Assembly (NCBI RefSeq): GCF_025961575.1
Contig: NZ_JAOQNX010000010.1
Coordinates: 62,001-126,000 of the forward strand
Length of the DNA stretch: 64,000 nucleotides
Source: Rhodoblastus acidophilus
GTDB taxonomy: Bacteria; Pseudomonadota; Alphaproteobacteria; Rhizobiales; Beijerinckiaceae
Reading direction: 5' to 3'
Made by a program: the position numbers and the translations under genes. A model generated the notes under the pieces. That model made no database searches. It was not told the DNA's origin and saw nothing but the letters and a program-made list of their open reading frames with translations. Of this stretch, positions 1-64,000 are shown piece after piece. Each line of letters starts with the position of its first letter. Position 1 is the first letter of the stretch.

Positions 1-279
1 TTCGGTCTGTCCGGCGTCGGCGTCGCGCCTGCGGGGACCGACAAGGCCGGCGTCGGCCACCATCATGTGCTGATCGATGCGGAGACGCCGAAGGGGGACG
101 AACTCAACCAGCCGCTGCCGGCCAACGCCCACGTCAAACATTTTGGCGGCGGCCAGACCGAGACTGTGCTCGACCTGCCGCCCGGCCGGCACAAGCTGCA
201 ACTGATCCTCGCCGACGGCAATCACATTCCCCATGATCCGCCGCTTGTGTCCGAGATCATCGAGATCGAGGTGAAGTGA
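1..279 (+). CDS. DUF4399 domain protein, 3' end only
   Basis: The reading frame is open from base 1 and ends at TGA 277-279, so the gene starts before the window and about 92 C-terminal residues are visible. The sequence has the HHHVLID segment, a conserved Asn-His-Xaa-Pro-His-Asp-Pro stretch and a C-terminal beta-strand-rich part, all typical of DUF4399 proteins. These are usually small secreted proteins of unknown function, and the signal peptide would be outside the window. Assignment to the family rests on pattern recognition only. It runs toward a dispersed repeat and the 3' end of the cystathionine gene on the other strand. Confidence 0.7.
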   Translation, partial: FGLSGVGVAPAGTDKAGVGHHHVLIDAETPKGDELNQPLPANAHVKHFGGGQTETVLDLPPGRHKLQLILADGNHIPHDPPLVSEIIEIEVK

Positions 280-351
280 GCGCGCGGCGGCGGCGGCGGG
301 CCAGGCGCCGCTCCCGCGATAAATTTAGGGCCATTGAAACAACCGACGGAA

Positions 352-406
352 CCCCTCATCCGGCGCGCTTGCGCGCGCCACCTTCTCCCGCAAGGGGAGA
401 AGGGGT
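352..406. repeat. Dispersed double-hairpin repeat A, copy 1
   Basis: The copy has a CCCCTCATCCG lead, a GC-rich hairpin (GGCGCGC, loop TT, GCGCGCC), then CACC and a second hairpin whose arms are CCTTCTCCC and GGGGAGAAGG with loop GCAA. Related copies lie at 26888-26946 and 33732-33787. All three sit just after or between gene ends, here between two convergent genes. This resembles REP-like elements common in Rhizobiales. Confidence 0.85.
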
Positions 407-438
407 CGCCCCAGGCGCGCGACAATTCCAGGCGCGCC

Positions 439-1614
439 TTAGTCGATCTGCGCCAGGGCTTGGGCGAGATCGGCGATCAGATCGACGGCCTCCTCGATGC
501 CGACGGACAGCCGCACCAGCGAGTCGCTGATTCCCGATTCCGCGCGCCGCTCCGGCGGAATGGTGGCGTGGGTCATCAGCGCCGGATGTTCGATCAGGCT
601 TTCGACGCCGCCCAGGCTCTCGGCCAGGGTGAACACCCGGCAGGATTCGAGGAAGCGGCGGGCGCCCGCAAGATCGGTGACGAGATCGACCGAGATCATG
701 CCGCCGCCGCCGCGCATCTGCCGCTCCGCCAGCTTGTGCTGGGGGTGCGAGGGCAGGCCGGGATAGATCACGCGCCGCACTTTTGGGTGGCTTTCCAGCC
801 AGGAGGCGACGGCGAAGGCGTTTTCGCAATGCCGGCGCATGCGCACGTCGAGTGTCTTCACGCCGCGCAGCGTCAAAAAGGCGTCGAACGGCCCGGCGAT
901 GGCGCCGACCGCGTTTTGCACAAAACCGATGCGTTCGGCGAGATCGGCGTTGTGGCCGACAATGGCCGCGCCGCCGATCACGTCGGAATGGCCGTTGAGA
1001 TATTTGGTCGTGGAATGGACCACGACGTCAAACCCGAGCTCCAGCGGCCTTTGCGCCCAGGGGGTGGCGAACGTGTTGTCGGCGACGGCGATGATCCCGT
1101 TTTCGCGGGCGATGTCCGCGAGCGCGGCGAGGTCGACCAGGCGCAGCAGCGGGTTGGTCGGGGTTTCCGCCAGCACCATGCGGGTTTCAGGCCGCAGCGC
1201 CGTGCGTAAATTTTCGGGATGGGTCAGATCGACATAGCTGATGGTCAGGCCGGCGCTGCGCGCGCGCACGCGCTCCAGCAGGCGATAGGTGCCGCCATAG
1301 AGGTCGTCGCCGGCGATCAGATGGTCGCCGGGCTGCAACAGCTCCAGCACCGCGGCGATGGCGGCCAGTCCCGAGGCGAAGGCGAAGCCTTTGGAGCCGC
1401 CTTCGAGATCGGCGAGGCAGCGCTCCAGCGCCCAGCGGGTGGGATTGTGCGAGCGGCCGTAATCCAGCCCCTTGTGCACGCCCGGGCTTTCCTGGGCGAA
1501 GGTGGAATTGGCGTAGATCGGCGGCATGATCGCGCCGGTGGACGGGTCGGGCGCCTGTCCCGCATGGATCACGCGCGTGCCGAAGCCGGCCTTGATTTTC
1601 GAGGATGCGTTCAT
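439..1614 (-). CDS. Cystathionine gamma-lyase / gamma-synthase family PLP enzyme
   Basis: This 391-residue protein belongs to the Cys/Met-metabolism PLP family. Visible features are the YGRSHNP phosphate-binding segment near residue 52, the LYGGTY ring-stacking tyrosine near 106, the ADN aspartate near 179 and the Schiff-base lysine Lys204 in HSTTKYLNGHSD. The gene starts two bases after the cystathionine beta-synthase stop codon, so the two are co-transcribed. That context favours cystathionine gamma-lyase: cystathionine to cysteine, 2-oxobutyrate and ammonia, the second step of reverse transsulfuration. Cystathionine gamma-synthase or a bifunctional enzyme cannot be excluded from sequence alone. 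The ATG at 1614 is the first residue matching family N-termini. Confidence 0.9.
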   Translation of the reverse strand: MNASSKIKAGFGTRVIHAGQAPDPSTGAIMPPIYANSTFAQESPGVHKGLDYGRSHNPTRWALERCLADLEGGSKGFAFASGLAAIAAVLELLQPGDHLIAGDDLYGGTYRLLERVRARSAGLTISYVDLTHPENLRTALRPETRMVLAETPTNPLLRLVDLAALADIARENGIIAVADNTFATPWAQRPLELGFDVVVHSTTKYLNGHSDVIGGAAIVGHNADLAERIGFVQNAVGAIAGPFDAFLTLRGVKTLDVRMRRHCENAFAVASWLESHPKVRRVIYPGLPSHPQHKLAERQMRGGGGMISVDLVTDLAGARRFLESCRVFTLAESLGGVESLIEHPALMTHATIPPERRAESGISDSLVRLSVGIEEAVDLIADLAQALAQID

Positions 1615-1616
1615 GG

Positions 1617-2990
1617 TCAGGCCGCCTTCCGGCGCAGATGGTTGAGCAGGTCGAAGCGGGTGATCAGGCCGAAGAACACGTCGCCCTCCGCGATAATGGC
1701 GACATAGCCGCGGTCGAGAACGTTCTGCAAAACGTCGATGTCGGCGTCGGGCGGCAGGATTTCCAGATCGGTTGTCATGGCCTCGGCGGCGGCTTTGGAA
1801 AAGTTTGCGGGATTGGCGCGCACGCGGGCGAGAATGTCGGATTCGTCGAGCAGGCCGACGATGCGGCCGCCGTCGATCACCGGCAATTGCGACACCTCGG
1901 CATAGCGCATGCGCACGAAGGCGGTTTGCAGCGGATCGGAGGGGGTGACGCTGATCACGCCGCCCTCGTCGAACCGCCGCGCCACGAGGTCGCGCAGGTC
2001 GCCGAAGTTTTTGCGCGGCAGCAGGCCCTGCTCGACCATCCAATTGTCGTTGTAGACTTTTGAGAGATAGCGGGTGCCGGTGTCGCAGACCAGCGTCACC
2101 ACGCGCTTGGGCGTGGTCTGTTCGCGGCAATAGCGCAGCGCCGCGGCGAGCAGGGTTCCGGTGGACGAGCCGCCATGAATGCCTTCGGCGCGCAACAATT
2201 CGCGGGCGGCCGCGAAACTTTCGGCGTCCGGAATTTCGTAAGCCTTTTTGACGCCGCTGAGGTCGGCGATCGGCGGGATGAAATCCTCGCCGATGCCTTC
2301 GACCAGCCAGGAGCCGGCGACGCCGATCCGGCCGGTGCGGATGTAGTCTGCGAGAATCGAGCCCTTGGGATCGGCGAGGACGAATTCGGTTTTCGGGCTG
2401 GCGCGCTGGAAGAAGCGGGAGAGGCCGGTGAGCGTGCCGCCGGAGCCGACGCCGCACACCACGGCGTCCACCGCATGGTCCATCTGGCCGAAGATTTCCG
2501 GTCCCGTCGATTGCTCGTGCGCGGCGGGATTGGCGGGATTGTTGAACTGGTCGACGAAGAACGAGCCGGGAATTTCGGAGGCGATTCGCGCGGCGAAATC
2601 CTGGTAATAATCGGGATGGCCCTTGCCGACGTCGGAGCGCACCACATGCACGACCGCGCCCAGCGCCTTGAGCTGCAGGACCTTTTCGGCGGCCATCTTG
2701 TCGGGGACGACGAGCGCGAGGCCATAGCCCTTGGCGCGGGCGATCAGCGCCAGGCCTAAGCCGGTGTTGCCGGCCGTCGCCTCGACGATGGTGGCGCCGG
2801 GCTTCAGCTTGCCCTCGCGCTCCGCGGCTTCGACCATCCACAGACCGATGCGATCCTTGATCGACCCGCCCGGATTCTGCGACTCCAGCTTCAGGAACAG
2901 CCTGCACTTGCCGGTGTCGAGGCGGGTGGCTTCGATCAGGGGCGTATTGCCGATAAGTCCGAGCACGGCCGGACGGGAGTCTTTGCTCAT
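1617..2990 (-). CDS. Cystathionine beta-synthase (PLP domain plus C-terminal CBS pair)
   Basis: This 457-residue enzyme condenses serine and homocysteine to cystathionine. The PLP fold spans about residues 8-320, with the Schiff-base lysine Lys45 in GGSIKDR, an Asn-containing ATAGNTG loop and the phosphate-binding GVGSGGT loop. A pair of CBS domains occupies about residues 335-455, a usual site of regulation. Unlike human CBS there is no N-terminal heme domain. It is the first gene of a two-gene reverse transsulfuration operon with the cystathionine gamma-lyase gene. The ATG at 2990 fits family starts. An AT-rich upstream region carries a motif also found before cysE (see 3108-3122). Confidence 0.93.
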   Translation of the reverse strand: MSKDSRPAVLGLIGNTPLIEATRLDTGKCRLFLKLESQNPGGSIKDRIGLWMVEAAEREGKLKPGATIVEATAGNTGLGLALIARAKGYGLALVVPDKMAAEKVLQLKALGAVVHVVRSDVGKGHPDYYQDFAARIASEIPGSFFVDQFNNPANPAAHEQSTGPEIFGQMDHAVDAVVCGVGSGGTLTGLSRFFQRASPKTEFVLADPKGSILADYIRTGRIGVAGSWLVEGIGEDFIPPIADLSGVKKAYEIPDAESFAAARELLRAEGIHGGSSTGTLLAAALRYCREQTTPKRVVTLVCDTGTRYLSKVYNDNWMVEQGLLPRKNFGDLRDLVARRFDEGGVISVTPSDPLQTAFVRMRYAEVSQLPVIDGGRIVGLLDESDILARVRANPANFSKAAAEAMTTDLEILPPDADIDVLQNVLDRGYVAIIAEGDVFFGLITRFDLLNHLRRKAA

Positions 2991-3097
2991 TGTCGATCCC
3001 GTTGGGAATGAAAGTCAGGGCGCCTTGCCGGGGCCGCCCGGCGCCTCCGGACATGACCGGACGCGCTGCGACGGACACGCTTCGACGCTGGTTCATA

Positions 3098-3130
3098 TAT
3101 GCATATAGTCCACCAAATGGATAGACTATT
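3098..3130 (-). promoter_or_regulatory. Putative CBS operon promoter with TAGTC/GACTA inverted repeat and cysE-like motif
   Basis: On the minus strand the region reads AATAGTCTATCCATTTGG and continues into GTGGACTATATGCATATATG. It contains an inverted pair TAGTC...GACTA (3106-3127) and an AT-rich TATATGCATATAT segment suitable as a -10. The 15-mer ATCCATTTGGTGGAC (3122 to 3108) closely resembles ATCCATTAGTTGACA upstream of cysE at 9489 to 9475. It lies about 120 bp before the CBS start, so a long leader or a more proximal promoter is possible. Confidence 0.45.
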
Positions 3131-3248
3131 TTGCCGCACTCATCCTCTGCGCCGGGGCTGGCATAGCAGCGCTCATGTCGCGCGCGCGAGGATGGGGCGG
3201 AGGATTATTAGAATATAAAAACGATAGACAAAAAAATTAGTCCGGCAT

Positions 3249-3273
3249 AAAAATTTGTCGTCTCGAAATTTTT
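3249..3273. repeat. AT-rich inverted repeat in the divergent intergenic region
   Basis: The perfect 8-bp arms AAAAATTT (3249-3256) and AAATTTTT (3266-3273) are separated by nine bases. The repeat sits in the 476-bp gap (2991-3466) between the divergent CBS operon and the methyltransferase-cupin-PLP operon. It could be an operator or promoter element for the plus-strand operon. Nothing else recognisable was seen in that gap, and no SAM-II riboswitch signature was found. Confidence 0.4.
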
Positions 3274-3466
3274 GACCGGGAATTGCCGTGATGTCGCGCT
3301 TTGCGCTCCTCAAGATCAAGCGTGGCCTCGCGCCGGCCGCGCCGCCGGGATTGTGTCGCGCAGCACTGCGCTGGGTCGATCGCTGACCCATTCCTCTCCT
3401 CGGAATTTCCGCCATCCGCCGCCCCGGCCGCGGCGGCGCGCGCCCGCCACCAAAGGTTAAACGTTT

Positions 3467-4441
3467 ATGAACGCCATTGTTTCCTCCGCGTCGCTGTCGC
3501 TCGACATCGCGCCCTATCTCGATGTCGCCGAGGTCCGCCGGGTGCGGGCGCGCGTCGACATCGCCGTCGCCGACCGCGCCTGGCGGCCGCAGGTCGAAGA
3601 CCGCTCGCGCGACTGGGTGGCGAGCGTCGCCGCCCCCTGTTTCAAGATTTTGCGCGCCCGGCGCGGCGACGCCGCCTGCAAGGCGTTTTGCGCGCTTGGC
3701 ACCGGCGCCGGCCTCGATGCGCTCGCCGCCATCGAACTGCTGGGCGCCGATGTGGTCGGCGTGACCGATCTGTTTCCCGACGTGGTCGAGACCGCCGCCG
3801 GCAATGTGCGCCGCAATCTCGTGGGGGAGGTGGCGCTGCACGCCGGCGCCGGCGACCTGCTGGCGCCCCTGCGGGCGAGCGGGGTCAGGTTCGATCTGAT
3901 CTATGAGAACCTGCCCAATCTCCCGGTGGCGGATGCGGCGCAAGTCGAAGTGGACAAGACCAGCGCCGCCTTTCTGGCGCCGCGCAGCGAAGCCACGCCG
4001 AAAGCCGTGGCCGATGGGCTGCTGACGCTCCACTATCTCGCTTTGCTTCAGGCCCATGATTTTCTCAAACCCGGCGGCGCCGTGCTGTCGACCATCGGCG
4101 CGCGGCTGCCGCTCAGCGTGCTGACCGAAATGGCCGAGGCCGCCGGCCATAGACCGAGCTTCCTCACTTATTGGTGGAAGGCGCAGGCCGACGCCGACGA
4201 GGTCATCGCCTCCTATGCGCAATGGCAAAAGCAGGGGCTGTTCTTCCACTTCTATCCCGTCGAAGTCCTGGAGGCGGCTTTCGCCGGGCTCGAACTCGAA
4301 CAGGCGGGACGCGACGCGCTCGCCATCGAACGCGACCTGCGCTCCTACCAGCTCGACGCCGCGCAGGCCTGGCGCCTGCACCGGCAGGGGCGGCGCATTG
4401 GCCATACCGTGGCTGCGCTGCTGTCGGAGCCGAAGAGATGA
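3467..4441 (+). CDS. SAM-dependent methyltransferase, first gene of the cupin/PLP operon
   Basis: This 324-residue protein has a Rossmann-type methyltransferase core at about residues 60-200. Motif I is the LGTGAGLDALAA segment near 82, an acidic residue ends beta-2 (VTDLFPDV near 101), and YENLPNLPV near 147 sits where HemK/PrmC-type enzymes carry an NPPY-like motif. The divergence of that motif makes the methyl acceptor unpredictable. The stop overlaps the next start as ATGA at 4438-4441, so it is translationally coupled to the cupin gene. Context suggests a substrate in sulfur-compound or methionine-related metabolism, which is inference. The start at ATG 3467 follows an AAAGG-like ribosome site. 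Confidence 0.8.
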   Translation: MNAIVSSASLSLDIAPYLDVAEVRRVRARVDIAVADRAWRPQVEDRSRDWVASVAAPCFKILRARRGDAACKAFCALGTGAGLDALAAIELLGADVVGVTDLFPDVVETAAGNVRRNLVGEVALHAGAGDLLAPLRASGVRFDLIYENLPNLPVADAAQVEVDKTSAAFLAPRSEATPKAVADGLLTLHYLALLQAHDFLKPGGAVLSTIGARLPLSVLTEMAEAAGHRPSFLTYWWKAQADADEVIASYAQWQKQGLFFHFYPVEVLEAAFAGLELEQAGRDALAIERDLRSYQLDAAQAWRLHRQGRRIGHTVAALLSEPKR

Positions 4442-5031
4442 GCGCCGAACTCGCCCAACTCGTGGCGCGGCTGCGCGCGCGGTTGAACCGGGCCGATGGG
4501 CGGGCGGGGCTTGAGGCCTTGAACGTGCAGCGTCTGCTCGACCGCGTCGCCCATGATCCCGCGCCTTATGCGGCCAGCGCGCATCCGCTGGTGCGCCACC
4601 TGCCCGCGGCGCTGGCCGGGCTGGAGCGCGACGCGCCCGAACTCGCGGCGCTGCTCGGCCCGCTCGCCGAACACCTGCCCTGGCGCTATGGCTATGAGGC
4701 GACCGCCGCCTTTCCCGACTTGCATCTCAACATGGGCTGGGCGGAATTCGTCGGACCCGCCGCGCCCTGGCGCAGCGACGAGGTGTGTCTCGGCCTGACG
4801 CTGATTGGTCCGCACAGCTATTACGCCCCGCATCGGCATCCGGCGGTCGAGCTCTATCACGTGCTGACCGGCGTCGCGGAATGGAGCAGCCATTGGCGCC
4901 GCCCCGGCGCCTTCATCCTGCATGACAGCAACCAGATCCACGCCATGCGAACCGGGGACGAGCCGCTGCTCGCCCTCTACACCTGGAGCGGCGACGTGGT
5001 TTCGCCCTCCGTCTGGAGCCCACAGCCATGA
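4438..5031 (+). CDS. Cupin of the DMSP-lyase (DddQ/DddL-like) family
   Basis: This 197-residue protein has a helical N-terminal half and a C-terminal single cupin barrel. Cupin motif 1 is HRHPAVELYHVLTG, with the two histidines, the glutamate and the tyrosine that DMSP lyases use for metal and substrate. Motif 2 is the segment ending NQIHAM, supplying the third histidine. This pattern matches the dimethylsulfoniopropionate lyase family, in which DddQ-type enzymes split DMSP to DMS and acrylate. Many terrestrial members have no demonstrated activity, so the substrate is uncertain. It overlaps its upstream and downstream neighbours by four bases on each side (ATGA), pointing to a stoichiometric function with them. 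Confidence 0.75.
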   Translation: MSAELAQLVARLRARLNRADGRAGLEALNVQRLLDRVAHDPAPYAASAHPLVRHLPAALAGLERDAPELAALLGPLAEHLPWRYGYEATAAFPDLHLNMGWAEFVGPAAPWRSDEVCLGLTLIGPHSYYAPHRHPAVELYHVLTGVAEWSSHWRRPGAFILHDSNQIHAMRTGDEPLLALYTWSGDVVSPSVWSPQP

Positions 5032-6191
5032 GCCCGCATCCGCAAACCCAGGCCCTGCACGCCGGTCATCGCGCCGATCCGCAGACCGGCGCGGTGGCGC
5101 CGCCGATCTATTTCACCACCTCCTACCATTATCCCAGCACCGAGTTCGCGACGCGGCTCTTCAATCTGGAGGTGATCGGCTACACCTATACCCGCACCAG
5201 CAATCCCTCGCGCGAAGTGCTGGAGCGCCGGGTCGCCGCCATCGAGGGAGGCAAGGCCTCGCTCGCTTTGGCCTGCGGCGCGGCGGCCGTTTGCGATGCG
5301 CTGCTGTCGCTGGTCCAGACCGGCGACAATGTGGTGTTCGCCCGCGCGACAGTGGAGGGCGGCGGACGCGATCTGGTCGTCCAGCTGCGGCGCTTCGGCA
5401 TCGAGGTGCGCGACGCCGTTTCGCCCGAGGATTTTGTCGCCGCCACCGATGCGCGCACCCGGCTGTGGTTCGCCGAGAGCCTTTTTGTGCCGAGCCTGGA
5501 GCGCTTTCCCATCGCCGCCGTCGCCGCCGCCGGTCGGGCGCTGGGCGTGCCGTTGGCGATCGACAATTCTCATCTGCCGTTTCTCGTTCGTCCCGTGGCG
5601 GAGGGGGCGGCGATCGTCGTCTATGCCGCGGAGACCTGGCTGACCGCGGGGCGGGCCGATGGCGGCGTGCTGGTCGACGCAGGGACGTTTTCCTGGGAGT
5701 CCGAGCGCTTCCCCACGCTGTTCACGCCCGACCCGTCCTATCACGGCGCCGTCTGGACCGAAGTGGTGAAACAATGGAACGCCTCGCCGCTGACCGCGCG
5801 GGCGCGCGGCGGCGTGCTGCGCGATCTCGGCGCCGCCATCAGCCCGATGGCGGTGTTCCAGATTTTGCAAAGTCTCGAAAGCCTGCCGCTGCGCATGCGC
5901 GCCCATGCCGAAAACGCTTTGCGAATTGCCGAGGTCTTGGCGTCCCGGCCGGAGGTTTCGGGCGTTGCCGCCGCCGGTGGATTGGTGGCGTTCCGTTTGC
6001 CGCATCCCGAAAAATTTTTGGACGCGCTGTCGCTGATTTCGCGGGACGGCGGTCTCGGCGGACTGCGCAGTTCGGTCGTCGGTTCGGCCGAGGGCCGCGT
6101 CCTGCTTTCCGTCGGCGTCGAGCATGTCGATGACATTCTGCAAGACCTCAATGCGGCGCTCCAGACCGCCCTCAATTCCAACCAGAAGTGA
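5028..6191 (+). CDS. O-acetylhomoserine sulfhydrylase-like PLP-fold protein lacking the catalytic lysine
   Basis: This 387-residue protein is a clear paralogue of the O-acetylhomoserine sulfhydrylase encoded next to it: long stretches such as DPSYHGAVW and GAA-SP--FQ-LQ-LE-LPLR-R-H match. The Schiff-base lysine motif YSTTKYIGG of the neighbour is here YAAETWLTA, placing Thr203 where Lys205 lies in the intact enzyme. The stacking tyrosine of the YGGT motif is also changed (EGGG), and the C-terminal arginine in VRLSVG is replaced by leucine (VLLSVG). The phosphate-binding YTRTSNP and the IDN aspartate remain. About 40 residues before the C-terminus are missing. The frame is intact, so it looks like a pseudoenzyme or regulatory subunit rather than a pseudogene. 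Confidence 0.85.
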   Translation: MSPHPQTQALHAGHRADPQTGAVAPPIYFTTSYHYPSTEFATRLFNLEVIGYTYTRTSNPSREVLERRVAAIEGGKASLALACGAAAVCDALLSLVQTGDNVVFARATVEGGGRDLVVQLRRFGIEVRDAVSPEDFVAATDARTRLWFAESLFVPSLERFPIAAVAAAGRALGVPLAIDNSHLPFLVRPVAEGAAIVVYAAETWLTAGRADGGVLVDAGTFSWESERFPTLFTPDPSYHGAVWTEVVKQWNASPLTARARGGVLRDLGAAISPMAVFQILQSLESLPLRMRAHAENALRIAEVLASRPEVSGVAAAGGLVAFRLPHPEKFLDALSLISRDGGLGGLRSSVVGSAEGRVLLSVGVEHVDDILQDLNAALQTALNSNQK

Positions 6192-6201
6192 GACTTTTTC
6201 A

Positions 6202-7485
6202 ATGGCGTTGAAACCTGAAACCCTGGTGCTGCACGCGGGCTATCGCAGCGATCCCACCACGACCTCGGTGGCGGTGCCGATCTACCAGACCACCAGCTAT
6301 CAGTTCCGCGACACCGAACATGCGGCGAATCTGTTCGGGCTCGCCGAACTCGGCAATATTTATACGCGGCTGATGAACCCGACCAATGATGTGCTGGAGC
6401 AGCGCCTGACCGCTCTCGAAGGCGGCGTCGCCGCGCTGGCGGTCGCTTCGGGGCAGGCGGCGAGCACCTTTTCCATCCTGAACGTCGCCCAGGCCGGCGA
6501 CAATTTCGTCACCTCCACCGACCTCTATGGCGGCACCTGGAACCTGTTCGCCAACACGTTTAAACAGCTCGGAATCGAAGCGCGCTTCGTCGATCCCTCC
6601 GACCCCGAAAATTTCCGCCGCGCCACCGATGCGCGCACCCGCGCCTATTACGCGGAAACCCTACCCAATCCCAAGCTTCAGGTGTTTCCGATTCCGGAAG
6701 TGGCGAAGATCGCCGACGAGTTGGGCGTGCCGCTGATCATCGACAACACCTCCGCGCCGATCATCGCGCGCCCGTTCGATCACGGCGCCCATATCATCGT
6801 CTATTCCACCACCAAATATATCGGCGGGCATGGGACTTCCATCGGCGGCGCGATCATCGATTCCGGCAAGTTCGATTGGGAGAAGCACGCCGAACGCTTT
6901 CCGCTGCTGAACCAGCCCGACCCCAGCTATCACGGCGCCGTCTGGACGCAGGCCGTCAAACCGCTGGGGCCCATCGCTTACATTCTGCGCGCCCGCGTCA
7001 CCTTGCAACGCGACATTGGCGCGGCCGTCAGTCCGTTCAATGCGTTCCAGACGCTGCAGGGGCTGGAGACGCTGCCGCTGCGCATTCGCGAGCACAACAA
7101 GAATGCGCTCGCCGTCGCCGATTATCTCGCCAAGCACACGAAAGTGGTCAAGGTGATTCATCCCAGCGTCCAGAGCGGCGAACCCCGGCGGCGCGCCGAT
7201 GTCGTGCTCAAGGGCGGCTATGGCGCCTTGGTCGGCTTTGAACTCGCTGGCGGCAAGCAGGCCGGCAAGACCTTTATCGACGCGCTGAAACTGCTCTATC
7301 ACGTCGCCAATATCGGCGACGCCCGCAGCCTCGCCATCCATCCCGCGACGACAACCCATTCGCAGCTCTCGCCGGAAGACCAGCTCGCCACCGGCGTGTC
7401 GGACGGCTATGTGCGGCTTTCCGTGGGCATCGAGCATATCGACGACATTCTCGCCGATATCGCCCAGGCGCTCGAAGCGGCCTGA
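6202..7485 (+). CDS. O-acetylhomoserine (thiol)-lyase / sulfhydrylase
   Basis: This 427-residue PLP enzyme makes homocysteine from O-acetylhomoserine and sulfide, or methionine if methanethiol is used. All expected residues are present: YTRLMNP phosphate clamp, LYGGTWNLF stacking tyrosine, IDNTSAP aspartate, Lys205 in YSTTKYIGGHG, the long NIGDARSLAIHPATTTH segment that distinguishes sulfhydrylases, and VRLSVGIEH with the carboxylate-binding arginine. Length matches MetY-type enzymes (about 430). The ATG at 6202 starts ten bases after the inactive paralogue ends. The pairing suggests a hetero-oligomer or a recent tandem duplication. A strong terminator follows the gene. Confidence 0.93.
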   Translation: MALKPETLVLHAGYRSDPTTTSVAVPIYQTTSYQFRDTEHAANLFGLAELGNIYTRLMNPTNDVLEQRLTALEGGVAALAVASGQAASTFSILNVAQAGDNFVTSTDLYGGTWNLFANTFKQLGIEARFVDPSDPENFRRATDARTRAYYAETLPNPKLQVFPIPEVAKIADELGVPLIIDNTSAPIIARPFDHGAHIIVYSTTKYIGGHGTSIGGAIIDSGKFDWEKHAERFPLLNQPDPSYHGAVWTQAVKPLGPIAYILRARVTLQRDIGAAVSPFNAFQTLQGLETLPLRIREHNKNALAVADYLAKHTKVVKVIHPSVQSGEPRRRADVVLKGGYGALVGFELAGGKQAGKTFIDALKLLYHVANIGDARSLAIHPATTTHSQLSPEDQLATGVSDGYVRLSVGIEHIDDILADIAQALEAA

Positions 7486-7490
7486 AAAGA

Positions 7491-7522
7491 ACAGGCGGCG
7501 CCTCGCGGCGCCGCCTGTTTGT
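7491..7522 (+). terminator. Rho-independent terminator of the methyltransferase-cupin-PLP operon
   Basis: A perfect 12-bp stem (ACAGGCGGCGCC at 7491-7502 with GGCGCCGCCTGT at 7507-7518), loop TCGC, is followed by TTGT. It begins six bases after the sulfhydrylase stop. A second smaller inverted repeat TGGCGCC/GGCGCCA (7524-7550) may serve the convergent carbonic anhydrase operon. Confidence 0.8.
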
Positions 7523-7565
7523 CTGGCGCCGTCGAGGAGACCCGGCGCCAGCGCAACTCAAAAAC

Positions 7566-8156
7566 TCAGATCGCTTTGCCGATCTCCGTCGCCTTGGGCA
7601 CGTGGACCAGCTTGCCCGTCCGCACGTCATAGACATAGCCGTAGATCGGAATGTTTTTCGGCACGAGCGGATGCGCGCGAATGCGCGCCACATCCTGCGC
7701 CACGCTCTCTTCTTGCGACTTGATCGTGTGCCATTTGATGAAATGGCCCGCCGCGCAGCCGCCGCCGTGCTGCGGATTGCTCCATTTCAACGTGGCCGGG
7801 TCGAGCGCGGCGGTCGCCAGGCTGTCATCCAGGAGGTCGCTGATCACCTCGTCGCAGAACAGCTCCATGCCGCAATTGGTGTGATGAATCACGAACCATT
7901 CCAGCGTGCCTAGCAGCTTGTGGGAAATCACCAGCGAGCGGATGGCGTCGTCGGTGGCGCGCCCGCCGGCGTTGCGGATCACATGCGCGTCGCCCTCCGA
8001 CAGGCCGGCATATTTGGCCGGGTCGAGGCGGGCGTCCATGCAGGTGAGAATGGCGAAGCGACGCGCCGGCGGCAGCGCCAGTTCGCTCTTCTCGCCAAAA
8101 TTTTCGGCATATTTGGCGTTGGCGTCGAGCACGTCCGAGAGGATTTTGCTGGTCAT
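7566..8156 (-). CDS. Beta-class carbonic anhydrase
   Basis: This 196-residue enzyme interconverts carbon dioxide and bicarbonate. Zinc ligands are Cys39 (CMDAR), His92 and Cys95 (HHTNCGM), and the Asp41-Arg43 dyad of beta carbonic anhydrases is present. A Gly/His-containing loop near 130-140 ([11 protein letters not shown]) carries an extra cysteine and histidines. The ATG at 8156 gives a full-length N-terminus. It is the last of three minus-strand genes (cysE, an unknown gene, carbonic anhydrase) with gaps of 20-22 bases, a probable operon. A metabolic reason for linking it with serine acetylation is not obvious. Confidence 0.92.
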
Positions 8157-8178
8157 GATTTTGCTTGGGTCTCCATGG

Positions 8179-8526
8179 TCAGTTCTGCGCGAGCAGCCGG
8201 CCGTCGCGCCAGTCGAAATCGACGCGGTCGAGCACCGAGGCCTGCGCCGGCAGTTTGAGGAGGAAGGCCATGCCGTCCAGCGAGGCCAGCCGGGGCCGGA
8301 CCAGGACGCAGGCGCGGTGATGATGGTCGAGGTCGGTCGCGCCGAGCACGAAGCCCGTCTTCGCGCGCGCGGGCTCATGGGCGTGAAAGCCCGAGGGCTC
8401 CAGGGACACGATCGGCACCAGGCCGTCGCCCCAGTCGCCGCGATAGACGCTCGCCACGAAGGCGTTCAATTCGCGCCGCGCGACGGGGGTGAAGCTGACC
8501 GTGATCGGGCGGAAGGCGTGGGCCAT
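8179..8526 (-). CDS. Conserved-looking small protein between cysE and carbonic anhydrase
   Basis: This 115-residue protein is not recognised. It begins [19 protein letters not shown], has no signal peptide or membrane segment, and has a [14 protein letters not shown] stretch with three histidines and a cysteine near residue 70. The C-terminal half looks like alternating strands with conserved aromatic and acidic residues. It lies 20 bases downstream of cysE and 22 bases upstream of the carbonic anhydrase start, so it should be made from the same transcript. A role in sulfur or metal handling is only a guess from context. Confidence 0.65.
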
Positions 8527-8546
8527 GGCGCCGTCTCCCGGTCGGC

Positions 8547-9425
8547 TCAGATCGCGTAGGAAAAGGCGCGGTAGCTGAGCTCCCGCAGCACCTGGTCCAT
8601 GTCGCGATAGGGTTCGTCCTGGTGCTTGGCGACCACTTTGGCGGGCACGCCGGCGACCGTGGTGTGGGCGGGGACGGCATGCAGCACCACCGAGCCCGCC
8701 GCCACCCGCGCATATTCGCCGACCTCGATATTGCCGAGGATTTTGGCGCCGGCGCCGAGCAGGACGCCGCGCCGCACTTTGGGATGGCGGTCGCCCGCCT
8801 CCTTGCCGGTGCCGCCGAGGGTGACGTTTTGCAGGATCGAGACGTCGTCGTCGATCACCGCGGTCGAGCCGACGACGAAGCCGGTGGCGTGGTCGAGGAA
8901 CACGCCGCGGCCGATCCGCGCCGCCGGATGAATGTCGGTCTGGAACAGGTCGGAGGAGCGGCTTTGCAGATAAAGCGCGAAATCCTGCTTGCCCTGCGTC
9001 CACAGATGGTGGGCGAGGCGGTGGATCTGGATGGCGTGGTAGCCCTTGAAATAGAGGAAGGGCTCGATGAAGCGGTCGCAGGCGGGGTCGCGGTCGATCA
9101 CCGCGTTAATGTCCGTGCGGAAGGCGAGGCCGATGTCGGGGTCTTCGGCGAGCGCCGCCGTGAAGGTCGCGACAATGTGGCCGACGGGAACGAAATCGCT
9201 GGCGAAGCGGCTGGCGACGCGATGAATCACCGCCTCTTCGAAGGAATCCCGGTCGAGAATGGTTTGCCGCAGCAGGGCGCGCAGATTGGGCTCGGAGTCG
9301 AAGGCGGATTCCGCCTCTTCGAGCAGTTTCCGCCACAGCGAGTCTTGGGCCGCGGCGGGATGGTCGAGCGGCGCGGGAAAGGTGGACGAAGCGGCCAGGG
9401 TCAGGTGGCGGGGAGTCGGAGCCAT
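8547..9425 (-). CDS. cysE: Serine O-acetyltransferase
   Basis: This 292-residue enzyme transfers acetyl from acetyl-CoA to serine, giving O-acetylserine for cysteine synthesis. The N-terminal 140 residues are the helical SAT domain. A left-handed hexapeptide-repeat beta helix follows from about 180, including DIHPAARIGRGVFLDHATG with the catalytic Asp/His pair, GGTGKEAGDRHP and AGVPAKVV. The tail is about 20 residues longer than the hexapeptide core and does not end in isoleucine-rich CysK-binding form except for a final Ile. The start at 9425 follows a GAGGG ribosome site. Its promoter carries the motif shared with the CBS operon. Confidence 0.92.
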   Translation of the reverse strand: MAPTPRHLTLAASSTFPAPLDHPAAAQDSLWRKLLEEAESAFDSEPNLRALLRQTILDRDSFEEAVIHRVASRFASDFVPVGHIVATFTAALAEDPDIGLAFRTDINAVIDRDPACDRFIEPFLYFKGYHAIQIHRLAHHLWTQGKQDFALYLQSRSSDLFQTDIHPAARIGRGVFLDHATGFVVGSTAVIDDDVSILQNVTLGGTGKEAGDRHPKVRRGVLLGAGAKILGNIEVGEYARVAAGSVVLHAVPAHTTVAGVPAKVVAKHQDEPYRDMDQVLRELSYRAFSYAI

Positions 9426-9444
9426 GGAGCACCCTCGTTATCAA

Positions 9445-9491
9445 TGAAGACATAATTTATTGATCTAGTAGATTTGTCAACTAATGGATCA
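9445..9491 (-). promoter_or_regulatory. cysE promoter with a CBS-like operator
   Basis: On the minus strand ATCCATTAGTTGACA (9489 to 9475) overlaps a consensus -35 TTGACA. It is followed after 17 bases by AATTAT as a possible -10, and the start codon is about 30 bases further. The 15-mer matches the CBS upstream motif ATCCATTTGGTGGAC at most positions, suggesting a common sulfur-responsive repressor, perhaps of the Rrf2/CymR type (inference). Confidence 0.5.
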
Positions 9492-9558
9492 GGGCAATAT
9501 CCTGCGTGCGGGCGGGGCTGGTTGGGCTGGGGTCAAGGATTGGCGGCGGCCGCAAGCC

Positions 9559-9768
9559 TCAGTCGTCGTACTCCGGGCTGCTGTCGAGCCAGGCGTCGAG
9601 CTGTCGGTCCGGCATGACCTTGCCGTCCGGGCCTTCGATTCGCAGGATGTCGGCGCCGTCGCGGTAGAGAGCGCGCGCATGCGTCAGGGCGCTGCGCTCC
9701 GTCGGACAGGGCGGCGAGCGCATTTCCCGGCTCATCGTCTCGTTGCGATAGACCACGATCCAGGGCAT
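9559..9768 (-). CDS. Small soluble protein of unknown function
   Basis: This 69-residue acidic-ended protein starts MPWIVVYRNETMSREMR and ends WLDSSPEYDD. It has no signal peptide or membrane segment. The start ATG at 9768 follows GGGAGGCC, a good ribosome site. Composition and codon use match neighbouring genes, which supports a real gene. The family is not recognised. It stands alone, upstream of the divergent cysE promoter region and downstream of an unrelated membrane protein. Confidence 0.55.
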   Translation of the reverse strand: MPWIVVYRNETMSREMRSPPCPTERSALTHARALYRDGADILRIEGPDGKVMPDRQLDAWLDSSPEYDD

Positions 9769-9848
9769 GGGGCCTCCCGCGCGCGGAAGGACGTCCGCGG
9801 CGCATGATCCTCGCACATAAGCGCGGGAAGAGGAAAGGCGGCGGCGCC

Positions 9849-10412
9849 TCAGGCGCGCCGGGCTTCGTCGGCCTTGCGATGCATCAGGGCCGCGTACCAG
9901 CGGGTGAACAAAGCCGCGGCGATCAGGCCGGTGTAGTTCAGCATTTCGAAAGCGAAGTCGGGCAGTAGCGCATGTTGGCTCTTGGCCCAGGCGAGCGCGG
10001 CGTTGAGCGTGAAAATCGCGCCCCAGACGCCCGTCAGGATCTGGTTGGTGCGCAGGAACAAAGGGTCGCGCCATCGGCTTTCATCGACGTTCTGCTTGGC
10101 GTATTCGAGCGTGAACGGCTTGCCCGCCAACATCCCGCCGAGGACGCCGGCGGCCAGCGCGCCATTGGCGAGCACGCCGAGGTGGCGCAGCACCCAAAGA
10201 TTTTCGAACCAGCCGACCGCCGCCAGCGCGAACAGGAAGAAGACGTTGCCGGCCCACATCAGCGCGCCGCGATGCAGTTTGGTCAATGCCATGCCGACAT
10301 TGACGACGAAGGCGACGAACAGGGCGATCTTGATCTGCAGCAGATCGCCGTGGGCGAGGATCAAAAAGGCGATCCAGGGCGCGAAGGCGACGAGCATTTT
10401 GATGAGGGACAT
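9849..10412 (-). CDS. Integral membrane protein of unknown function, about five to six helices
   Basis: This 187-residue protein has hydrophobic segments near residues 5-20, 28-45, 55-72, 78-97, 125-145 and 155-175. A KPFTLEYA motif followed by DESRWRDPLFLRTNQ lies in the loop between helices four and five. Such proteins are annotated only as uncharacterised membrane proteins as far as I recall. It ends with a basic tail. It follows the TonB receptor gene on the same strand after 126 bases and a hairpin, so co-transcription is uncertain. Confidence 0.7.
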   Translation of the reverse strand: MSLIKMLVAFAPWIAFLILAHGDLLQIKIALFVAFVVNVGMALTKLHRGALMWAGNVFFLFALAAVGWFENLWVLRHLGVLANGALAAGVLGGMLAGKPFTLEYAKQNVDESRWRDPLFLRTNQILTGVWGAIFTLNAALAWAKSQHALLPDFAFEMLNYTGLIAAALFTRWYAALMHRKADEARRA

Positions 10413-10504
10413 CGGCGCCTCCGGGCGTTCAGGAGGAGCTTAGCCTTTTCGCAACCGCCGAAAAAGACGCGAAATGGCGCCGCCTGAAATGGCCTCGCCT
10501 GAAT

Positions 10505-10527
10505 GGCCCCGCCGCTTGGGCGGGGCC
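10505..10527 (-). terminator. GC hairpin after the copper receptor gene
   Basis: A perfect 9-bp stem GGCCCCGCC (10505-10513) and GGCGGGGCC (10519-10527) with loop GCTTG starts 12 bases past the receptor stop. There is no clear T-run, so termination efficiency is uncertain. Confidence 0.5.
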
Positions 10528-10538
10528 GATCGCAAAAG

Positions 10539-12785
10539 TCAGAACTTGACGGTCATGCCGCCATAGACCGTGCGTCCCACCGCGGCGAGCGGCGTGTGCA
10601 GCAGCGGATTGGCGCCGGCCCTCCAATCCGAGATGTCGATGCCGCCCAGCGGCGAATAATAGAGCTGGTCGGCGATGTTTTCGACGCCGAGGTCGAAGCG
10701 CAGGTTTTGATACGCGTAGGCGGTGCGCATGTTGACGATGGCGTAGGCGGGCGTTTCCGGCTCCAGGCGCAGGCTCTGGACCTCGGTCTTGGCGATGGCC
10801 GCGCGCAACTCGACCGCGCTGGCGAGCCGGCCGCCGAACACAGCGATGCTGTTTTCGACCGCAACCTGTCCGTTCAGCGGCGCCATATGATAGAGGTTCT
10901 GGCCGTCGATCCGGCGGCCGCGCACCGCGCTGATCTGGCCGGTGAGGGCGAAATCGCCGTAATCCACGGTTTGCGCCAGCCGCGCGCGCCCGGAAAGATC
11001 GAAGCCGTAGAGTTCGGCGTCGAAATTGGCGAAGCGCAGCTGGTTGACGGCGTTGACGCCGGTCCCGAGCGTGCGCAGCTTGTAGACGTCGATGAAGTCC
11101 TGGACGTAGGAATAGTAGGGCGCGGCCTTGACGCTCCACAGGCCGGAGGGATCGCGCCATCCGCCGGTGATCGCCACGGTGTTGGCGATTTCCGGCTTGA
11201 GGTCGATATTGCCGACATAGCCGTTGCCGTCGCCGAACCAGCCGATCATTTTCGACGCCATCGCCCCCGTCGACCAGGAATAGCGTTCGTAAATGCTGGG
11301 CGAGCGGGTCTTGCGGGTGAGGCCGAACTCATATTGGCTGGTCGGGTCGGGCGTGTAGCGCACCAGGGCGGTCGCGTCGAAATTGACGTCGGTCTTGTTG
11401 GGGTTGAGCCGGTTGAAGATCGCGGCGTCCAGGCCATAGCCGCCGTACATGGCTATGGGGCTGTTGTTGTAGCCCTGCACCGGGCCGGTCGTCATCCACA
11501 CCGTGTCGTTGCGCATGCCGAACAGGGTGGAGATGTCGCTGGTCCAGCGCCGCTCCCATTCGACGAAGGTGCTGAGCACGTTGCGTTGGCCGTTGTTGAT
11601 GTTGATGTAGGTCGAGCAGCACATGGCGTTGATGCCGCCCATGCCGCCCATTCCCCCCATGCCGCCCATGTTCATCTGCACCGGCGGCCACCATTCGTTG
11701 AGCCTTTGCAGGTGCAGCTCATTGCCCAGGCGCACGAGATCATTGTCGGCGAAATTGACCTCCGCCTTGATCCGATAGCCGAAATCCTGGCCGTTGACAT
11801 ACATGGGCATGCCCATGGTCGTGTTCCGGTCGGAGAGGAAATTCATATAGTGCTGGGTGAGGTGGTAATAGGCGTTGGCCTCCAGCCGGCCCCAGCCATA
11901 GGCGCCCTTGTAGGAGAGGTCGAAGGTGTTGCCGTTATTGCCGAGCATGTCCATGTATTGGTTGGGAAAGCCCTGGTAGGGAATGCCCTGGTGGTCGTAG
12001 CGGAACGCCAAAATATGGCCGTCGTTCTGATAGGCCAGCGTCGCCGAATGGTTTTGCGCCTCGTATTGGCTGGCGCGCACCACGGCGCCGCCGCCGGCGT
12101 GATAGGCGCCCGCCTTGCTCCAGGCGCCGTCATATTGCAGGCTGAAATGCTCGGTCGCCACATTGGCGTGGCCGGACACGCCGATGCCGCCATAATTCGA
12201 GCGGCCGCTCGCCGAGATCGAGCCGGAGGCGATGACGCCGGGCGCGAGGGTGAGCGGGCCCGGGCCCTTTGTCGTCGGCGTCGCCTGCGCGAAAATCGGC
12301 GCGCGCGGCTTGACGATGATCGCGCCGCCGATGGAATCGCCGCCCTTGCTCACCGGCACGTTGACCGTGACCACCTCGACCTCGCCCGCGGCGAGCGGGT
12401 CGATATAGGACAAAGGCGGGTTCATGTGGTTGGCGCAGGCCGAGGAAATCGGCACGCCGCCGAGCACGACCGCGTTGCGGTCGTCGTTGAGGCCGTGGAT
12501 GACCGGCAGGCTCGACACGCCGCCGCCGGTCGCGAGGCTGAGGCCGGGCGTTCCGCCGAGCGCCTGGGCCATGTCATTGCCGCGCGGGCTGTAATTGGCG
12601 ATGGTTTCGCGGGAGACGAGGGTGACCGCGCCTTGCGGCGCTGACGTGGGTGCAGGTTGGGGCGTTGCGGCGGGTTGCGCGACGCGGTCGACGTTGATTT
12701 CGACGTCGGGCAGATTTTGTTGGGCGTGGGCGAGCACAGGCAGCAGCGATGCGCCCGCGAGCAGCAGGGCGGTCAAACGGGTCAT
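10539..12785 (-). CDS. TonB-dependent copper receptor (OprC/NosA type)
   Basis: This 748-residue outer-membrane receptor starts with a signal peptide (MTRLTALLLAGASLLPVLAHA). The plug domain covers about residues 55-190 and contains ACANHMNPPLSYIDP, the methionine-containing signature of copper receptors of the OprC/NosA family. The barrel covers the rest and ends in a final Phe (GGMTVKF). Around residues 371-390 a loop contains MNMGGMGGMGGMGG followed by NAMCC, a Met/Cys-rich segment that could bind copper. The DUF2946 gene just upstream also belongs with copper loci. The start at 12785 was chosen for the signal peptide; an in-frame extension exists upstream. Confidence 0.9.
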   Translation of the reverse strand: MTRLTALLLAGASLLPVLAHAQQNLPDVEINVDRVAQPAATPQPAPTSAPQGAVTLVSRETIANYSPRGNDMAQALGGTPGLSLATGGGVSSLPVIHGLNDDRNAVVLGGVPISSACANHMNPPLSYIDPLAAGEVEVVTVNVPVSKGGDSIGGAIIVKPRAPIFAQATPTTKGPGPLTLAPGVIASGSISASGRSNYGGIGVSGHANVATEHFSLQYDGAWSKAGAYHAGGGAVVRASQYEAQNHSATLAYQNDGHILAFRYDHQGIPYQGFPNQYMDMLGNNGNTFDLSYKGAYGWGRLEANAYYHLTQHYMNFLSDRNTTMGMPMYVNGQDFGYRIKAEVNFADNDLVRLGNELHLQRLNEWWPPVQMNMGGMGGMGGMGGINAMCCSTYININNGQRNVLSTFVEWERRWTSDISTLFGMRNDTVWMTTGPVQGYNNSPIAMYGGYGLDAAIFNRLNPNKTDVNFDATALVRYTPDPTSQYEFGLTRKTRSPSIYERYSWSTGAMASKMIGWFGDGNGYVGNIDLKPEIANTVAITGGWRDPSGLWSVKAAPYYSYVQDFIDVYKLRTLGTGVNAVNQLRFANFDAELYGFDLSGRARLAQTVDYGDFALTGQISAVRGRRIDGQNLYHMAPLNGQVAVENSIAVFGGRLASAVELRAAIAKTEVQSLRLEPETPAYAIVNMRTAYAYQNLRFDLGVENIADQLYYSPLGGIDISDWRAGANPLLHTPLAAVGRTVYGGMTVKF

Positions 12786-12863
12786 GATGAGGTCTTTCAC
12801 AAGCTGAGGGACAGGCGAGCGCGTTCGGCCGCGAGGCCGCAACGAATCTCGGATGTGCGGGGA

Positions 12864-13229
12864 TCAGCTTGCGGAAGGCGGCGCCCGGGCTTGCGCGGTT
12901 GTTCGCCGCGCGCTGGCGACGCGGAGAGCAGTCGGCAGGGTCCAGGTCAGGCGATGCGGCGCGGCGCGGGTAAAATCGGTCGGCGGCGGGTCGAAGGCGA
13001 GCGGCGCCGCGCCGGAAAAGACGAAGTCGCAGAGATCGCAGGCGGCGTCATGCGAATGCGGCGCGGTTCTTTCCGCCTCCGCGTGATTCGCATGCATGGC
13101 GCAGGGTTGGGCGACGGTCTGCTGATGCGCGCGCGCAATGGCGAGCGCCGAGCCCGCCGGCGCATAGATCTGCACCAGCAGAGCGGCCAGAAAGGCCGGC
13201 AGAATGGCGAGGATTCGCCGACGCGTCAC
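12864..13229 (-). CDS. DUF2946 family protein, secreted or membrane-anchored, metal-ligand rich
   Basis: This protein is about 121 residues long from a GTG start; a TTG 69 bases upstream would add 23 residues. An N-terminal hydrophobic signal (RRILAILPAFLAALLVQIYA) precedes a region rich in Cys, His and Met (CAMHANHAE, HSHDAACDLCDF). DUF2946 proteins are small and often lie beside TonB copper receptors, as here: the receptor gene begins 78 bases downstream. A role in periplasmic copper handling is family and context inference. The tail is Arg/Ala rich. Confidence 0.75.
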   Translation of the reverse strand: MTRRRILAILPAFLAALLVQIYAPAGSALAIARAHQQTVAQPCAMHANHAEAERTAPHSHDAACDLCDFVFSGAAPLAFDPPPTDFTRAAPHRLTWTLPTALRVASARRTTAQARAPPSAS

Positions 13230-13355
13230 GTATTGCCCCCGGGAGTCCGTCACAGACGTAGCGAGAGGGATCGCACAATCCGGACAGAATTTCGCCAAGA
13301 TTAGCTTAGGACTTTGTTGAAGCGCAACAATCGGATCGAGCTTGGACGCAAATTG

Positions 13356-14096
13356 CTATCGCGGCAGGATTTCGAAATCGAATTCCGACGCGAAAGGCGC
13401 GTCGCGCAGTTCAAAATGCCACCATTCCATCGCATAGGGCTTGAAGCCGACCGATTGCATCAGCGCGCTCAGGCGCTGTCGGTTGTCCGCGGCTGGTTCG
13501 CCCACCTCGGCGTTGTCGAGATTGGCGATCGGATCGAAACAATCGTAGCCCGAGCCGAAATCGAGGGTTCCGTCGTCGAAGCGCTCTCCCTTTGGCCGAT
13601 CGCAGGAGACAGGTTTCGCGGTCGAACCGGTTGGCGCGCCGATCGGAATGAGGCCGACATCGACCGTTGCGCCGCGCGAATGTTTTGAGCGCGCGGCGAT
13701 GTAGCCGAGCGGAACCAACTGCGTCTTGTCGATGTGAGGAAAAAACTCGGTCTTCGTCTGCTGGTCCGGGTTTTCGGTCCAGCGCACGAAATCGCGGACG
13801 GCGCGCGCGGGGCGATAGCAATCCCAGACGATCAGCAAGAGGTTTTGCGCGGCGAGCTTGTCTTGCGCCTGTTTCAGCGCGGCGGCGGCGGGTTGGGCGA
13901 GCACACATTCGGCGGCGCCATAGCCGTCGGCGGGGCGGCCGAGAAAATTATGCGCGCCGGCGTAGCGGATGTCCTGGGCGATGCTCGGGTCGACATCGCG
14001 CAGATAAACAAAACCTTTGGGCAGGGGCGCGGCGCCGCCGGCGGCGCCGGAGAGCAGGAGGACCGCCAGGGTCAGGGCCAATGAGCTGTTTCGCAT
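13356..14096 (-). CDS. D-Ala-D-Ala dipeptidase (VanX/DdpX family), exported
   Basis: This 246-residue protein has a signal peptide (residues 1-22) and the full M15D metallopeptidase signature: Arg95 in DCYRP, zinc ligands His139 and Asp146 in SKHSRGATVDVG, and Glu224 and His227 in EWWHFE. Such enzymes hydrolyse D-alanyl-D-alanine; in Gram-negative bacteria without vancomycin resistance they are thought to act in peptidoglycan turnover or stationary-phase use of D-Ala. There is no van operon around it. Three cysteines in the 160-190 loop may form a disulfide, consistent with export. Confidence 0.9.
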   Translation of the reverse strand: MRNSSLALTLAVLLLSGAAGGAAPLPKGFVYLRDVDPSIAQDIRYAGAHNFLGRPADGYGAAECVLAQPAAAALKQAQDKLAAQNLLLIVWDCYRPARAVRDFVRWTENPDQQTKTEFFPHIDKTQLVPLGYIAARSKHSRGATVDVGLIPIGAPTGSTAKPVSCDRPKGERFDDGTLDFGSGYDCFDPIANLDNAEVGEPAADNRQRLSALMQSVGFKPYAMEWWHFELRDAPFASEFDFEILPR

Positions 14097-14151
14097 GCCG
14101 GCAGGCTAGCCAGGATTGGGTCGCGCGCCAAGGCGGCGCGCGACCGCTTGG

Positions 14152-14685
14152 TCAGCGGGCGAACCAGATGCGCCGGAAGACCGCGTCGCCGCGGACAAAT
14201 TGGTGGTAGAGCGCGGCGGCGACGTGGAGGCCGAGCAAAGCGAGCAGCAGACGCGCGCCCAATCCATGGGGAATGCGCGGTCGGACGCGCCAGAAATCGG
14301 GCAGGGCGGAGGTGTCGGGCGAAAAGATGTGTCCGGCCGCGCCGGTTGAAATCGTCATGCCGAGGCCGCTCGCGACCATGCCCAGCATGACCACATAGAG
14401 CAGGATATGGACGAAGCTGGCGGCTCGCTGCTGCAAGGGGCTGGCGGCCAGCGCCGCCGGCTTGGCGTCGAAGCCCAGCCACCAGAGGATGCGCGCCGCC
14501 GTCAAGGCAAGGACCAGAAGGCCGGCGGGCAGATGCAGGCGCAGCAGCGCGGCCTTGGCGGCGGGGTCGTGGAGGCCAGCGGCGCGGAACCCGGACCACA
14601 GCAGCGCCAGGATCAGCAGAGCGGAGAGCCAGTGGAGTGAAATCGCGACAGCGCCATAGGTTTGGGGCGAAGATTTTATCGTCAT
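14152..14685 (-). CDS. Cytochrome b561
   Basis: This 177-residue protein has four transmembrane helices. Histidines in helix one (ISLHWLSALL), helix two (LLRLHLPAG), the HILLYV helix and LLGLHVAAALYHQF fit the b-type heme ligands of bacterial cytochrome b561, and the HQFVRGD ending is typical of the family. It passes electrons between the quinone pool and an unknown partner. An AAAGGA ribosome site precedes ATG 14685. It is the third gene of a MarR-controlled unit (marR, membrane protein, b561) with 28 bases between it and the gene before. Confidence 0.88.
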   Translation of the reverse strand: MTIKSSPQTYGAVAISLHWLSALLILALLWSGFRAAGLHDPAAKAALLRLHLPAGLLVLALTAARILWWLGFDAKPAALAASPLQQRAASFVHILLYVVMLGMVASGLGMTISTGAAGHIFSPDTSALPDFWRVRPRIPHGLGARLLLALLGLHVAAALYHQFVRGDAVFRRIWFAR

Positions 14686-14713
14686 GACAAATCCTTTGGT
14701 TTCCAGGGAAAAT

Positions 14714-15166
14714 TCATTTTGCTTGTGAGGGCGCGGCAAAACGTCGGGTGATCGCAAAACCGTCGCGGATGCTCAGGCCGATCAGTGTGAGGTTGAGCGC
14801 GCCGGCGACGAGTTCGACGCCCTGGACGAGGACAAATGTCTGGTCGAAGGCGCCAGCGCTGGCGCGCTGTTGCAGGAAGATGGCGCAAGGGACGAGCACG
14901 AGCAGGCCGTTCAGGGCGATGACGGGCATCCGCCGCCTTTTGCTCACGATGGTCGGATTTGCCGACTTAGCCCCGAGCTTGAACCCGCTGGCGCCCGCCA
15001 GGGCCATGGCGGGGATCAACACGATCAAGCCCCAGAGGATGGCCAGTTTGACCGCGGCGATTTCGGCGTGGTCGCCGGCGAGTTCGACCGCCACTGTGGA
15101 GGTCCAGAAGGCGAATATGGTGAGGAAGGCGGTGATGCCGGCTATGGGGTGCAGGGTCCTGATCAT
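14714..15166 (-). CDS. Four-helix membrane protein of unknown function, coupled to marR
   Basis: This 150-residue protein has hydrophobic segments near residues 8-28, 40-62, 82-98 and 112-135, with a basic cytoplasmic loop (SKRRRMP). The start overlaps the marR stop by four bases (ATGA), and cytochrome b561 follows. Helix layout and the early histidine resemble small heme- or quinone-associated membrane proteins, but I cannot name a family. Control by the MarR repressor is likely from the overlap and from the palindrome before marR. Confidence 0.72.
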   Translation of the reverse strand: MIRTLHPIAGITAFLTIFAFWTSTVAVELAGDHAEIAAVKLAILWGLIVLIPAMALAGASGFKLGAKSANPTIVSKRRRMPVIALNGLLVLVPCAIFLQQRASAGAFDQTFVLVQGVELVAGALNLTLIGLSIRDGFAITRRFAAPSQAK

Positions 15167-15627
15167 TCCGAACTCCTTTGCGCGTCGAGCCGCGCCCGCA
15201 GGGCGGCGAGGTTTTGCGTGGTTTGCTCAAGGCGATCCGCGTCGAGCCAGGTCAGCATGGCGTCGGCGACGGGCAGCCAGAGCGCGCTGGCTTGTTGGAA
15301 CACGTCCTCGCCGAGGGGCGTCATCGCCACCAGCTTGGCGCGTTTGTGAGCAGGATTTTGTGCGAAGCCGACCAGGCCGGCTTGCGCGAGTTCGTCGACG
15401 ATGCGCTGCACGGACTGGCGCGCCAGTCCCATATTGTCGGCGAGGCGGGCGACGGAAAAGGTTCCGCCGCCATGGGCGATGGAGCCCAGGACCTGCCAGC
15501 GGGCGCTGGTCAGGCCGAGCTCTTTGACCAGCGCGTCGCCGAATTTGATCAGGGCGCCGTTGAGCCGAAAAATTTCCAGCGTGAGGGCGTTGGCGGGATG
15601 GTCGAAGGGGGGTGTGGCGTCTGACAT
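15163..15627 (-). CDS. MarR-family transcriptional regulator
   Basis: This 154-residue protein has a winged helix at about residues 40-110. The recognition helix is in LADNMGLARQSVQRIVDEL and the wing in NPAHKRAKLVAMTPLG. MarR proteins bind palindromes as dimers and usually repress their own operon until a small ligand binds. Here a 33-bp inverted repeat directly abuts the ATG (15628-15660). The genes it leads are a membrane protein and cytochrome b561, suggesting a respiratory or redox signal. Gamma-glutamyltransferase lies immediately upstream on the same strand. Confidence 0.9.
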   Translation of the reverse strand: MSDATPPFDHPANALTLEIFRLNGALIKFGDALVKELGLTSARWQVLGSIAHGGGTFSVARLADNMGLARQSVQRIVDELAQAGLVGFAQNPAHKRAKLVAMTPLGEDVFQQASALWLPVADAMLTWLDADRLEQTTQNLAALRARLDAQRSSE

Positions 15628-15660
15628 GACAGCATACTGCCAAAATGGCAGCTTGCTGTC
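15628..15660 (-). promoter_or_regulatory. Palindromic operator abutting the marR start codon
   Basis: Two 15-base arms, GACAGCATACTGCCA (15628-15642) and TGGCAGCTTGCTGTC (15646-15660), match at 13 of 15 positions around a 3-base centre. The element fills the whole gap between the marR ATG and the ggt stop codon. Repressor bound here would block transcription start or the ribosome site, giving autoregulation. No separate Shine-Dalgarno sequence is visible. Confidence 0.75.
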
Positions 15661-17398
15661 AATATCCGACGGCGGCCGCGCCGCGATGACGGGGGTCGGA
15701 GGCGCCGGTGAGTTCGCCGTTCCGGCGGGCGATCGAATAGGCGGAGCCCATGGGCTCGCGCAGCACGATTTTATGGCCCTTGGCTTCCAGCAGTCTGATC
15801 GTGTCGTTGGAAAGGCCGCGCTCCACGCGCAATTCGTCGGGCAGCCATTGGTGATGGACGCGCGGCGCCAGTTCGGCTTCCGCCACGTTGAGGCCGTGGT
15901 CGATCGTGTCCAGGATGATCTGCAGCACGATCGAGATGATGCGCGAGCCGCCGGCGGCGCCGGTAACCAGTTCGAGTTCGCCGTCCTTGAACACCAGGGT
16001 CGGACTCATCGAGGACAGCGGGCGCTTGCGCGGGCCCGGCAGGTTGGCTTCGCCGCCGACCAGGCCGTAGAGATTGGCTTCCCCGGATTTCGCGGTGAAA
16101 TCGTCGAGTTCGTCATTGAGCAGAAAGCCGGCGCCGTCGACGACCAGGCCGCAGCCATAGGGAATGTTGAGCGTATAGGTGTTGGAGACCGCATTGCCGG
16201 CTTCGTCGACCACGGAAAAATGCGTGGTCTGGTCGCTTTCATAGGGTTGCGGCCTTTCCGCGGCGATTTCGCTGGCGGGTCGCGCCCGGTCGGGCGAGAT
16301 TTTGGCGCGCAGGCGCGCGGCATAATCTTTCGACAGCAGGCCGCTCAGCGGAATTTTGACGAAATCGGGGTCGCCCATATAGCGGGCGCGATCGGCGAAG
16401 GCGTGTTTTTCCGCCTCGGCGATTTGGTGGATGGTCGCCGCCGAATTCAGGCCCTGTTCGGCGAGCGGATAGGCCTCCAAAATATTGGCGATTTCGATGA
16501 TATGCGCGCCGCCTGAGGAGGGCGGCGGCATGGAGACGATTTTGTGGCCGCGATAGTCGCCCTGCACCGGCGCGCGTTCGATCGCCTTGTAGGCGGCGAG
16601 GTCGTCGAGCGTCATCTGGCCGCCGGCGTTTTGCACCGCGCGCACCAGTTTTTCCGCGATGGGGCCGGCGTAAAAGCCCTGGCCGCCACGGCCTGCGATT
16701 TTTTCCAGCGTGTCCGCGAGATCGTCGAGGGCGATGTGGTCGCCGGGGCGCAGCGGCGTCCCGTCGGGCCTCAGAAAAATGCGCGCGGAGGAGGGGTGGC
16801 GGGCGAAATTCTTGGTGGCGAAGGGCAGGGAATCCGCAAGGTCGTCGTCGACCGTGAGGCCCTGGCGCGCCAGCCGGATCGCCGGCGCGACGAGCTCGGC
16901 GAAACTCAGGCGGCCCGAGCCATAGCTGCGCCACGCCAGCTCCAGGCCGGCGACCGTGCCGGGGACGCCGATGGAGAGACCGCTAAAAACCGATTTTTGC
17001 CGGTCCGGCTTGCCGTTCTCGTCGAGAAACACATTTGGTGTCGTCAGCGCCGGGGCTGTCTCGCGATAGTCGATCGCCACGGTTTTTTTCTCGGCCGCCA
17101 GATGGACGAGCATGAAACCGCCGCCGCCGATGTTTCCCGCCCGCGGCAGGGTGACGGCGAGCGCGAAGCCAGTCGCGACCGCCGCGTCGACGGCGTTGCC
17201 GCCGCGCTTGAGAATGTCGACGCCGACTTGCGAGGCCTTGGCCTCCTGGCTGACCACCATGCCGTGCCGGGCCGTCACCGGATGGACGAGGGCGAGGCGC
17301 GCGACCGGCGATTCGCTCTGGGGCGAGGCGGGAGCTATTCCGGCCAAGACGAGGCCGGCCAGCGCGACGAAGCGGAGGGTGAAGCGGGCAAAAACCAT
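15659..17398 (-). CDS. ggt: Gamma-glutamyltransferase (periplasmic)
   Basis: This 579-residue precursor has a signal peptide (about residues 1-27). The autoprocessing nucleophile is Thr391, the first Thr of QTTHFSVV; cleavage before it gives large and small subunits. Other family motifs include GGGGFMLV, SSGGAHI, YTLNIPYG and the PRKRPLSSMSPT substrate segment. The enzyme removes the gamma-glutamyl group of glutathione in the periplasm, feeding cysteine recycling. The ATG at 17398 gives the complete signal. The gene upstream on the same strand is 47 bases away. Confidence 0.93.
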   Translation of the reverse strand: MVFARFTLRFVALAGLVLAGIAPASPQSESPVARLALVHPVTARHGMVVSQEAKASQVGVDILKRGGNAVDAAVATGFALAVTLPRAGNIGGGGFMLVHLAAEKKTVAIDYRETAPALTTPNVFLDENGKPDRQKSVFSGLSIGVPGTVAGLELAWRSYGSGRLSFAELVAPAIRLARQGLTVDDDLADSLPFATKNFARHPSSARIFLRPDGTPLRPGDHIALDDLADTLEKIAGRGGQGFYAGPIAEKLVRAVQNAGGQMTLDDLAAYKAIERAPVQGDYRGHKIVSMPPPSSGGAHIIEIANILEAYPLAEQGLNSAATIHQIAEAEKHAFADRARYMGDPDFVKIPLSGLLSKDYAARLRAKISPDRARPASEIAAERPQPYESDQTTHFSVVDEAGNAVSNTYTLNIPYGCGLVVDGAGFLLNDELDDFTAKSGEANLYGLVGGEANLPGPRKRPLSSMSPTLVFKDGELELVTGAAGGSRIISIVLQIILDTIDHGLNVAEAELAPRVHHQWLPDELRVERGLSNDTIRLLEAKGHKIVLREPMGSAYSIARRNGELTGASDPRHRGAAAVGY

Positions 17399-17445
17399 GG
17401 GCAAGCCTATCGCGCTCGGGTTGGCGCGCAAGACTCCGTCGCCTT

Positions 17446-17886
17446 TCACGAGGTCTCTTCGCCCCGGTCCAGAATCCAGGTGCGGTCGGCGAAGGCGACA
17501 TAGATGCGCTCCTGTCCGAGCGCTTCGCCAAGCTCCATCGCCAGTTCGTTCAGCATGGCTTCGACGGCCTCGTCGGCGAGAGCGCCGAGATAGGCGTGGA
17601 CCGCCTCTCCGGTGAACAGGGCCACAGGTTCGCGGTCCGAGCCCACCGTGCCGTCTTCGCGCGGCCAGGCGTAGGTGACTTCCGCGCGCGTGAACATGCC
17701 GGAGAGCGCAGGTTGTCCCGCTTCGACGCGGCGCTTCATCCAGGCGCGCGCCGTGCGCACGGCTTCCGACACGTCGAACACGCGTCCCTCCGCGTCCCAG
17801 CCCTCGCGCAGGCCGACGCTGATGCGAAAATCGCGTCGGGGGCCGCGTGATCCGGGAACGACGGCATAGGGTTTGGGTTTGGTCAT
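17446..17886 (-). CDS. Soluble protein of unknown function
   Basis: This 146-residue acidic protein begins MTKPKPYAVVPGSRGPRRDF. The N-terminal third has alternating basic and hydrophobic residues suggestive of strands; the C-terminal part (ALADEAVEAMLNELAMELGEALGQERIYVAF) is a predicted long helix followed by a strand. There are no cysteines, signal or membrane segment. Codon use is like its neighbours. No family was recognised. It lies 47 bases upstream of ggt on the same strand and might share its transcript. Confidence 0.6.
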   Translation of the reverse strand: MTKPKPYAVVPGSRGPRRDFRISVGLREGWDAEGRVFDVSEAVRTARAWMKRRVEAGQPALSGMFTRAEVTYAWPREDGTVGSDREPVALFTGEAVHAYLGALADEAVEAMLNELAMELGEALGQERIYVAFADRTWILDRGEETS

Positions 17887-18037
17887 CGCAGCCGCTCTTG
17901 CAAACACATGCCGCAACGCCTTTTGGGGGCGGGAGTTGCGCGAGTCCAGGATCGCAATTCGCGGCGGCCCTGCATAGAGTGCCGGAATGAAGCAATCGAA
18001 TTTCTGTTCGATTCGGTCGGCGGGAGAGGAGCCTGAA

Positions 18038-18520
18038 TTGAGCGTCGCCTTCACCAAGGAAGACAGTGCGGAAACAGCCTCGGAGACCCAGTTGCCCGAT
18101 CGCCCGATCTCGCCGCATCCCAATCTCGTCACCGCGGCGGGGCTGAAGGCGCTCGAGGCGCAGCTCGAACAGGCTCGCTTGGCTTACGAGGCCGCGCAGA
18201 CTCTCGAGGATGTGAACGAGCGGCGCCGGCAGGCGGCCATTCCTTTGCGCGACATGCGCTATTTCGCGGCGCGGGTCCGCACCGCCCAGCTCATGGCCGA
18301 GCCTTCGTCCTGCGAGACCGTGGCTTTCGGCGCCAAAGTGACGTTTCGGCGCGGGGACGGCCGCGTGCAGACCTATCGCATCGTCGGCGAGGATGAGGCG
18401 GACCCCAAATCGGGCTCGATTTCCTTCGTCTCTCCGGTGGCGCGGCTGCTGATGGGCAAATCCGTCGGCGATGAGGTCGGCGCCTCCGGCCAGGAGATCG
18501 AGATCATCGAGATTTTGTAG
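18038..18520 (+). CDS. GreA/GreB-family transcription elongation factor homologue
   Basis: This 160-residue protein has an N-terminal helical region (LVTAAGLKALEAQLEQARLAYEAA) shorter and less regular than a Gre coiled coil. Its C-terminal FKBP-like domain has VAFGAKVTFRR, YRIVGEDEADPKSGSISFVSPVARLLMGKSVGD and EIEIIEIL, all typical of Gre factors. GreA and GreB stimulate RNA cleavage in backtracked RNA polymerase; acidic residues at the coil tip are needed and are not obvious here, so it may be a competitor-type relative. TTG at 18038 is chosen because AGAGGAG lies seven bases upstream; an ATG exists 51 bases earlier. Confidence 0.82.
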   Translation: MSVAFTKEDSAETASETQLPDRPISPHPNLVTAAGLKALEAQLEQARLAYEAAQTLEDVNERRRQAAIPLRDMRYFAARVRTAQLMAEPSSCETVAFGAKVTFRRGDGRVQTYRIVGEDEADPKSGSISFVSPVARLLMGKSVGDEVGASGQEIEIIEIL

Positions 18521-18537
18521 TGGGTTGCTGAAAGACC

Positions 18538-18590
18538 GGGGGCCGCCCCCGCCCTTCGACGCTTCGGCAAGCTCAGCGCTGCTTCGCAGG
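18538..18590. repeat. Dispersed repeat B, partial copy
   Basis: The copy shares GGCCGCCCCCGCCCTTCGA with copies at 28361-28420 and 39960-40015 but has a different right half (GCTTCGGCAAGCTCAGCGCTGC). It lies in the 291-bp gap before the hybrid kinase. Nothing else was recognised in that gap. Confidence 0.7.
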
Positions 18591-18811
18591 CTCCGCGGGT
18601 GACGGCTTCTTTATTATTAGATATCGAGAAATTCTTTCCGCCTGAAATCCGCCTTGGCGAAAGGTCGCATGGGATCAGCGGAGAGGCTCATTCCTTCGGT
18701 CCTGGAATTGTGCCAAGTTTGGGGCGGCGCGCACGCGGGATCAGGTCCAAGACATCGCAGCCCGGACCAGGGAGACGCCCGTGCGGCCGCCGGCGCCGGA
18801 GGCCCGATTGC

Positions 18812-23623
<4,812 letters not shown>

Positions 23624-23639
23624 AGGCGCCGGCTTCCCG

Positions 23640-24119
23640 TCAAATCGCCAGTTTGGCGTTGTCGCCCATATCGGGCGTCTGGCCGGTCGCCGCCGCAAAG
23701 GCGATCTTGACCATGCCGATCGGTCCGGCCGGACCGTCCCAATATTCGGCCGTGGCGGGTTCGACGCCGATGACGACCACATCGGGCGATTCGGGTCCGT
23801 CGGGAAAATAGGCCTGGGCGCCGGCGTTCCAGAGTTTTTGCACGAGCCCCTTGTCTTCGTGGAGGGCGGCTCGGCCGCAGACGGAGACATATTTGGAGCT
23901 GGCGTCGGAAAAGCCGAGGAAGACCGACGGGTTTTCCGCGATCTCCTGATCCGAGGCCGAGCGCCGGTGCGCCAGGAAATAGATGCGCCGCTCCCCGGCG
24001 CGCACCAGGGCCGACATCGGCCGGCCATGCATGTCCTCGCCCCGGCGCGTCACCAGCATGGCCACGCCAATGCTGTCCATCAGGTCCCAGGCCCGTTTGA
24101 TCTGCTCGCTGTCCGTCAT
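23640..24119 (-). CDS. Pyridoxamine 5'-phosphate oxidase-fold protein (general stress protein 26-like)
   Basis: This 159-residue protein has the split-barrel flavin-binding fold seen in general stress protein 26-like proteins. Features are IGVAMLVTRRGEDMHGRPMSA near residue 17, IYFLAHRRSASDQEIAENPSVFLGF, and the VVVIGVEPATAEYWDGPAG segment near 118 that ends this subfamily. It probably binds FMN, FAD or F420 and acts in stress response; the substrate is unknown. It converges with the hybrid kinase gene 16 bases away and starts 73 bases after the pyrophosphatase gene on the same strand. Confidence 0.85.
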   Translation of the reverse strand: MTDSEQIKRAWDLMDSIGVAMLVTRRGEDMHGRPMSALVRAGERRIYFLAHRRSASDQEIAENPSVFLGFSDASSKYVSVCGRAALHEDKGLVQKLWNAGAQAYFPDGPESPDVVVIGVEPATAEYWDGPAGPIGMVKIAFAAATGQTPDMGDNAKLAI

Positions 24120-24192
24120 CGCTCGCCCCTGTTTCGCCGCGCCTTTCCGTCTCAATGCCTTTTGCGCGCCTCGGTTCCCGGGCGGCTGGGGG

Positions 24193-24723
24193 CTAATCTT
24201 TCTTGAAGGCTTTCGCCGCTTCCTCCACCGCTTGCAGCGCCGCTTGCGGTCCCTCCCATCCCAGAATGTTGAGCTTCTTGTCCTCGAGTTCGTCGGTGGC
24301 GATGAAGAATTTCTCCAGTTCGAGCAGCATGGGCCGGGAGAGGTCGCGCACGTCCGAAAGGGCCTGGGCCGCATGGGAGCGCAGCGGCACGGCGAACAGC
24401 CGGTCGTTGCGTTCGGATTTGCCCTTGCTGCGCTGTTCGATCTGCAGCACGCCGATCGGGCGGCAGACGATCACCACGCCGGGAAAAGTCGTGGCGTCGT
24501 GGACCACCATAATGTCGATGGGGTCGCCGTCGTCGGCCGCGGTCGAGGGGGCGAAGCCCCAATCATGCGGATAGGTGAGGCCGGCGAGCAGCGATTTCCT
24601 CAGGACAAACGCCTTGAGTTTCGGATCATAGGCGAATTTGGCGCGGCTGCCGCGCGGCGTTTCGACGACGACCTGGAGGTCGCCGTCGCCGGTGAAGGTG
24701 GGCAGGTTGACGAAATTCGGCAT
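24193..24723 (-). CDS. Inorganic pyrophosphatase, family I
   Basis: This 176-residue enzyme hydrolyses pyrophosphate. It shows the fold-defining FAYDPKLKAFVLRKSL, GLTYPHDWGFAPST and the metal-binding DDGDPIDIMVVHD motif near residue 67. KGKSERNDRLFAVP matches the usual KxxDxK region only partly (NDR in place of DDK), so it may be a divergent paralogue rather than the essential housekeeping enzyme. No membrane or signal segment. It lies 49 bases downstream of the SDR gene, all on the minus strand. Confidence 0.87.
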   Translation of the reverse strand: MPNFVNLPTFTGDGDLQVVVETPRGSRAKFAYDPKLKAFVLRKSLLAGLTYPHDWGFAPSTAADDGDPIDIMVVHDATTFPGVVIVCRPIGVLQIEQRSKGKSERNDRLFAVPLRSHAAQALSDVRDLSRPMLLELEKFFIATDELEDKKLNILGWEGPQAALQAVEEAAKAFKKD

Positions 24724-24772
24724 GGCGCGGGCTCCCTGACCGGGATTAACGCGCGTCCCGGCGAATCGCCGC

Positions 24773-25522
24773 CTATCCGCAGGTGTAGCCGCCGTCGACG
24801 AACAATTCCTGGCCGAACATGTTCGTCGACGCATCGGAACAGAGGAAGGCGACGGCCTCGGCGATCTGCGCGGGCTGGCCGAAGGCGCCCGGAAACAGCC
24901 GGCTGGCGACCTGCTTGGCCACGGCGTCGAGGGTTTGGGGGTCGAGGCCGACCGTGCCCCAGATCGGCGTGGCGATGGGGCCCGGGGCGACCGCATTGAC
25001 GCGGATTTTCGGCGCGAGTTCGGCGGCGAGGCTGCGGGTCAGGCAGGACAGCGCCGCCTTGGAGGCGCTGTAGACGCTCAAGCCGGGAAGCGCGGCGCGG
25101 GTGAGAAAAGTGGTGAGGAAGACCACGGCGCCGCCATCGCGGATTTGTGGCTTCAGATAGCGCGCCGTTTCGAACGCGCCGACGAAATTGACGCCGAACT
25201 GCTCGGCGATGTCGTCCGGCCCGGAGGCGTCGAAGGGGCGCACCCGCGCGATCCCGGCATTGGGGACGACCGCATCCACCCCGCCGAACCTGGTCTCGAC
25301 AAAGGCGGCCAGACGTCGCAAATCCTCAGATGAGGTGACGTCGCCGGTGACTGCAAAAATCTGTTCGGGATGTTCGCTGGCGAGCTCCGCCAGGGCGTCG
25401 CCGTTGCGGGCGAAGGCGATCACTGTGCCGCCGCCGGCGACGACCCGGGTGGCGATGGCCCGGCCGATGCCGCTGCTCGCCCCGGTGACCACAACATGCT
25501 TGTCTTTTAGGTCCGCGTTCAT
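24773..25522 (-). CDS. Short-chain dehydrogenase/reductase
   Basis: This 249-residue classical SDR has the TGASSGIGRAIA cofactor motif near residue 14, NAGIARVR near 89, the catalytic Ser (FLTTFLTRAAL region) and YSASKAALSCL with Tyr and Lys of the YxxxK motif, followed by VNAVAPGPIATPIW. The absence of an acidic residue after beta-2 (FARNGD) suggests NADP(H). The substrate cannot be told from sequence. It lies between a lipase-like gene and the pyrophosphatase gene on the same strand. Confidence 0.9.
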   Translation of the reverse strand: MNADLKDKHVVVTGASSGIGRAIATRVVAGGGTVIAFARNGDALAELASEHPEQIFAVTGDVTSSEDLRRLAAFVETRFGGVDAVVPNAGIARVRPFDASGPDDIAEQFGVNFVGAFETARYLKPQIRDGGAVVFLTTFLTRAALPGLSVYSASKAALSCLTRSLAAELAPKIRVNAVAPGPIATPIWGTVGLDPQTLDAVAKQVASRLFPGAFGQPAQIAEAVAFLCSDASTNMFGQELFVDGGYTCG

Positions 25523-25596
25523 CCCATGCTCCCAGAAGCCTTCGCAGGAGCACGACCGTAATGCGTTGAAGAAAAGCGTTTTTGCGCCCGCGCAAG

Positions 25597-26814
25597 TCAG
25601 GGCGAAATGAGGCTGTCCTGTTCGAGCCAGGCGGCGATCCTTTTGTAGACGGCGGGGCTGCTCAGGAGGTCGAGATGTCCTGTCGCGCAGGCGATCCATT
25701 GCCGGTCCGGCGCAAATTTCAGGGCTTGGGTCCGGTGGCGGCCCAGCGCGCTCGCCACCGGGACCAGGCCGTCGCCGATGAGCAGGTCTTTGGGCGTCCC
25801 GGGCGAGGCCGACAGGGTCGCGGCTATTGCGTAGCAGGCGACCTTTTCCGGCAGGGGCGCGGGACGCCGCGCGTCCGGCGCGTGGGCGAAGCGGTCGCGG
25901 CCGCTCCAGTCCTCGTCGGCGATGGCGCCGTAACGCAGATCGGTGACGCCGGCGCTGCGGATTTTCGCCAGGGGCGCGAGCGCGGCCGCATAGGGCGCGT
26001 CCGCGAGGACGTTGCCGACCCAATTGCCGATCCGTTCGAGCGGCGCGCCATGGTGGGGCGTGCCGAGAAAGACGAGTTTTGACAGCTTTTTCCGCCAGGC
26101 ATGGGCGGAGGCCTCACTGGCGAGGCAGGCGCTGCGCGTGACCAGACCGCCCATGCTGTAGCCCAGCAGCAAAAGATCCTCGATCTCCACCGGCCAGGCG
26201 GCGACAAGCCTTTCCAGAGCCTCCGCGAAGGCGCGCCCGTTGGTCGAGATGTGGAGGCCGGTGTTGTAGGAGAGATAAACCGGCGTATAGCCGAAGTCGC
26301 GCGCCAGCGCCGCGCCATGGTCGTGGTTGGCGCGCGTCCAGTGCAGGTCGCTCATCGCGAGCCCGTGGACCAGCACGACGACTTTTCCGGTGACGCTCGG
26401 GAGCGCTTGCGCAAGGGCCTCTCTTTCCAGCGCAAGGGTGTGGCCGTTGGCGCGAAAACGCATCGGCAGCGCCAGCGGATTGTTGGTCGTCGCGAGATGG
26501 TCGCCGACAACGCCGTTCAGGGCCGCGACCGCCGTTTCCCGGCCCCAGGAGAGCGGCAGGACCTCATTGTCGTCGATCAAGGCCGAGGCGACGCCGGCGC
26601 CTTGGGCGGTCAGGCGGAAGGCGGCGCCGAGGGTTTGATAGACCATTTTGGGAATTTTCCGCGAAACGGCGGGCGCGAGCTGGGCGAGGCCGGGCGTGTC
26701 GAGCACCGCATGGTGCATGCGCGCGACCATCCCCGTCACGCCCTCCGCGCCCTCGGCCGCGAGGCGGGCGAAACCGAGGAGGTCGGAGACCGAGAGGATT
26801 TTGGGTTTGCCCAT
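25597..26814 (-). CDS. Alpha/beta hydrolase, lipase/PGAP1-like
   Basis: This 405-residue soluble hydrolase has the oxyanion loop VVVLVHGLAMSD near residue 147, nucleophile elbow GYSMGG near 218, LGTPHHGAPLE near 250, a candidate acid near GDGLVP at 347 and the catalytic His in ATGHLDLL near 382. The first 130 residues are an extra helical domain rich in Ala. The HGAP(L/P)E segment and overall layout match esterases acting on lipids or polyhydroxyalkanoate-like esters. The substrate is unknown. The start at 26814 matches MGKPKI. Confidence 0.85.
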   Translation of the reverse strand: MGKPKILSVSDLLGFARLAAEGAEGVTGMVARMHHAVLDTPGLAQLAPAVSRKIPKMVYQTLGAAFRLTAQGAGVASALIDDNEVLPLSWGRETAVAALNGVVGDHLATTNNPLALPMRFRANGHTLALEREALAQALPSVTGKVVVLVHGLAMSDLHWTRANHDHGAALARDFGYTPVYLSYNTGLHISTNGRAFAEALERLVAAWPVEIEDLLLLGYSMGGLVTRSACLASEASAHAWRKKLSKLVFLGTPHHGAPLERIGNWVGNVLADAPYAAALAPLAKIRSAGVTDLRYGAIADEDWSGRDRFAHAPDARRPAPLPEKVACYAIAATLSASPGTPKDLLIGDGLVPVASALGRHRTQALKFAPDRQWIACATGHLDLLSSPAVYKRIAAWLEQDSLISP

Positions 26815-26887
26815 GGGCGTTTCCTGCGGGGGTGAACAGGCTAGGCCGGAACGACTGGGCTTCACAACCTAAGCCGCGCCTTTGGCG

Positions 26888-26946
26888 CCCCTCATCCGTC
26901 TCGGCGCTTCGCGCCGAGCCACCTTCTCCCGCAAGGGGAGAAGGGA
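26888..26946. repeat. Dispersed double-hairpin repeat A, copy 2
   Basis: It has the same lead and the same second hairpin (CCTTCTCCC-GCAA-GGGGAGAAGG) as copy 1. The first stem is CTCGGCGC/GCGCCGAG instead of GGCGCGC/GCGCGCC: both arms changed together, so pairing is retained. It lies upstream of panE in a 242-bp gap. Confidence 0.85.
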
Positions 26947-27056
26947 AGTCGCGAATTTCGCCAGGGCGCGCAGCATCCTATGCGATCCCTGCTGCATTGG
27001 TTCCCGCAAGCGTGTATGGCTGTGCGGGCGCCGTCGCGGTCGAAAGGGTTGGGGTC

Positions 27057-27977
27057 ATGCGGATTCTCGTTGTCGGCGCCGGGGCGCTGGGCGGTTATTT
27101 CGGTGGACGGCTGGCGCAGGCCGGTCGTGACGTCACGTTTCTGGTGCGTCCGCGCCGCGCCGAACTGTTGTCCAGGAACGGCCTGTCCATCCTCAGCCCC
27201 CACGGCGATTTTCATCTGGCCCAGCCGCGGATCGTCACTGCGGATGGGCTGAACGACGCGTTCGATCTCGTTCTGTTGAGCTGCAAGGCCTATGACCTCG
27301 ACGACGCCATGGATGCGTTCGCCGCCGGCGTCGGGCCGCACACCGCCATTCTGCCCATGCTCAACGGCATGAGCCATATCGACGCTTTGGCCGCGCGGTT
27401 CGGCGCCAACACATGTTTGGGGGGACTGTGCCAAATCTCCGCCGGGCTCGACGGCGAGGGCCGCATCCATCATTTCAACGACCTTCATGCCCTGGTGTTC
27501 GGGGAATTGGACGGCGCCGCGACCGCGCGCATGGCGGCGATCTCGGCGGCGCTGGGCGAGGCGGGATTTGACGCGCAGCCTTGTGAAAAAATCCGCCAGG
27601 AGATGTGGGAGAAGTGGATTTTCATCGCCGCGCTGGCGGGGATCACCTGTGTGATGCGCGCTGCGGTCGGCGATATTGTCGCGGCGGGCGGCGGCGATCT
27701 CGCCCTCGCTTTGTTTGATGAAAACGCCGCCATCGCCGCCGCGAACGGTTTTTCGCCGCGGCCGCAAATGGTCGAGCGCTTCAAGGCGATCCTCACCGCG
27801 CAGGGATCGCCGATCAAGGCGTCGATGCTGCGCGACATCGAGGCCAACCATCTGATCGAGGGCGAGCATATTTTCGGCGATCTGCTGCGCCGCGCTCCCG
27901 GGGAGGCGCCCTTGCTGCGCATCGCCCACCTGCACAGCAAGGCTTATGAGGCGCAGCGGGCGCGCGTTTCGGCGTAA
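27057..27977 (+). CDS. 2-dehydropantoate 2-reductase (ketopantoate reductase) family
   Basis: This 306-residue protein starts with the NADPH-binding MRILVVGAGALGGYFGGRLA. It has the catalytic-site motifs KAYDLDDA near residue 79, PMLNGMSH near 103, and EKIRQEMWEKWIFIAALAGITC near 178 with the catalytic lysine, then SSM-type KASMLRDIEANHLIEGEHIFGD near 260 with the catalytic Glu. PanE enzymes reduce ketopantoate in pantothenate synthesis; several relatives have unknown 2-keto acid substrates. ATG 27057 follows AAAGGG. It converges on usg four bases away. Confidence 0.9.
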   Translation: MRILVVGAGALGGYFGGRLAQAGRDVTFLVRPRRAELLSRNGLSILSPHGDFHLAQPRIVTADGLNDAFDLVLLSCKAYDLDDAMDAFAAGVGPHTAILPMLNGMSHIDALAARFGANTCLGGLCQISAGLDGEGRIHHFNDLHALVFGELDGAATARMAAISAALGEAGFDAQPCEKIRQEMWEKWIFIAALAGITCVMRAAVGDIVAAGGGDLALALFDENAAIAAANGFSPRPQMVERFKAILTAQGSPIKASMLRDIEANHLIEGEHIFGDLLRRAPGEAPLLRIAHLHSKAYEAQRARVSA

Positions 27978-27981
27978 ATCG

Positions 27982-28251
27982 TCAGTGCAGGCGGAATTCG
28001 GCGCCGACCAGCTTGAGCTCCGCCGGCTTGATCAGGCCGGAATGGGCGACGATGACCTGATGGATCGCGCCCTCGATCTTCTCGGTCCAGAAATTCAGGA
28101 ATTTGCGCAGCTCGGGGAATTCGGGCTGCAGGTCGTAATTCTGCCAGACGAATTCCTGGATGATCGCCGGATGGTCCGGCATGCGGTAAAGGATATTGGC
28201 CGTGGTCATGCCATAGCCCTGCAATTGCCTCACGAAGTCCCTCGACACCAT
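27982..28251 (-). CDS. usg: Usg family protein
   Basis: This 89-residue protein matches alphaproteobacterial Usg proteins closely: MVSRDFVRQLQGYGMTTANI, LYRMPDHP, WQNYDLQPEFPEL and FLNFWTEKIEGAIHQV are all characteristic. Usg was named for a gene upstream of trpBA in Caulobacter; its function is unknown. Here it stands alone with a GGAGG ribosome site and a promoter-like TTGACA at 28306-28301. A CIRCE element lies further upstream, which would place it under heat-shock repressor HrcA. Convergent with panE. Confidence 0.92.
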   Translation of the reverse strand: MVSRDFVRQLQGYGMTTANILYRMPDHPAIIQEFVWQNYDLQPEFPELRKFLNFWTEKIEGAIHQVIVAHSGLIKPAELKLVGAEFRLH

Positions 28252-28298
28252 CGAAACACCTCCAGTCCAGCTGTGACATTACGCCGCTGTTTCGAAAA

Positions 28299-28346
28299 AC
28301 TGTCAAGAATCTCAATTTGTTAGCACTCATTTTCGGTGAGTGCTGA
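28299..28346 (-). promoter_or_regulatory. CIRCE (HrcA) element and promoter upstream of usg
   Basis: TTAGCACTC (28320-28328), nine bases, GAGTGCTGA (28338-28346) match the CIRCE consensus TTAGCACTC-N9-GAGTGCTAA at 17 of 18 arm positions. Fourteen bases downstream on the minus strand lies TTGACA (28306-28301), a -35 for usg. No groESL, dnaJ or hrcA gene is in the window. Confidence 0.8.
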
Positions 28347-28360
28347 TTGGCTGGAATATC

Positions 28361-28420
28361 CGTGGGCCGCCCCCGCCCTTCGAGACGCCCGCTGACGCGG
28401 GCTCCTCAGGGTGAGGGGCT
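28361..28420. repeat. Dispersed repeat B, full copy
   Basis: It has the CGTGGGCCGCCCCCGCCCTT lead, CGAGACG, a short variable hairpin (GCCCGC-TGAC-GCGGGC) and CTCCTCAGGGTGAGGGGCT. A second full copy is at 39960-40015, with a different hairpin (GGCGC-TTTC-GCGCC). Confidence 0.8.
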
Positions 28421-28467
28421 AATCTATTGTTCTGGATCGATAATATTCTTGATGGGGCGGATGCGGC

Positions 28468-28806
28468 TCAGAACGGAATTTCGAGCCCGACCAGGCCGCC
28501 CACCGGCTTTTTCTTCACCGGAGAGAGATCGTTCTGGAAGGGAAGGGTGTTCTGGGGCGGCTCCTGGAAAATCCACTGCGTCTTGGGGGCGTCCGCTTTC
28601 GCCGTCTTTTCGTTCAATGGCGCGGGCTGGGGCAGTTTGGGGACGCAGGTCTGCTGCTCCAGCGCGCAATTCGGGTCGGCGGCCTTCGCCTTGGCCGCGC
28701 GATGCGCCTCGTCCTGCTCCGCCGTCGCAGGGACGGCGGTCAGAACAGCGGCGGTCATGACAAGAAAAACAAATGCGCGCCTCGAACCCATATCCCTCAA
28801 GGTCAT
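28468..28806 (-). CDS. Secreted proline-rich small protein of unknown function
   Basis: This 112-residue protein has an N-terminal signal (RRAFVFLVMTAAVLTAVPATA), probably cleaved after ATA near residue 29. The mature part has two cysteines (PNCALEQQTCVPK) that may form a disulfide and a Pro/Lys-rich C-terminus. No family is recognised. It is followed upstream on the same strand by the cytochrome and exporter genes, so it may belong to that sulfur-oxidation neighbourhood, though the 91-base gap makes an operon uncertain. Confidence 0.65.
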   Translation of the reverse strand: MTLRDMGSRRAFVFLVMTAAVLTAVPATAEQDEAHRAAKAKAADPNCALEQQTCVPKLPQPAPLNEKTAKADAPKTQWIFQEPPQNTLPFQNDLSPVKKKPVGGLVGLEIPF

Positions 28807-28897
28807 CCGCCTCCCGAGCCGTCGATTGAGTCGACGCCCGTTTATAGTCCGCGCGCGGCGGCGGCAAAAGCCGTGGCGAACCGCGGGGCGGTCGCCT

Positions 28898-29215
28898 TCA
28901 CTTGAACTTGTAGTGATCGGCGTTCAAAGCGGCGACAATGGCGGCGATCTCGCCGGGGTCGAGCCGGGCGCCGGCCGCGCCGACGCAGCGCGCCACTTGC
29001 CGCTTCAGCCCGTCCAGGGAGGTCACCTTGAGATTGGGGCGGGAGAAGAATTTCGCGGGATCGCCGTCCGGCGCCCGGGACGCGTGGCATTCGCCGTTGC
29101 AGCCGTTCTCCGCCATCAGCTTGCGGCCGAGCGCGAGGTTTTGGTCGTCGTCGCCGGCGAAAGCGGGCGTGGTTGCGGCCAGCAGGGTCAAAAGCGCCAG
29201 ATGACGAAATCCCAT
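28898..29215 (-). CDS. Small periplasmic cytochrome c-like protein with CX3CH motif
   Basis: This 105-residue precursor has a signal peptide (MGFRHLALLTLLAATTPAFA). The mature domain reads LMAENGCNGECHASRAPDG, so the heme-binding motif is Cys-Asn-Gly-Glu-Cys-His, CX3CH instead of CXXCH. The rest looks like a small class I cytochrome (LKRQVARCVGAAGARLDPGEIAAIVAALN), where terminal helices are conserved but no distal Met is obvious; His or another ligand may serve. Position between a YeiH exporter and SQR suggests electron transfer in sulfur-compound oxidation (inference). Confidence 0.72.
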   Translation of the reverse strand: MGFRHLALLTLLAATTPAFAGDDDQNLALGRKLMAENGCNGECHASRAPDGDPAKFFSRPNLKVTSLDGLKRQVARCVGAAGARLDPGEIAAIVAALNADHYKFK

Positions 29216-29283
29216 GTCCTCACTCCTTCGTGTTTGCTTAGCGAGATCGTGGCGAAAGCCTGCCTCGCCAAGGGTGAAAAAAC

Positions 29284-30309
29284 TCACAGCGCATATTTGA
29301 TCAGGGTCAGCGCCGTGACGCTGATGAAGGTCGAGGCGAACAGGCCGAGCGCCAGCGGACGCAGGCCCGCCTTGAACACATGGCGCAGATTGGTGTGCAG
29401 GCCCATCGCCGCCATGGCCATCGACAGCAGGAACACCGTGGCGCCGCGGATCGGGCCGCTGATTTCGGCGGGAATGGCGATCACGCTGTTGAGCGCCGCC
29501 AAAGCGAGAAAGCCGACCAGGAACCAGGGGAAGGGCGGTTTGCCGCGTTCGCCGTCGCCGACGAGGTTGAGGCGGGCATAGATTTCGCCGAGCAGGATGA
29601 TCACCGGCGCCATCATGGCGACGCGGGTCAGTTTGGCGATCGTTCCGATCTGCAGGGCTTCCGGGCCGCCCTGGCCCGCGGCGAACACGGCTTGCGCCAC
29701 CTCGTGCACCGAGGCGCCCGCCCACAGGCCGAATTGGGCCTGCGACAGATGCAGCACGCCGGCGAGCGCGGGATAGAGGAACATGGCGATCGTGCCGAAC
29801 AGGGTGACGCCCGCCACCGCATAGGCCGCGTCGTCGTCCTCGCCGCCGGTCGCCGCCTTGGCCGCGACGATCGCCGAGGCGCCGCAGATCGACGTGCCCA
29901 CGCCGATGAGAAGGGCGACGCCGCGCGGGACGCCGATGAGACGCCCGACCAGCAGGGTGGCGAGCAGGGTGGCGACGAGCGCAAAGGCGATGATCGAGAC
30001 CCCGCCGACGCCGACCTCCATCGCCTGCTGCGCGGTGATCTGCAGGCCGATCAGGACGATGGACAGCCGCAGGATGCGGCGCAGCGAGAAATTCACGCCC
30101 TCGCTGGTTCCGGCGATGTTTCCTATGGTGTTGTGGAGCAGCGCGCCGATCAGCACGGCGAGGATCATCGGGCTGAGCGCGGCGACGCCGGGGAGGAGCC
30201 GCAGCGCATAGGCGCTGGCGGCGATGCCGGCCGTCAGCGCGAGGCCGGGGGCCAGGGTGAGCAGCGGGTGTTTTCGGTCGACGGCAGGAAGTGTGGTTGT
30301 CGCGGTCAT
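29284..30309 (-). CDS. YeiH family putative sulfate/sulfite exporter
   Basis: This 341-residue membrane protein has about ten to eleven helices. The family motifs are present: LIGALLHNTIGN near residue 54, LRLSIVLIGLQIT near 79, GTSICGASAIVAAKAAT near 138, and ASVHEVAQAVFAAG near 199. YeiH/YadS-type proteins (Cons_hypoth698) are often near sulfur-oxidation genes and a LysR regulator, as here, and are proposed to export sulfate or sulfite; biochemical proof is limited. The upstream gap contains three ATTCGA repeats (30320, 30364 and 30395 regions) that may bind a regulator. Confidence 0.85.
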   Translation of the reverse strand: MTATTTLPAVDRKHPLLTLAPGLALTAGIAASAYALRLLPGVAALSPMILAVLIGALLHNTIGNIAGTSEGVNFSLRRILRLSIVLIGLQITAQQAMEVGVGGVSIIAFALVATLLATLLVGRLIGVPRGVALLIGVGTSICGASAIVAAKAATGGEDDDAAYAVAGVTLFGTIAMFLYPALAGVLHLSQAQFGLWAGASVHEVAQAVFAAGQGGPEALQIGTIAKLTRVAMMAPVIILLGEIYARLNLVGDGERGKPPFPWFLVGFLALAALNSVIAIPAEISGPIRGATVFLLSMAMAAMGLHTNLRHVFKAGLRPLALGLFASTFISVTALTLIKYAL

Positions 30310-30480
30310 TGCATGTCCATTCGAATAAATTTTATCTCGCCGCCCTTATCGGTCAGGTGACTTATTCGATCCAACGCATATTGTCTGTGGGAACATTCGA
30401 TTTTGTTGATGAGGGGTGACGCGTTTGCGAAATGCGTGGCGGCGTGCGATCAGTGACCCTCCTTGGACCGGAGGCTCGAT

Positions 30481-30960
30481 GTGATCGGCCGCGCGCATTT
30501 CTTCCGCCTGACGCCGGGCGACGCCGACCGTTACGCCGACCATTTGTTGCGGCTGGATGAGGACGACCGCCGGTTGCGGTTTTTCAGGGACGCGCCGGAA
30601 TTCATGATCGTCATGCATGCCGGGGCGGCGGCGTGTGATGGGCGCGTTGCGTTTGGCTGGGAGGAGGGCGGCGAAATTCGCGCCGCCGGCGAGCTGGTTG
30701 CAGATTCCGCGCGCGCCGGCGTCGGCGAACTCGCCTTCAGCGTCGAGAAGGACTGGCGTCGGCGGGGGCTCGGCGCCGCGCTGATGCAGGCTTTGATCGA
30801 GGCGGGGGCGCGCGCGGGTTTCGCCCGCGTGGAGCTGGAGTTTTTGCCGGAAAATCACGCCATGGCGGCGCTGGCGCGGGGATTTTCGGATGAGGTCGTC
30901 GCGCGCGACGGCCGGCTGGCGGCGACCGTCGCGCTCAAACCTGTGGTCAGTCCTGGATGA
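30481..30960 (+). CDS. GNAT-family N-acetyltransferase
   Basis: This 159-residue protein has the acetyl-CoA-binding motif ELAFSVEKDWRRRGLGAALMQALIEAGAR near residue 85 (R/QxxGxG/A signature) and the following VELEFLPENHAMAALARGFSDEVV strand-helix. N-acetyltransferases of this type act on small amines or protein ends; the substrate is unknown. The start is a GTG with CCGGAGG seven bases upstream. Its last 14 bases overlap the 3' end of the SQR gene on the opposite strand. Confidence 0.85.
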   Translation: MIGRAHFFRLTPGDADRYADHLLRLDEDDRRLRFFRDAPEFMIVMHAGAAACDGRVAFGWEEGGEIRAAGELVADSARAGVGELAFSVEKDWRRRGLGAALMQALIEAGARAGFARVELEFLPENHAMAALARGFSDEVVARDGRLAATVALKPVVSPG

Positions 30961-32230
30961 TGTTCTTCAGCTTGCCGATGCCGAGCATGTTGAGCGCGGC
31001 GGATTCATAGAAGGGCTCGCTTTCGCCTTTTCGCATCTTGCGCAAGAAGTATTTTTCGAAGCCGATCTTCGCCGCATGCACCCAGCGGCCCGAGGCCGAC
31101 CAGTTGACGTTGCGCGGCGGGATTTGCGGCTGGGCGACGAAGGCGACGCCGCTGTCGCCGAAATCGGCGAGACAGACGGCGTTCCAGGTCCCCTGAAAGC
31201 GCGGCGCGCGTCCGCGCAAGATTTCGCCGATGTTGCGGGCCGTGGCGGTGACCATCGACTCGATCATGAAGCCGGTTTTCGGCACGCCGCAGGGCACGGG
31301 GGTCGGGCCCATCGGCGGAATGGCGACGCAGACGCCGACCGCGAACACTTCCGGGTAGGTCGGGTTCTGCTGGTGCTTGTCGACGATCACAAAACCGCGC
31401 GGATTGACCAGCCCGTCAATGCCGCGCAGCGGCTTGATGCCGCGAAACGCCGGGATCATCATCGAATAGCCGAAGGGCAGTTCGTGGGTCTTCTTGATCG
31501 CGCCGTCCTCGGCGATTTCCTCGACAATCATCTTGCCGCTCTCGACACTTTTCACGCGAGAACTGGTCATCCATTTGATGTGCTTTTCGCGCAATTCGCT
31601 TTCCAACAAACCCTTGGTGTCGCCGACGCCGTCGAGGCCGATATGGCCGATATAGGGCTCGGAGGTGACGAAGGTCATGGGGACGCGGTCGCGGATTTTC
31701 CGGCGGCGCAGTTCGGTCTCGAGGATGAAGGTGAATTCATAGGCCGGGCCGTAGCAGGAGGCGCCCTGGACCGCGCCTGTGATCACCGGCGCCGGATTCT
31801 TGCAAAATTCCTCGAAATCCACCTGCGCTTTTTCCGCGTGCTCGATGTGGCAGACGGATTGGGTAAAGCCGTGCGGGCCAAATCCCTCGATTTCGTCAAA
31901 GGCGAGTTCGGGGCCGGTGGCGATGATGAGATAGTCGTAATTGAGCGACGAGCCGTCCTCGAGATCGACTCTCTTGGCTTGCGGGTCGACGCCGGAGACC
32001 GGGACCGGCTTGAAGTTGATGCCGCGCCGCGAAAAGGTCGGGGCGAGGTCGATCTCGACGGATTCGCGGGTGCGCCAGCCCACCGCCACCCACGGGTTGG
32101 ACGGCACGAAATGGTAGATCGGGTCCCTGGTGACCACGGTCAGCCGGTCTTCCGGCCGCATCTGGTCTTTCATTTCATAGGCCATGATGACGCCGCCGAG
32201 GCCTGCGCCCATGATCACGATTTCCGCCAT
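30947..32230 (-). CDS. sqr: Sulfide:quinone oxidoreductase, type I-like
   Basis: This 427-residue FAD enzyme oxidises sulfide to polysulfide and passes electrons to quinone at the membrane. The Rossmann motif is IVIMGAGLGGVIMAYEM. Cysteines 127, 159 and 353 are present at the numbers known for Rhodobacter capsulatus SQR (also 427 residues), and PCGVPKTGFMIESM near 314 matches the family. The C-terminal ~50 residues include a basic amphipathic helix for membrane contact. A strong GGGAGGA ribosome site precedes ATG 32230. A 26-bp imperfect palindrome lies 44 bases upstream. Confidence 0.92.
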   Translation of the reverse strand: MAEIVIMGAGLGGVIMAYEMKDQMRPEDRLTVVTRDPIYHFVPSNPWVAVGWRTRESVEIDLAPTFSRRGINFKPVPVSGVDPQAKRVDLEDGSSLNYDYLIIATGPELAFDEIEGFGPHGFTQSVCHIEHAEKAQVDFEEFCKNPAPVITGAVQGASCYGPAYEFTFILETELRRRKIRDRVPMTFVTSEPYIGHIGLDGVGDTKGLLESELREKHIKWMTSSRVKSVESGKMIVEEIAEDGAIKKTHELPFGYSMMIPAFRGIKPLRGIDGLVNPRGFVIVDKHQQNPTYPEVFAVGVCVAIPPMGPTPVPCGVPKTGFMIESMVTATARNIGEILRGRAPRFQGTWNAVCLADFGDSGVAFVAQPQIPPRNVNWSASGRWVHAAKIGFEKYFLRKMRKGESEPFYESAALNMLGIGKLKNIIQD

Positions 32231-32273
32231 GTTGTCCTCCCTGGCCGCGGCGCTTTCGCCGTCTTGCCGTAGA

Positions 32274-32299
32274 ATTAGTATATTCGAATTTATGCTAAT
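32274..32299 (-). promoter_or_regulatory. Palindrome upstream of sqr
   Basis: ATTAGTATA (32274-32282) and TATGCTAAT (32291-32299) pair at eight of nine positions around ATTCGAAT-like central bases. A LysR-type or other sulfide-responsive regulator could bind here; ATTCGA also occurs three times upstream of the YeiH gene. Confidence 0.5.
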
Positions 32300-32320
32300 G
32301 TCGAGGGCGGGAGGCCTCCG

Positions 32321-32385
32321 CATTTTCGAGCGAAGTGGATGCCGGTTCGCGTGAAGACAATGCGTCAAACCAAAGAACGAGAGCG
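32321..32385. repeat. Dispersed repeat C, left part
   Basis: The copy runs from CATTTTCGAGCGAAGTGGAT to GAGAGCG and nearly matches 61275-61341. The right-hand hairpin present in the 61-kb copy is missing here. Confidence 0.85.
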
Positions 32386-32552
32386 CATTGGCGTTCGCGC
32401 CTGGCTCGCGGCGGTTTGCCGCGGTTCTGGGCTCCGTCGTGATCTTTGCAGACGCGCATAGTCCGAAAAATAATCAGATATTCTGTTATATTGTTTTATT
32501 TGGCGGACGCGCTATGACGGTCCTGTGCGATGAACGGATCATGGAGGGCGGA

Positions 32553-32750
32553 ATGAAAGTCGTTGCAGCTTTGCTCTGGATCATCCTGGGCGCCACGCTG
32601 GCGGGCGTCGGCCTCGCCATCGTTCTCGCCACGCCGCAGCTCGCCGCGCAATCGATGAAATACATCCCCTGGGCGGCGCTCGCGGGCTTCGTGCTCGCCA
32701 TCCCCTTCTCGGTCCTGCTGGCGTCCAGGCTCAAACTGCCCAAGGCCTGA
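32553..32750 (+). CDS. Two-helix small membrane protein
   Basis: This 65-residue protein (MKVVAALLWIILGATLAGVG...) has two hydrophobic helices joined by SMKYIPW and ends in a basic RLKLPKA tail. GGAGGGCGGA directly before the ATG is a strong ribosome site. The upstream 100 bp are unusually AT-rich (TAATCAGATATTCTGTTATA), suggesting a strong promoter. Function unknown; it precedes the LysR gene by 60 bases. Confidence 0.65.
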   Translation: MKVVAALLWIILGATLAGVGLAIVLATPQLAAQSMKYIPWAALAGFVLAIPFSVLLASRLKLPKA

Positions 32751-32810
32751 GCGTGTGGCGCCGGCGCGGCTTCTCGGCTATGGTCGGCGCTCGCTTCTCA
32801 GGACCTTTCG

Positions 32811-33719
32811 ATGACGCTGGAGCAGTTGCGCATTTTCGTCGCTGTCGCCGAGCGTGAGCACGTCACCCAGGCCGCGCAGGCGCTGCATCTGACGCAATCC
32901 GCGGTGTCCTCCGCCATCTCCGCGCTGGAATCGCGCCATGACGTCATCCTGTTCAAGCGGATCGGCCGCCGCGTCGCTTTGACGGAAGCAGGAAAGCTGT
33001 TTCTCTGCGAGGCGCAGGCTCTGTTGCGCGCCGGCCTGCGCGCCGAACGGTTTTTGGACGATTTGGGCGGCGTCGCTCTGGGCGCGGTCGCCGTCGCCGC
33101 CAGCCAGACCATCGGCAATTATTGGCTGCCGCCGCGGCTCGCGCGATTCAAGGCGTCCCATCCCGGCGTTTGCGTGCGCCTGTCGATCGGCAACACCGAG
33201 GAGGTGGCGAAGCTGACGGCTTCAGGCGACATCGATTTCGGCCTGGTCGAAGGTGAGGTCGTCCATGATCTGCTCGAGGTCGAGATGATCGACCACGACG
33301 ACCCCGTGACGGTGGCCGCGCCTGAAATGGCCGCGCGCGTCGAATCCGGCGCGCTGTCGCTCGCCGGGGCGGACTGGGTGGCGCGCGAAAAAGGGTCGGG
33401 CACCCGCGCCGCCTTCGAACAGGCTTTGCGCCAATTGGCGCCGGAGGCCGCGCTGGCCGCGCCGGCGCTGGAATTGCCGTCGAACGAGGCGGTGCTGTCG
33501 GCGGTCGCCGCCGGGGCCGGTCTGACCGTGGTGTCGCGTCTGGTCGCCGCGCCCTATCTGCAATCGGGCGCGCTGCGGCAATTGCCCGGCGCGCTGCCGC
33601 GGCGGCCGTTCTTCGCGCTGACGCATAAGCAGATATATCAGTCGCGGCCGGCGCTGGCCTTGCTTGCGGCGTGTCGGCCGGGGGATGCTGTGGCTTCGGC
33701 GCGGGCGGGAAATAACTGA
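32811..33719 (+). CDS. LysR-family regulator, YeiE/CbbR-like
   Basis: This 302-residue regulator has a winged helix at residues 1-60 (MTLEQLRIFVAVAEREHVTQAAQALHLTQSAVSSAI). Its effector domain starts near 90 and contains SQTIGNYWLPPRLARFKASHPGV, typical of the YeiE/CysB/CbbR branch. YeiE-type proteins are often linked with YeiH exporters and sulfite or reduced-sulfur metabolism. It is therefore the likely controller of the sqr/yeiH genes next door (inference). It ends at a repeat A copy. Confidence 0.9.
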   Translation: MTLEQLRIFVAVAEREHVTQAAQALHLTQSAVSSAISALESRHDVILFKRIGRRVALTEAGKLFLCEAQALLRAGLRAERFLDDLGGVALGAVAVAASQTIGNYWLPPRLARFKASHPGVCVRLSIGNTEEVAKLTASGDIDFGLVEGEVVHDLLEVEMIDHDDPVTVAAPEMAARVESGALSLAGADWVAREKGSGTRAAFEQALRQLAPEAALAAPALELPSNEAVLSAVAAGAGLTVVSRLVAAPYLQSGALRQLPGALPRRPFFALTHKQIYQSRPALALLAACRPGDAVASARAGNN

Positions 33720-33731
33720 GTTAGGGACGAA

Positions 33732-33787
33732 CCCCTCATCCGGCGCGCTGCCGCGCGCCACCTTCTCCCGCAAGGGGAGAAGGGAGG
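33732..33787. repeat. Dispersed double-hairpin repeat A, copy 3
   Basis: The copy has the same lead and constant second hairpin as copies 1 and 2, with a GGCGCGC/GCGCGCC first stem and loop TGCC. It sits between the convergent LysR and popZ genes. Confidence 0.85.
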
Positions 33788-33804
33788 CGCTTCCGGCGCT
33801 TTTC

Positions 33805-34818
33805 TTAAATCTTCGGGCCGCGCGCGACGCGTTCGATTTCTGCGCGCACCAGACGCTCCACCACATTGGGCAGGTTGTCGTCGAGCCAGGTCTTGATCAG
33901 CGGGCGCAAGATTTCGCGGGTCATGCGCTCGACCAGCTCGGGATCGCGCAGCAACGCCGATTCGGCCAGGGCTTCGAAGGCCGCGCCGACCTTCAGGCCG
34001 CTGCGCTCCGAGAGCATGGCGGGTTCGACGCGGTCGAGGTGCGCCGGCGGAAGGATGGCGCGCGGCGCGGCTGCGACGGGCCTGACGGGTTCGACCGGGG
34101 GAATGTCCGCGCCGGAGTCCGGTTCGACCACAGGCGCGACGACGGGCTCTGGGGCCGGGGAGTCCACGGGCTCGGCCGACGCCGGCGTGGCGACCACGGG
34201 GGCGGGCGCAAAACCGGCCGGCGGCGCGACCGAGGCCTTGAAGCTCAGCGGCGGGACTTTGAAGTCTCCCGATTCGAAACTGATCGAGGCGCTTGGGGCC
34301 GGCGTGGGCTCCGGGACGACCGGGGGCGCGGGCTGCGGCGCTGGCGCTTCGGTTTGGACCTCGTGATCCTGGGGCGGATCGGCGAGCGACGGCCGCAAGT
34401 CCAAAGGCGCGGGGGCGGGCGCGGGCTCGATCCGCGCGCGCGGCGGCGTCAGGCTCGAGGGCAATTCGTCGAGCCTTTGGGCGAGTTCGCGCAGGCTGGG
34501 GATCGGCGGCGGCTTCAGCGGCGCGCGCGTCGCCAAAACCGGCGCGGTGGGGACTGGCGCGCTCGGGACGGGCGGAGTGACGGCGACCGGCGGCGCCACA
34601 GCGGCGAGCGGCGGCGGTTCATGACGCGCGGGCGGCTCGTTGTGGACCGGCGGAGGGGCCGGCTCCGGCTCTTTCGCGGGGGCGGCGCGCCGGCTCAACG
34701 GCAGCGCGTCGTCGTCGGCGATGATTTTCCGGATGGAGGCGAGAATATCCTCCATCGAGGGCTCATGGGCCTTCTGTTCCGCTTGCAGGCTGGTCTGATT
34801 GGCGTTGTTTGCGTTCAT
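33805..34818 (-). CDS. popZ: PopZ-like polar organising protein (DUF2497)
   Basis: This 337-residue protein has the N-terminal helix SMEDILASIRKIIADDDA near residue 21, known in PopZ to bind client proteins. A long Pro/Ala/Glu-rich disordered region occupies residues 40-260. The C-terminal oligomerisation helices include LRPLIKTWLDDNLPNVVERLVRAEIERVARG. In Caulobacter, PopZ forms a polar condensate that anchors the ParB-parS complex. The linker here is much longer than the roughly 80-residue Caulobacter one. Confidence 0.92.
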   Translation of the reverse strand: MNANNANQTSLQAEQKAHEPSMEDILASIRKIIADDDALPLSRRAAPAKEPEPAPPPVHNEPPARHEPPPLAAVAPPVAVTPPVPSAPVPTAPVLATRAPLKPPPIPSLRELAQRLDELPSSLTPPRARIEPAPAPAPLDLRPSLADPPQDHEVQTEAPAPQPAPPVVPEPTPAPSASISFESGDFKVPPLSFKASVAPPAGFAPAPVVATPASAEPVDSPAPEPVVAPVVEPDSGADIPPVEPVRPVAAAPRAILPPAHLDRVEPAMLSERSGLKVGAAFEALAESALLRDPELVERMTREILRPLIKTWLDDNLPNVVERLVRAEIERVARGPKI

Positions 34819-34930
34819 GGGGTTCAGACGCTCGCAAGGCTCCGATGACCGCGCCGGACCGGCGCAGAGAAATGTCTGCGCCCTGACCGACCCGGGCGCG
34901 CGACTCCTGTGAGAGCCGCGCTGCTAAAAT

Positions 34931-34952
34931 GCGCCGCCGTTTTTTTCGGCGC
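34931..34952 (-). terminator. Weak hairpin after tolC
   Basis: GCGCCG (34931-34936) pairs with CGGCGC (34947-34952); on the minus strand it is followed by ATTTTAG. Only six base pairs, so a tentative call for the tolC transcript. Confidence 0.35.
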
Positions 34953-34997
34953 AAGCCTAATCCCGCAGCGGTCCTCAGTTTTCCGAGCGAAACGCGG

Positions 34998-36389
34998 TCA
35001 GCTGCCGTCGGAGGCGGTGAGGCCGATGAAGCGATTCTTGGTGCGCTCGTAATGGTCGCCCGGATCATAGGCGGGCGCGTTCAAGCCGAGCGTGTTGGCG
35101 GACAGCCGGCCGATCTGCGCCAGCACCGCATAGGAGGCGACGACGCGGTCGCGCTGGGCGGACACCAGCTGCACCCGGGTGTTGAGCAGGGTCTGCTGGG
35201 CGTTGAGCACGTCGAGCGTGGTGCGCTGGCCGACCTTGGCCTCTTCGCGCACGCCGTTGAGCGCCACTTCCGCCGCCTTGACCGCGGCCTGGAAGGCGAT
35301 GATCGCCGCCTTGGCCGACTGGAGCTGGCCCCAGGTGGTCGAAATGCCGGCGCGCACGTTGACGCGCTGCGAATCCGCCAGAAGCCGGGCCTGGCCGAGC
35401 TTTTCCTTGTATTGGCGGATCGTGGCGTATTCCTGGCCGCCCTGGTAGAGCGGGACGTTGAGCACGCCGACCACGGAAGCCGTGTTGATGTTGTAATTGG
35501 GCACGCCGGTGCTGTCGACCGAGCGCGACACCGTTCCTTGCACGCCGACCGTCGGCAGCAGCGCGCCCTCGGCGGTCTTGACCGCGGATTCCGCGGCGTC
35601 GACCTGATGCAGCGCCGAGGTGATCTGCGGATTCTCTTCGAGCCCGATGGCGATCGCCGCCGCCGGGGTCTTGGGCAGCAGGCGCTCGACGGGCTGCGCC
35701 GGCGCGAGATTCTTGGGGTCGACGCCGATCTGCTGGCGGAATGTGGCGACGCTTCTTTCGAGATTCGCCTGGGCGACGGCGTAATCGGCGCGGCCGGTGG
35801 CCAGCGAGGATTCCGCCTGGGCGACGTCGGTGCGCGTCACCTCGCCGACCTGGAAGCGGTCGCGCGTCTGTTGCAACTGGACCTGCAACACGCTGATGTT
35901 GTTGCGCCGAAGGCCGAGCACCGCCGTGTCGCGCAGCACGTCCATATAGGCGGTCGCCGCCGATTGCAGCGTGCTGATCTCCTGGCTGCGCAAGGCTTCG
36001 CGCTGCGCCAGCACGCCGGATTCGGCGCCGCTGACCCGGTTCGCGGTCTGGTTGCCGTCGAACAGCGTCTGGCTCACCGTGGCGCCGATCTGGCCGGGAT
36101 TGGTCGTCGCTTTTTGCGTCTGGGTCAGGGCGCCGGGATAGCCGGTGCTCTCCGTATATTGGTGGCCCGCCTGGCCCGAGACCGACGCCTTGGGCAGCCA
36201 GCCCGACTTGGCGATCGGCACGTTTTCGTCGGCCGCGCGCGTCGCCGCGCGTTGCTGGTTGATGTCGGGGTTGTTGCGGTAGGCCCGCGCCAATGCGCTG
36301 GACATGGTCTCCGCCGCCGCCGGACCGGCTTGCATCAACGCCAGAAGCGCGACGCCCGCCAGCAAGCGCGAATAAGAAACGCCAATCAC
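34998..36389 (-). CDS. tolC: TolC-family outer-membrane efflux protein
   Basis: This protein of about 463 residues has a signal peptide (ending QAGPAAAE) and two OEP repeats, each with a long coiled-coil hairpin. Evidence includes ETMSSALARAYRNNPDI, GATVSQTLFDG, FQVGEVTRTDVAQAESSLA, VLNVPLYQGGQEYATIRQ and VGQRTTLDVLNAQQTLLNTR. TolC trimers form the exit duct for type I secretion and RND/ABC pumps. The start is chosen at GTG 36389 because AGGAG lies seven bases upstream. It follows the isoaspartate methyltransferase gene on the same strand. Confidence 0.92.
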   Translation of the reverse strand: MIGVSYSRLLAGVALLALMQAGPAAAETMSSALARAYRNNPDINQQRAATRAADENVPIAKSGWLPKASVSGQAGHQYTESTGYPGALTQTQKATTNPGQIGATVSQTLFDGNQTANRVSGAESGVLAQREALRSQEISTLQSAATAYMDVLRDTAVLGLRRNNISVLQVQLQQTRDRFQVGEVTRTDVAQAESSLATGRADYAVAQANLERSVATFRQQIGVDPKNLAPAQPVERLLPKTPAAAIAIGLEENPQITSALHQVDAAESAVKTAEGALLPTVGVQGTVSRSVDSTGVPNYNINTASVVGVLNVPLYQGGQEYATIRQYKEKLGQARLLADSQRVNVRAGISTTWGQLQSAKAAIIAFQAAVKAAEVALNGVREEAKVGQRTTLDVLNAQQTLLNTRVQLVSAQRDRVVASYAVLAQIGRLSANTLGLNAPAYDPGDHYERTKNRFIGLTASDGS

Positions 36390-36581
36390 CAGCACACTCC
36401 TAGATTTCCTCGCATAGAGGGCCAAAGCCCTGAAGATGCGAAATATTCGAATTCACGAATAACCTCACGCCGGACATAGAGTATGGTTGTCCAGATGTCG
36501 CAAAGAGGCAAGCCTCGACGGGCGCCGACTCAGGGTCCGCATTGCGAATTCCCGATCCTGCGTCCGAAATGCCACAGCGTT

Positions 36582-37265
36582 TCAGAACACGAAAGCCGGC
36601 GGCGCCGCCAGCGCCGGCAGCGGCGCCGCCGAGGCCGAAAACAGCGCGCGCGGCGCCTGCGCGCGGACGAACAAAGTGGCGAGGCCCGTGCGCGCGCCTG
36701 GCGCGTCGCCGATGATCGCCACCATGCGGCCGCCCGAGGCGAGTTGGTCGGCGAGCGCGTCGAGCGCGCCGGTGACCACGCCGTCGACCACGATCAGATC
36801 GAAGGGTTTTTGCGCCGGGGCGCCCGCGCCGAGCGGGCCGGTGACCGCCTTGGCGTTGGCGAGGCCGAGACGGGCGAAATTCGCCTGCGCCTTGGCGGTG
36901 AGCGCGGCGTCCTCGTCGAGGCTGACGACCTCCGCCGCCAGGCCGGCGATGAGGGCCGCCGCATAGCCGGAGGCCCCGCCGACCACCAGCGCGCGGTCGG
37001 CGCCGTGGACGCCGGCCTCCTTGAGCAGGCGTCCCAGGATCAGCGGCGCGGTCAGTTCGCGCGGGGCCGCGCCGGTGACGAGCACCCGGGCGTCCGAATA
37101 GGCCAGCGACGCATAGGTTTCGTCGACGAAAATTTCGCGGGGGACGGCCTTCATCCGCGCCTGCACGGCGAGATCGCTGACGTCGAAGGTGCGAATCTGG
37201 CGCTCGACCATGGTTTCGCGCAGGGCGGCGAACGAATCTTCCGGAGTCGCAAGCGTTTCGGACAT
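36582..37265 (-). CDS. Protein-L-isoaspartate O-methyltransferase family protein
   Basis: This 227-residue protein has the PCMT-like N-terminus (ALRETMVERQIRTFDVSDLAV, AVPREIFVDE, YSDARVL), motif I VVGGASGYAAALIAGL near residue 92 and motif post-I VVSLDEDAAL. The PCMT substrate loop (usually GQTIS) is TGAAPRELTAP here, so repair activity is uncertain; many alphaproteobacteria carry such a divergent copy next to tolC. The C-terminus is Ala/Pro rich. Confidence 0.83.
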   Translation of the reverse strand: MSETLATPEDSFAALRETMVERQIRTFDVSDLAVQARMKAVPREIFVDETYASLAYSDARVLVTGAAPRELTAPLILGRLLKEAGVHGADRALVVGGASGYAAALIAGLAAEVVSLDEDAALTAKAQANFARLGLANAKAVTGPLGAGAPAQKPFDLIVVDGVVTGALDALADQLASGGRMVAIIGDAPGARTGLATLFVRAQAPRALFSASAAPLPALAAPPAFVF

Positions 37266-37489
37266 GGGCGCCCTCAGAACGGCCGGGGGTCCCGGCGCAG
37301 GATGGATCACGCGGCTCTTATAGTTGGCCCGTCCCCGGCTGTCCAGAATCGTGGCCGCGGCGCGGGCGATTGCCGCCGCGCCGCGGCCTCGCTAAGCTTG
37401 CGCCCGAACACGCGATGCTGTCGCGCGTGTCGCGAAACCATCGCAATCATCCTGAAACATCGCCGAGAGACCCTCTGGAGCCCGCTGGA

Positions 37490-38047
37490 ATGAACGATTC
37501 GCCCACCGAACATCTTGAACACGCCGAACACGCCCAGCACGTGGCGCATCTGGGCGACGATTTCTTGACCACCGTCTCGGTGTCCATCGCCATCCTCGCC
37601 GTGATCGCCGCCACCGTCGGCAGCCTGGAGACCATGGAGACGGCCAAGGCCTTCGCCGAAAAGAATGGCGCGGTGCTGGAGCAGAGCAAGGCGTCGGACG
37701 CCTGGGCCTTCTATCAGGCCAAGAGCGTCAAGCAGAACATTTACGCCCTTGCCGCGGAACAGTCGGGCAAGAGCGAATATGCCGACAAGGCGCGCCGCTA
37801 TGATGGCGAGCAGAAGGAGATCGAGAAGACCGCGCGCGAGCATGAGCACAAGGCGCAAGAATCTTTGGAGTCCAGCGAGCACCACGAGCATCGCCATCAC
37901 GTGCTGACCGTGGCCGTGACCCTGCTGCATGTCTCGATCGCCATCGCCACCATCGCCATTATCGTGCGCGGGCGCCGCTGGCCCTGGTATTGCGCGCTGG
38001 CGCTCGGCGCGGCGGGGTCGGTTGCGGCTTTTTACGCTTACATTTGA
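37490..38047 (+). CDS. DUF4337 membrane protein
   Basis: This 185-residue protein has one N-terminal helix (FLTTVSVSIAILAVIAATVG), a central coiled-coil region of about 85 residues, then His-rich HHEHRHH and two C-terminal helices. The layout matches DUF4337. The His clusters at both ends of the soluble region (HLEHAEHAQHVAH) could bind metal. CTGGAG lies upstream of ATG 37490. Function unknown; it stands between divergent pcm and the radical SAM gene. Confidence 0.8.
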   Translation: MNDSPTEHLEHAEHAQHVAHLGDDFLTTVSVSIAILAVIAATVGSLETMETAKAFAEKNGAVLEQSKASDAWAFYQAKSVKQNIYALAAEQSGKSEYADKARRYDGEQKEIEKTAREHEHKAQESLESSEHHEHRHHVLTVAVTLLHVSIAIATIAIIVRGRRWPWYCALALGAAGSVAAFYAYI

Positions 38048-38180
38048 GCGGCTTGGGGGCGTCGGCGCGAAATGACGTGTGGTTCGGCGCTTTTTCCCTT
38101 AAAGGTGGGGCTCCGGGCTGCGCCTCCGCGACGGCGCGTCCGGGCCCCGGGCGCCCTGGCGCCGCCAATTGAGAGGCCGA

Positions 38181-39935
38181 ATGTCCGTCTTCCAACTGCA
38201 TCTGGTGAAACCCTCGCATTACGACGACGATGGCTATGTGGTGCAATGGCTGCGCTCCGCCATTCCCTCCAATTCCCTGGCGGCGCTGCACGCCATCGCC
38301 CAGGATTGCGCGGCTCGGCGGGCGTTGGGACCTGAGGTCGACATTCAGGTTTTTGTCTATGACGAGACCAATACGCGGATCGTGCCGGAAGAGATCGCCG
38401 CGCGGATCGCGGCGGCCGGGGCCGGGCTGGTCTGTCTGACCGGGGTGCAGTCCAATCAGTTTCCGCGCGCGCTCGATCTCGCCCGGCGGTTTCGCGCCGC
38501 CCAGGCCGGGGTGGCGATCGGCGGGTTCCATGTGTCCGGCAGCATCGCCATGCTGCCCGAGTTGACCCCGGAACTGGGCGAGGCGCAGGAGATGGGCTGC
38601 GCGCTTTACGCGGGCGAGGTCGAGGGGCGGTTCGACGAATTGCTTCAGGACGCGCATGGCGGGCGGATGAAGCCGCTCTACGATTTCCTCAAGGATCTGC
38701 CGGCGCTGGAGGGCGCGCCCTTTCCGCTGCTGCCCGCGGAAATCATCGCCGGCACCACCGGCGCCGTCACCTCGTTCGACGCCGGGCGCGGCTGTCCGTT
38801 CCAATGTTCGTTCTGCACCATCATCAATGTGCAGGGCCGCAAATCGCGCCATCGCTCGGCCGACGATGTCGAGGCGATCATCCGCGCCAATCTGGCGCAA
38901 GGCGTCGACAGCTTCTTCATCACCGACGACAATTTCGCCCGCAATCGCAACTGGGAATCGATTTTCGACCGGTTGATCGCCCTGCGCGAGGGCGAGGGGC
39001 TGCATTTCACCTTCATCATCCAGATCGACACGCTCAGCCATCGCATTGAGAATTTCATCGAAAAGGCCGGGCGCGCCGGGGTCAAGCGCGTGTTCATCGG
39101 GTTGGAGAACATCAATCCCGACAATCTCGCCGAGGTGAAGAAAAAGCAGAACCGCATCGCCGAATATCGCGACATGCTGCTCGCCTGGAAGCGCGCGGGA
39201 TGTTTCACTTATGCCGGCTATATCTTGGGTTTTCCCAACGACACGCCGGAAAGCATCCGGCGCGACATCGCCATCATCCAGCGCGAGTTGCCGCTCGACA
39301 TTCTGGAGTTCTTCTGTCTGACGCCGCTGCCCGGGTCGGAAGACCATCAGCGTCTCGTCGCCAAGGGCGTGTGGATCGATCCCGACCTCAACAAATACGA
39401 CCTCGAACATGTGGTGACCGGGCATCCCCGCATGTCCCAGGCGCAATGGGAGGGGATTTATCAGGAGGCCTGGGACCTCTATTACACGCCGCGCCACATG
39501 CGCACGATCATGCGCCGCGCCGCCGCCAATGGGGTTTCCGCCGGCCACGCCATGTTTCTGGCCTTGTGGTTCTGGGGCTGCGTCAAGCTCGAAAAAGTTC
39601 ATCCGCTGCAGGGCGGCTATTTCCGGCGCAAGCGGCGGAGGGATCGCCGGCCGGGGATGCCGCTGGAAAACCCGCTGCTGTTCTATCCGCGCTATGCCGC
39701 CGAACTCGTCCTCAATCATCTGCGCCTCGGCGCGATGGCGGCGCGACTGGGCGTGTTCCGGCTCTGGCTGAAGCGCAACAAGGCGCAGGCCGCCGCCTAT
39801 ATGGATCAGGCGCTGACGCCGCAGACCCAGGCCGATCTCGACGATCTCGACCTGTTCCAGCACAATGAATCCTCGCGCGCGGCCGGGGAAAAAGCCAAGG
39901 AGAAGGCCGCGCGCAAGGCCGCGGCGAGCGTGTGA
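38181..39935 (+). CDS. B12-binding-domain radical SAM protein
   Basis: This 584-residue protein has an N-terminal Rossmann-like cobalamin-binding domain (residues 1-175) without a clear DxHxxG ligand motif. A radical SAM domain follows, with Cys205, Cys209 and Cys212 (GCPFQCSFC) for the 4Fe-4S cluster and FIGLENINPDNL and YILGFPNDTPESI core segments. Class B radical SAM enzymes methylate or rearrange unreactive carbons; hopanoid and bacteriochlorophyll methylases belong here, but the substrate of this enzyme is unknown. The C-terminal 130 residues are a helical domain ending in a basic Lys/Ala-rich tail. Confidence 0.88.
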   Translation: MSVFQLHLVKPSHYDDDGYVVQWLRSAIPSNSLAALHAIAQDCAARRALGPEVDIQVFVYDETNTRIVPEEIAARIAAAGAGLVCLTGVQSNQFPRALDLARRFRAAQAGVAIGGFHVSGSIAMLPELTPELGEAQEMGCALYAGEVEGRFDELLQDAHGGRMKPLYDFLKDLPALEGAPFPLLPAEIIAGTTGAVTSFDAGRGCPFQCSFCTIINVQGRKSRHRSADDVEAIIRANLAQGVDSFFITDDNFARNRNWESIFDRLIALREGEGLHFTFIIQIDTLSHRIENFIEKAGRAGVKRVFIGLENINPDNLAEVKKKQNRIAEYRDMLLAWKRAGCFTYAGYILGFPNDTPESIRRDIAIIQRELPLDILEFFCLTPLPGSEDHQRLVAKGVWIDPDLNKYDLEHVVTGHPRMSQAQWEGIYQEAWDLYYTPRHMRTIMRRAAANGVSAGHAMFLALWFWGCVKLEKVHPLQGGYFRRKRRRDRRPGMPLENPLLFYPRYAAELVLNHLRLGAMAARLGVFRLWLKRNKAQAAAYMDQALTPQTQADLDDLDLFQHNESSRAAGEKAKEKAARKAAASV

Positions 39936-39959
39936 GGGTTTTTCAGCCGCCTAAAAACC

Positions 39960-40015
39960 CGTGGGCCGCCCCCGCCCTTCGAGACGGCGCTTTCGCGCCT
40001 CCTCAGGGTGAGGGC
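39960..40015. repeat. Dispersed repeat B, second full copy
   Basis: The copy has GTGGGCCGCCCCCGCCCTTC, GAGAC, a GGCGC-TTTC-GCGCC hairpin, then CTCCTCAGGGTGAGGG, matching 28361-28420. It separates the radical SAM gene from the convergent receptor-like gene. Confidence 0.8.
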
Positions 40016-40024
40016 TACCCATGC

Positions 40025-41053
40025 TCACTCATCCGCGACCTTGGATTGAACCAGCACGCCGCTCCAGCCTAGGCCGCGGTAGGTTTCATAGCCGGGCGTC
40101 GCCGCATAGCCGACCGTATTGCCTTGGCTGTCGACATAAGCGCCGCTCGCCTCGTTTTTTGGCAGCGGAAAACTTTCGGTGAGGATGCCCCGCCGGTCGG
40201 AGGCGGCGAGAATGCGATGGCGGCTGTCGACCAGCAGGCAGCGCGTCCGGCTCTTTTCCTCGGGTTCGAGCCGCACCGACTCCACCACGGTCTGCGACTG
40301 CGCCTCCCAGTCGAAGAAAATGCCGAGCGCCCCGAGCGGTTCTCCATGGGCGTCGCCGCCCTTGCGAATGCTGGCGGCGTAGGTCGCAACCATTTTGTTG
40401 TCGAGCGTCGGGTTGCGCTCGATATCGGCGACGACGAATTCGTCGCCCGACGATGTCCGCATCGCATCGCGAAACCATTGCTCCTGCGCCACGGAACCGC
40501 CGCGCGCCCTGGGATAGCGATCCGGGCGGCCGTTGGCGACGATCATGCCGTTCCGGTCGACGATCCAGAGATCGAGATAGACGGTATAGGCCTTCAGAAT
40601 GACGCCGAGCCGGGAGGAGGCGAAGCGCGTCTGTGTTTCCGAAGGGGTGCCGAGGCAATCCACGACGGCCGAGTCCGTCGCCCACCAGCGCACGTCACAG
40701 GACCTTTCGTAGAGATTGCGGTCGATGATCTCGATCATGTTCAAGGCGAGGTCTGTCAGGCGCCTGCCGCGAATATTGGCGACAAGTCCATTGCCGAGAC
40801 GGTCGAGATCGGCCACCTTCTCATTGAGCTCCTTGGTCAGGTCCTGAGTAATTCCCGCGATTTGTTGCGATACAGATTTGACCTCCTGGGCGACGACAGC
40901 GAAGCCTTTGCCATATTGACCCGCGCGCGCCGCTTCGATCTCTGCGTTAAGCGCGAGTATTTTTGTTGCTCCAGTTACGTGCTGGATCTGCTTCACCTTC
41001 GATGTCGCCAAAGTAGAAATCGAATGGGAGAGATTGAGTATGCGCTCCGGCAT
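40025..41053 (-). CDS. Soluble chemoreceptor-like protein: short receptor tip followed by Cache domain
   Basis: This 342-residue protein has no membrane segment. Residues 15-90 match the hairpin tip of methyl-accepting proteins ([34 protein letters not shown]), but the long helical bundle is missing. Residues 105-340 resemble a Cache sensor (YLDLWIVDRNGMIVANGRPDRYP, QEQWFRDAM, ALGIFFDWEAQSQTVVE). The order is the reverse of normal receptors. It may join a cytoplasmic array. A start further upstream is possible, but ATG 41053 fits. No gene is adjacent on the same strand. Confidence 0.82.
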   Translation of the reverse strand: MPERILNLSHSISTLATSKVKQIQHVTGATKILALNAEIEAARAGQYGKGFAVVAQEVKSVSQQIAGITQDLTKELNEKVADLDRLGNGLVANIRGRRLTDLALNMIEIIDRNLYERSCDVRWWATDSAVVDCLGTPSETQTRFASSRLGVILKAYTVYLDLWIVDRNGMIVANGRPDRYPRARGGSVAQEQWFRDAMRTSSGDEFVVADIERNPTLDNKMVATYAASIRKGGDAHGEPLGALGIFFDWEAQSQTVVESVRLEPEEKSRTRCLLVDSRHRILAASDRRGILTESFPLPKNEASGAYVDSQGNTVGYAATPGYETYRGLGWSGVLVQSKVADE

Positions 41054-41410
41054 GGCATTCCTGACAGTAAACCTGATGACGTAGACAGATGAGCGCATTC
41101 CGTTAATCTTTTATGTACCCCGCGCGCGGCGGCGCGCGGCGCGGTTGATCTGGCCGGCGCCGCCCAAAGGTTCGTTCGGACGGATTTGGCGGGATTTTCC
41201 GGCTCGAGCGCTGATTTGCGTCGATTTTCAACGGGTTTTGCGGCCGCGTGCGGCAAAAAATGCTGTCGCTGAGGTCGCCGCATCCGAGGGTGCTGGCGCG
41301 CGCGGCTTTTGGTCGCGGTCACTTCTTCCGCCGAGCCATGAAAAAAGTGAAATCTTTTTACACGACGCTCAAGGCGGCGATGCTTCGGGGGCGCAAGTCA
41401 ATCCTGGTCG
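41054..41410. other. 357-bp intergenic gap without a recognised gene
   Basis: The gap holds a GC hairpin near 41118-41138 (CGCGCGCGGCGGCGCGCGGC) and otherwise no convincing reading frame, RNA or repeat. It should contain the promoter of the Cache protein, transcribed leftward. Confidence 0.4.
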
Positions 41411-41440
41411 AAAAAAAGGGGCCGCGAATGTCGCGGCCCC
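41411..41440 (-). terminator. Strong rho-independent terminator of the Tim44-like gene
   Basis: A perfect 10-bp stem (GGGGCCGCGA at 41418-41427, TCGCGGCCCC at 41431-41440) with loop ATG is followed on the minus strand by seven Ts (41417-41411). It begins eight bases after the stop. Confidence 0.92.
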
Positions 41441-41447
41441 GAAAAAA

Positions 41448-42404
41448 TCAGGCTTGCTGGATCGCCGACAATTGCCAATCCGCGGGCGAGCCGCCGGGGC
41501 GGCGAACAAAGGTCCAGACTTCGGTCGCGACCTCCGGTTTCGCCGGATCGCCCGAGACGATCCTGCCGGTGGCGCGCTCGACCATCGTGTCGACCAGCGA
41601 GAACCGCATGGCCACGCTGGCATATTCAGCGTTGGGCTCGCGCCAGGCTTCCGAAAGGTCGCCCTGCAAAAGCTTGACGTCCGAGATTTTGTTGACCTGG
41701 CCTCTTCTGGCGGTCTCGCCGAGCTCCTCGGCGAAATAGGAGGCCATTTCCGGCGTCGCCACAGCGCGCAGGGCCGCCATGTCCTCGGCGCTATAGGCGC
41801 TCTGGATCAGGCCCAGGCGCTGTTCGAAGGCGTTTAAATCCGCCGGGCCGATGTCGAGTTTCGCCGGTTTTGGCGCGCCGCCGGAGCTTGGGATGCCGCC
41901 GGCGCCTGGGAAACCTCCAAAACCGTTGTTCTGCGCAGCGACGCTTTCAAATGCGGCGCCTTGAGCCGCGGGCTGGCGCCGGCGCAGAAAACCCATGACC
42001 ACTTTGAACAGCAGGAACAGCAGGCCGATCTGGAGCACGAGGCCGAGAATGGAGGAGAGGCCGCCGAGCCCGCCGCCAAAGCCATTGCCGAGCAGCAAGC
42101 CGATCAGCCCCGCGCCGACCAGGCCGCCGAGCAGGCCGCGGCCGAACCCGCCGGACATGAAGCCGCCGGGTTTCATGCCCGGCGCGCCCGTCTGCGCCAT
42201 GCCGGGCGACGGGGCGGTGGCCGAACGTTCGATCGGCGCGGCCGGGCGCGGCGCCGTCGTGGTCGGCGCCGGGGCGCTGTAGGTGCGCGCGCCGCGGCTG
42301 CCCATGGAGCCGCCAGCGCCCGGCTTGGCGAAACTGTCGGCGGAAAAGCCAAGGGCGACCAGCGCGGCCAGAGTGTAAATCAATGTTTTTTGGCGCATGG
42401 CCAT
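41448..42404 (-). CDS. Tim44-like domain protein, membrane-anchored
   Basis: This 318-residue protein has a signal-like N-terminus (LIYTLAALVALGFSADSFA), a Pro/Ala/Gly-rich linker and a Gly-rich membrane segment (about 85-140; GRGLLGGLVGAGLIGLLLGNGFGGGLGG). Its C-terminal Tim44 domain is at about 180-315 (DLNAFEQRLGLIQSAYSAEDMAALRAVATPEM). In mitochondria Tim44 links import channel and Hsp70; bacterial relatives (TimA) are membrane proteins of unclear function. A strong terminator follows. Confidence 0.88.
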   Translation of the reverse strand: MAMRQKTLIYTLAALVALGFSADSFAKPGAGGSMGSRGARTYSAPAPTTTAPRPAAPIERSATAPSPGMAQTGAPGMKPGGFMSGGFGRGLLGGLVGAGLIGLLLGNGFGGGLGGLSSILGLVLQIGLLFLLFKVVMGFLRRRQPAAQGAAFESVAAQNNGFGGFPGAGGIPSSGGAPKPAKLDIGPADLNAFEQRLGLIQSAYSAEDMAALRAVATPEMASYFAEELGETARRGQVNKISDVKLLQGDLSEAWREPNAEYASVAMRFSLVDTMVERATGRIVSGDPAKPEVATEVWTFVRRPGGSPADWQLSAIQQA

Positions 42405-42631
42405 GGATGAATCCTGAGGTTGCGCGAGCGCGTCGCCGCCCGCATGGCCTTATATTGGTTATCTCGGGGGAAAGTGCAAAGGCGCCGGCCCCGATCAGAG
42501 CCGGCGAATTTGATCGTTGCAGGCGACAGGCTGATGAAGATTGGTCGCTCTCAATCGAAGGAGTTTGCCTCTGGCGCTGCGCCGGGCCGGGAGGCCGAAA
42601 AGCTGGCGTGGTGCGCTGCTTCCCGGCGTGG

Positions 42632-42653
42632 ATGGCCGGGACGACGCCCGGCC
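42632..42653. repeat. Rhizobiales-type palindromic repeat, single copy
   Basis: TGGCCGGG (42632-42639) and CCCGGCCA (42646-42653) form a perfect 8-bp stem inside a TTCCCGGCGTGGATGGCC-type sequence known as a dispersed repeat in Rhizobiales. It lies in the 433-bp gap 42405-42837, where I see no other gene or element. Confidence 0.55.
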
Positions 42654-42837
42654 ATGACGACATCGGGGTGCGGCGTCTGTAAGAAACGCGCGTATTTGTG
42701 GAGGCCATCGGGATGAGCGTGAGCAAGCTTCAGCTTGCGTGCGCGTTGTCATCACGTCATATTCAAGCCTTGCATTTGAATTCGCTTGTGAAATGGAATG
42801 ACTGCACGCAAAAGCGTCCTCGCAAGGGAGCAGCAAG

Positions 42838-43032
42838 ATGTTTTTTGCATCTCATGAGCCGAGACATCCTGAGGGCGAAACAAGCCGATGGCGCGGCAGA
42901 GTTTTTTATTATCTGTGTCTCATTCTGTTCTTTGCGAGCGTTGTTTTCATGCCTCATGTCCAGTTCTACCTGTTCGGTCCGCTTCCCGCGCCGGGTGTCT
43001 TGGCCGGCGCGCCCCACGCCCAGCGACACTGA
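42838..43032 (+). CDS. Small single-helix membrane protein
   Basis: This 64-residue protein has a positively charged N-terminus (residues 1-20) and one hydrophobic helix with many aromatic residues (VFYYLCLILFFASVVFM). AAGGGAG lies five bases before ATG 42838. It ends 18 bases before the next gene, so they form a likely pair. Family not recognised; short, so moderate confidence. Confidence 0.55.
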   Translation: MFFASHEPRHPEGETSRWRGRVFYYLCLILFFASVVFMPHVQFYLFGPLPAPGVLAGAPHAQRH

Positions 43033-43050
43033 AACAGGAGACATGAGCCT

Positions 43051-43887
43051 GTGAACGATCCCGCCAAGCCCGTGATCTCCATGAATGCAGAGCAGGTCGC
43101 GGATCTGTTCGCCACCGTCGCGGGCGCGATCGTCGGCGGAATCTGTTTGTCGGTGCTGGGCTTGCAGCCTGTCAGCGCGACCGGCGCCTTGCTGCAGCAG
43201 GGCATGATCTATGCCGACAACACCAGGGCGACCGCTTTTCCCGACTTGTCCGGCATTGGCGTCAATGCGGCGCAAGCCGTCGTCATGGGGCGGTTTTTTG
43301 TGCTTCTGTGCTCCCTGATCTGCGGGACGATGATCGGGCGCTTTCTCGTCAAAAACGCGCGACTCCAAAAATTTTCCGGGTCCGTCATCGTTGTTTTCTA
43401 CATTATCGGCATTGCGACGCTCTCTTATGAATATTTCCTGGTGCAGAATTTTTCCCAGTTCGGGCGCGCGGCCATCGGCAGCCTGTTCGGACTTGCCACC
43501 GGAATTCTCTGGGGCTGCATGCCGGGCGACAAGACGACGGCGAAATCGGGCCTGCTGAAACGAACCGCGCTGGGCGATGGCAAGGCGTTTTTCCAAATCC
43601 TGCTGTTCGGCGCTTTGACGGCGATCACCGTGGGGACGCTCGCCCAATTGGAGCATGGACAGACCGTGTCGATCGCGGCCTTTGTCGCCCTGGTGGTCGG
43701 GCTGGCCTATTCCTCTTATCGCGCCGCGGGCCTGTTCACCCAGGCGTGGGGCGTCGGCTCTGGCGCGACGGGCGATCCCTTGCGTCCCCAAGGCAATGTT
43801 GGCGACCTGCGCTTGCTGGATTTCTCGGTCTGGTCGGGCGTGCTGATCCTGTTGTTGACGGGGTTTTATTTTTTCGCGCAGGCTTGA
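43051..43887 (+). CDS. Multi-helix membrane protein of unknown function
   Basis: This 278-residue protein has hydrophobic segments near residues 25-45, 80-97, 112-128, 140-155, 185-205, 213-230 and 260-277, giving six or seven helices. Loops are poor in charge; a DNTRATAFPDLSGIGVNAAQ loop follows helix one. No transporter or enzyme motif is recognised. The start is a GTG with AGGAG ten bases upstream; an ATG at 43081 is an alternative. It follows the small membrane protein. Confidence 0.7.
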   Translation: MNDPAKPVISMNAEQVADLFATVAGAIVGGICLSVLGLQPVSATGALLQQGMIYADNTRATAFPDLSGIGVNAAQAVVMGRFFVLLCSLICGTMIGRFLVKNARLQKFSGSVIVVFYIIGIATLSYEYFLVQNFSQFGRAAIGSLFGLATGILWGCMPGDKTTAKSGLLKRTALGDGKAFFQILLFGALTAITVGTLAQLEHGQTVSIAAFVALVVGLAYSSYRAAGLFTQAWGVGSGATGDPLRPQGNVGDLRLLDFSVWSGVLILLLTGFYFFAQA

Positions 43888-43966
43888 GTGGTTTTGTTTT
43901 GGCGCCGCCTGTCGGGCGTTTGCCGGCGCGTTTTCTGGAAAATTCTATCTCAGGTTGAAGTCGAGT

Positions 43967-43988
43967 CGCGCAAAACCGCGCAAAACCG
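43967..43988. repeat. Tandem CGCGCAAAAC direct repeat
   Basis: Two adjacent copies of CGCGCAAAAC lie in the 375-bp AT-richer gap between 43888 and 44262, about 180 bp from the parS-like site. The gap has no recognised gene. Confidence 0.5.
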
Positions 43989-44169
43989 CTGCATTTGTGC
44001 AAAAAACACGCGTTTTTTGATAAAAACCGTGCGATTTTTGCGTGTACAGCCCGCGGGTTGTGGCGGCGGCGCCTTTTTGTGGCCAGGGCGTGCGGCGTTG
44101 GCCTGTCGCCGGCTTGGGCGGATCATCGCGTTTAATCAAGGGTTTGCTTGAAATGCTGGGTCTCCGCGA

Positions 44170-44185
44170 TGTTTCACGTGAAAAC
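44170..44185. promoter_or_regulatory. parS-like ParB-binding palindrome
   Basis: TGTTTCACGTGAAAAC matches the parS consensus TGTTTCACGTGAAACA at 14 of 16 positions. The inner 12 bases TTTCACGTGAAA form a perfect palindrome. It lies in an AT-rich gap. ParB bound at parS sites near the origin organises chromosome segregation, and PopZ is encoded 10 kb away. Confidence 0.6.
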
Positions 44186-44262
44186 AAAACGTGAACATTG
44201 TTTTGCCGCATTGACGGAATCGGCGCGTTTCGCCGTTTTCACTTTTTGAAAAAAACCGAAAA

Positions 44263-46626
44263 TCATTCCGTCTCGATCGTCGCCTCGGCCGGCGCGCGAA
44301 GAGTCCAGCGCACGCCGGTCTCGGAATAGTCGATCGCCACCTCGCCGCGCACCGCGCGCTCGACCATCTCGATCATCACCTTTTGCCCAAAACCTTTTCG
44401 CGTCGGCGGCTCCACCCTGGGGCCGCCGCTTTCCCGCCATTGCATGTGGAAGAACGTCCCGTCTTCGGCGGTTTTGGCGCTCCAGTCGATGCGCACCCGT
44501 CCGTCCTCGTTGCTGAGCGCGCCATATTTGGCGGCGTTGGTGGCGAGTTCGTGCAGCGCCATGCCGATCGCCTGCGCCGCGGCGGCGCCCAGCCGCAGTC
44601 TTGGGCCCGACAGCAGGATGCGCGCGTCGAGCAGATCGCGAAAAGGGTTGAGCTGGGCGCGGATCAGGCCCGCGGTGTCCACGCCCTTCCATTCGCTGGT
44701 GATCAGCAGGTCCTGGCTGGCCGCGAGCCCGGCGATGCGGTGCGACAGGTTCGCGGCGAAATTTTTCGGGTCGGCGCCCCGGGCCGACATGACCGCGATG
44801 GACTGGACCACGCTGAGCAGGTTTTTCGAGCGGTGGTTGACCTCGCCCATCAAAAAACGGATGTGCTCCTCCGCCAGTTTGCGCGCGGAAATGTCGTTGC
44901 GGATGGCGATGTACTGGCGGGGTTTGCCGCGATCGTCGAGGAAGGGGACGATGGTGGTGTCCACCCAATAGATTTCGCCGTCCTTGGCGCGGTTCCTGAT
45001 CTCCCCGCGAAACGTCTTGCCGCTGGCGATGGTCGCCCAAAGCTCGTGGAAAAATTCCGGCGGATGAAACTCCGAATTGATCAGCGCGTGGGTGCGGCCG
45101 ACAAGTTCCTCGCGCGTATATTTGGAGACCGCGCAGAACCTGTCGTTGACATAGGTGATGATTCCGCGCGGATCGGTGGTGGCGACGATGGCGTGCTCGT
45201 CGAGCGCGGCCTTGAGATCGGAAATCTCCTTCAGCGCGGCGCGCTCGGCGTCGAGCGCATTGGAGAGATGCGCGGTCTTGGCGGCGACCTCGCGGTCGAG
45301 GCTGGCGTTGGCCACGGCCAGACGATGCTGGACGCGACGCAATTCGGCGAAGCGGCGGCGCGCGTCCAAAAACAGGAAGGCGGCGAGCGCCGTCACCACC
45401 GCGATGGTGAGCAGGGTGGTGAACTGCAGTTGCGCGCCGCGCCGGTCGACCGCCGCGCGGCTGGCGTCGATCCGGGCCTCCTCCAGGTCCTGCAAGGCGG
45501 CGACGGCGCGGCGCAGCTTTTCCGGCGTGGTCTTCATCGTGTTGGCGCGCATGACGGCGAGCGGGTCCTGGCCGGCCTGCTGCAGGTCCATTTCCGCGCG
45601 CAATTCGTCGAGCTTTTCGTCGGTGATCGCCTGGATGCGGCGCGCCTGTTCGCCGACCTCCGCATCGCCGGCCGTCCAGGCGTCGAGGCTGCGCGAGGTT
45701 TCGCGCAGATCACGCGCCGCCGCCTCGTAGGGCTCGAGATAGGCGCGCTCTCCGGTGAGCAGATAGCGGCGCGATTGCGCGGCGACGTCCTGCAGCGAAC
45801 TCAGCAGCCGGGCGAGGCCGCCCACCATGTTGCTGGCCCGGCGGCTTGCGTCGAGGTCGCGCTTTTGGGCTTCGACCGCGACCAGCGAGGCCGCGACCAG
45901 CGCCGCGAGCGCGACGACGCTGACGACCGGCGCGGCGATCGGCAGCGCCCTGTCCAGTCCGGGGCGCTGCGCGCCGCCCAGGAGAATTCCGGTCGACAGC
46001 AGCAGCAGCGACGCCGCCGTGTGAACCGCCAGTCCGAACAGGGCGATGCGCGCCGTCGTGTCGACCGGCGTGAGCACGAAGAAGCCGAGCGTCGCGGTGA
46101 GCGCCAGCGCGATGCCGCCCACCGCCAGGGTCACGCGCAGCGCCACGGTCCAGCGTCCGCGCGCGCTCATCAGCGCCAGAGCGGTTCCGACGGCGACGAA
46201 GCTCAGCGAAGTCGCGACCGATGGCCGTCCGGGCAGGAAAGCGGCGGGATCGCGCAGCAGCAGATTGTCGACGCCGAGGTCGCGTCCGCTGGCGTATTCG
46301 AACAGGAACAGCGCGCCGATGAGGCCGGTGGCGACGCCGGGCGCCGCCTGCGCCAGGCGCGGAACCGTCTTGAAGGTCGCAAGAAAAAGGGAGAGCGCGC
46401 CGAGCGAAAGCCCAAAAGCGGTGTTGGGCTTCATCTGGGCGCCGGTCGGCAGCACCGTTTTCAAGAGGTCCAGGCCCTGCGCCCAGCCGATCAGCGCGGC
46501 GGCGGCGATGGCGAAGACGAGCAGCGCGCAGCCGCGCGCGGCCAGACATTGCGCGCGCGCCAGATCGGCGCGGGCCGCCGAAGGGCGGGGCAGACCGTAT
46601 TCATCAGGTCCTGCTTCCCTTGCCAT
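44263..46626 (-). CDS. Membrane HWE-family sensor histidine kinase (CHASE3-PAS-HWE)
   Basis: This 787-residue kinase has an N-terminal integral membrane region of six or seven helices (residues 30-240) and a CHASE3-like extracytoplasmic domain ([25 protein letters not shown] near 285). A further helix lies near 405, then a coiled coil and a PAS domain (about 475-585). The HWE kinase core has His598 in [18 protein letters not shown] and the conserved [16 protein letters not shown] box. HWE kinases are common in Alphaproteobacteria and feed general stress pathways. No partner regulator lies next to it. ATG 46626 is preferred; a GTG 18 bases upstream is possible. Confidence 0.9.
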
Positions 46627-46795
46627 CCCGCCCGCTCTCTTCACAAGGAGTTTTGCTCGCGCCGGAGCGAGCCTGGCAAGCCTGGCGAGGATTAGCCACG
46701 CTTTTCCAGAGAGTTAGTGCCCAGCGGAGATAAGCGTCCGACTTGGGCGGCGTCAAGGCCGCCGCCCCGTCGACCAAGCTGACCCGGGGCCAGGC

Positions 46796-47359
46796 TTACG
46801 CGCCTTTCAGCTTCTTGTTGCACTCGCTGTAATAGCCGCCGCCCTTTTGAATCCATTTCAGGCCGCCATTGGCGCCGGTCGCCTTGTTGGCGTTGTACTG
46901 GTCGAGGCAGGTTTTCTGGATCGCCTTGCCGGGCTTTTCATTGGCATAGGCCGGGTTGACCGCGGTGGGGAAGACAGTTCCGCCGGCCGCCGGCGCCGGC
47001 GCCGGCGCGGGGGCCGCGGGTTTGGCGGCGGGTGCAGGGGCGGCGGCGGCGGGTGCGGCCGGCGGAGGCGGCGGCGCGGCGACCGGGGGCGCGGCCGGGG
47101 CCGGCGCGGCGGCGGGCGCGGGCGCAGCCGCGGGGGCGCCGCGCTCCGCCTTCAGTTGCGCCGCGCATTTCGAATAGAACTGCAGATAGGTGTCGCCGCC
47201 GAGCTGGTTGGCGGCCTTGGCCGCCTGATAGCGGGCGGCGCATTCCTTGGTCACGTTCTCGGCGCGCGCGGGGCCGGCGAGGGCGAGCAGCGCGACGGCG
47301 CCGAGGGCAAGGGAATGACAGGCAAAAACTTTGCGGATGGGCGTTTTGCGGATTGACAT
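46796..47359 (-). CDS. Exported Pro/Ala-rich protein with two related Cys-containing modules
   Basis: This 187-residue precursor has a signal peptide (ALGAVALLALAGPARA). Two similar modules of about 35 residues flank a Pro/Ala linker of about 60 residues: ECAARYQAAKAANQLGGDTY...YSKCAAQLKA and TCLDQYNANKATGANGGLKW...YSECNKKLKG. Each has a pair of cysteines, an aromatic residue before the second Cys and a Lys-rich end. Periplasmic and possibly cell-wall-associated; family not recognised. Separate from neighbours. Confidence 0.75.
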   Translation of the reverse strand: MSIRKTPIRKVFACHSLALGAVALLALAGPARAENVTKECAARYQAAKAANQLGGDTYLQFYSKCAAQLKAERGAPAAAPAPAAAPAPAAPPVAAPPPPPAAPAAAAPAPAAKPAAPAPAPAPAAGGTVFPTAVNPAYANEKPGKAIQKTCLDQYNANKATGANGGLKWIQKGGGYYSECNKKLKGA

Positions 47360-47523
47360 GGAAGCGTCTCCGAAAGCCGGGCCGCCCACGCGACGCCGGC
47401 ATATGCGCAGCTTTGCGATTTTTTCGGCTGCGTCAATTGCGTTCGGTCACGGGCGAGCCGCCGGACCGGGCCGAATTTTGGACGGGGACGCTGAACCCGG
47501 ACTGAACGCCGGCTCAAAGGAAA

Positions 47524-47552
47524 CCGGGGCGAAAACGCCCCGGAAAATTTTT
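47524..47552 (-). terminator. Terminator of the coaD-cyclophilin operon
   Basis: A perfect 8-bp stem CCGGGGCG (47524-47531) and CGCCCCGG (47536-47543) with loop AAAA lies directly after the last stop at 47551. On the minus strand only TTT follows, but the position is good. Confidence 0.6.
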
Positions 47553-48006
47553 AGGAAATCTTGGCCGAAATGATCTTGTCGGGATCGCGCACGGGCTCGC
47601 CGCGCTTGATCTTGTCGACATTCTCCATGCCCTCGATCACCTCGCCCCACACCGTATACTGACGGTCGAGGAAGCGGGCGTTGTCGAAGCAGATGAAGAA
47701 CTGCGAATTCGCCGAATCCGGATTTTGCGCGCGGGCCATCGAGCAGGTGCCGCGCACATGCGGGGCCGCGTTGAACTCCTGCTTGAGATCGGGATATTTC
47801 GAGCCGCCGGTGCCGGTGCCCTTCGGGCAGCCGGTCTGCGCCATAAAGCCGTCGATCACGCGGTGGAAGACGATGCCGTCATAAAACCCTTCGTTCACCA
47901 GCTTCTTGATGTGGGCGACGTGATTGGGGGCCAGTTCCGGCTTCATGCGGATCACCACCGTTCCCTTGGTGGTCTCCAGCGTCAACGTATTGCCTTCGTC
48001 GGACAT
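47551..48006 (-). CDS. ppiB: Cytoplasmic cyclophilin-type peptidyl-prolyl isomerase
   Basis: This 151-residue enzyme has the cyclophilin motifs [25 protein letters not shown] (with catalytic Arg and Phe), [22 protein letters not shown] and [22 protein letters not shown]. The usual Trp of human cyclophilin is absent as in many bacterial forms. No signal peptide, so cytoplasmic. It lies 27 bases after a paralogue with a signal peptide and is the last gene of the operon. Confidence 0.93.
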   Translation of the reverse strand: MSDEGNTLTLETTKGTVVIRMKPELAPNHVAHIKKLVNEGFYDGIVFHRVIDGFMAQTGCPKGTGTGGSKYPDLKQEFNAAPHVRGTCSMARAQNPDSANSQFFICFDNARFLDRQYTVWGEVIEGMENVDKIKRGEPVRDPDKIISAKIS

Positions 48007-48033
48007 ATGCTTTCCTTTTCTACCCTACGGATT

Positions 48034-48597
48034 TCACTTTGCGTCAGCCGCCACCTTCAGGCTGACGATCTTGTCGGGATTTTGCGGGGGCTCGCCGCGC
48101 TTGATCTTGTCGACGAACTCCATGCCGGAGATCACTTCGCCCCAGACCGTGTACTGGCCGTTGAGGAACGGCGCCGGCGCGAAGCAGATGAAGAACTGGG
48201 AATTCGCCGAATTCGGCGAGCTCGAACGCGCCATGCCCAGCGTGCCGCGCTTAAAAGGCTCCTGGCTGAATTCGGCGGGGATGTTCGGCAGGTCGGAGCC
48301 GCCCATGCCCGTGCCGGTGGGGTCGCCGGTCTGCGCCATGAACCCGTCGATCACGCGATGGAAGACGATGCCGTCGTAAAACCCTTTTCGCGTCAGCGCC
48401 TTGATCTGCGCGACATGTTTCGGCGCGAGATCCGGGCGCAGGCGGATGACCACGACGCCGTCCTTGAGCTGCAGGTAGAGCAGGTTTTCGGGATCGTCGG
48501 CGGCGCGCGCCGCGCCGGCGCCGGCCATGAGGCCCGCAAGCCCCAGCGCCAGGCCGGAGAAACGGCGGCGGTCGAGTTTCTTGCCGAAATTCATCAT
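48034..48597 (-). CDS. Exported cyclophilin-type peptidyl-prolyl isomerase
   Basis: This 187-residue protein has a Tat-like signal ([20 protein letters not shown], cleaved near ARA). The cyclophilin core has [45 protein letters not shown] and [18 protein letters not shown]. It should act on proteins in the periplasm. Its start overlaps the coaD stop by four bases. The pair with the cytoplasmic cyclophilin downstream is a tandem duplication common in Rhizobiales. Confidence 0.93.
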
Positions 48598-49112
48598 TTT
48601 TGGTCCTTTCGAGCGAAAAGAGCGGCTTTGCGACTGAGGGCCTCCACCACCGCCGGCGGCGCGAAGGCGGTGACGTCGCCGCCCATCAGCGCGATCTGGC
48701 GCACCAGGGTGGCGGTGATGTGGCGCACATTCAGCCCGGCGGGCAGGAACATTGTCTGAACCTCCGGGGCCATCACCCCGTTCATGCCGGCCATCGACAT
48801 TTCATAGTCGAAATCCGTGCCGTCGCGCAGGCCGCGCACGATGACGCCCGCTCCATTTTGCCGGGCGGCGTCCACGGCGAGGCCGTTAAAGCTGGTGACC
48901 ACGAGTTCGCAGCTCTTTGCCCTTGCGTCCTCGGCGCAGACGATTTTCAGCAGGGCGGCGCGCTCCTCGACGGAAAACAGCGGCGTCTTGCCGGGATGGG
49001 CGCCGATGGCGACCACAAGCCGGTCGCACAGGCCCATGGCCGCGCGGATGACGTCGATATGACCGTTGGTGACGGGGTCGAACGACCCCGTGTAGAGGGC
49101 GACGCGGATCAT
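48594..49112 (-). CDS. coaD: Phosphopantetheine adenylyltransferase
   Basis: This 172-residue enzyme makes dephospho-CoA from 4'-phosphopantetheine and ATP. It has the nucleotidyltransferase motif [14 protein letters not shown] with the T/HxGH-type signature, [38 protein letters not shown] and [11 protein letters not shown]. Length is close to other CoaD proteins (160-170). It heads an operon with the two cyclophilin genes, a common arrangement in alphaproteobacteria. Confidence 0.95.
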
Positions 49113-49475
49113 GGCGCATCGTTAGCGGAGGCGGCGCGTCCGCGCAATGGCGGGATGCGCGGCGCAGGCTTCAAGTCCCGAGGCATGTGCGGACTCTCGG
49201 ACGTGGTCGCGCCGTCGCGCCGGCAAGGCGGGAGCGACCTGAAAATCGTCCGATGACAAGCGACAAAAATAAAAACACGGGCGCGCCCGCGCGAGCTTAC
49301 GTTACGTGGATCAACTTTTGATGACAAAGACTTGCCGGGCCAGGGGTCGCGCATGTTTCGCACAAGATTAGGCGTCCACCAACTTTAGCCAAACCGAACT
49401 TTTCACAGTTCGCCGACGCGTGGAGAGGTCGGCGTTGGAGCTCAATTCTCCACGGAAGGCATTGGAGACCTCACC
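49113..49475. promoter_or_regulatory. Intergenic region with the divergent promoters of coaD and the chemosensory operon
   Basis: This 363-bp gap separates coaD (leftward) and the chemosensory operon (rightward). It has an AT-rich block (ACAAAAATAAAAACAC near 49261) next to GC-rich GGGCGCGCCCGCGCG. I see no convincing small gene. No clear sigma-54 or sigma-28 promoter sequence was found by eye. Confidence 0.4.
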
Positions 49476-51389
49476 ATGGCGTTGGCCAAGAAACAGAGCA
49501 TGTCGGCGTCCCCCCGAATGGAGGCCGCCGAATCGGGCGGACACACGCTCGCCGCCGAAGCCCAGAAACGCCGCGCGCGCACCTTCGCCCGCCACCAGAA
49601 GGCGGCGGAGCGGATCGCTTCGGCGACAGGCGAACTCTCCGCCGGCATCGCCGAGGCGACGTCCGCGGTCGAGGAGCTGCGCAAGGCGGCCGAGCAGATC
49701 GCGCAAGGCGCGGAGGAAGCCGCCAGCGGCGCGCAACAATCGCTGAAGGCGGTCAACCACGGCCGCAACCTGATCCAGGGCGCCAAGGAGGCCGCCGACA
49801 CCTCGCTCAAGAAGACCGAGGCCCTGCAAACCCTGTGCGGCGATGTCACCGTGCAGATCAAGGCGTCGATCGAGGCGATCGGCAAGGCCGCCGATCGCCA
49901 GGTCGCCTCGGTCAAGCTGATCGAGGAGCTGGACCGTCAGGCCACGACCGTCGGCGAGGTGGTCAAGGCCGTCGCGCGCATCGCCGACCAGACCAATCTG
50001 CTGGCGCTCAACGCCGCCATCGAGGCGGCGCGGGCCGGCCAGCACGGCAAGGGCTTTGCGGTGGTCGCCGACGAAGTGCGCACGCTCGCGGAAACCAGCG
50101 AGAAATCGGCGCGCGACATCCAGGACCTGATCGCGCAAATCCAGAACGACGTGAAGGTGATCGCCGAAGGCATCAACACTGCTGCGGGCGCCGCGCGCAG
50201 CGAGGCCGAAAAGGGCAAGCTGGTCGTCGACAATCTCGAGCAGGTGCGCCAGGACATGCAATTGGTGGTCAACGGCTGCAAGGAGATTTCCGCCGTCAAC
50301 GACCAGGCCTTCCTCGCCGCCAATGAAGCGCAGAAGGGCTCCGAGATCATCGCCGCCGCCGCGGAGGAGCAAGGCGCCGCGAGCGAGGAGGCCAACAAGA
50401 CCATCGCCCAGCAGGCCGGCGCGCTGAACCAGAGCGAGCAGGCCGCGCAGGAGCTGGCGGAATTGTCCGAGGAGCTGAAGAACAGCTCGAACATCGCCAA
50501 GAGCGCCGAGGAGGTCGCCGCCGCGGCCGAGGAATTGTCGAGCGCCATCGAGGAGATCAATCGCGCCTCCTCGCAGATCATGACCGCGCTGGAGCAGATC
50601 AGCAAGGGCGCGCAGCAGCAGGGCGCGGCGACCCAGCAATCGGCGGCCGCCATCGGCCAGATCGAAAAAAGCGCCGCCGAGTCGCAGGCGCGCGCGCAGG
50701 AGAGCCTGGGCCGGGCCGAGGCCACGGCGAAGCTGATCGGACAAACCATCGGCGGCGTCAACGAACTGATCAGCGGCGTTCTGGCCTCGGTCGAAGCCGG
50801 GCGCGCCAATCGCGATCAGGTTTCGGCGCTGGAGCAGGTGAGCCGCCGCATCGACAAGATCGTTGACGCCATCAACAATGTTTCGATCCAGACCAATATG
50901 CTCGCGGTGAACGGTTCGGTCGAGGCCGCGCGCGCCGGCGAGTTTGGCAAGGGATTCGCCGTGGTCTCCACCGACATCCGCAATCTCGCCCGCGATTCCG
51001 CCGAGAACGCCGAGCGGATCAAGGATACGGTGAAGTCGATCCAGGACATGATCGTCACCGTGCGCGGCGACCTCGGCGAGATCAGCGATTCCGCGTCGAG
51101 CGAGGTCGAGAAGAATCGCGTCATCGCCGCCAATCTCGAGACGATCTCGCGCGACGTCCAGGAGGTGCTGGCGGGCAACAAGGACGTGCTCGACGGCGCC
51201 GCGGAGATCGCGCGCGTGGTGCGCGAGGTGCAATCGGGCGTGGAGCGCATCGCCTCCGCCGCCGGACAGGCGACAAGGGCTTCGGGCGAGGCGTCGAACG
51301 CCGCGCGCGAACAGTCCAAGGGGGCCGAGCAACTCGCGGCGGCCGTCGAGGAAATCGCTTCGCTCGCCGACGAATTGCAGGCGGCGTGA
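49476..51389 (+). CDS. Soluble chemoreceptor with two signalling tips
   Basis: This 637-residue protein has no membrane segment and no recognisable ligand-binding domain; nearly all is helical coiled coil. Two receptor-tip sequences are present: [20 protein letters not shown] near residue 176 and [20 protein letters not shown] near 475. Each is followed by the tip loop and flanked by Ala/Glu/Gln-rich heptads with possible methylation sites. Ordinary receptors have a single tip. As first gene of a chemosensory operon with ParA, it is a candidate for the cytoplasmic array core, comparable in role to TlpT of Rhodobacter (inference). Confidence 0.88.
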
Positions 51390-51416
51390 CCTCCGTCCAA
51401 CCCATAGGAGGTCATC

Positions 51417-52997
51417 ATGTCCGCTGTTGCAGAAGCGCTCGAAACGCTCAAGGCGGAATTCGCGCCCGAGCAGGCCGCGCGCGAACGGGAAGAGGCAAGC
51501 GCCGCCGACGCCAGGCAGTTCGTGATCTTCCACGTCGAGGGGGAGCGCTTCGGCGTTTCCCTTTCCGAGGTGCAGGAGATCATCCGCGTCCCCGAGGTCG
51601 TGCGCATGCCGCTCAGCCCGGTCTCGCTGGAGGGGCTGGCCAATTTGCGCGGAAACGTGCTGCCGGTGCTCAATCTCCGCCAGGTCTTCGGCTTTCCCGC
51701 CGTGCTCAACGACGACAGCACCCGCGTCGTCGTCCTCAACCATGAACGTCCGGTCGGCCTGATCGTCGACCGCATGGCCAATGTCGTCACCGTCGAGCCC
51801 GACAGGATCGAACAGGCCTCGACCATCCGTTCTTCGATCGATGTGGATTTTGTCTCCGGCATGATCAAGGAGACCGACGGACGGTCGATGGTGATCATCC
51901 TCAACTCTCGCCAGATCGTCGGGAACGAATTTGTCGGGCGGCTCGACCGCGCGGCCAGCGCCAGCCATGACAGCGCACAGGCCGCGGAAACCCGGGAGGC
52001 CGGGAGCGAAGCCGCCGACGCCGAGGAGGACCAGCTCGTCAGTTTCGAAGTGGCGGGCCAGGAATATGCCTTCCCCATCGAGATGGTGAAGGAGATCGTG
52101 CAATTGCCCGATCACATCACCGAAGTTCCCAACACGGCGGGCCATATTCTCGGCGTGATCACGCTGCGCAACCGGCTGCTGCCGCTGGTGTCGCTGCGCG
52201 CCTTTTTCGGCATGCGCCAGGAGCCGCTGACGGAGGCCAACAAGGTCGTCGTCATCGCGCTCGACGACAGCGGCGACGCGTCCGTCGGCGTGGTGATGGA
52301 CTCGATCCGCGCCGTGTTGCGCGTCAAGCGCGACGAGGTCGAGGAGGTTCCGGAACTGTTGCGGGGCAGGGGCGACAATATCGCCTCGATCTGCCGTCTC
52401 GACGAGGGGCGGCGGCTGGTCTCCGTCCTCTCGGCGGACTCCATGTTCGATCGCGCGGAAATCGACAAGTTGCGCCAGAGCGGAGACGAAGACATGAGCG
52501 CCAGCCATCTCGCGGCGGTGACATCGACCGACGCCGTGGACGAAGAGCAATTCGTCGTGTTCCGGCTCAAGGGCGAGGAATATGGCGTGCGCATTGATGC
52601 GGTGCAGGAGATCGTGCGCGTGCCGCCGGAGCTGACGCGCATCCCCAACACGCCCGATTTCATCGAAGGCGTGATCAACCTGCGCGGCGCGGTGCTGCCG
52701 GTCGTCGACCAGCGCCGTCGCTTCCGCATGGAAGGCGTCGAGCGCAACGACCGCCAGCGCATCATGGTGTTCACGCTTGACGGGGTGAAGACCGGATTCA
52801 TCGTCGACTTCGTCTCCGAGGTGCGCCGGATTCCGCTCAGCGCCATCGCGCCCGCGCCCGAATTGTCCGAGGAACAGCGGCGCATCATCCGCAAGGTCGC
52901 CAATCTCGAAAAGGAGAAGCGGATGATCCTGCTGCTCGACGTGGTGCAATTGCTCAACGCCGACGAACTCCGGGTCATGCAGTCCAGCATGCACTGA
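51417..52997 (+). CDS. cheW: Triple-domain CheW protein
   Basis: This 526-residue protein has three CheW domains in a row at about residues 32-170, 203-345 and 375-515. Each starts with an F-V-F/Q-L-V-S-F-type strand and has the characteristic loop (FGVSLSEVQEIIRVP, YAFPIEMVKEIVQLP, YGVRIDAVQEIVRVP) and INLRG/ITLRN/LANLRG motif. CheW couples receptors to CheA, and a three-in-one form would crosslink several partners in the array. It lies 27 bases after the receptor gene with an AGGAGG ribosome site. Confidence 0.92.
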   Translation: MSAVAEALETLKAEFAPEQAAREREEASAADARQFVIFHVEGERFGVSLSEVQEIIRVPEVVRMPLSPVSLEGLANLRGNVLPVLNLRQVFGFPAVLNDDSTRVVVLNHERPVGLIVDRMANVVTVEPDRIEQASTIRSSIDVDFVSGMIKETDGRSMVIILNSRQIVGNEFVGRLDRAASASHDSAQAAETREAGSEAADAEEDQLVSFEVAGQEYAFPIEMVKEIVQLPDHITEVPNTAGHILGVITLRNRLLPLVSLRAFFGMRQEPLTEANKVVVIALDDSGDASVGVVMDSIRAVLRVKRDEVEEVPELLRGRGDNIASICRLDEGRRLVSVLSADSMFDRAEIDKLRQSGDEDMSASHLAAVTSTDAVDEEQFVVFRLKGEEYGVRIDAVQEIVRVPPELTRIPNTPDFIEGVINLRGAVLPVVDQRRRFRMEGVERNDRQRIMVFTLDGVKTGFIVDFVSEVRRIPLSAIAPAPELSEEQRRIIRKVANLEKEKRMILLLDVVQLLNADELRVMQSSMH

Positions 52998-53002
52998 TCG
53001 AG

Positions 53003-53090
53003 CGCATGATCCCCAAAGGCGGCGCCGGCTCTTGGACGAGATCATGCGCAAAACCCGATGCCGGCCGCGCCTGTTCCGCGCGGCCGGCGC
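53003..53090. repeat. Degenerate dispersed palindromic repeat
   Basis: GAGCGCATGATCCCCAAAGG and GAGATCATGCGCAAAACCC with GATGCCGGCC between cheW and cheB resemble a widespread alphaproteobacterial repeat (GAGCATGATCCC...GATCATGC). Only one copy is in the window, and the similarity is by memory. Confidence 0.4.
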
Positions 53091-53113
53091 CACCCTCACA
53101 TCGCGGTCTTTCC

Positions 53114-54211
53114 ATGATCAAAGTTCTCGTCGTCGATGACTCCGCCCTGATGCGCAAACACCTGACGCAATTGCTGGAGTCCGCCGGCGGTTTTTCGCCC
53201 CGCGCCGTTCGCAACGGCGCCGAGGCGCTCGCCGCGCTCGAGGAAGCGGAATTCGATGTCGTCACGCTCGACATCAACATGCCGGTGATGGACGGATTGA
53301 CCTGTTTATCGCGCATCATGACCGCCAATCCCAAGCCGGTGGTGATGGTGTCGTCGCTGACGCAGGAGGGCGCCGAAGCCACGCTTCAGGCGCTGAGCCT
53401 CGGCGCGGTCGATTATGTGCAAAAGCCCGACGGCACCATTTCGCTGTCCATCGAGGTGATCGAGCGCGAACTGATTTCGAAGATCAGAGCCGCCGCGCGC
53501 GCAAAACCCCGTCGCGCCCTGGGGTTGCGCAGCCGCATCGTCCAGGCGCAGGACCGGACCCGCGCCGCCGCTCCCGCTTCATCCGCGAGCCTCGCGGTCG
53601 GCGCGCCCGGCCTGGTGCTGGTCGGCGTCTCCACCGGCGGCCCCGGCGCGCTTGAAGATATTCTGCCGCGCCTGCCGAAGACTTTTCCCTGGCCGATCAT
53701 CGTCGCCCAGCACATGCCGGCGTCCTTCACCGGCGTGTTCGCGCGCCGCATGAACGACATTTGCGATCTCGAGGTCATGGAGGTCGCGCGGCAAACCCCG
53801 GTGGAGCCGGGGCGGGTCTATCTCGCCAGAGGCGACGCCGACCTGCTCGTCACCCGGCGCGGCTCCGGCTATTCGGCGACGCCGGTGCCCGCCAGCCGCG
53901 ACCACATCTGGCACCCGAGCGTGGAGCGTCTGGTCGAGAGCGCGCTCGAGGTCGCGCCCGCCAACCGGCTGATCGGCGTGCAGCTCACCGGCATGGGCCA
54001 CGACGGCGCCGCCGCCATGGCGAATGTGAAAAAGCGCGGCGGCCTGACCATCGCCCAGGACGAGGCCTCCAGCGTCGTGTTCGGCATGCCCGCCGAACTG
54101 ATCGCGCGCGGCGGCGCCTCGCTCATTCTGCCATGCGACGCCATCGCCGGCCAGCTCAACGCCTGGCTCGGGGTCGCGCGGGAGCGGGGAGGACGCGTCA
54201 ATGCTCGTTAG
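53114..54211 (+). CDS. cheB: CheB methylesterase response regulator
   Basis: This 365-residue protein has a receiver domain (1-125; phospho-acceptor Asp in LDINMPVMDG) and a C-terminal methylesterase domain (about 170-360). The catalytic triad is in GVSTGGPGALE (Ser), QHMPASFT (His) and TGMGHDGAAAM (Asp). It removes methyl groups from receptors for adaptation. Start ATG 53114 follows the degenerate repeat. Its 3' end overlaps the HEAT gene by 11 bases. Confidence 0.94.
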   Translation: MIKVLVVDDSALMRKHLTQLLESAGGFSPRAVRNGAEALAALEEAEFDVVTLDINMPVMDGLTCLSRIMTANPKPVVMVSSLTQEGAEATLQALSLGAVDYVQKPDGTISLSIEVIERELISKIRAAARAKPRRALGLRSRIVQAQDRTRAAAPASSASLAVGAPGLVLVGVSTGGPGALEDILPRLPKTFPWPIIVAQHMPASFTGVFARRMNDICDLEVMEVARQTPVEPGRVYLARGDADLLVTRRGSGYSATPVPASRDHIWHPSVERLVESALEVAPANRLIGVQLTGMGHDGAAAMANVKKRGGLTIAQDEASSVVFGMPAELIARGGASLILPCDAIAGQLNAWLGVARERGGRVNAR

Positions 54212-54803
54212 AGCCCGCAAGACAGTCGAATGCGCGCAGGAGCCCTCGGGGTCGGACCCCGCGCGCGACCTCGTCTCAGGCGCTGACGCAGCGACCCGCC
54301 GCCGCGCGGCGCAACACCTGCGCGACAAGCCAGAGCACATTGGTCTTTTGTGCGAAAGGCTCGGCGAGGAGTCGGACGCCAGCGTGCGCGCCGCCATTCT
54401 CACCTCGCTGGTGCGGATGAAATCGCCGGCGGTCGCCGCCGGACTCGTGGGGCATCTGCGCAGCGAAAACGCGGCGCTGCGCAGCGAAGTGAAGGAGGCG
54501 CTCCAGGACATGCCGGACGACGTGCAGCCGGTGCTGGAGCGGCTGCTCGGCGACCCCGACAATGACGTGCGCATCTTCGTCGCCAATATCCTGAGCACCC
54601 TCGCTCACCCTCGGGCGCCAAAACTGTTGGCGCGGCTGATCGCCCGCGATCCCCATGTCAATGTCTGCATGGCCGCGCTCGACGGCCTGATGGAGATCGG
54701 CGATGCCTCGATGACCGCGGCGATCGCCGAGCTGCCGCGCCGCTTTCCCGAACCCTTCGTCGCCTTTGCCGCGACGGCGGCGCTCAACCGCCTGAAGGGG
54801 TGA
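54201..54803 (+). CDS. HEAT-repeat protein in the chemosensory operon
   Basis: This 200-residue protein has about four to five HEAT-like helical repeats (AATRRRAAQHLRDK, SDASVRAAILTSLVRM, NAALRSEVKEALQDMPDD, DNDVRIFVANILSTLAHP, DPHVNVCMAALDGLMEIGD). HEAT repeats usually bind proteins. It overlaps cheB by 11 bases and is followed by cheR four bases later, so it should be made together with them. The role in signalling is unknown; some chemosensory operons include such scaffold proteins. Confidence 0.85.
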   Translation: MLVRARKTVECAQEPSGSDPARDLVSGADAATRRRAAQHLRDKPEHIGLLCERLGEESDASVRAAILTSLVRMKSPAVAAGLVGHLRSENAALRSEVKEALQDMPDDVQPVLERLLGDPDNDVRIFVANILSTLAHPRAPKLLARLIARDPHVNVCMAALDGLMEIGDASMTAAIAELPRRFPEPFVAFAATAALNRLKG

Positions 54804-54807
54804 GATC

Positions 54808-55677
54808 ATGAACATGCCTCAGCGCAAGCTTCCCGAGATCGCCCCGATCACGCCGCAGGATTACGAGAAATTCTTCGAATTTTTCTACCGCAAGACCGGC
54901 ATCGTCTTCACCGACAAGAAGGCCTATTTCGTCGAGCGCCGCCTGGTCGAGCGCATTCAGGCGACCGGCTGCGAGACGTTTCGCGAATATTTCGCCATCG
55001 TGCGCTTCCAGAGTTCGGGCGACGAATGGCAGCAGCTCGTCAACAGCATGACGGTCAACGAGACCTATTTCTTTCGTGAGGACTATCAGTTCGACGCGAT
55101 GGTGCAGGGCATGTTGCCGGAGATCACCCGCGATCGCAGGAAGGGAAGCGCGGTCAGGATTTGGTCGACGCCCTGCTCGACCGGCGAGGAGCCTTATTCC
55201 ATCGCCATTCACCTGCTGGAAAACTGGAAGCGGGCGGACGATTTCGACATCGAGATTCACGCCTCCGATATTGACACGCGCGTGGTCGCCCAGGCGCGGC
55301 GCGGCATTTACGGCCATCGCTCGCTGCAGCGGCTGTCGGCGACGCTGCGCTCCAAATATTTCACGGCGCTCGGCGACGATCAGTTCCGCATCCGCGAGGA
55401 ATTGCGCGATTCCATCGACTTCGATGTCGCCAACATCGTCGACCCCGCCAATATGACGCGGTTCCGGGGCATGGACGTCATCTTCTGCCGCAACCTGCTC
55501 ATCTATTTCGACGATGTCTCGCGGCGCGAATCCGTGGAGCTGCTCTACGAATGCCTGAACCCGGGCGGCTTCATCTGCCTCGGCCATTCCGAGAGCATGG
55601 CCCGGATCTCCTCCTTGTTCAGGCCGCGCAAGTTCGCGGACACGATCGTCTACCAGAAGGTTGGGAGCGGAGCATGA
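54808..55677 (+). CDS. cheR: CheR receptor methyltransferase
   Basis: This 289-residue protein has the N-terminal helical CheR domain (ITPQDYEKFFEFFYRKTGIVF) and the SAM-binding domain with VNETYFFRE, WSTPCSTGEEPYSIA, VIFCRNLLIYFD and GFICLGHSESM. CheR methylates receptor glutamates. There is no C-terminal TPR extension. The stop overlaps the CheY start as ATGA at 55674. Confidence 0.95.
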   Translation: MNMPQRKLPEIAPITPQDYEKFFEFFYRKTGIVFTDKKAYFVERRLVERIQATGCETFREYFAIVRFQSSGDEWQQLVNSMTVNETYFFREDYQFDAMVQGMLPEITRDRRKGSAVRIWSTPCSTGEEPYSIAIHLLENWKRADDFDIEIHASDIDTRVVAQARRGIYGHRSLQRLSATLRSKYFTALGDDQFRIREELRDSIDFDVANIVDPANMTRFRGMDVIFCRNLLIYFDDVSRRESVELLYECLNPGGFICLGHSESMARISSLFRPRKFADTIVYQKVGSGA

Positions 55678-56045
55678 AGAAGGTTCTGGTGGTCGAGGAC
55701 AGCGCCACCGCGCGCGCCTTTTACCGCAGCACGCTGGAGAGCGCCGGCTTTTGCGTCGACGAGGCCGCCAACGGTCTGGAGGGTCTGGAGCGCGCGCTGC
55801 TCGACCGCTACGACCTCGCCATTGTCGACATCAACATGCCGAAGATGGACGGCTATGCGATGACGCGCGAGTTGCGCGGCAATCCCGATCTGCTCGGCCT
55901 GCCCGTGGTCATGGTGACGACGGAAGCGGGCGCGCAGGACGAGGCCAAGGCCTTCGATTGCGGCGCCAATTATTACATCGTCAAACCCGCCGATCCCCGC
56001 GACCTCACGCTGACGGCGCGCCTGCTCACGGGATCGCGTCCATGA
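55674..56045 (+). CDS. cheY: CheY-type single-domain response regulator (first)
   Basis: This 123-residue protein has the receiver residues: VVEDSATARA acidic pair, DINMPKMDG phospho-acceptor Asp near residue 54, VTTEA threonine near 83 and VKPAD lysine near 105. There is no output domain. It overlaps cheR and cheA by four bases each. The switch to the flagellar motor cannot be assumed, as the operon seems to serve a cytoplasmic array. Confidence 0.93.
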   Translation: MKKVLVVEDSATARAFYRSTLESAGFCVDEAANGLEGLERALLDRYDLAIVDINMPKMDGYAMTRELRGNPDLLGLPVVMVTTEAGAQDEAKAFDCGANYYIVKPADPRDLTLTARLLTGSRP

Positions 56046-58606
56046 AAACCCTGCTCGAACGCTTCATCCCGGAAGCCCGGGATCTGATCGAGTCCTCATC
56101 GACCGGCCTGCTCAAGCTGGAGCGCACCCCCGGCGATCATGACGTGGTCAACGAGGTTTTTCGCGCGGTTCACACGCTGAAGGGCTCGTCGGGCCTGTTC
56201 GCCGTTCCCGCGCTCACCCGCCTGGTCCATGTCGCCGAAGATTTGCTGGGCGCGGTCCGCTCCGACGAACTCGCTATCGACGCCGAGTTGATCGACGCGC
56301 TGCTCTCCGCCCTCGACCAGGTCGACAAATGGGTCGATTGCCTCGAAGCGCAAGCGGGCCTTCCCGACAATGCCGACGGCGTGTCCAATGCGATGGTCGA
56401 CAGCCTGCGCCGCTTCGGCGGCCGTGAGGACAAGGCCGCGCCGGCCGGGGTCGCCGCGCCGGCGGCGCGCGTCGACGCCGCGGCGCTCGCCGTCTTTTCC
56501 GAAGCCGAGCGGATCCAGGCGTTTCGCGCAGCGGCGGAGGGCGCGGCGGTCCGTCTGATCGATTACATCCCGGCGGACAATTGCTTCTTCTGCGGCACCG
56601 ATCCGCTGGCGCTGGCGCTGGAGACGCCCGAGGTTTTGGCGACGGCGATCGCGCCAGCGGCGCCGTTTCCGGCCGCCGACTATGATCCTTACGTCTGCAA
56701 CCTGCGCTTCCAGATTGTGACCGTCGCGGCCGAGGCGGAGCTCGAGCATCATTTTCGCTATGAGCGGGCGCAGGTCGCGCTGGCCGAGGTCGATCCCCGC
56801 GACCTCGTGGCGATCACGGGCGAAGCCGCGGCGCCGCCGGTTTGCGCCGATTTCGCCGAGGACGCGCGGCGGCTGCTCGACGAGGGCAATCTGCCGCTGT
56901 TGGCGGCGCGCGCGAAAACCCTGCGGGCCATTGTCGGCGCCGGGCTCGCCTCGGCTTGCGCGCTGCGGTGGCTCGAAGTCGTCGCTGGCGGCGCAGCTCC
57001 AGATCTCGCGCTGGCGCGCGCGCTGATCGCGGCGGTCGGCAGGGGGATTTATCTGCCGCCCTCGCAAGCGGAAGCGGCGGCGGGCGATTCAACTGTCGCT
57101 TGCGCGCGCCAAATCATCGCGGCGCAGAAACGCAATCTCGCCCATCGCGCCTTTTCCGCCTCCGTCCTGGCCGGTCTCCGCAGCGTCGTCGACAATGTGC
57201 TGGCGGCGCTGGCGCGCGACGATCTGGGCCAGGAATTTTCGGCCGCCTGCGAGCGTTGCGCGGCCGAGCAAAGTTTTGTTCCGGCGCTCGCCTTTCTCGA
57301 CCACGCGTTCGAGCCGGGGCCGGGCGGACCGAAGGGCGCCGACGCGCCTGCGTTCGCGTCCGCGCCCATGCCCTCGGCCGTCGCGCCGCCGCCGCCCGAG
57401 CGCGCCGCCGATCCGCACGCCGAGACCAAAAAGGCGGCGTCGCGGATGCTGCGCGTCGATCAGGCCAAGGTCGACACGCTGATGAATCTCATCGGCGAAC
57501 TGATCGTGTCGAAGAACAGTCTGCCCTTCCTCGCCAAGCGCGCCGAAGAGGTGTTTGGCTCGCGCGAAATGTCGCGCGAGATCAAGGAGCAATATGCGGT
57601 GATCGACCGGCTGTCGCAGGAGATGCAGGCGGCGATCATGCAGGTGCGCATGCTGCCGATCTCCGACGTGTTCGACCGCTTTCCCCGCCTGGTGCGCGAT
57701 CTCTCTCGCAAGCTCGCCAAGGACATCGACCTCGTCATCGAGGGCGGCGACACTTCCGCCGACAAGAACATCATCGAGGCGCTCAACGACCCGCTGCTGC
57801 ATATCGTGCGCAATTCGCTCGATCATGGCGTCGAGGCGCCGGAGGATCGCGCCGCCGCGGGCAAGCACGCCCGGGCGACCATCACGCTCAAGGCGTGGCA
57901 GGATGCGGAAAGCGTGGTGATCGAGGTGTGCGACGACGGGCGAGGCATCGATCCCGCGAAGATCGCCGCTTCGGCCGTGAAGAAGGGGGTGATCTCGCAA
58001 GCCGAGGCCGACCGCCTGAGCGAGCAGGAGGCGATCAATCTCATCTTTCGTCCGGGCTTCTCCACCGCCGCGCAGGTCTCCGATCTTTCCGGACGCGGCG
58101 TCGGCATGGATGTGGTGCGCACGGCGGTCGAGAAACTCGGCGGGCGCGTCACCGTGTCGTCGCGGGTCGGCGAGGGATCGAGCACCCGCCTCGTGCTGCC
58201 GCTCAGCATGGTGGTGACGCGAATCATGATCATCGAGGCGGCGTCCGGTCTCTATGGCGTGCCCATGGAGCTGATCGTCGAAACGGTGCGGGTCGAGCGC
58301 GCGCATATCCACAGGATTCAGAACGCCGAGGCTTTTATTCTGCGCGACCGGCTGATCCCGCTGGTGCGGCTCGCCGACCGCCTGCGCGAGCCCGCGCGTC
58401 CGCTCAAGCACGACGCCGAGGCCGTGCTGGTCTGCCGCGTCAACGGCCAGACGGTTGGCGTCGTCATCGACGATTTCCGCGTCGGCATGGATGTGATCGT
58501 CAAACCGTTCGAGGGCATTGTCGCCGGGGCGCGCGGTTTTTCCGGCACCACTTTGCTCGGCGACGGGCGCGTGCTGCTCATCCTCGACCTGAAGGAGTTG
58601 ATCTGA
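56042..58606 (+). CDS. cheA: CheA histidine kinase
   Basis: This 854-residue protein has an N-terminal HPt domain with phosphorylation site His44 (FRAVHTLKGSSGLF). A long central region of about 300 residues (140-450) has no recognised domain. The dimerisation helices are near 470-500 (VDQAKVDTLMNLIGELIVSKNSL). The ATPase domain has HIVRNSLDHGVE, DDGRGIDPAKI and GRGVGMDVV, and the C-terminal CheW-like domain contains GVPMELIVETVRV and GFSGTTLLGDGRV. The P2-like region is much larger than in enteric CheA. It overlaps the next start by one base. Confidence 0.94.
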   Translation: MKTLLERFIPEARDLIESSSTGLLKLERTPGDHDVVNEVFRAVHTLKGSSGLFAVPALTRLVHVAEDLLGAVRSDELAIDAELIDALLSALDQVDKWVDCLEAQAGLPDNADGVSNAMVDSLRRFGGREDKAAPAGVAAPAARVDAAALAVFSEAERIQAFRAAAEGAAVRLIDYIPADNCFFCGTDPLALALETPEVLATAIAPAAPFPAADYDPYVCNLRFQIVTVAAEAELEHHFRYERAQVALAEVDPRDLVAITGEAAAPPVCADFAEDARRLLDEGNLPLLAARAKTLRAIVGAGLASACALRWLEVVAGGAAPDLALARALIAAVGRGIYLPPSQAEAAAGDSTVACARQIIAAQKRNLAHRAFSASVLAGLRSVVDNVLAALARDDLGQEFSAACERCAAEQSFVPALAFLDHAFEPGPGGPKGADAPAFASAPMPSAVAPPPPERAADPHAETKKAASRMLRVDQAKVDTLMNLIGELIVSKNSLPFLAKRAEEVFGSREMSREIKEQYAVIDRLSQEMQAAIMQVRMLPISDVFDRFPRLVRDLSRKLAKDIDLVIEGGDTSADKNIIEALNDPLLHIVRNSLDHGVEAPEDRAAAGKHARATITLKAWQDAESVVIEVCDDGRGIDPAKIAASAVKKGVISQAEADRLSEQEAINLIFRPGFSTAAQVSDLSGRGVGMDVVRTAVEKLGGRVTVSSRVGEGSSTRLVLPLSMVVTRIMIIEAASGLYGVPMELIVETVRVERAHIHRIQNAEAFILRDRLIPLVRLADRLREPARPLKHDAEAVLVCRVNGQTVGVVIDDFRVGMDVIVKPFEGIVAGARGFSGTTLLGDGRVLLILDLKELI

Positions 58607-59058
58607 TGGGCCTGAGGTTCGATAACAAGGTGGTGCGCTTCGAAGGGCATTGCACGGTGGAGGAGGCTTTGCCGCTTGGCCAGTTCCTCGGCGAGACCGA
58701 AGGCGCGACCGTGTCGCTCGAGTCCTGCGAGTCGATGCACGCCGCTCTGTTCCAGACCCTGATGGCGCTCCAGCCCAGGATCGTCGCGCTGCCGAAGGCG
58801 GGGCCGCTGGCCGCCGCGCTGAGACGCAGCTTCGGAGCGCCTTTGGCGGACGGCCCGCCGCCCGTCCTCGGGCGGGCGAGCGCAGGAGACACCGATGACG
58901 TGGGTTCTGGCGATCTGCAATCGCAAGGGCGGCTGCGGCAAGACGACGACGGCGGTCAATCTGGCGGCGGAGCTGGGCCGGCGCAAGATTCCGACGCTGC
59001 TGATCGATCTCGACAGCCAGGGCCACGCGGGCCTCGGTCTGGGGGTCGTCGCGCATGA
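58606..59058 (+). CDS. STAS-like protein with tail overlapping parA
   Basis: The first 85 residues look like a STAS-type fold: VVRFEGHCTVEEALPLGQFL, GATVSLESCESMHAALFQTLMAL, LPKAGPLAAALRRSF. The frame then continues for 65 residues of Asp/Gly/Arg-rich low-complexity sequence and ends at 59058, overlapping the ParA gene by 164 bases in another frame. The real end may be earlier through a frameshift, or the tail may be real. STAS proteins often act with sensory or partitioning proteins. Confidence 0.65.
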   Translation: MGLRFDNKVVRFEGHCTVEEALPLGQFLGETEGATVSLESCESMHAALFQTLMALQPRIVALPKAGPLAAALRRSFGAPLADGPPPVLGRASAGDTDDVGSGDLQSQGRLRQDDDGGQSGGGAGPAQDSDAADRSRQPGPRGPRSGGRRA

Positions 59059-59668
59059 TCGCGCCAAGACGGTCCACGCCCTGTTCTCCGGCGAGACCCT
59101 GGACCTCGACGCCGCGCTCATCGCTTCGGTGGCCGAGCATGTCCATGTGCTGCCGGCCGACCGCGCCTTCGAGGGGGCGAATCCGCATTGCGATGTCCGC
59201 GCGCTCGACCGGCTCATCCGCGCGCCGGCGATTGCCGATCGGTTTCGCGCGGTCGTGCTCGACACGCCGCCCGCCTACGATCCGCTGCTCGTGAACGCGC
59301 TGGCGGCCGCGGATGCGGCGCTGGCGCCGATCGTGCCCCATGCGCTCTCCGCGGAAGGGGTCAGGCAATTGCTGCGGATCTTTTATCGCATCGCCACGAC
59401 GGTGAAGCCCGATCTCGACATGATCGGCGTCCTGCCGGTGATGATCAACGAGCGCATCCGCCATCATCGCGCCGTGATCGAAGAAATCGCCCGGGAACTC
59501 GGCCCGGAAAAACTTCTGCCGGCGATCCGGATGGATATACAGCTTGCGGAAAGCTTTTCCGCGCGGGTTCCGGCTTGTTATTACGCTCCGTCAAGTAGGG
59601 GTGTGCAGGATTATAAGGTATTGATGGATCACTTAATTGAAAATTTAGCGCTGCGGGGTGATGTATGA
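58895..59668 (+). CDS. ParA-family ATPase of the chemosensory cluster (PpfA-like)
   Basis: This 257-residue protein has the deviant Walker A NRKGGCGKTTTAVNLA near residue 9, DLDSQGHAGL, and the LDTPPAYDP Walker B. Such ParA proteins in chemosensory operons (PpfA of Rhodobacter sphaeroides) position cytoplasmic clusters on the nucleoid so both daughter cells inherit them. The N-terminal helix needed for ParB-like partner contact is not visible; the partner could be the receptor at 49476 or the STAS-like protein. Confidence 0.9.
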   Translation: MTWVLAICNRKGGCGKTTTAVNLAAELGRRKIPTLLIDLDSQGHAGLGLGVVAHDRAKTVHALFSGETLDLDAALIASVAEHVHVLPADRAFEGANPHCDVRALDRLIRAPAIADRFRAVVLDTPPAYDPLLVNALAAADAALAPIVPHALSAEGVRQLLRIFYRIATTVKPDLDMIGVLPVMINERIRHHRAVIEEIARELGPEKLLPAIRMDIQLAESFSARVPACYYAPSSRGVQDYKVLMDHLIENLALRGDV

Positions 59669-59696
59669 CCGTTCCTTGTCGGCGGCGGAGAGTGCA

Positions 59697-60071
59697 ATGG
59701 CCGAGACCATATTGATCGTGGACGATTCGCCGACGATGTTGATGAGCATCGAATCGGTCCTGAAGAAAATCGGCGTCAATGTCGAAAAGGCCGACAGCGG
59801 CGAGCAGGCGTTGAGCCGGCTGTCCCAGGGCCTCAAGGCGCGCATGATGATCACCGATCTCAACATGGGCAAGATGAACGGCATCGAGCTGATCCGCGAA
59901 GCCCGCAAGCTCGCCCATATGAGATTCGCCCCCATTCTGATGCTGACCACGGAATCGCAGCAGGACAAGCGCAACGAGGCCAAGGCCGCAGGCGCCACCG
60001 GATGGATCGTCAAGCCGGTCGATCCCGAAAATCTGGTGAAGGTCGTGCGCCAGCTCGTTCCGGGTCTCTGA
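59697..60071 (+). CDS. cheY: CheY-type response regulator (second)
   Basis: This 124-residue receiver domain has VDDSPTMLMS, TDLNMGKMNG (Asp near 54), LTTES and VKPVD. The sequence differs enough from the first CheY to suggest different partners or a phosphate-sink role. ATG 59697 is chosen with GGCGGAG upstream; earlier starts exist. It is four bases before the second receptor. Confidence 0.92.
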   Translation: MAETILIVDDSPTMLMSIESVLKKIGVNVEKADSGEQALSRLSQGLKARMMITDLNMGKMNGIELIREARKLAHMRFAPILMLTTESQQDKRNEAKAAGATGWIVKPVDPENLVKVVRQLVPGL

Positions 60072-60074
60072 GCC

Positions 60075-61274
60075 ATGGCCGCCGCCGTCCTCGACGCCGC
60101 CCATCTCTGGAAGCCCCTCCCGCCCTTGGCGGCGGGGCTGCCGGTGGCGGCCGTGGGCGCGCTCGCCGGACTGCCCATGGGGCTTTCGCTGACGCTCGGG
60201 CTGACCGCGGCCATCGCCTCGGCGCTGGCCGCCATTCCCTTCCGTCGCGCCGCCCCCGCAGCGGAGCGCGCCGAACCGATCCGGCAAGAGGCCGCGCCGC
60301 AGGCGGCTCCGCCAGTGTCCGCCCCGGCCGCCGTGGAGGCGGAGCGGTCCGCGCAGGTTCTCGAACATCTGGACGCCTATGACCAGACGTTTCAGCGCGC
60401 CGCTTTCTACACCTCTTCCGTGGTCGACGACGCCAGCGATGCGGCGGGGCGGATCATCACGGATCTCAAGACCATGGAGGCGTCGATCGGCGACGTCCTC
60501 AGCTTTCTGGAGACGTCGTCGACCAATGAAAAGGTGATGGCGATCGTCGAAAACACCGACCGGCAGCTCATGCAAAATCGTCGCCTGATCGGCGATTTCA
60601 TCGCGCGCCGCGATCGGGACATCGACTCCTGGCGGATGCGGATCGCCGCCATCGACAAGATGACCGACGACCTGAGCCACGAGATCGACGGCATCCGGGG
60701 AATCGCCAGCCAGACAAGGCTTCTCGCCCTCAACGCCGCCATCGAGGCGTCGCATGCCGGCGAGCACGGCGCCGGATTCGCCGTGGTCGCCAGCGAGGTC
60801 AAGCACCTCTCGGACGCCTCCAACCGCACGGCGCACCAGGTCGGCCAGGGCCTCGAGAAATTGCGTGAGTCCATTCGCGACCAGTTCTCCGTTCTGGTCA
60901 GCGAGCGCCTCGGCGACGAACAGCGCGAACTCGCGCTTATCGCCGATTCGATCTCCGATCTGACCGCGCAGATGGAGCGTCTTGTGGCCCATCAGCGCGA
61001 CACGCTGGGCAAAGTGCAGGTCGAAAGCAACCGCATGGTTTCGCCGGTGCTGCAATTGCTCGGTTCGATCCAGTTCCAGGACGTCGCCCAGCAGCGGATC
61101 AGGCATGTCGAAATGTTCTTTTCCAAGGCGCGGGAGGACGTCGCCGCGTTGAGCGAGGCTCTGGCGTCGCGGCGCGACATGCCGGGCGCCGAAGCCTTGC
61201 GCGCGGCCATTGCGCAGGACGGGCCCGCCGCGCCCCGCGCCTCCGGCAGTTTTGCCGAGATTGAACTGTTTTAG
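60075..61274 (+). CDS. Hairpin-anchored methyl-accepting protein
   Basis: This 399-residue protein has two adjacent N-terminal membrane helices (residues 14-33 and 37-55) with only three residues between, so no periplasmic sensor. A Pro/Ala-rich linker follows, then the receptor core with tip [36 protein letters not shown] near 212. The C-terminus (LGSIQFQDVAQQRIRHVE, ending FAEIELF) resembles a subfamily of alphaproteobacterial receptors. The conserved tip arginine of EAARAG is replaced (EASHAG). It ends the operon. Confidence 0.88.
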   Translation: MAAAVLDAAHLWKPLPPLAAGLPVAAVGALAGLPMGLSLTLGLTAAIASALAAIPFRRAAPAAERAEPIRQEAAPQAAPPVSAPAAVEAERSAQVLEHLDAYDQTFQRAAFYTSSVVDDASDAAGRIITDLKTMEASIGDVLSFLETSSTNEKVMAIVENTDRQLMQNRRLIGDFIARRDRDIDSWRMRIAAIDKMTDDLSHEIDGIRGIASQTRLLALNAAIEASHAGEHGAGFAVVASEVKHLSDASNRTAHQVGQGLEKLRESIRDQFSVLVSERLGDEQRELALIADSISDLTAQMERLVAHQRDTLGKVQVESNRMVSPVLQLLGSIQFQDVAQQRIRHVEMFFSKAREDVAALSEALASRRDMPGAEALRAAIAQDGPAAPRASGSFAEIELF

Positions 61275-61377
61275 AGCATTTTCGAGCGAAGTGGATGCCG
61301 GTTCGCGTGAAGAAAATGCGTCAAAACAAAGAACTAGAGCGTGCTCGGTGAACGGGAGTTCACCGAACGCGCTCTAG
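61273..61377. repeat. Dispersed repeat C with long terminal hairpin
   Basis: The left part (GCATTTTCGAGCGAAGTGGA and following) matches 32321-32385. The right part is a near-perfect hairpin, TAGAGCG, TCGGTGAAC, loop GGGA, GTTCACCGA, CGCTCTA at 61335-61376. It terminates the chemosensory operon region and could act as a terminator. Confidence 0.8.
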
Positions 61378-61479
61378 CGGGGCAAGACGATAAATTGCGC
61401 AAGGGTTTGCTTACGGTTTCTTTTTGAACAGCTTTCATTCTGCAAGCATTCGGCGTCAAACAAATGCGCGCGCGTGGGA

Positions 61480-61493
61480 TGAACGGGAGTTCA
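61480..61493. promoter_or_regulatory. Second TGAACGGGAGTTCA palindrome
   Basis: This 14-bp sequence is identical to the core of the hairpin at 61349-61362 but lacks the repeat C flanks. It lies about 48 bp before the response-regulator start, within the 266-bp gap 61275-61540, so it may be an operator or a repeat remnant. Confidence 0.4.
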
Positions 61494-61540
61494 GCTCACG
61501 GGCGCGAGAGACGAAGTCATTCGGAATGAAGGAGGGGACC

Positions 61541-61930
61541 TTGTCCGCCGTGCTGGTCGTCGATGACATCGACGTTGTTCGCTTGACCCTGCGAAAATTT
61601 CTGGAGCGCGGCGGCCACACCGTGACCGAATGCGCCTCCGCCGACGAAGCTGAAGAGGTGATGCGGCGCTGCACGCCCGATGTGCTCGTCACCGATCTCT
61701 GGATGCCAGGTCGCGACGGATTGAGCTTGATCCGCGCCGTGCGGCAGCGCCACCCGCGCCTGCCGGTCGTGGCCATCACCGGGGGCGCGCCGGGCATGAC
61801 GCAGGCCTCGTCGCTCGACGAAGCCAAGGCGGCTGGCGCCGATCGCGTCGTCATGAAGCCGGTGGGCGTCCAGGAGCTTTTGACCAGCGTGCAGGATACG
61901 GTCGATCAGGCGACGACCGCCGCCCCCTGA
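61541..61930 (+). CDS. Single-domain response regulator
   Basis: This 129-residue receiver domain has VVDDIDVVRLT, TDLWMPGRDG (Asp near 53), ITGGAP in place of the usual Thr/Ser region and MKPVG. TTG at 61541 is preferred since GGAGG lies five bases upstream and the product starts MSAVLVVDD; ATG 61526 would add five residues. It is followed by an RsbT-like ATPase and a kinase gene, so is likely phosphorylated by that kinase. Confidence 0.87.
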   Translation: MSAVLVVDDIDVVRLTLRKFLERGGHTVTECASADEAEEVMRRCTPDVLVTDLWMPGRDGLSLIRAVRQRHPRLPVVAITGGAPGMTQASSLDEAKAAGADRVVMKPVGVQELLTSVQDTVDQATTAAP

Positions 61931-61940
61931 GGAGAGTTCC

Positions 61941-62363
61941 GTGACCGCCCATGCGCCGCCGCCCATCGAAGCCGCTGTGCCGCTGGCGCGGCGCGAGGAC
62001 ATTCTTACCGCGCGAAAAACCGTGCGCGCGGCGGCCCGCGCCCTCCGCCTGGGCGCGGTGGACGAAGCGCGTGTCGTCACCATCGTCTCGGAACTGGCGA
62101 AAAACGCCTGCGTGCACGCCGGCGCGGGGGAGGTCCGGGTCGGGACGCGCCACCTTGTCGACCGCGACCAGATCCTGATCGAAGTCGAGGACGCCGGACC
62201 GGGCTTTTCCGATGTTTCCGCCGCGCTCGCCGTGGGGTTTTCCACCAATGGCGGGCAGGGGCTGGGCCTGCCCGCCGTCAACCGGCTGGCGAAGTCCTTG
62301 ACCATCGACACGCGGCCGGGAAAAACTTTGGTCGCGGCGCTGTTTGAAACCGACCGCGCATGA
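61941..62363 (+). CDS. RsbT-like serine kinase / anti-sigma regulatory ATPase
   Basis: This 140-residue protein has a GHKL ATPase fold: ELAKNACVHAG N box near residue 50, VEDAGPGF near 82 and GFSTNGGQGLGLPAVNRL near 100. Such short proteins (RsbT, RsbW, SpoIIAB) phosphorylate STAS proteins. GTG 61941 follows GAGGAGAG. It is coupled to the kinase gene by a four-base overlap. Its STAS-type substrate may be the RsbRD kinase itself or a protein elsewhere. Confidence 0.88.
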   Translation: MTAHAPPPIEAAVPLARREDILTARKTVRAAARALRLGAVDEARVVTIVSELAKNACVHAGAGEVRVGTRHLVDRDQILIEVEDAGPGFSDVSAALAVGFSTNGGQGLGLPAVNRLAKSLTIDTRPGKTLVAALFETDRA

Positions 62364-63403
62364 GATCGCTGCTCACCCAATATGTCAGCTGCGTCGGCGC
62401 CTATGTCGCCACTGGCGAGGAGCTGTTCCTCGCCGAAATCGAGGATATCGCCCGCGATGCGATCGAGGAGGGCCGGCGTCTCGAGGAAATGGCCGGCCTG
62501 CACGAGGCGGCCTTGCTCGGTCTGGTCGAGCGCGGCGTCGTCTGCGACGCCGAGACGATCCGCCGCACCTCGGCGTGTCTGTCCGCCTTCATGGTGTCCT
62601 CCACCGTCTTCCACCAGGCGCGCGTCGACGTCGTTCATTACGACCGCGCGCGCGCCTATAGCGAACGCGCGCGGCAGCGTCTGGAGACGCTCGGGCAGCT
62701 GATCGGCGGCATGGCCCACGAGATCAGCAATCTGCTGCAGCCGGTCGTCGGCCTCTGCGAATTGTCGCTGATGGACATGGCCGAAGATGCGCCGGAGCGC
62801 GAAAATCTCGAAATCATTTCGGGCTGCTCGGCGCGCGCCTCCGGCGTGCTGCGCAATCTGCTCGCCTACGGCCGTTATGCCGAGCCGGAGTTGAAACTGA
62901 CGGCTTTCGGCGCCGCGGTCCGAAAGAGTCTCGATTTCGTCACCTCCGTCTCGCTGCTCTGGCCGGCGCTGACGGTCGCCATCGAGGACGATCGCTCCCG
63001 CGTGGTGATCGTCGAGGAAGAGCTGACGCAAATCCTGCTCAACCTCATGCAGAACGCGCAGCAGGCGCATGCCAGACGCATCGATATTTCGGTGACGCGC
63101 ACGGCCTGGCGCTTCCCGGTGACGGAGGAGGGCGCGGCCGCGCCCCCCCTGCAGCCGGCGCTCCGGCTCGCCGTCGCCGACGACGGCGACGGCATGGACC
63201 GGGACACGCTGGCCCGCGCCGCCATCCCGTTCTTTTCCGGGAAGCCGCCCGGCGAAGGGTCGGGCATGGGGCTCGCGGTGGTCGGCGGCATCGTCAAGAG
63301 TTTTTGCGGTCAGCTCACCATCGCCTCGAAACCCCGCGAGGGGACCACGGTTTCGATCTACCTGCCGATCGACAAATCCGACTGCGCCGTCGAAACCGTG
63401 TGA
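62360..63403 (+). CDS. Histidine kinase with RsbR-like N-terminal domain
   Basis: This 347-residue soluble kinase has a helical N-terminus (about 1-100) of the kind seen in RsbRD sensor domains. The phospho-acceptor His is in GGMAHEISNLLQPVVGL near residue 120, and the ATPase core has LLNLMQNAQQAHA near 230, VADDGDGMD near 273 and GEGSGMGLAVVGGIVKS. It overlaps the RsbT-like gene. Together with the response regulator it forms a mixed two-component and stressosome-like module. Confidence 0.85.
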   Translation: MRSLLTQYVSCVGAYVATGEELFLAEIEDIARDAIEEGRRLEEMAGLHEAALLGLVERGVVCDAETIRRTSACLSAFMVSSTVFHQARVDVVHYDRARAYSERARQRLETLGQLIGGMAHEISNLLQPVVGLCELSLMDMAEDAPERENLEIISGCSARASGVLRNLLAYGRYAEPELKLTAFGAAVRKSLDFVTSVSLLWPALTVAIEDDRSRVVIVEEELTQILLNLMQNAQQAHARRIDISVTRTAWRFPVTEEGAAAPPLQPALRLAVADDGDGMDRDTLARAAIPFFSGKPPGEGSGMGLAVVGGIVKSFCGQLTIASKPREGTTVSIYLPIDKSDCAVETV

Positions 63404-63421
63404 GCCGCCGCTCCTCCATCA

Positions 63422-64000
63422 TCACGGCGCCGTCGCCGTCGCCTTTTCGGCGCCGCGCTCCTTGCGCCGCACGAAGAAGGACATCACCGCGACGAAGAAG
63501 ACGGGCACGAAAAACACCGTCAGGATCGTCGCCGAGACCATGCCGCCGAACACGCCGGTTCCCAGCGCCTGCTGGCTCTTGGCGCTGGCGCCCGTCGCGA
63601 TCATCAGCGGCACCACGCCGAGGATGAAGGCGAGCGAGGTCATGATGATCGGCCGGAAGCGCAGCCGCGCCGCCTCGATCGTCGCCGCCACCAGCGTCAG
63701 GCCTTGCGCCCGCAAATCCCGGGCGAATTCGATGATCAGGATGGCGTTTTTCGCGGAGAGCCCGATGATGGTGATCAGGCCCACGGTGAAATAGACGTCG
63801 TTGGGCAGACCGGCGAGGTAGCCGGCGACCACGCATCCGAGAATGCCGAGCGGCGCCGCCAGCATGACCGAGAACGGGATCGCCCAGCTTTCGTAGAGCG
63901 CGGCCAGGCACAGGAACACGAACAGCACCGACAGCCCGAGCAAGAAGGCGGCCTGCGAGCCCGCGAGCTTTTCCTGCAGCGACTGTCCGGTCCAGTCGTA
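63422..64000 (-). CDS. RND efflux pump inner-membrane component, 3' end only
   Basis: The frame is open to the window end, so about the last 192 residues are visible. They include the [11 protein letters not shown] segment, a hydrophobic helix ([17 protein letters not shown]), [44 protein letters not shown] and [25 protein letters not shown], all typical of HAE1-type multidrug pumps (AcrB/MexB). The membrane fusion protein gene should be beyond the window. It converges on the kinase gene 18 bases away. Confidence 0.94.

Follow-up and report, generated by a model that had tools for sequence, protein, structure and literature searches.

What reaction sequence would bring together, in a single operon, a methyltransferase (MT), a cupin of the DMSP lyase family and two O-acetylhomoserine sulfhydrylases (OAHS), one of which lacks the catalytic lysine? 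This arrangement is found in the window, by which we mean the whole stretch of 64,000 nucleotides of Rhodoblastus acidophilus DNA that was analysed (Table 1), and the coordinates and profile scores of the four open reading frames bear out the families that had been assigned to them in the original prediction. Of the three start/stop couplings listed there, the ATGA overlaps at 4438 (MT stop and cupin start) and 5028 (cupin and gene 3) are exact, as is the 10-bp spacing between genes 3 and 4 (6192-6201), the third coupling thus being a gap and not an overlap. The terminator placed at 7491 corresponds to a stable hairpin at 7489-7520 (-29.3 kcal/mol, z -4.27, equalled by none of 200 shuffles), which is likely to act as such even though its U-run (UGUCUGG) is weak and it is not among the entries of a consensus terminator scan. 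The same gene order recurs in three further Rhodoblastus records (L038-L040) and dN/dS is low in all four genes (0.04-0.32, three pairs), and the set therefore exceeds a chance assembly. No RNA regulator is found between 3000 and 7700 at Rfam gathering scores. A mobile origin was considered and dropped, as one scan of viral contigs found no relative of the MT and no place on plasmids covers 80% of the operon; the plasmid matches listed, five out of 181, encode PLP-dependent transferases or carry no annotation.

Table 1. Features of the operon and of its flanking genes in the window
Feature	Position	Strand	Description
Gene 1, SAM-dependent methyltransferase (MT)	3467..4441	+	324 aa, MmtN-like fold; putative thioether S-methyltransferase
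Gene 2, DddQ-type cupin	4438..5031	+	197 aa; putative sulfonium beta-lyase; PF16867
Gene 3, lysine-less OAHS paralogue	5028..6191	+	387 aa; putative partner subunit
Gene 4, OAHS	6202..7485	+	427 aa; catalytic Lys205 present; TIGR01326
Hairpin 3' of operon, 14-bp	7489..7520	+	probable terminator, weak U-run
Divergent neighbour, cystathionine beta-synthase-like PALP+CBS protein	1617..2990	-	TIGR01137 368 bits, below cut-off 510
Divergent neighbour, cystathionine gamma-synthase/lyase-type PLP enzyme	439..1620	-	best NCBIfam 510 bits, cut-off 513
Convergent neighbour, serine acetyltransferase-type protein	8547..9425	-	PF06426, 111.8 bits

The cupin is the sole match to the Pfam family DMSP_lyase (PF16867) in the window's genome, where it scores 87.6 bits (cut-off 27), and in a Foldseek search with its model the first six matches are all DddQ, followed by a gap of more than four orders of magnitude. 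The equivalents of DddQ Tyr120, His123, His125, Glu129, Tyr131 and His163, which PMC4437653 reports to be essential, are invariant in every one of the 31 cupins that were aligned out of 59 found, that of the window among them. Thus the protein shares with the DMSP lyase DddQ (PDB 4LA2, 5CU1, 4B29) the family, with a score over the cut-off, the best fold matches and six of six residues, and it is likely, judged from model and residues, to be a sulfonium breaker. Unlike DddQ, however, it is coupled to an S-methyltransferase-like gene, and DMSP lyase activity is here a prediction from family and fold. When such a lyase cleaves a sulfonium, it frees a thioether and not a thiol, and a thioether cannot be used directly by OAHS.

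The MT, present as a single copy in the window's genome, has no Pfam match and only weak NCBIfam matches to methyltransferases. Its AlphaFold model (pLDDT 91.7) nonetheless retrieves MmtN as the first nine matches among solved structures (Foldseek E 2.3e-12 to 8.8e-11), the next protein (E 1.4e-8) trailing the best of them by nearly four orders of magnitude and the weakest by two. The superposition on MmtN is moderate (rmsd 4.8-7.5 A, TM 0.54-0.59 by query), with 19-22% identity. MmtN is, according to PMC9135737, the methionine S-methyltransferase that makes S-methylmethionine (SMM), with Glu127 and Arg132 binding methionine and Cys121 binding SAM. Apart from the fold, the MT shares with MmtN (PDB 7VVV/7VVW/7VVX) the GxGxG motif, and an equivalent of Asp69, which contacts the SAM ribose, is aligned. 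A profile of the MT matches MmtN weakly (E 0.0019 for the whole sequence, 0.066 for the domain) and gives PrmC- or PrmA-type proteins scores at least as good, and a single-sequence search found no similarity between the two. Glu127, Arg132 and Cys121 are not conserved in the profile alignment, which is weak there and does not reach Glu250, and on this account the acceptor may differ from that of MmtN or may not be sulfur. Context differs as well: MmtN is tied to DMSP synthesis genes, whereas the MT is tied to the cupin lyase and to OAHS or a MetNIQ importer. From its modelled fold we consider the MT likely to be a sulfonium maker adjoining the likely sulfonium breaker.

A scheme without any sulfonium has to be weighed at this point, in which the MT would act on oxygen, nitrogen or a thiol, the cupin would be an isomerase, lyase or oxygenase acting on another substrate, and OAHS would join the product to homoserine to give a non-protein amino acid. 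The similarity of the MT to PrmC- and PrmA-type methyltransferases is in keeping with such a scheme, as are the catalytic diversity of cupins and the fact that the relatives of gene 4 with a solved structure include the OAHS-like sulfhydrylase FUB7. Yet two separate fold searches each ranked sulfonium enzymes first, the six DddQ residues are conserved and the neighbours are sulfur amino acid genes and importers, and we therefore regard it as doubtful.

What do the two sulfhydrylases contribute? Gene 4 scores 606.5 bits with TIGR01326 (cut-off 495) and carries the PLP lysine, K205, in the motif STTKYIGGH. Gene 3 reaches 311 bits, below the cut-off, has Thr203 in place of the lysine (YAAETW), and has lost both the arginine that matches P0004 R405 and the C-terminal loop (380-397), while its family retains the Tyr and Arg, matching Tyr54 and Arg56, that are thought to be donated to a partner subunit. 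Relative to the MetY family (TIGR01326), gene 4 is thus a member with the PLP lysine and gene 3 a paralogue without it that is still under purifying selection (dN/dS 0.19-0.32, three pairs). The lysine-less sequences form one clade across four genera, a monophyletic pseudoenzyme family, which together with the dN/dS values led us to reject a decaying pseudogene. This partner is not widespread, being found in 8 of 56 full-length OAHS-type sequences (Cys/Met PLP family) from the loci described below; a class-level search of 385 genomes gave profile matches in 108, and in the 30 loci read from it all 29 besides the window's own keep the lysine. The window's genome has three further OAHS genes that exceed the cut-off, so that the operon enzyme can be specialised.

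Across genomes, the cupin lies within 2 kb of the MT in 58 of 76 loci, in Alpha- and Betaproteobacteria, Fibrobacter, Butyrivibrio and Verrucomicrobia. The co-occurrence that the original prediction had called for is therefore seen in distant phyla for MT, cupin and an OAHS-type gene, and its organosulfur setting is supported. As a four-gene set, with the lysine-less partner, the arrangement is not general. The MT-linked OAHS proteins of Rhodomicrobium, termite Zoogloeaceae, Oxalobacter, Fibrobacter, Butyrivibrio and a verrucomicrobium form a clade of 31 (support 100/100), three representatives of which pass the TIGR01326 cut-off, their best-scoring equivalog giving 566-568 against a cut-off of 709.

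The usual neighbour of the MT-cupin pair is either OAHS or a MetNIQ importer, and seldom both. OAHS-type and MetQ/MetI neighbours within 5 kb were scored in the 42 cupin loci that have 4 kb or more of upstream sequence. A strict score limit gave 28 with OAHS only, 10 with Met only, none with both and four with neither (Fisher 7e-7), and a looser, ORF-independent recount gave 29, 7, 3 and 3 (Fisher 4e-4); these values ignore kinship, each label needing about three changes on the MT tree. The strict exclusivity of the first count was given up for a tendency, as three of 42 loci (L046, L058, L059) have both at the looser limit. In two loci (L043, L113) no OAHS-type gene other than the lysine-less one entered the count, and L104, whose cupin lies 6 kb off and which for that reason is not among the 42, combines MetQ/MetI with a lysine-less OAHS. 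The names MetN, MetI and MetQ rest on one representative each (333, 198 and 208 bits), below the curated cut-offs. Directly upstream of the MT (less than 400 bp, same strand) the slot is held by OAHS in 16 and by MetI in 8 of the 42 loci, and in these the gene order follows the reactions that we propose below; in Rhodoblastus the order is MT-cupin-OAHS and not OAHS-MT-cupin.

These partners bear on the route of the original prediction, in which MT and cupin would free a thiol for capture by OAHS. OAHS accepts thiols and the genes are adjacent; however, what a DddQ-type lyase splits off a sulfonium is a thioether, and an importer stands without an OAHS-type gene within 5 kb in 7 (looser limit) or 10 (strict limit) of the 42 loci. 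As a description of the flow of sulfur this route fits badly, also because the window's genome has no MarD-like protein above nitrogenase background to yield methanethiol, and we think it very improbable. Supply of a thioether by OAHS or importer, followed by the MT and then the cupin, fits the evidence better.

Unactivated thioether bonds are hard to break, and among the means that microbes are known to employ are PLP lyases and a nitrogenase-like reductase. The gene set suggests an undescribed form of sulfur recovery in which a C-S-C bond is methylated and then broken. Our basis is the gene set, its order and conservation, the folds, the catalytic residues and the two kinds of partner; from these we infer S-methylation of a thioether, the identity of this thioether, the order of the reactions and the product, and we give the reading of the operon as a methylate-then-eliminate module for carbon-sulfur bonds a probability of about 0.4. 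OAHS (gene 4), which may form a complex with the product of gene 3, would join a thiol R-SH to O-acetylhomoserine, yielding a methionine-like thioether amino acid, which in the MetNIQ version would be imported rather than made. The MmtN-like MT would then transfer the methyl group of SAM to the thioether sulfur to give a sulfonium, and the metal and tyrosine of the cupin would pull a proton from beside the carboxylate of R and expel the sulfur, so that an alkene and a methylthio amino acid result. If R is a carboxyethyl group, as supplied by 3-mercaptopropionate, or stems from cysteine, methionine would form together with acrylate or dehydroalanine, and the sulfur of an awkward thiol would end in methionine. 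The fuller claim, that anaerobes and phototrophs have here a new way of making methionine, in which OAHS couples carboxyl-bearing thiols to homoserine or MetNIQ takes up such thioethers, and these are S-methylated and relieved of their foreign arm by the cupin to give methionine directly, with the pseudoenzyme OAHS tuning the sulfhydrylase in Rhodoblastus, is put forward tentatively and is in our view rather unlikely to hold as a whole. A literature search whose scope leaves out most subscription papers returned, among the matches listed, no title or abstract opening that describes the gene set.

Could the methionine itself be the substrate? The MmtN fold of the MT, and partners that are OAHS and a methionine-type importer, would suit a disposal of methionine in which the MT makes SMM, the cupin splits it into DMS and a C4 product, and OAHS or MetNIQ supplies the methionine. 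But the sulfonium of SMM is on the gamma carbon, beyond the beta-elimination of a DddQ-style enzyme, Glu127 and Arg132 of MmtN are not conserved, and such disposal looks wasteful beside genes for sulfur amino acid synthesis, all of which leaves it a small chance.

A methylthio-alkane reductase (MAR) could convert a methyl thioether to methanethiol. The MT might accordingly methylate a methylthio compound (3-methylthiopropionate, S-methylcysteine), the cupin free DMS, MAR turn it into methanethiol and OAHS make methionine from this. MarD-like genes do lie about 10 kb or less from the MT-cupin pair in M. fulvum, Rhodopseudomonas rhenobacensis and one Rhodomicrobium-like locus (L043, L113, L044, L036), and the protein of L113 reaches 915 bits to 9fmg, the MAR structure of PMC12552129. 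Of the 48 MT-bearing genomes searched, 16 have a MarD-like match of at least 190 bits, compared with 10 of 397 genomes in the order, where 3 of the 5 genomes with a strong MT have one (p 1.1e-4, ignoring kinship; a weak sixth, G332, was left out). The methionine salvage island of R. rubrum, from Rru_A0774 to marBHDK (A0793-A0796), contains an OAHS, MetN, a MetQ-like protein and a cystathionine gamma-synthase that are raised on MTA, and thus shares these kinds of gene with the MT-cupin loci, although the available parts of PMC4958253 and PMC12552129 name no such MT or cupin in it. Against this, 32 of the 48 genomes, several of them incomplete MAGs, are without a match, and the window's genome and R. 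acidophilus DSM 142 have nothing above nitrogenase background: the best MarD-like matches are 97.7 bits at 26% identity in the former (all 18 candidates scored, none at E<=1e-60) and 96.4 bits in the latter, compared with 313-1233 bits for true matches elsewhere. Another cultured Rhodoblastus, DSM 137, does carry MarD-like genes. A passage through DMS is accordingly improbable. The MTA-isoprenoid shunt offers a further parallel, as its cupin MTXu-5P methylsulfurylase (Rru_A2000; PMC4958253) likewise acts upstream of OAHS in methionine salvage; its substrate, however, is a sugar-phosphate thioether, and the operon cupin goes with DddQ in Pfam and fold searches.

Should the methylate-then-eliminate reading be true, methylation would make the thioether a good leaving group for elimination by a metal-cupin, a simple and oxygen-independent answer. 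It would also mean that the DMSP lyase family serves a purpose beyond marine settings, in the rumen, the termite gut and freshwater phototrophs, account for the genes annotated as DMSP_lyase in such organisms and warn against reading them as marks of DMS producers.

Two smaller observations concern the wider family. A long open reading frame beside the MT-cupin pair of L033 resembled a fused aminotransferase-OAHS of the rhizobitoxine type, an idea that was dropped because its N-terminal part is apparently spurious and the remainder matches P0004 weakly (79 bits; the gene as found in L042 gives 72 bits). Finally, a second MT clade of nine loci is without a cupin and has a cysteine synthase-type gene in four and an EamA or LysE exporter in all nine, neighbours that again point to an amino acid thioether.

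The four genes of the original prediction form an operon as it had been described, with two junctions overlapping at ATGA and the third a gap of 10 bp, and the operon's neighbours are sulfur-amino-acid genes as well. A strong hairpin with a weak U-run lies 3' of it. The second gene encodes the sole PF16867 (DMSP_lyase) cupin of this genome. Gene 4 encodes an O-acetylhomoserine sulfhydrylase (OAHS) scoring above the TIGR01326 cut-off, and gene 3 a shorter OAHS paralogue in which Thr replaces the expected PLP lysine.

Features of the operon, its flanks and related loci
Feature	Location	Position	Strand or orientation	Basis
Methyltransferase (MT), gene 1	window	3467-4441	+	
DddQ-type cupin, gene 2	window	4438-5031	+	
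Lysine-less OAHS paralogue, gene 3	window	5028-6191	+	
OAHS with catalytic Lys205, gene 4	window	6202-7485	+	
Cystathionine beta-synthase-like and cystathionine gamma-synthase/lyase-type pair	window		divergent from operon	family searches
Serine acetyltransferase-type gene	window, beyond a carbonic anhydrase gene		convergent	family search
DUF1847 gene	window's genome, other contig (G000:C27)	35870-36328		
Small conserved protein	locus L050, between MT and cupin	11079-11456		
Small conserved protein	locus L065	10956-11327		

The MT, single-copy in this genome, has no Pfam match and only weak NCBIfam matches, e.g. to PrmC and PrmA. In a Foldseek search with its structural model (39 sequences, pLDDT 91.7) all nine chains of MmtN, whose product is reported as the sulfonium S-methylmethionine (PMC9135737), lead with E values of 2.3e-12 to 8.8e-11, followed by a carbamoyl N-methyltransferase at 1.4e-8. 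Because the match in sequence is weak and MmtN Glu127, Arg132 and Cys121 are not conserved in that alignment, the MT is, judging from its predicted fold, best called MmtN-like rather than an MmtN. For the cupin, both the sequence profile and the model (31 sequences, pLDDT 94.1) place DddQ first. Of the 59 cupins found, 31 were aligned, and every one of these carries the six residues reported in PMC4437653 as essential in DddQ. By analogy, its site is one that would take the proton next to a carboxylate and expel the sulfonium.

A scan with one genome per species, which rests on two short patterns and over-represents Fibrobacter and termite-gut MAGs, gave 76 loci with MT relatives. L112 was missed in the profile search, so that the 76 loci counted here are the other 75 and the window. 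In 58 of the 76 a cupin gene lies within 2 kb of the MT; gene calls beyond the window are ORF-based. The proximity of a likely sulfonium maker to a likely sulfonium breaker, here even overlapping, points to a methylate-then-eliminate step. Nine of the other 18 loci constitute a separate MT clade, L110 and L111 are distant or short matches, L104 carries its cupin 6 kb from the MT, and the available sequence of L047, L052, L065, L077, L084 and L085 holds no cupin, three of these six having less than 3 kb downstream. The small conserved protein directly downstream of the MT in L050 and L065 gave no Pfam match for the L065 copy. One Methylobacteriaceae MAG (G006; L005/L030, L017/L031, L020/L021/L032) has four cupins of the DddQ-type kind, only one adjoining an MT; two others stand in tandem by a sulfonate-type ABC importer and one by an oligopeptide-type ABC importer (types assigned by eye). 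Proteins of the DUF1847 family (PF08901) are found repeatedly close to MT-cupin genes (L039, L040, L042, L043, L070, L094 and L113, the family search covering L113 only); the one in the window's genome lies near an OAHS gene and, by eye, an apparent homoserine acetyltransferase gene.

In the simplest scheme, each step of which is a proposal, a thiol would be led to methionine by methylation and elimination. OAHS would join the thiol to O-acetylhomoserine, giving a thioether amino acid, or a methionine-type importer would supply the substrate; the thioether would then be methylated to its sulfonium, and elimination of the foreign arm would leave methionine.

What accompanies the pair was compared across the 42 loci that carry a cupin and extend 4 kb or more upstream, which leaves out the window (3.5 kb). 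At a strict limit, ORF-based and within 5 kb, 28 have an OAHS-type gene, 10 MetQ/MetI, none both and four neither (Fisher 7e-7, ignoring kinship), the names MetN, MetI and MetQ resting on one representative apiece, every one under the curated cut-off. A tblastn recount at a looser limit, which revealed a hidden OAHS in L057, gives 29, seven, three (L046, L058, L059) and three, respectively (Fisher 4e-4, ignoring kinship), and outside the 42, L104 has MetQ/MetI together with a lysine-less OAHS. The two partners thus tend to substitute for each other, though not strictly. The slot directly upstream of the MT is held by OAHS in 16 and by MetI in 8 of the 42. When OAHS and MetNIQ labels assigned by hand are placed on a quick MT tree, each needs three changes. 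Importer and OAHS can be interchangeable if both provide a methionine-like thioether. The 31 MT-linked OAHS of L048-L106 group apart from the other OAHS, in a clade whose motif is SATKYIDGH or a variant of it; the top NCBIfam match of three representatives is PRK06702, under its cut-off, and the clade may be a sulfhydrylase that uses a thiol of its own.

Of the nine cupin-less loci of the second MT clade (L073, L083, L099, L102, L103, L105, L107, L108, L109), Photorhabdus and Marinobacter among them, the eight placed in the tree make up one side of a branch with SH-aLRT 97; L109 was too short to be included. With neighbour families searched on single representatives, EamA or LysE exporter genes occur in all nine, a LysR-type gene in eight and a cysteine-synthase-type gene in four (L073, L102, L108, L109); L107 has an apparent fragment of such a gene. 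This context supports an amino-acid thioether as MT substrate, and the clade may make and export a putative sulfonium amino acid.

MT relatives span Alpha-, Beta- and Gammaproteobacteria, Fibrobacter, Butyrivibrio and Verrucomicrobia, with a few distant matches. The closest are Rhodoblastus records (91% identity in R. acidophilus DSM 142, L040; 80% in DSM 137, L038; 73% in R. sphagnicola, L039), and distribution is patchy even inside the genus, the cupin occurring in three of six same-genus genomes listed. At E<=1e-8 the MT is found in 6 of 397 genomes of the order, one match being weak.

In L043, L113, L044 and L036, genes resembling MarD of methylthio-alkane reductase (MAR) are located no more than about 10 kb from the MT, the L113 protein scoring 915 bits against the MAR structure 9FMG (PMC12552129). 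Of 48 MT-bearing genomes (50 loci submitted, two without data), 16 encode a MarD-like protein scoring 190 bits or more, versus 10 of the 397 genomes of the order; within the order, three of five strong-MT genomes have one (p 1.1e-4, ignoring kinship), two of the three being of one genus. This proximity and co-occurrence suggest that the MT-cupin module shares the sulfur-scavenging setting of the R. rubrum methionine-salvage island with MAR genes, described as Rru_A0774-A0796 (PMC4958253, PMC12552129). In the window's own genome, as far as its sequence tells, the module cannot depend on MAR, since the best MarD-like match there, 97.7 bits, is nitrogenase background. The MarD-like genes of genus g138 (G383, G442, G467) each contain one in-frame TAG or TAA in the six-frame match, which may reflect decay, end effects or a sequencing error.

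Gene 3 belongs to a group of eight sequences without the lysine (four from Rhodoblastus, two from M. fulvum, one each from R. rhenobacensis and Telmatospirillum), which form one clade (100/99). In enzymes of the OAHS family a Tyr and an Arg are donated to the cofactor of the adjacent subunit, whereas the Lys and a C-terminal Arg act within their own site. All eight retain Tyr54 and Arg56, have lost Lys205, Asn156 and Arg405, and lack region 380-397 wholly or partly, a residue pattern that would be expected for a partner subunit. Compared with the active OAHS, gene 3 shows faster evolution, yet it is constrained (dN/dS of 0.19-0.32 versus 0.04-0.07).
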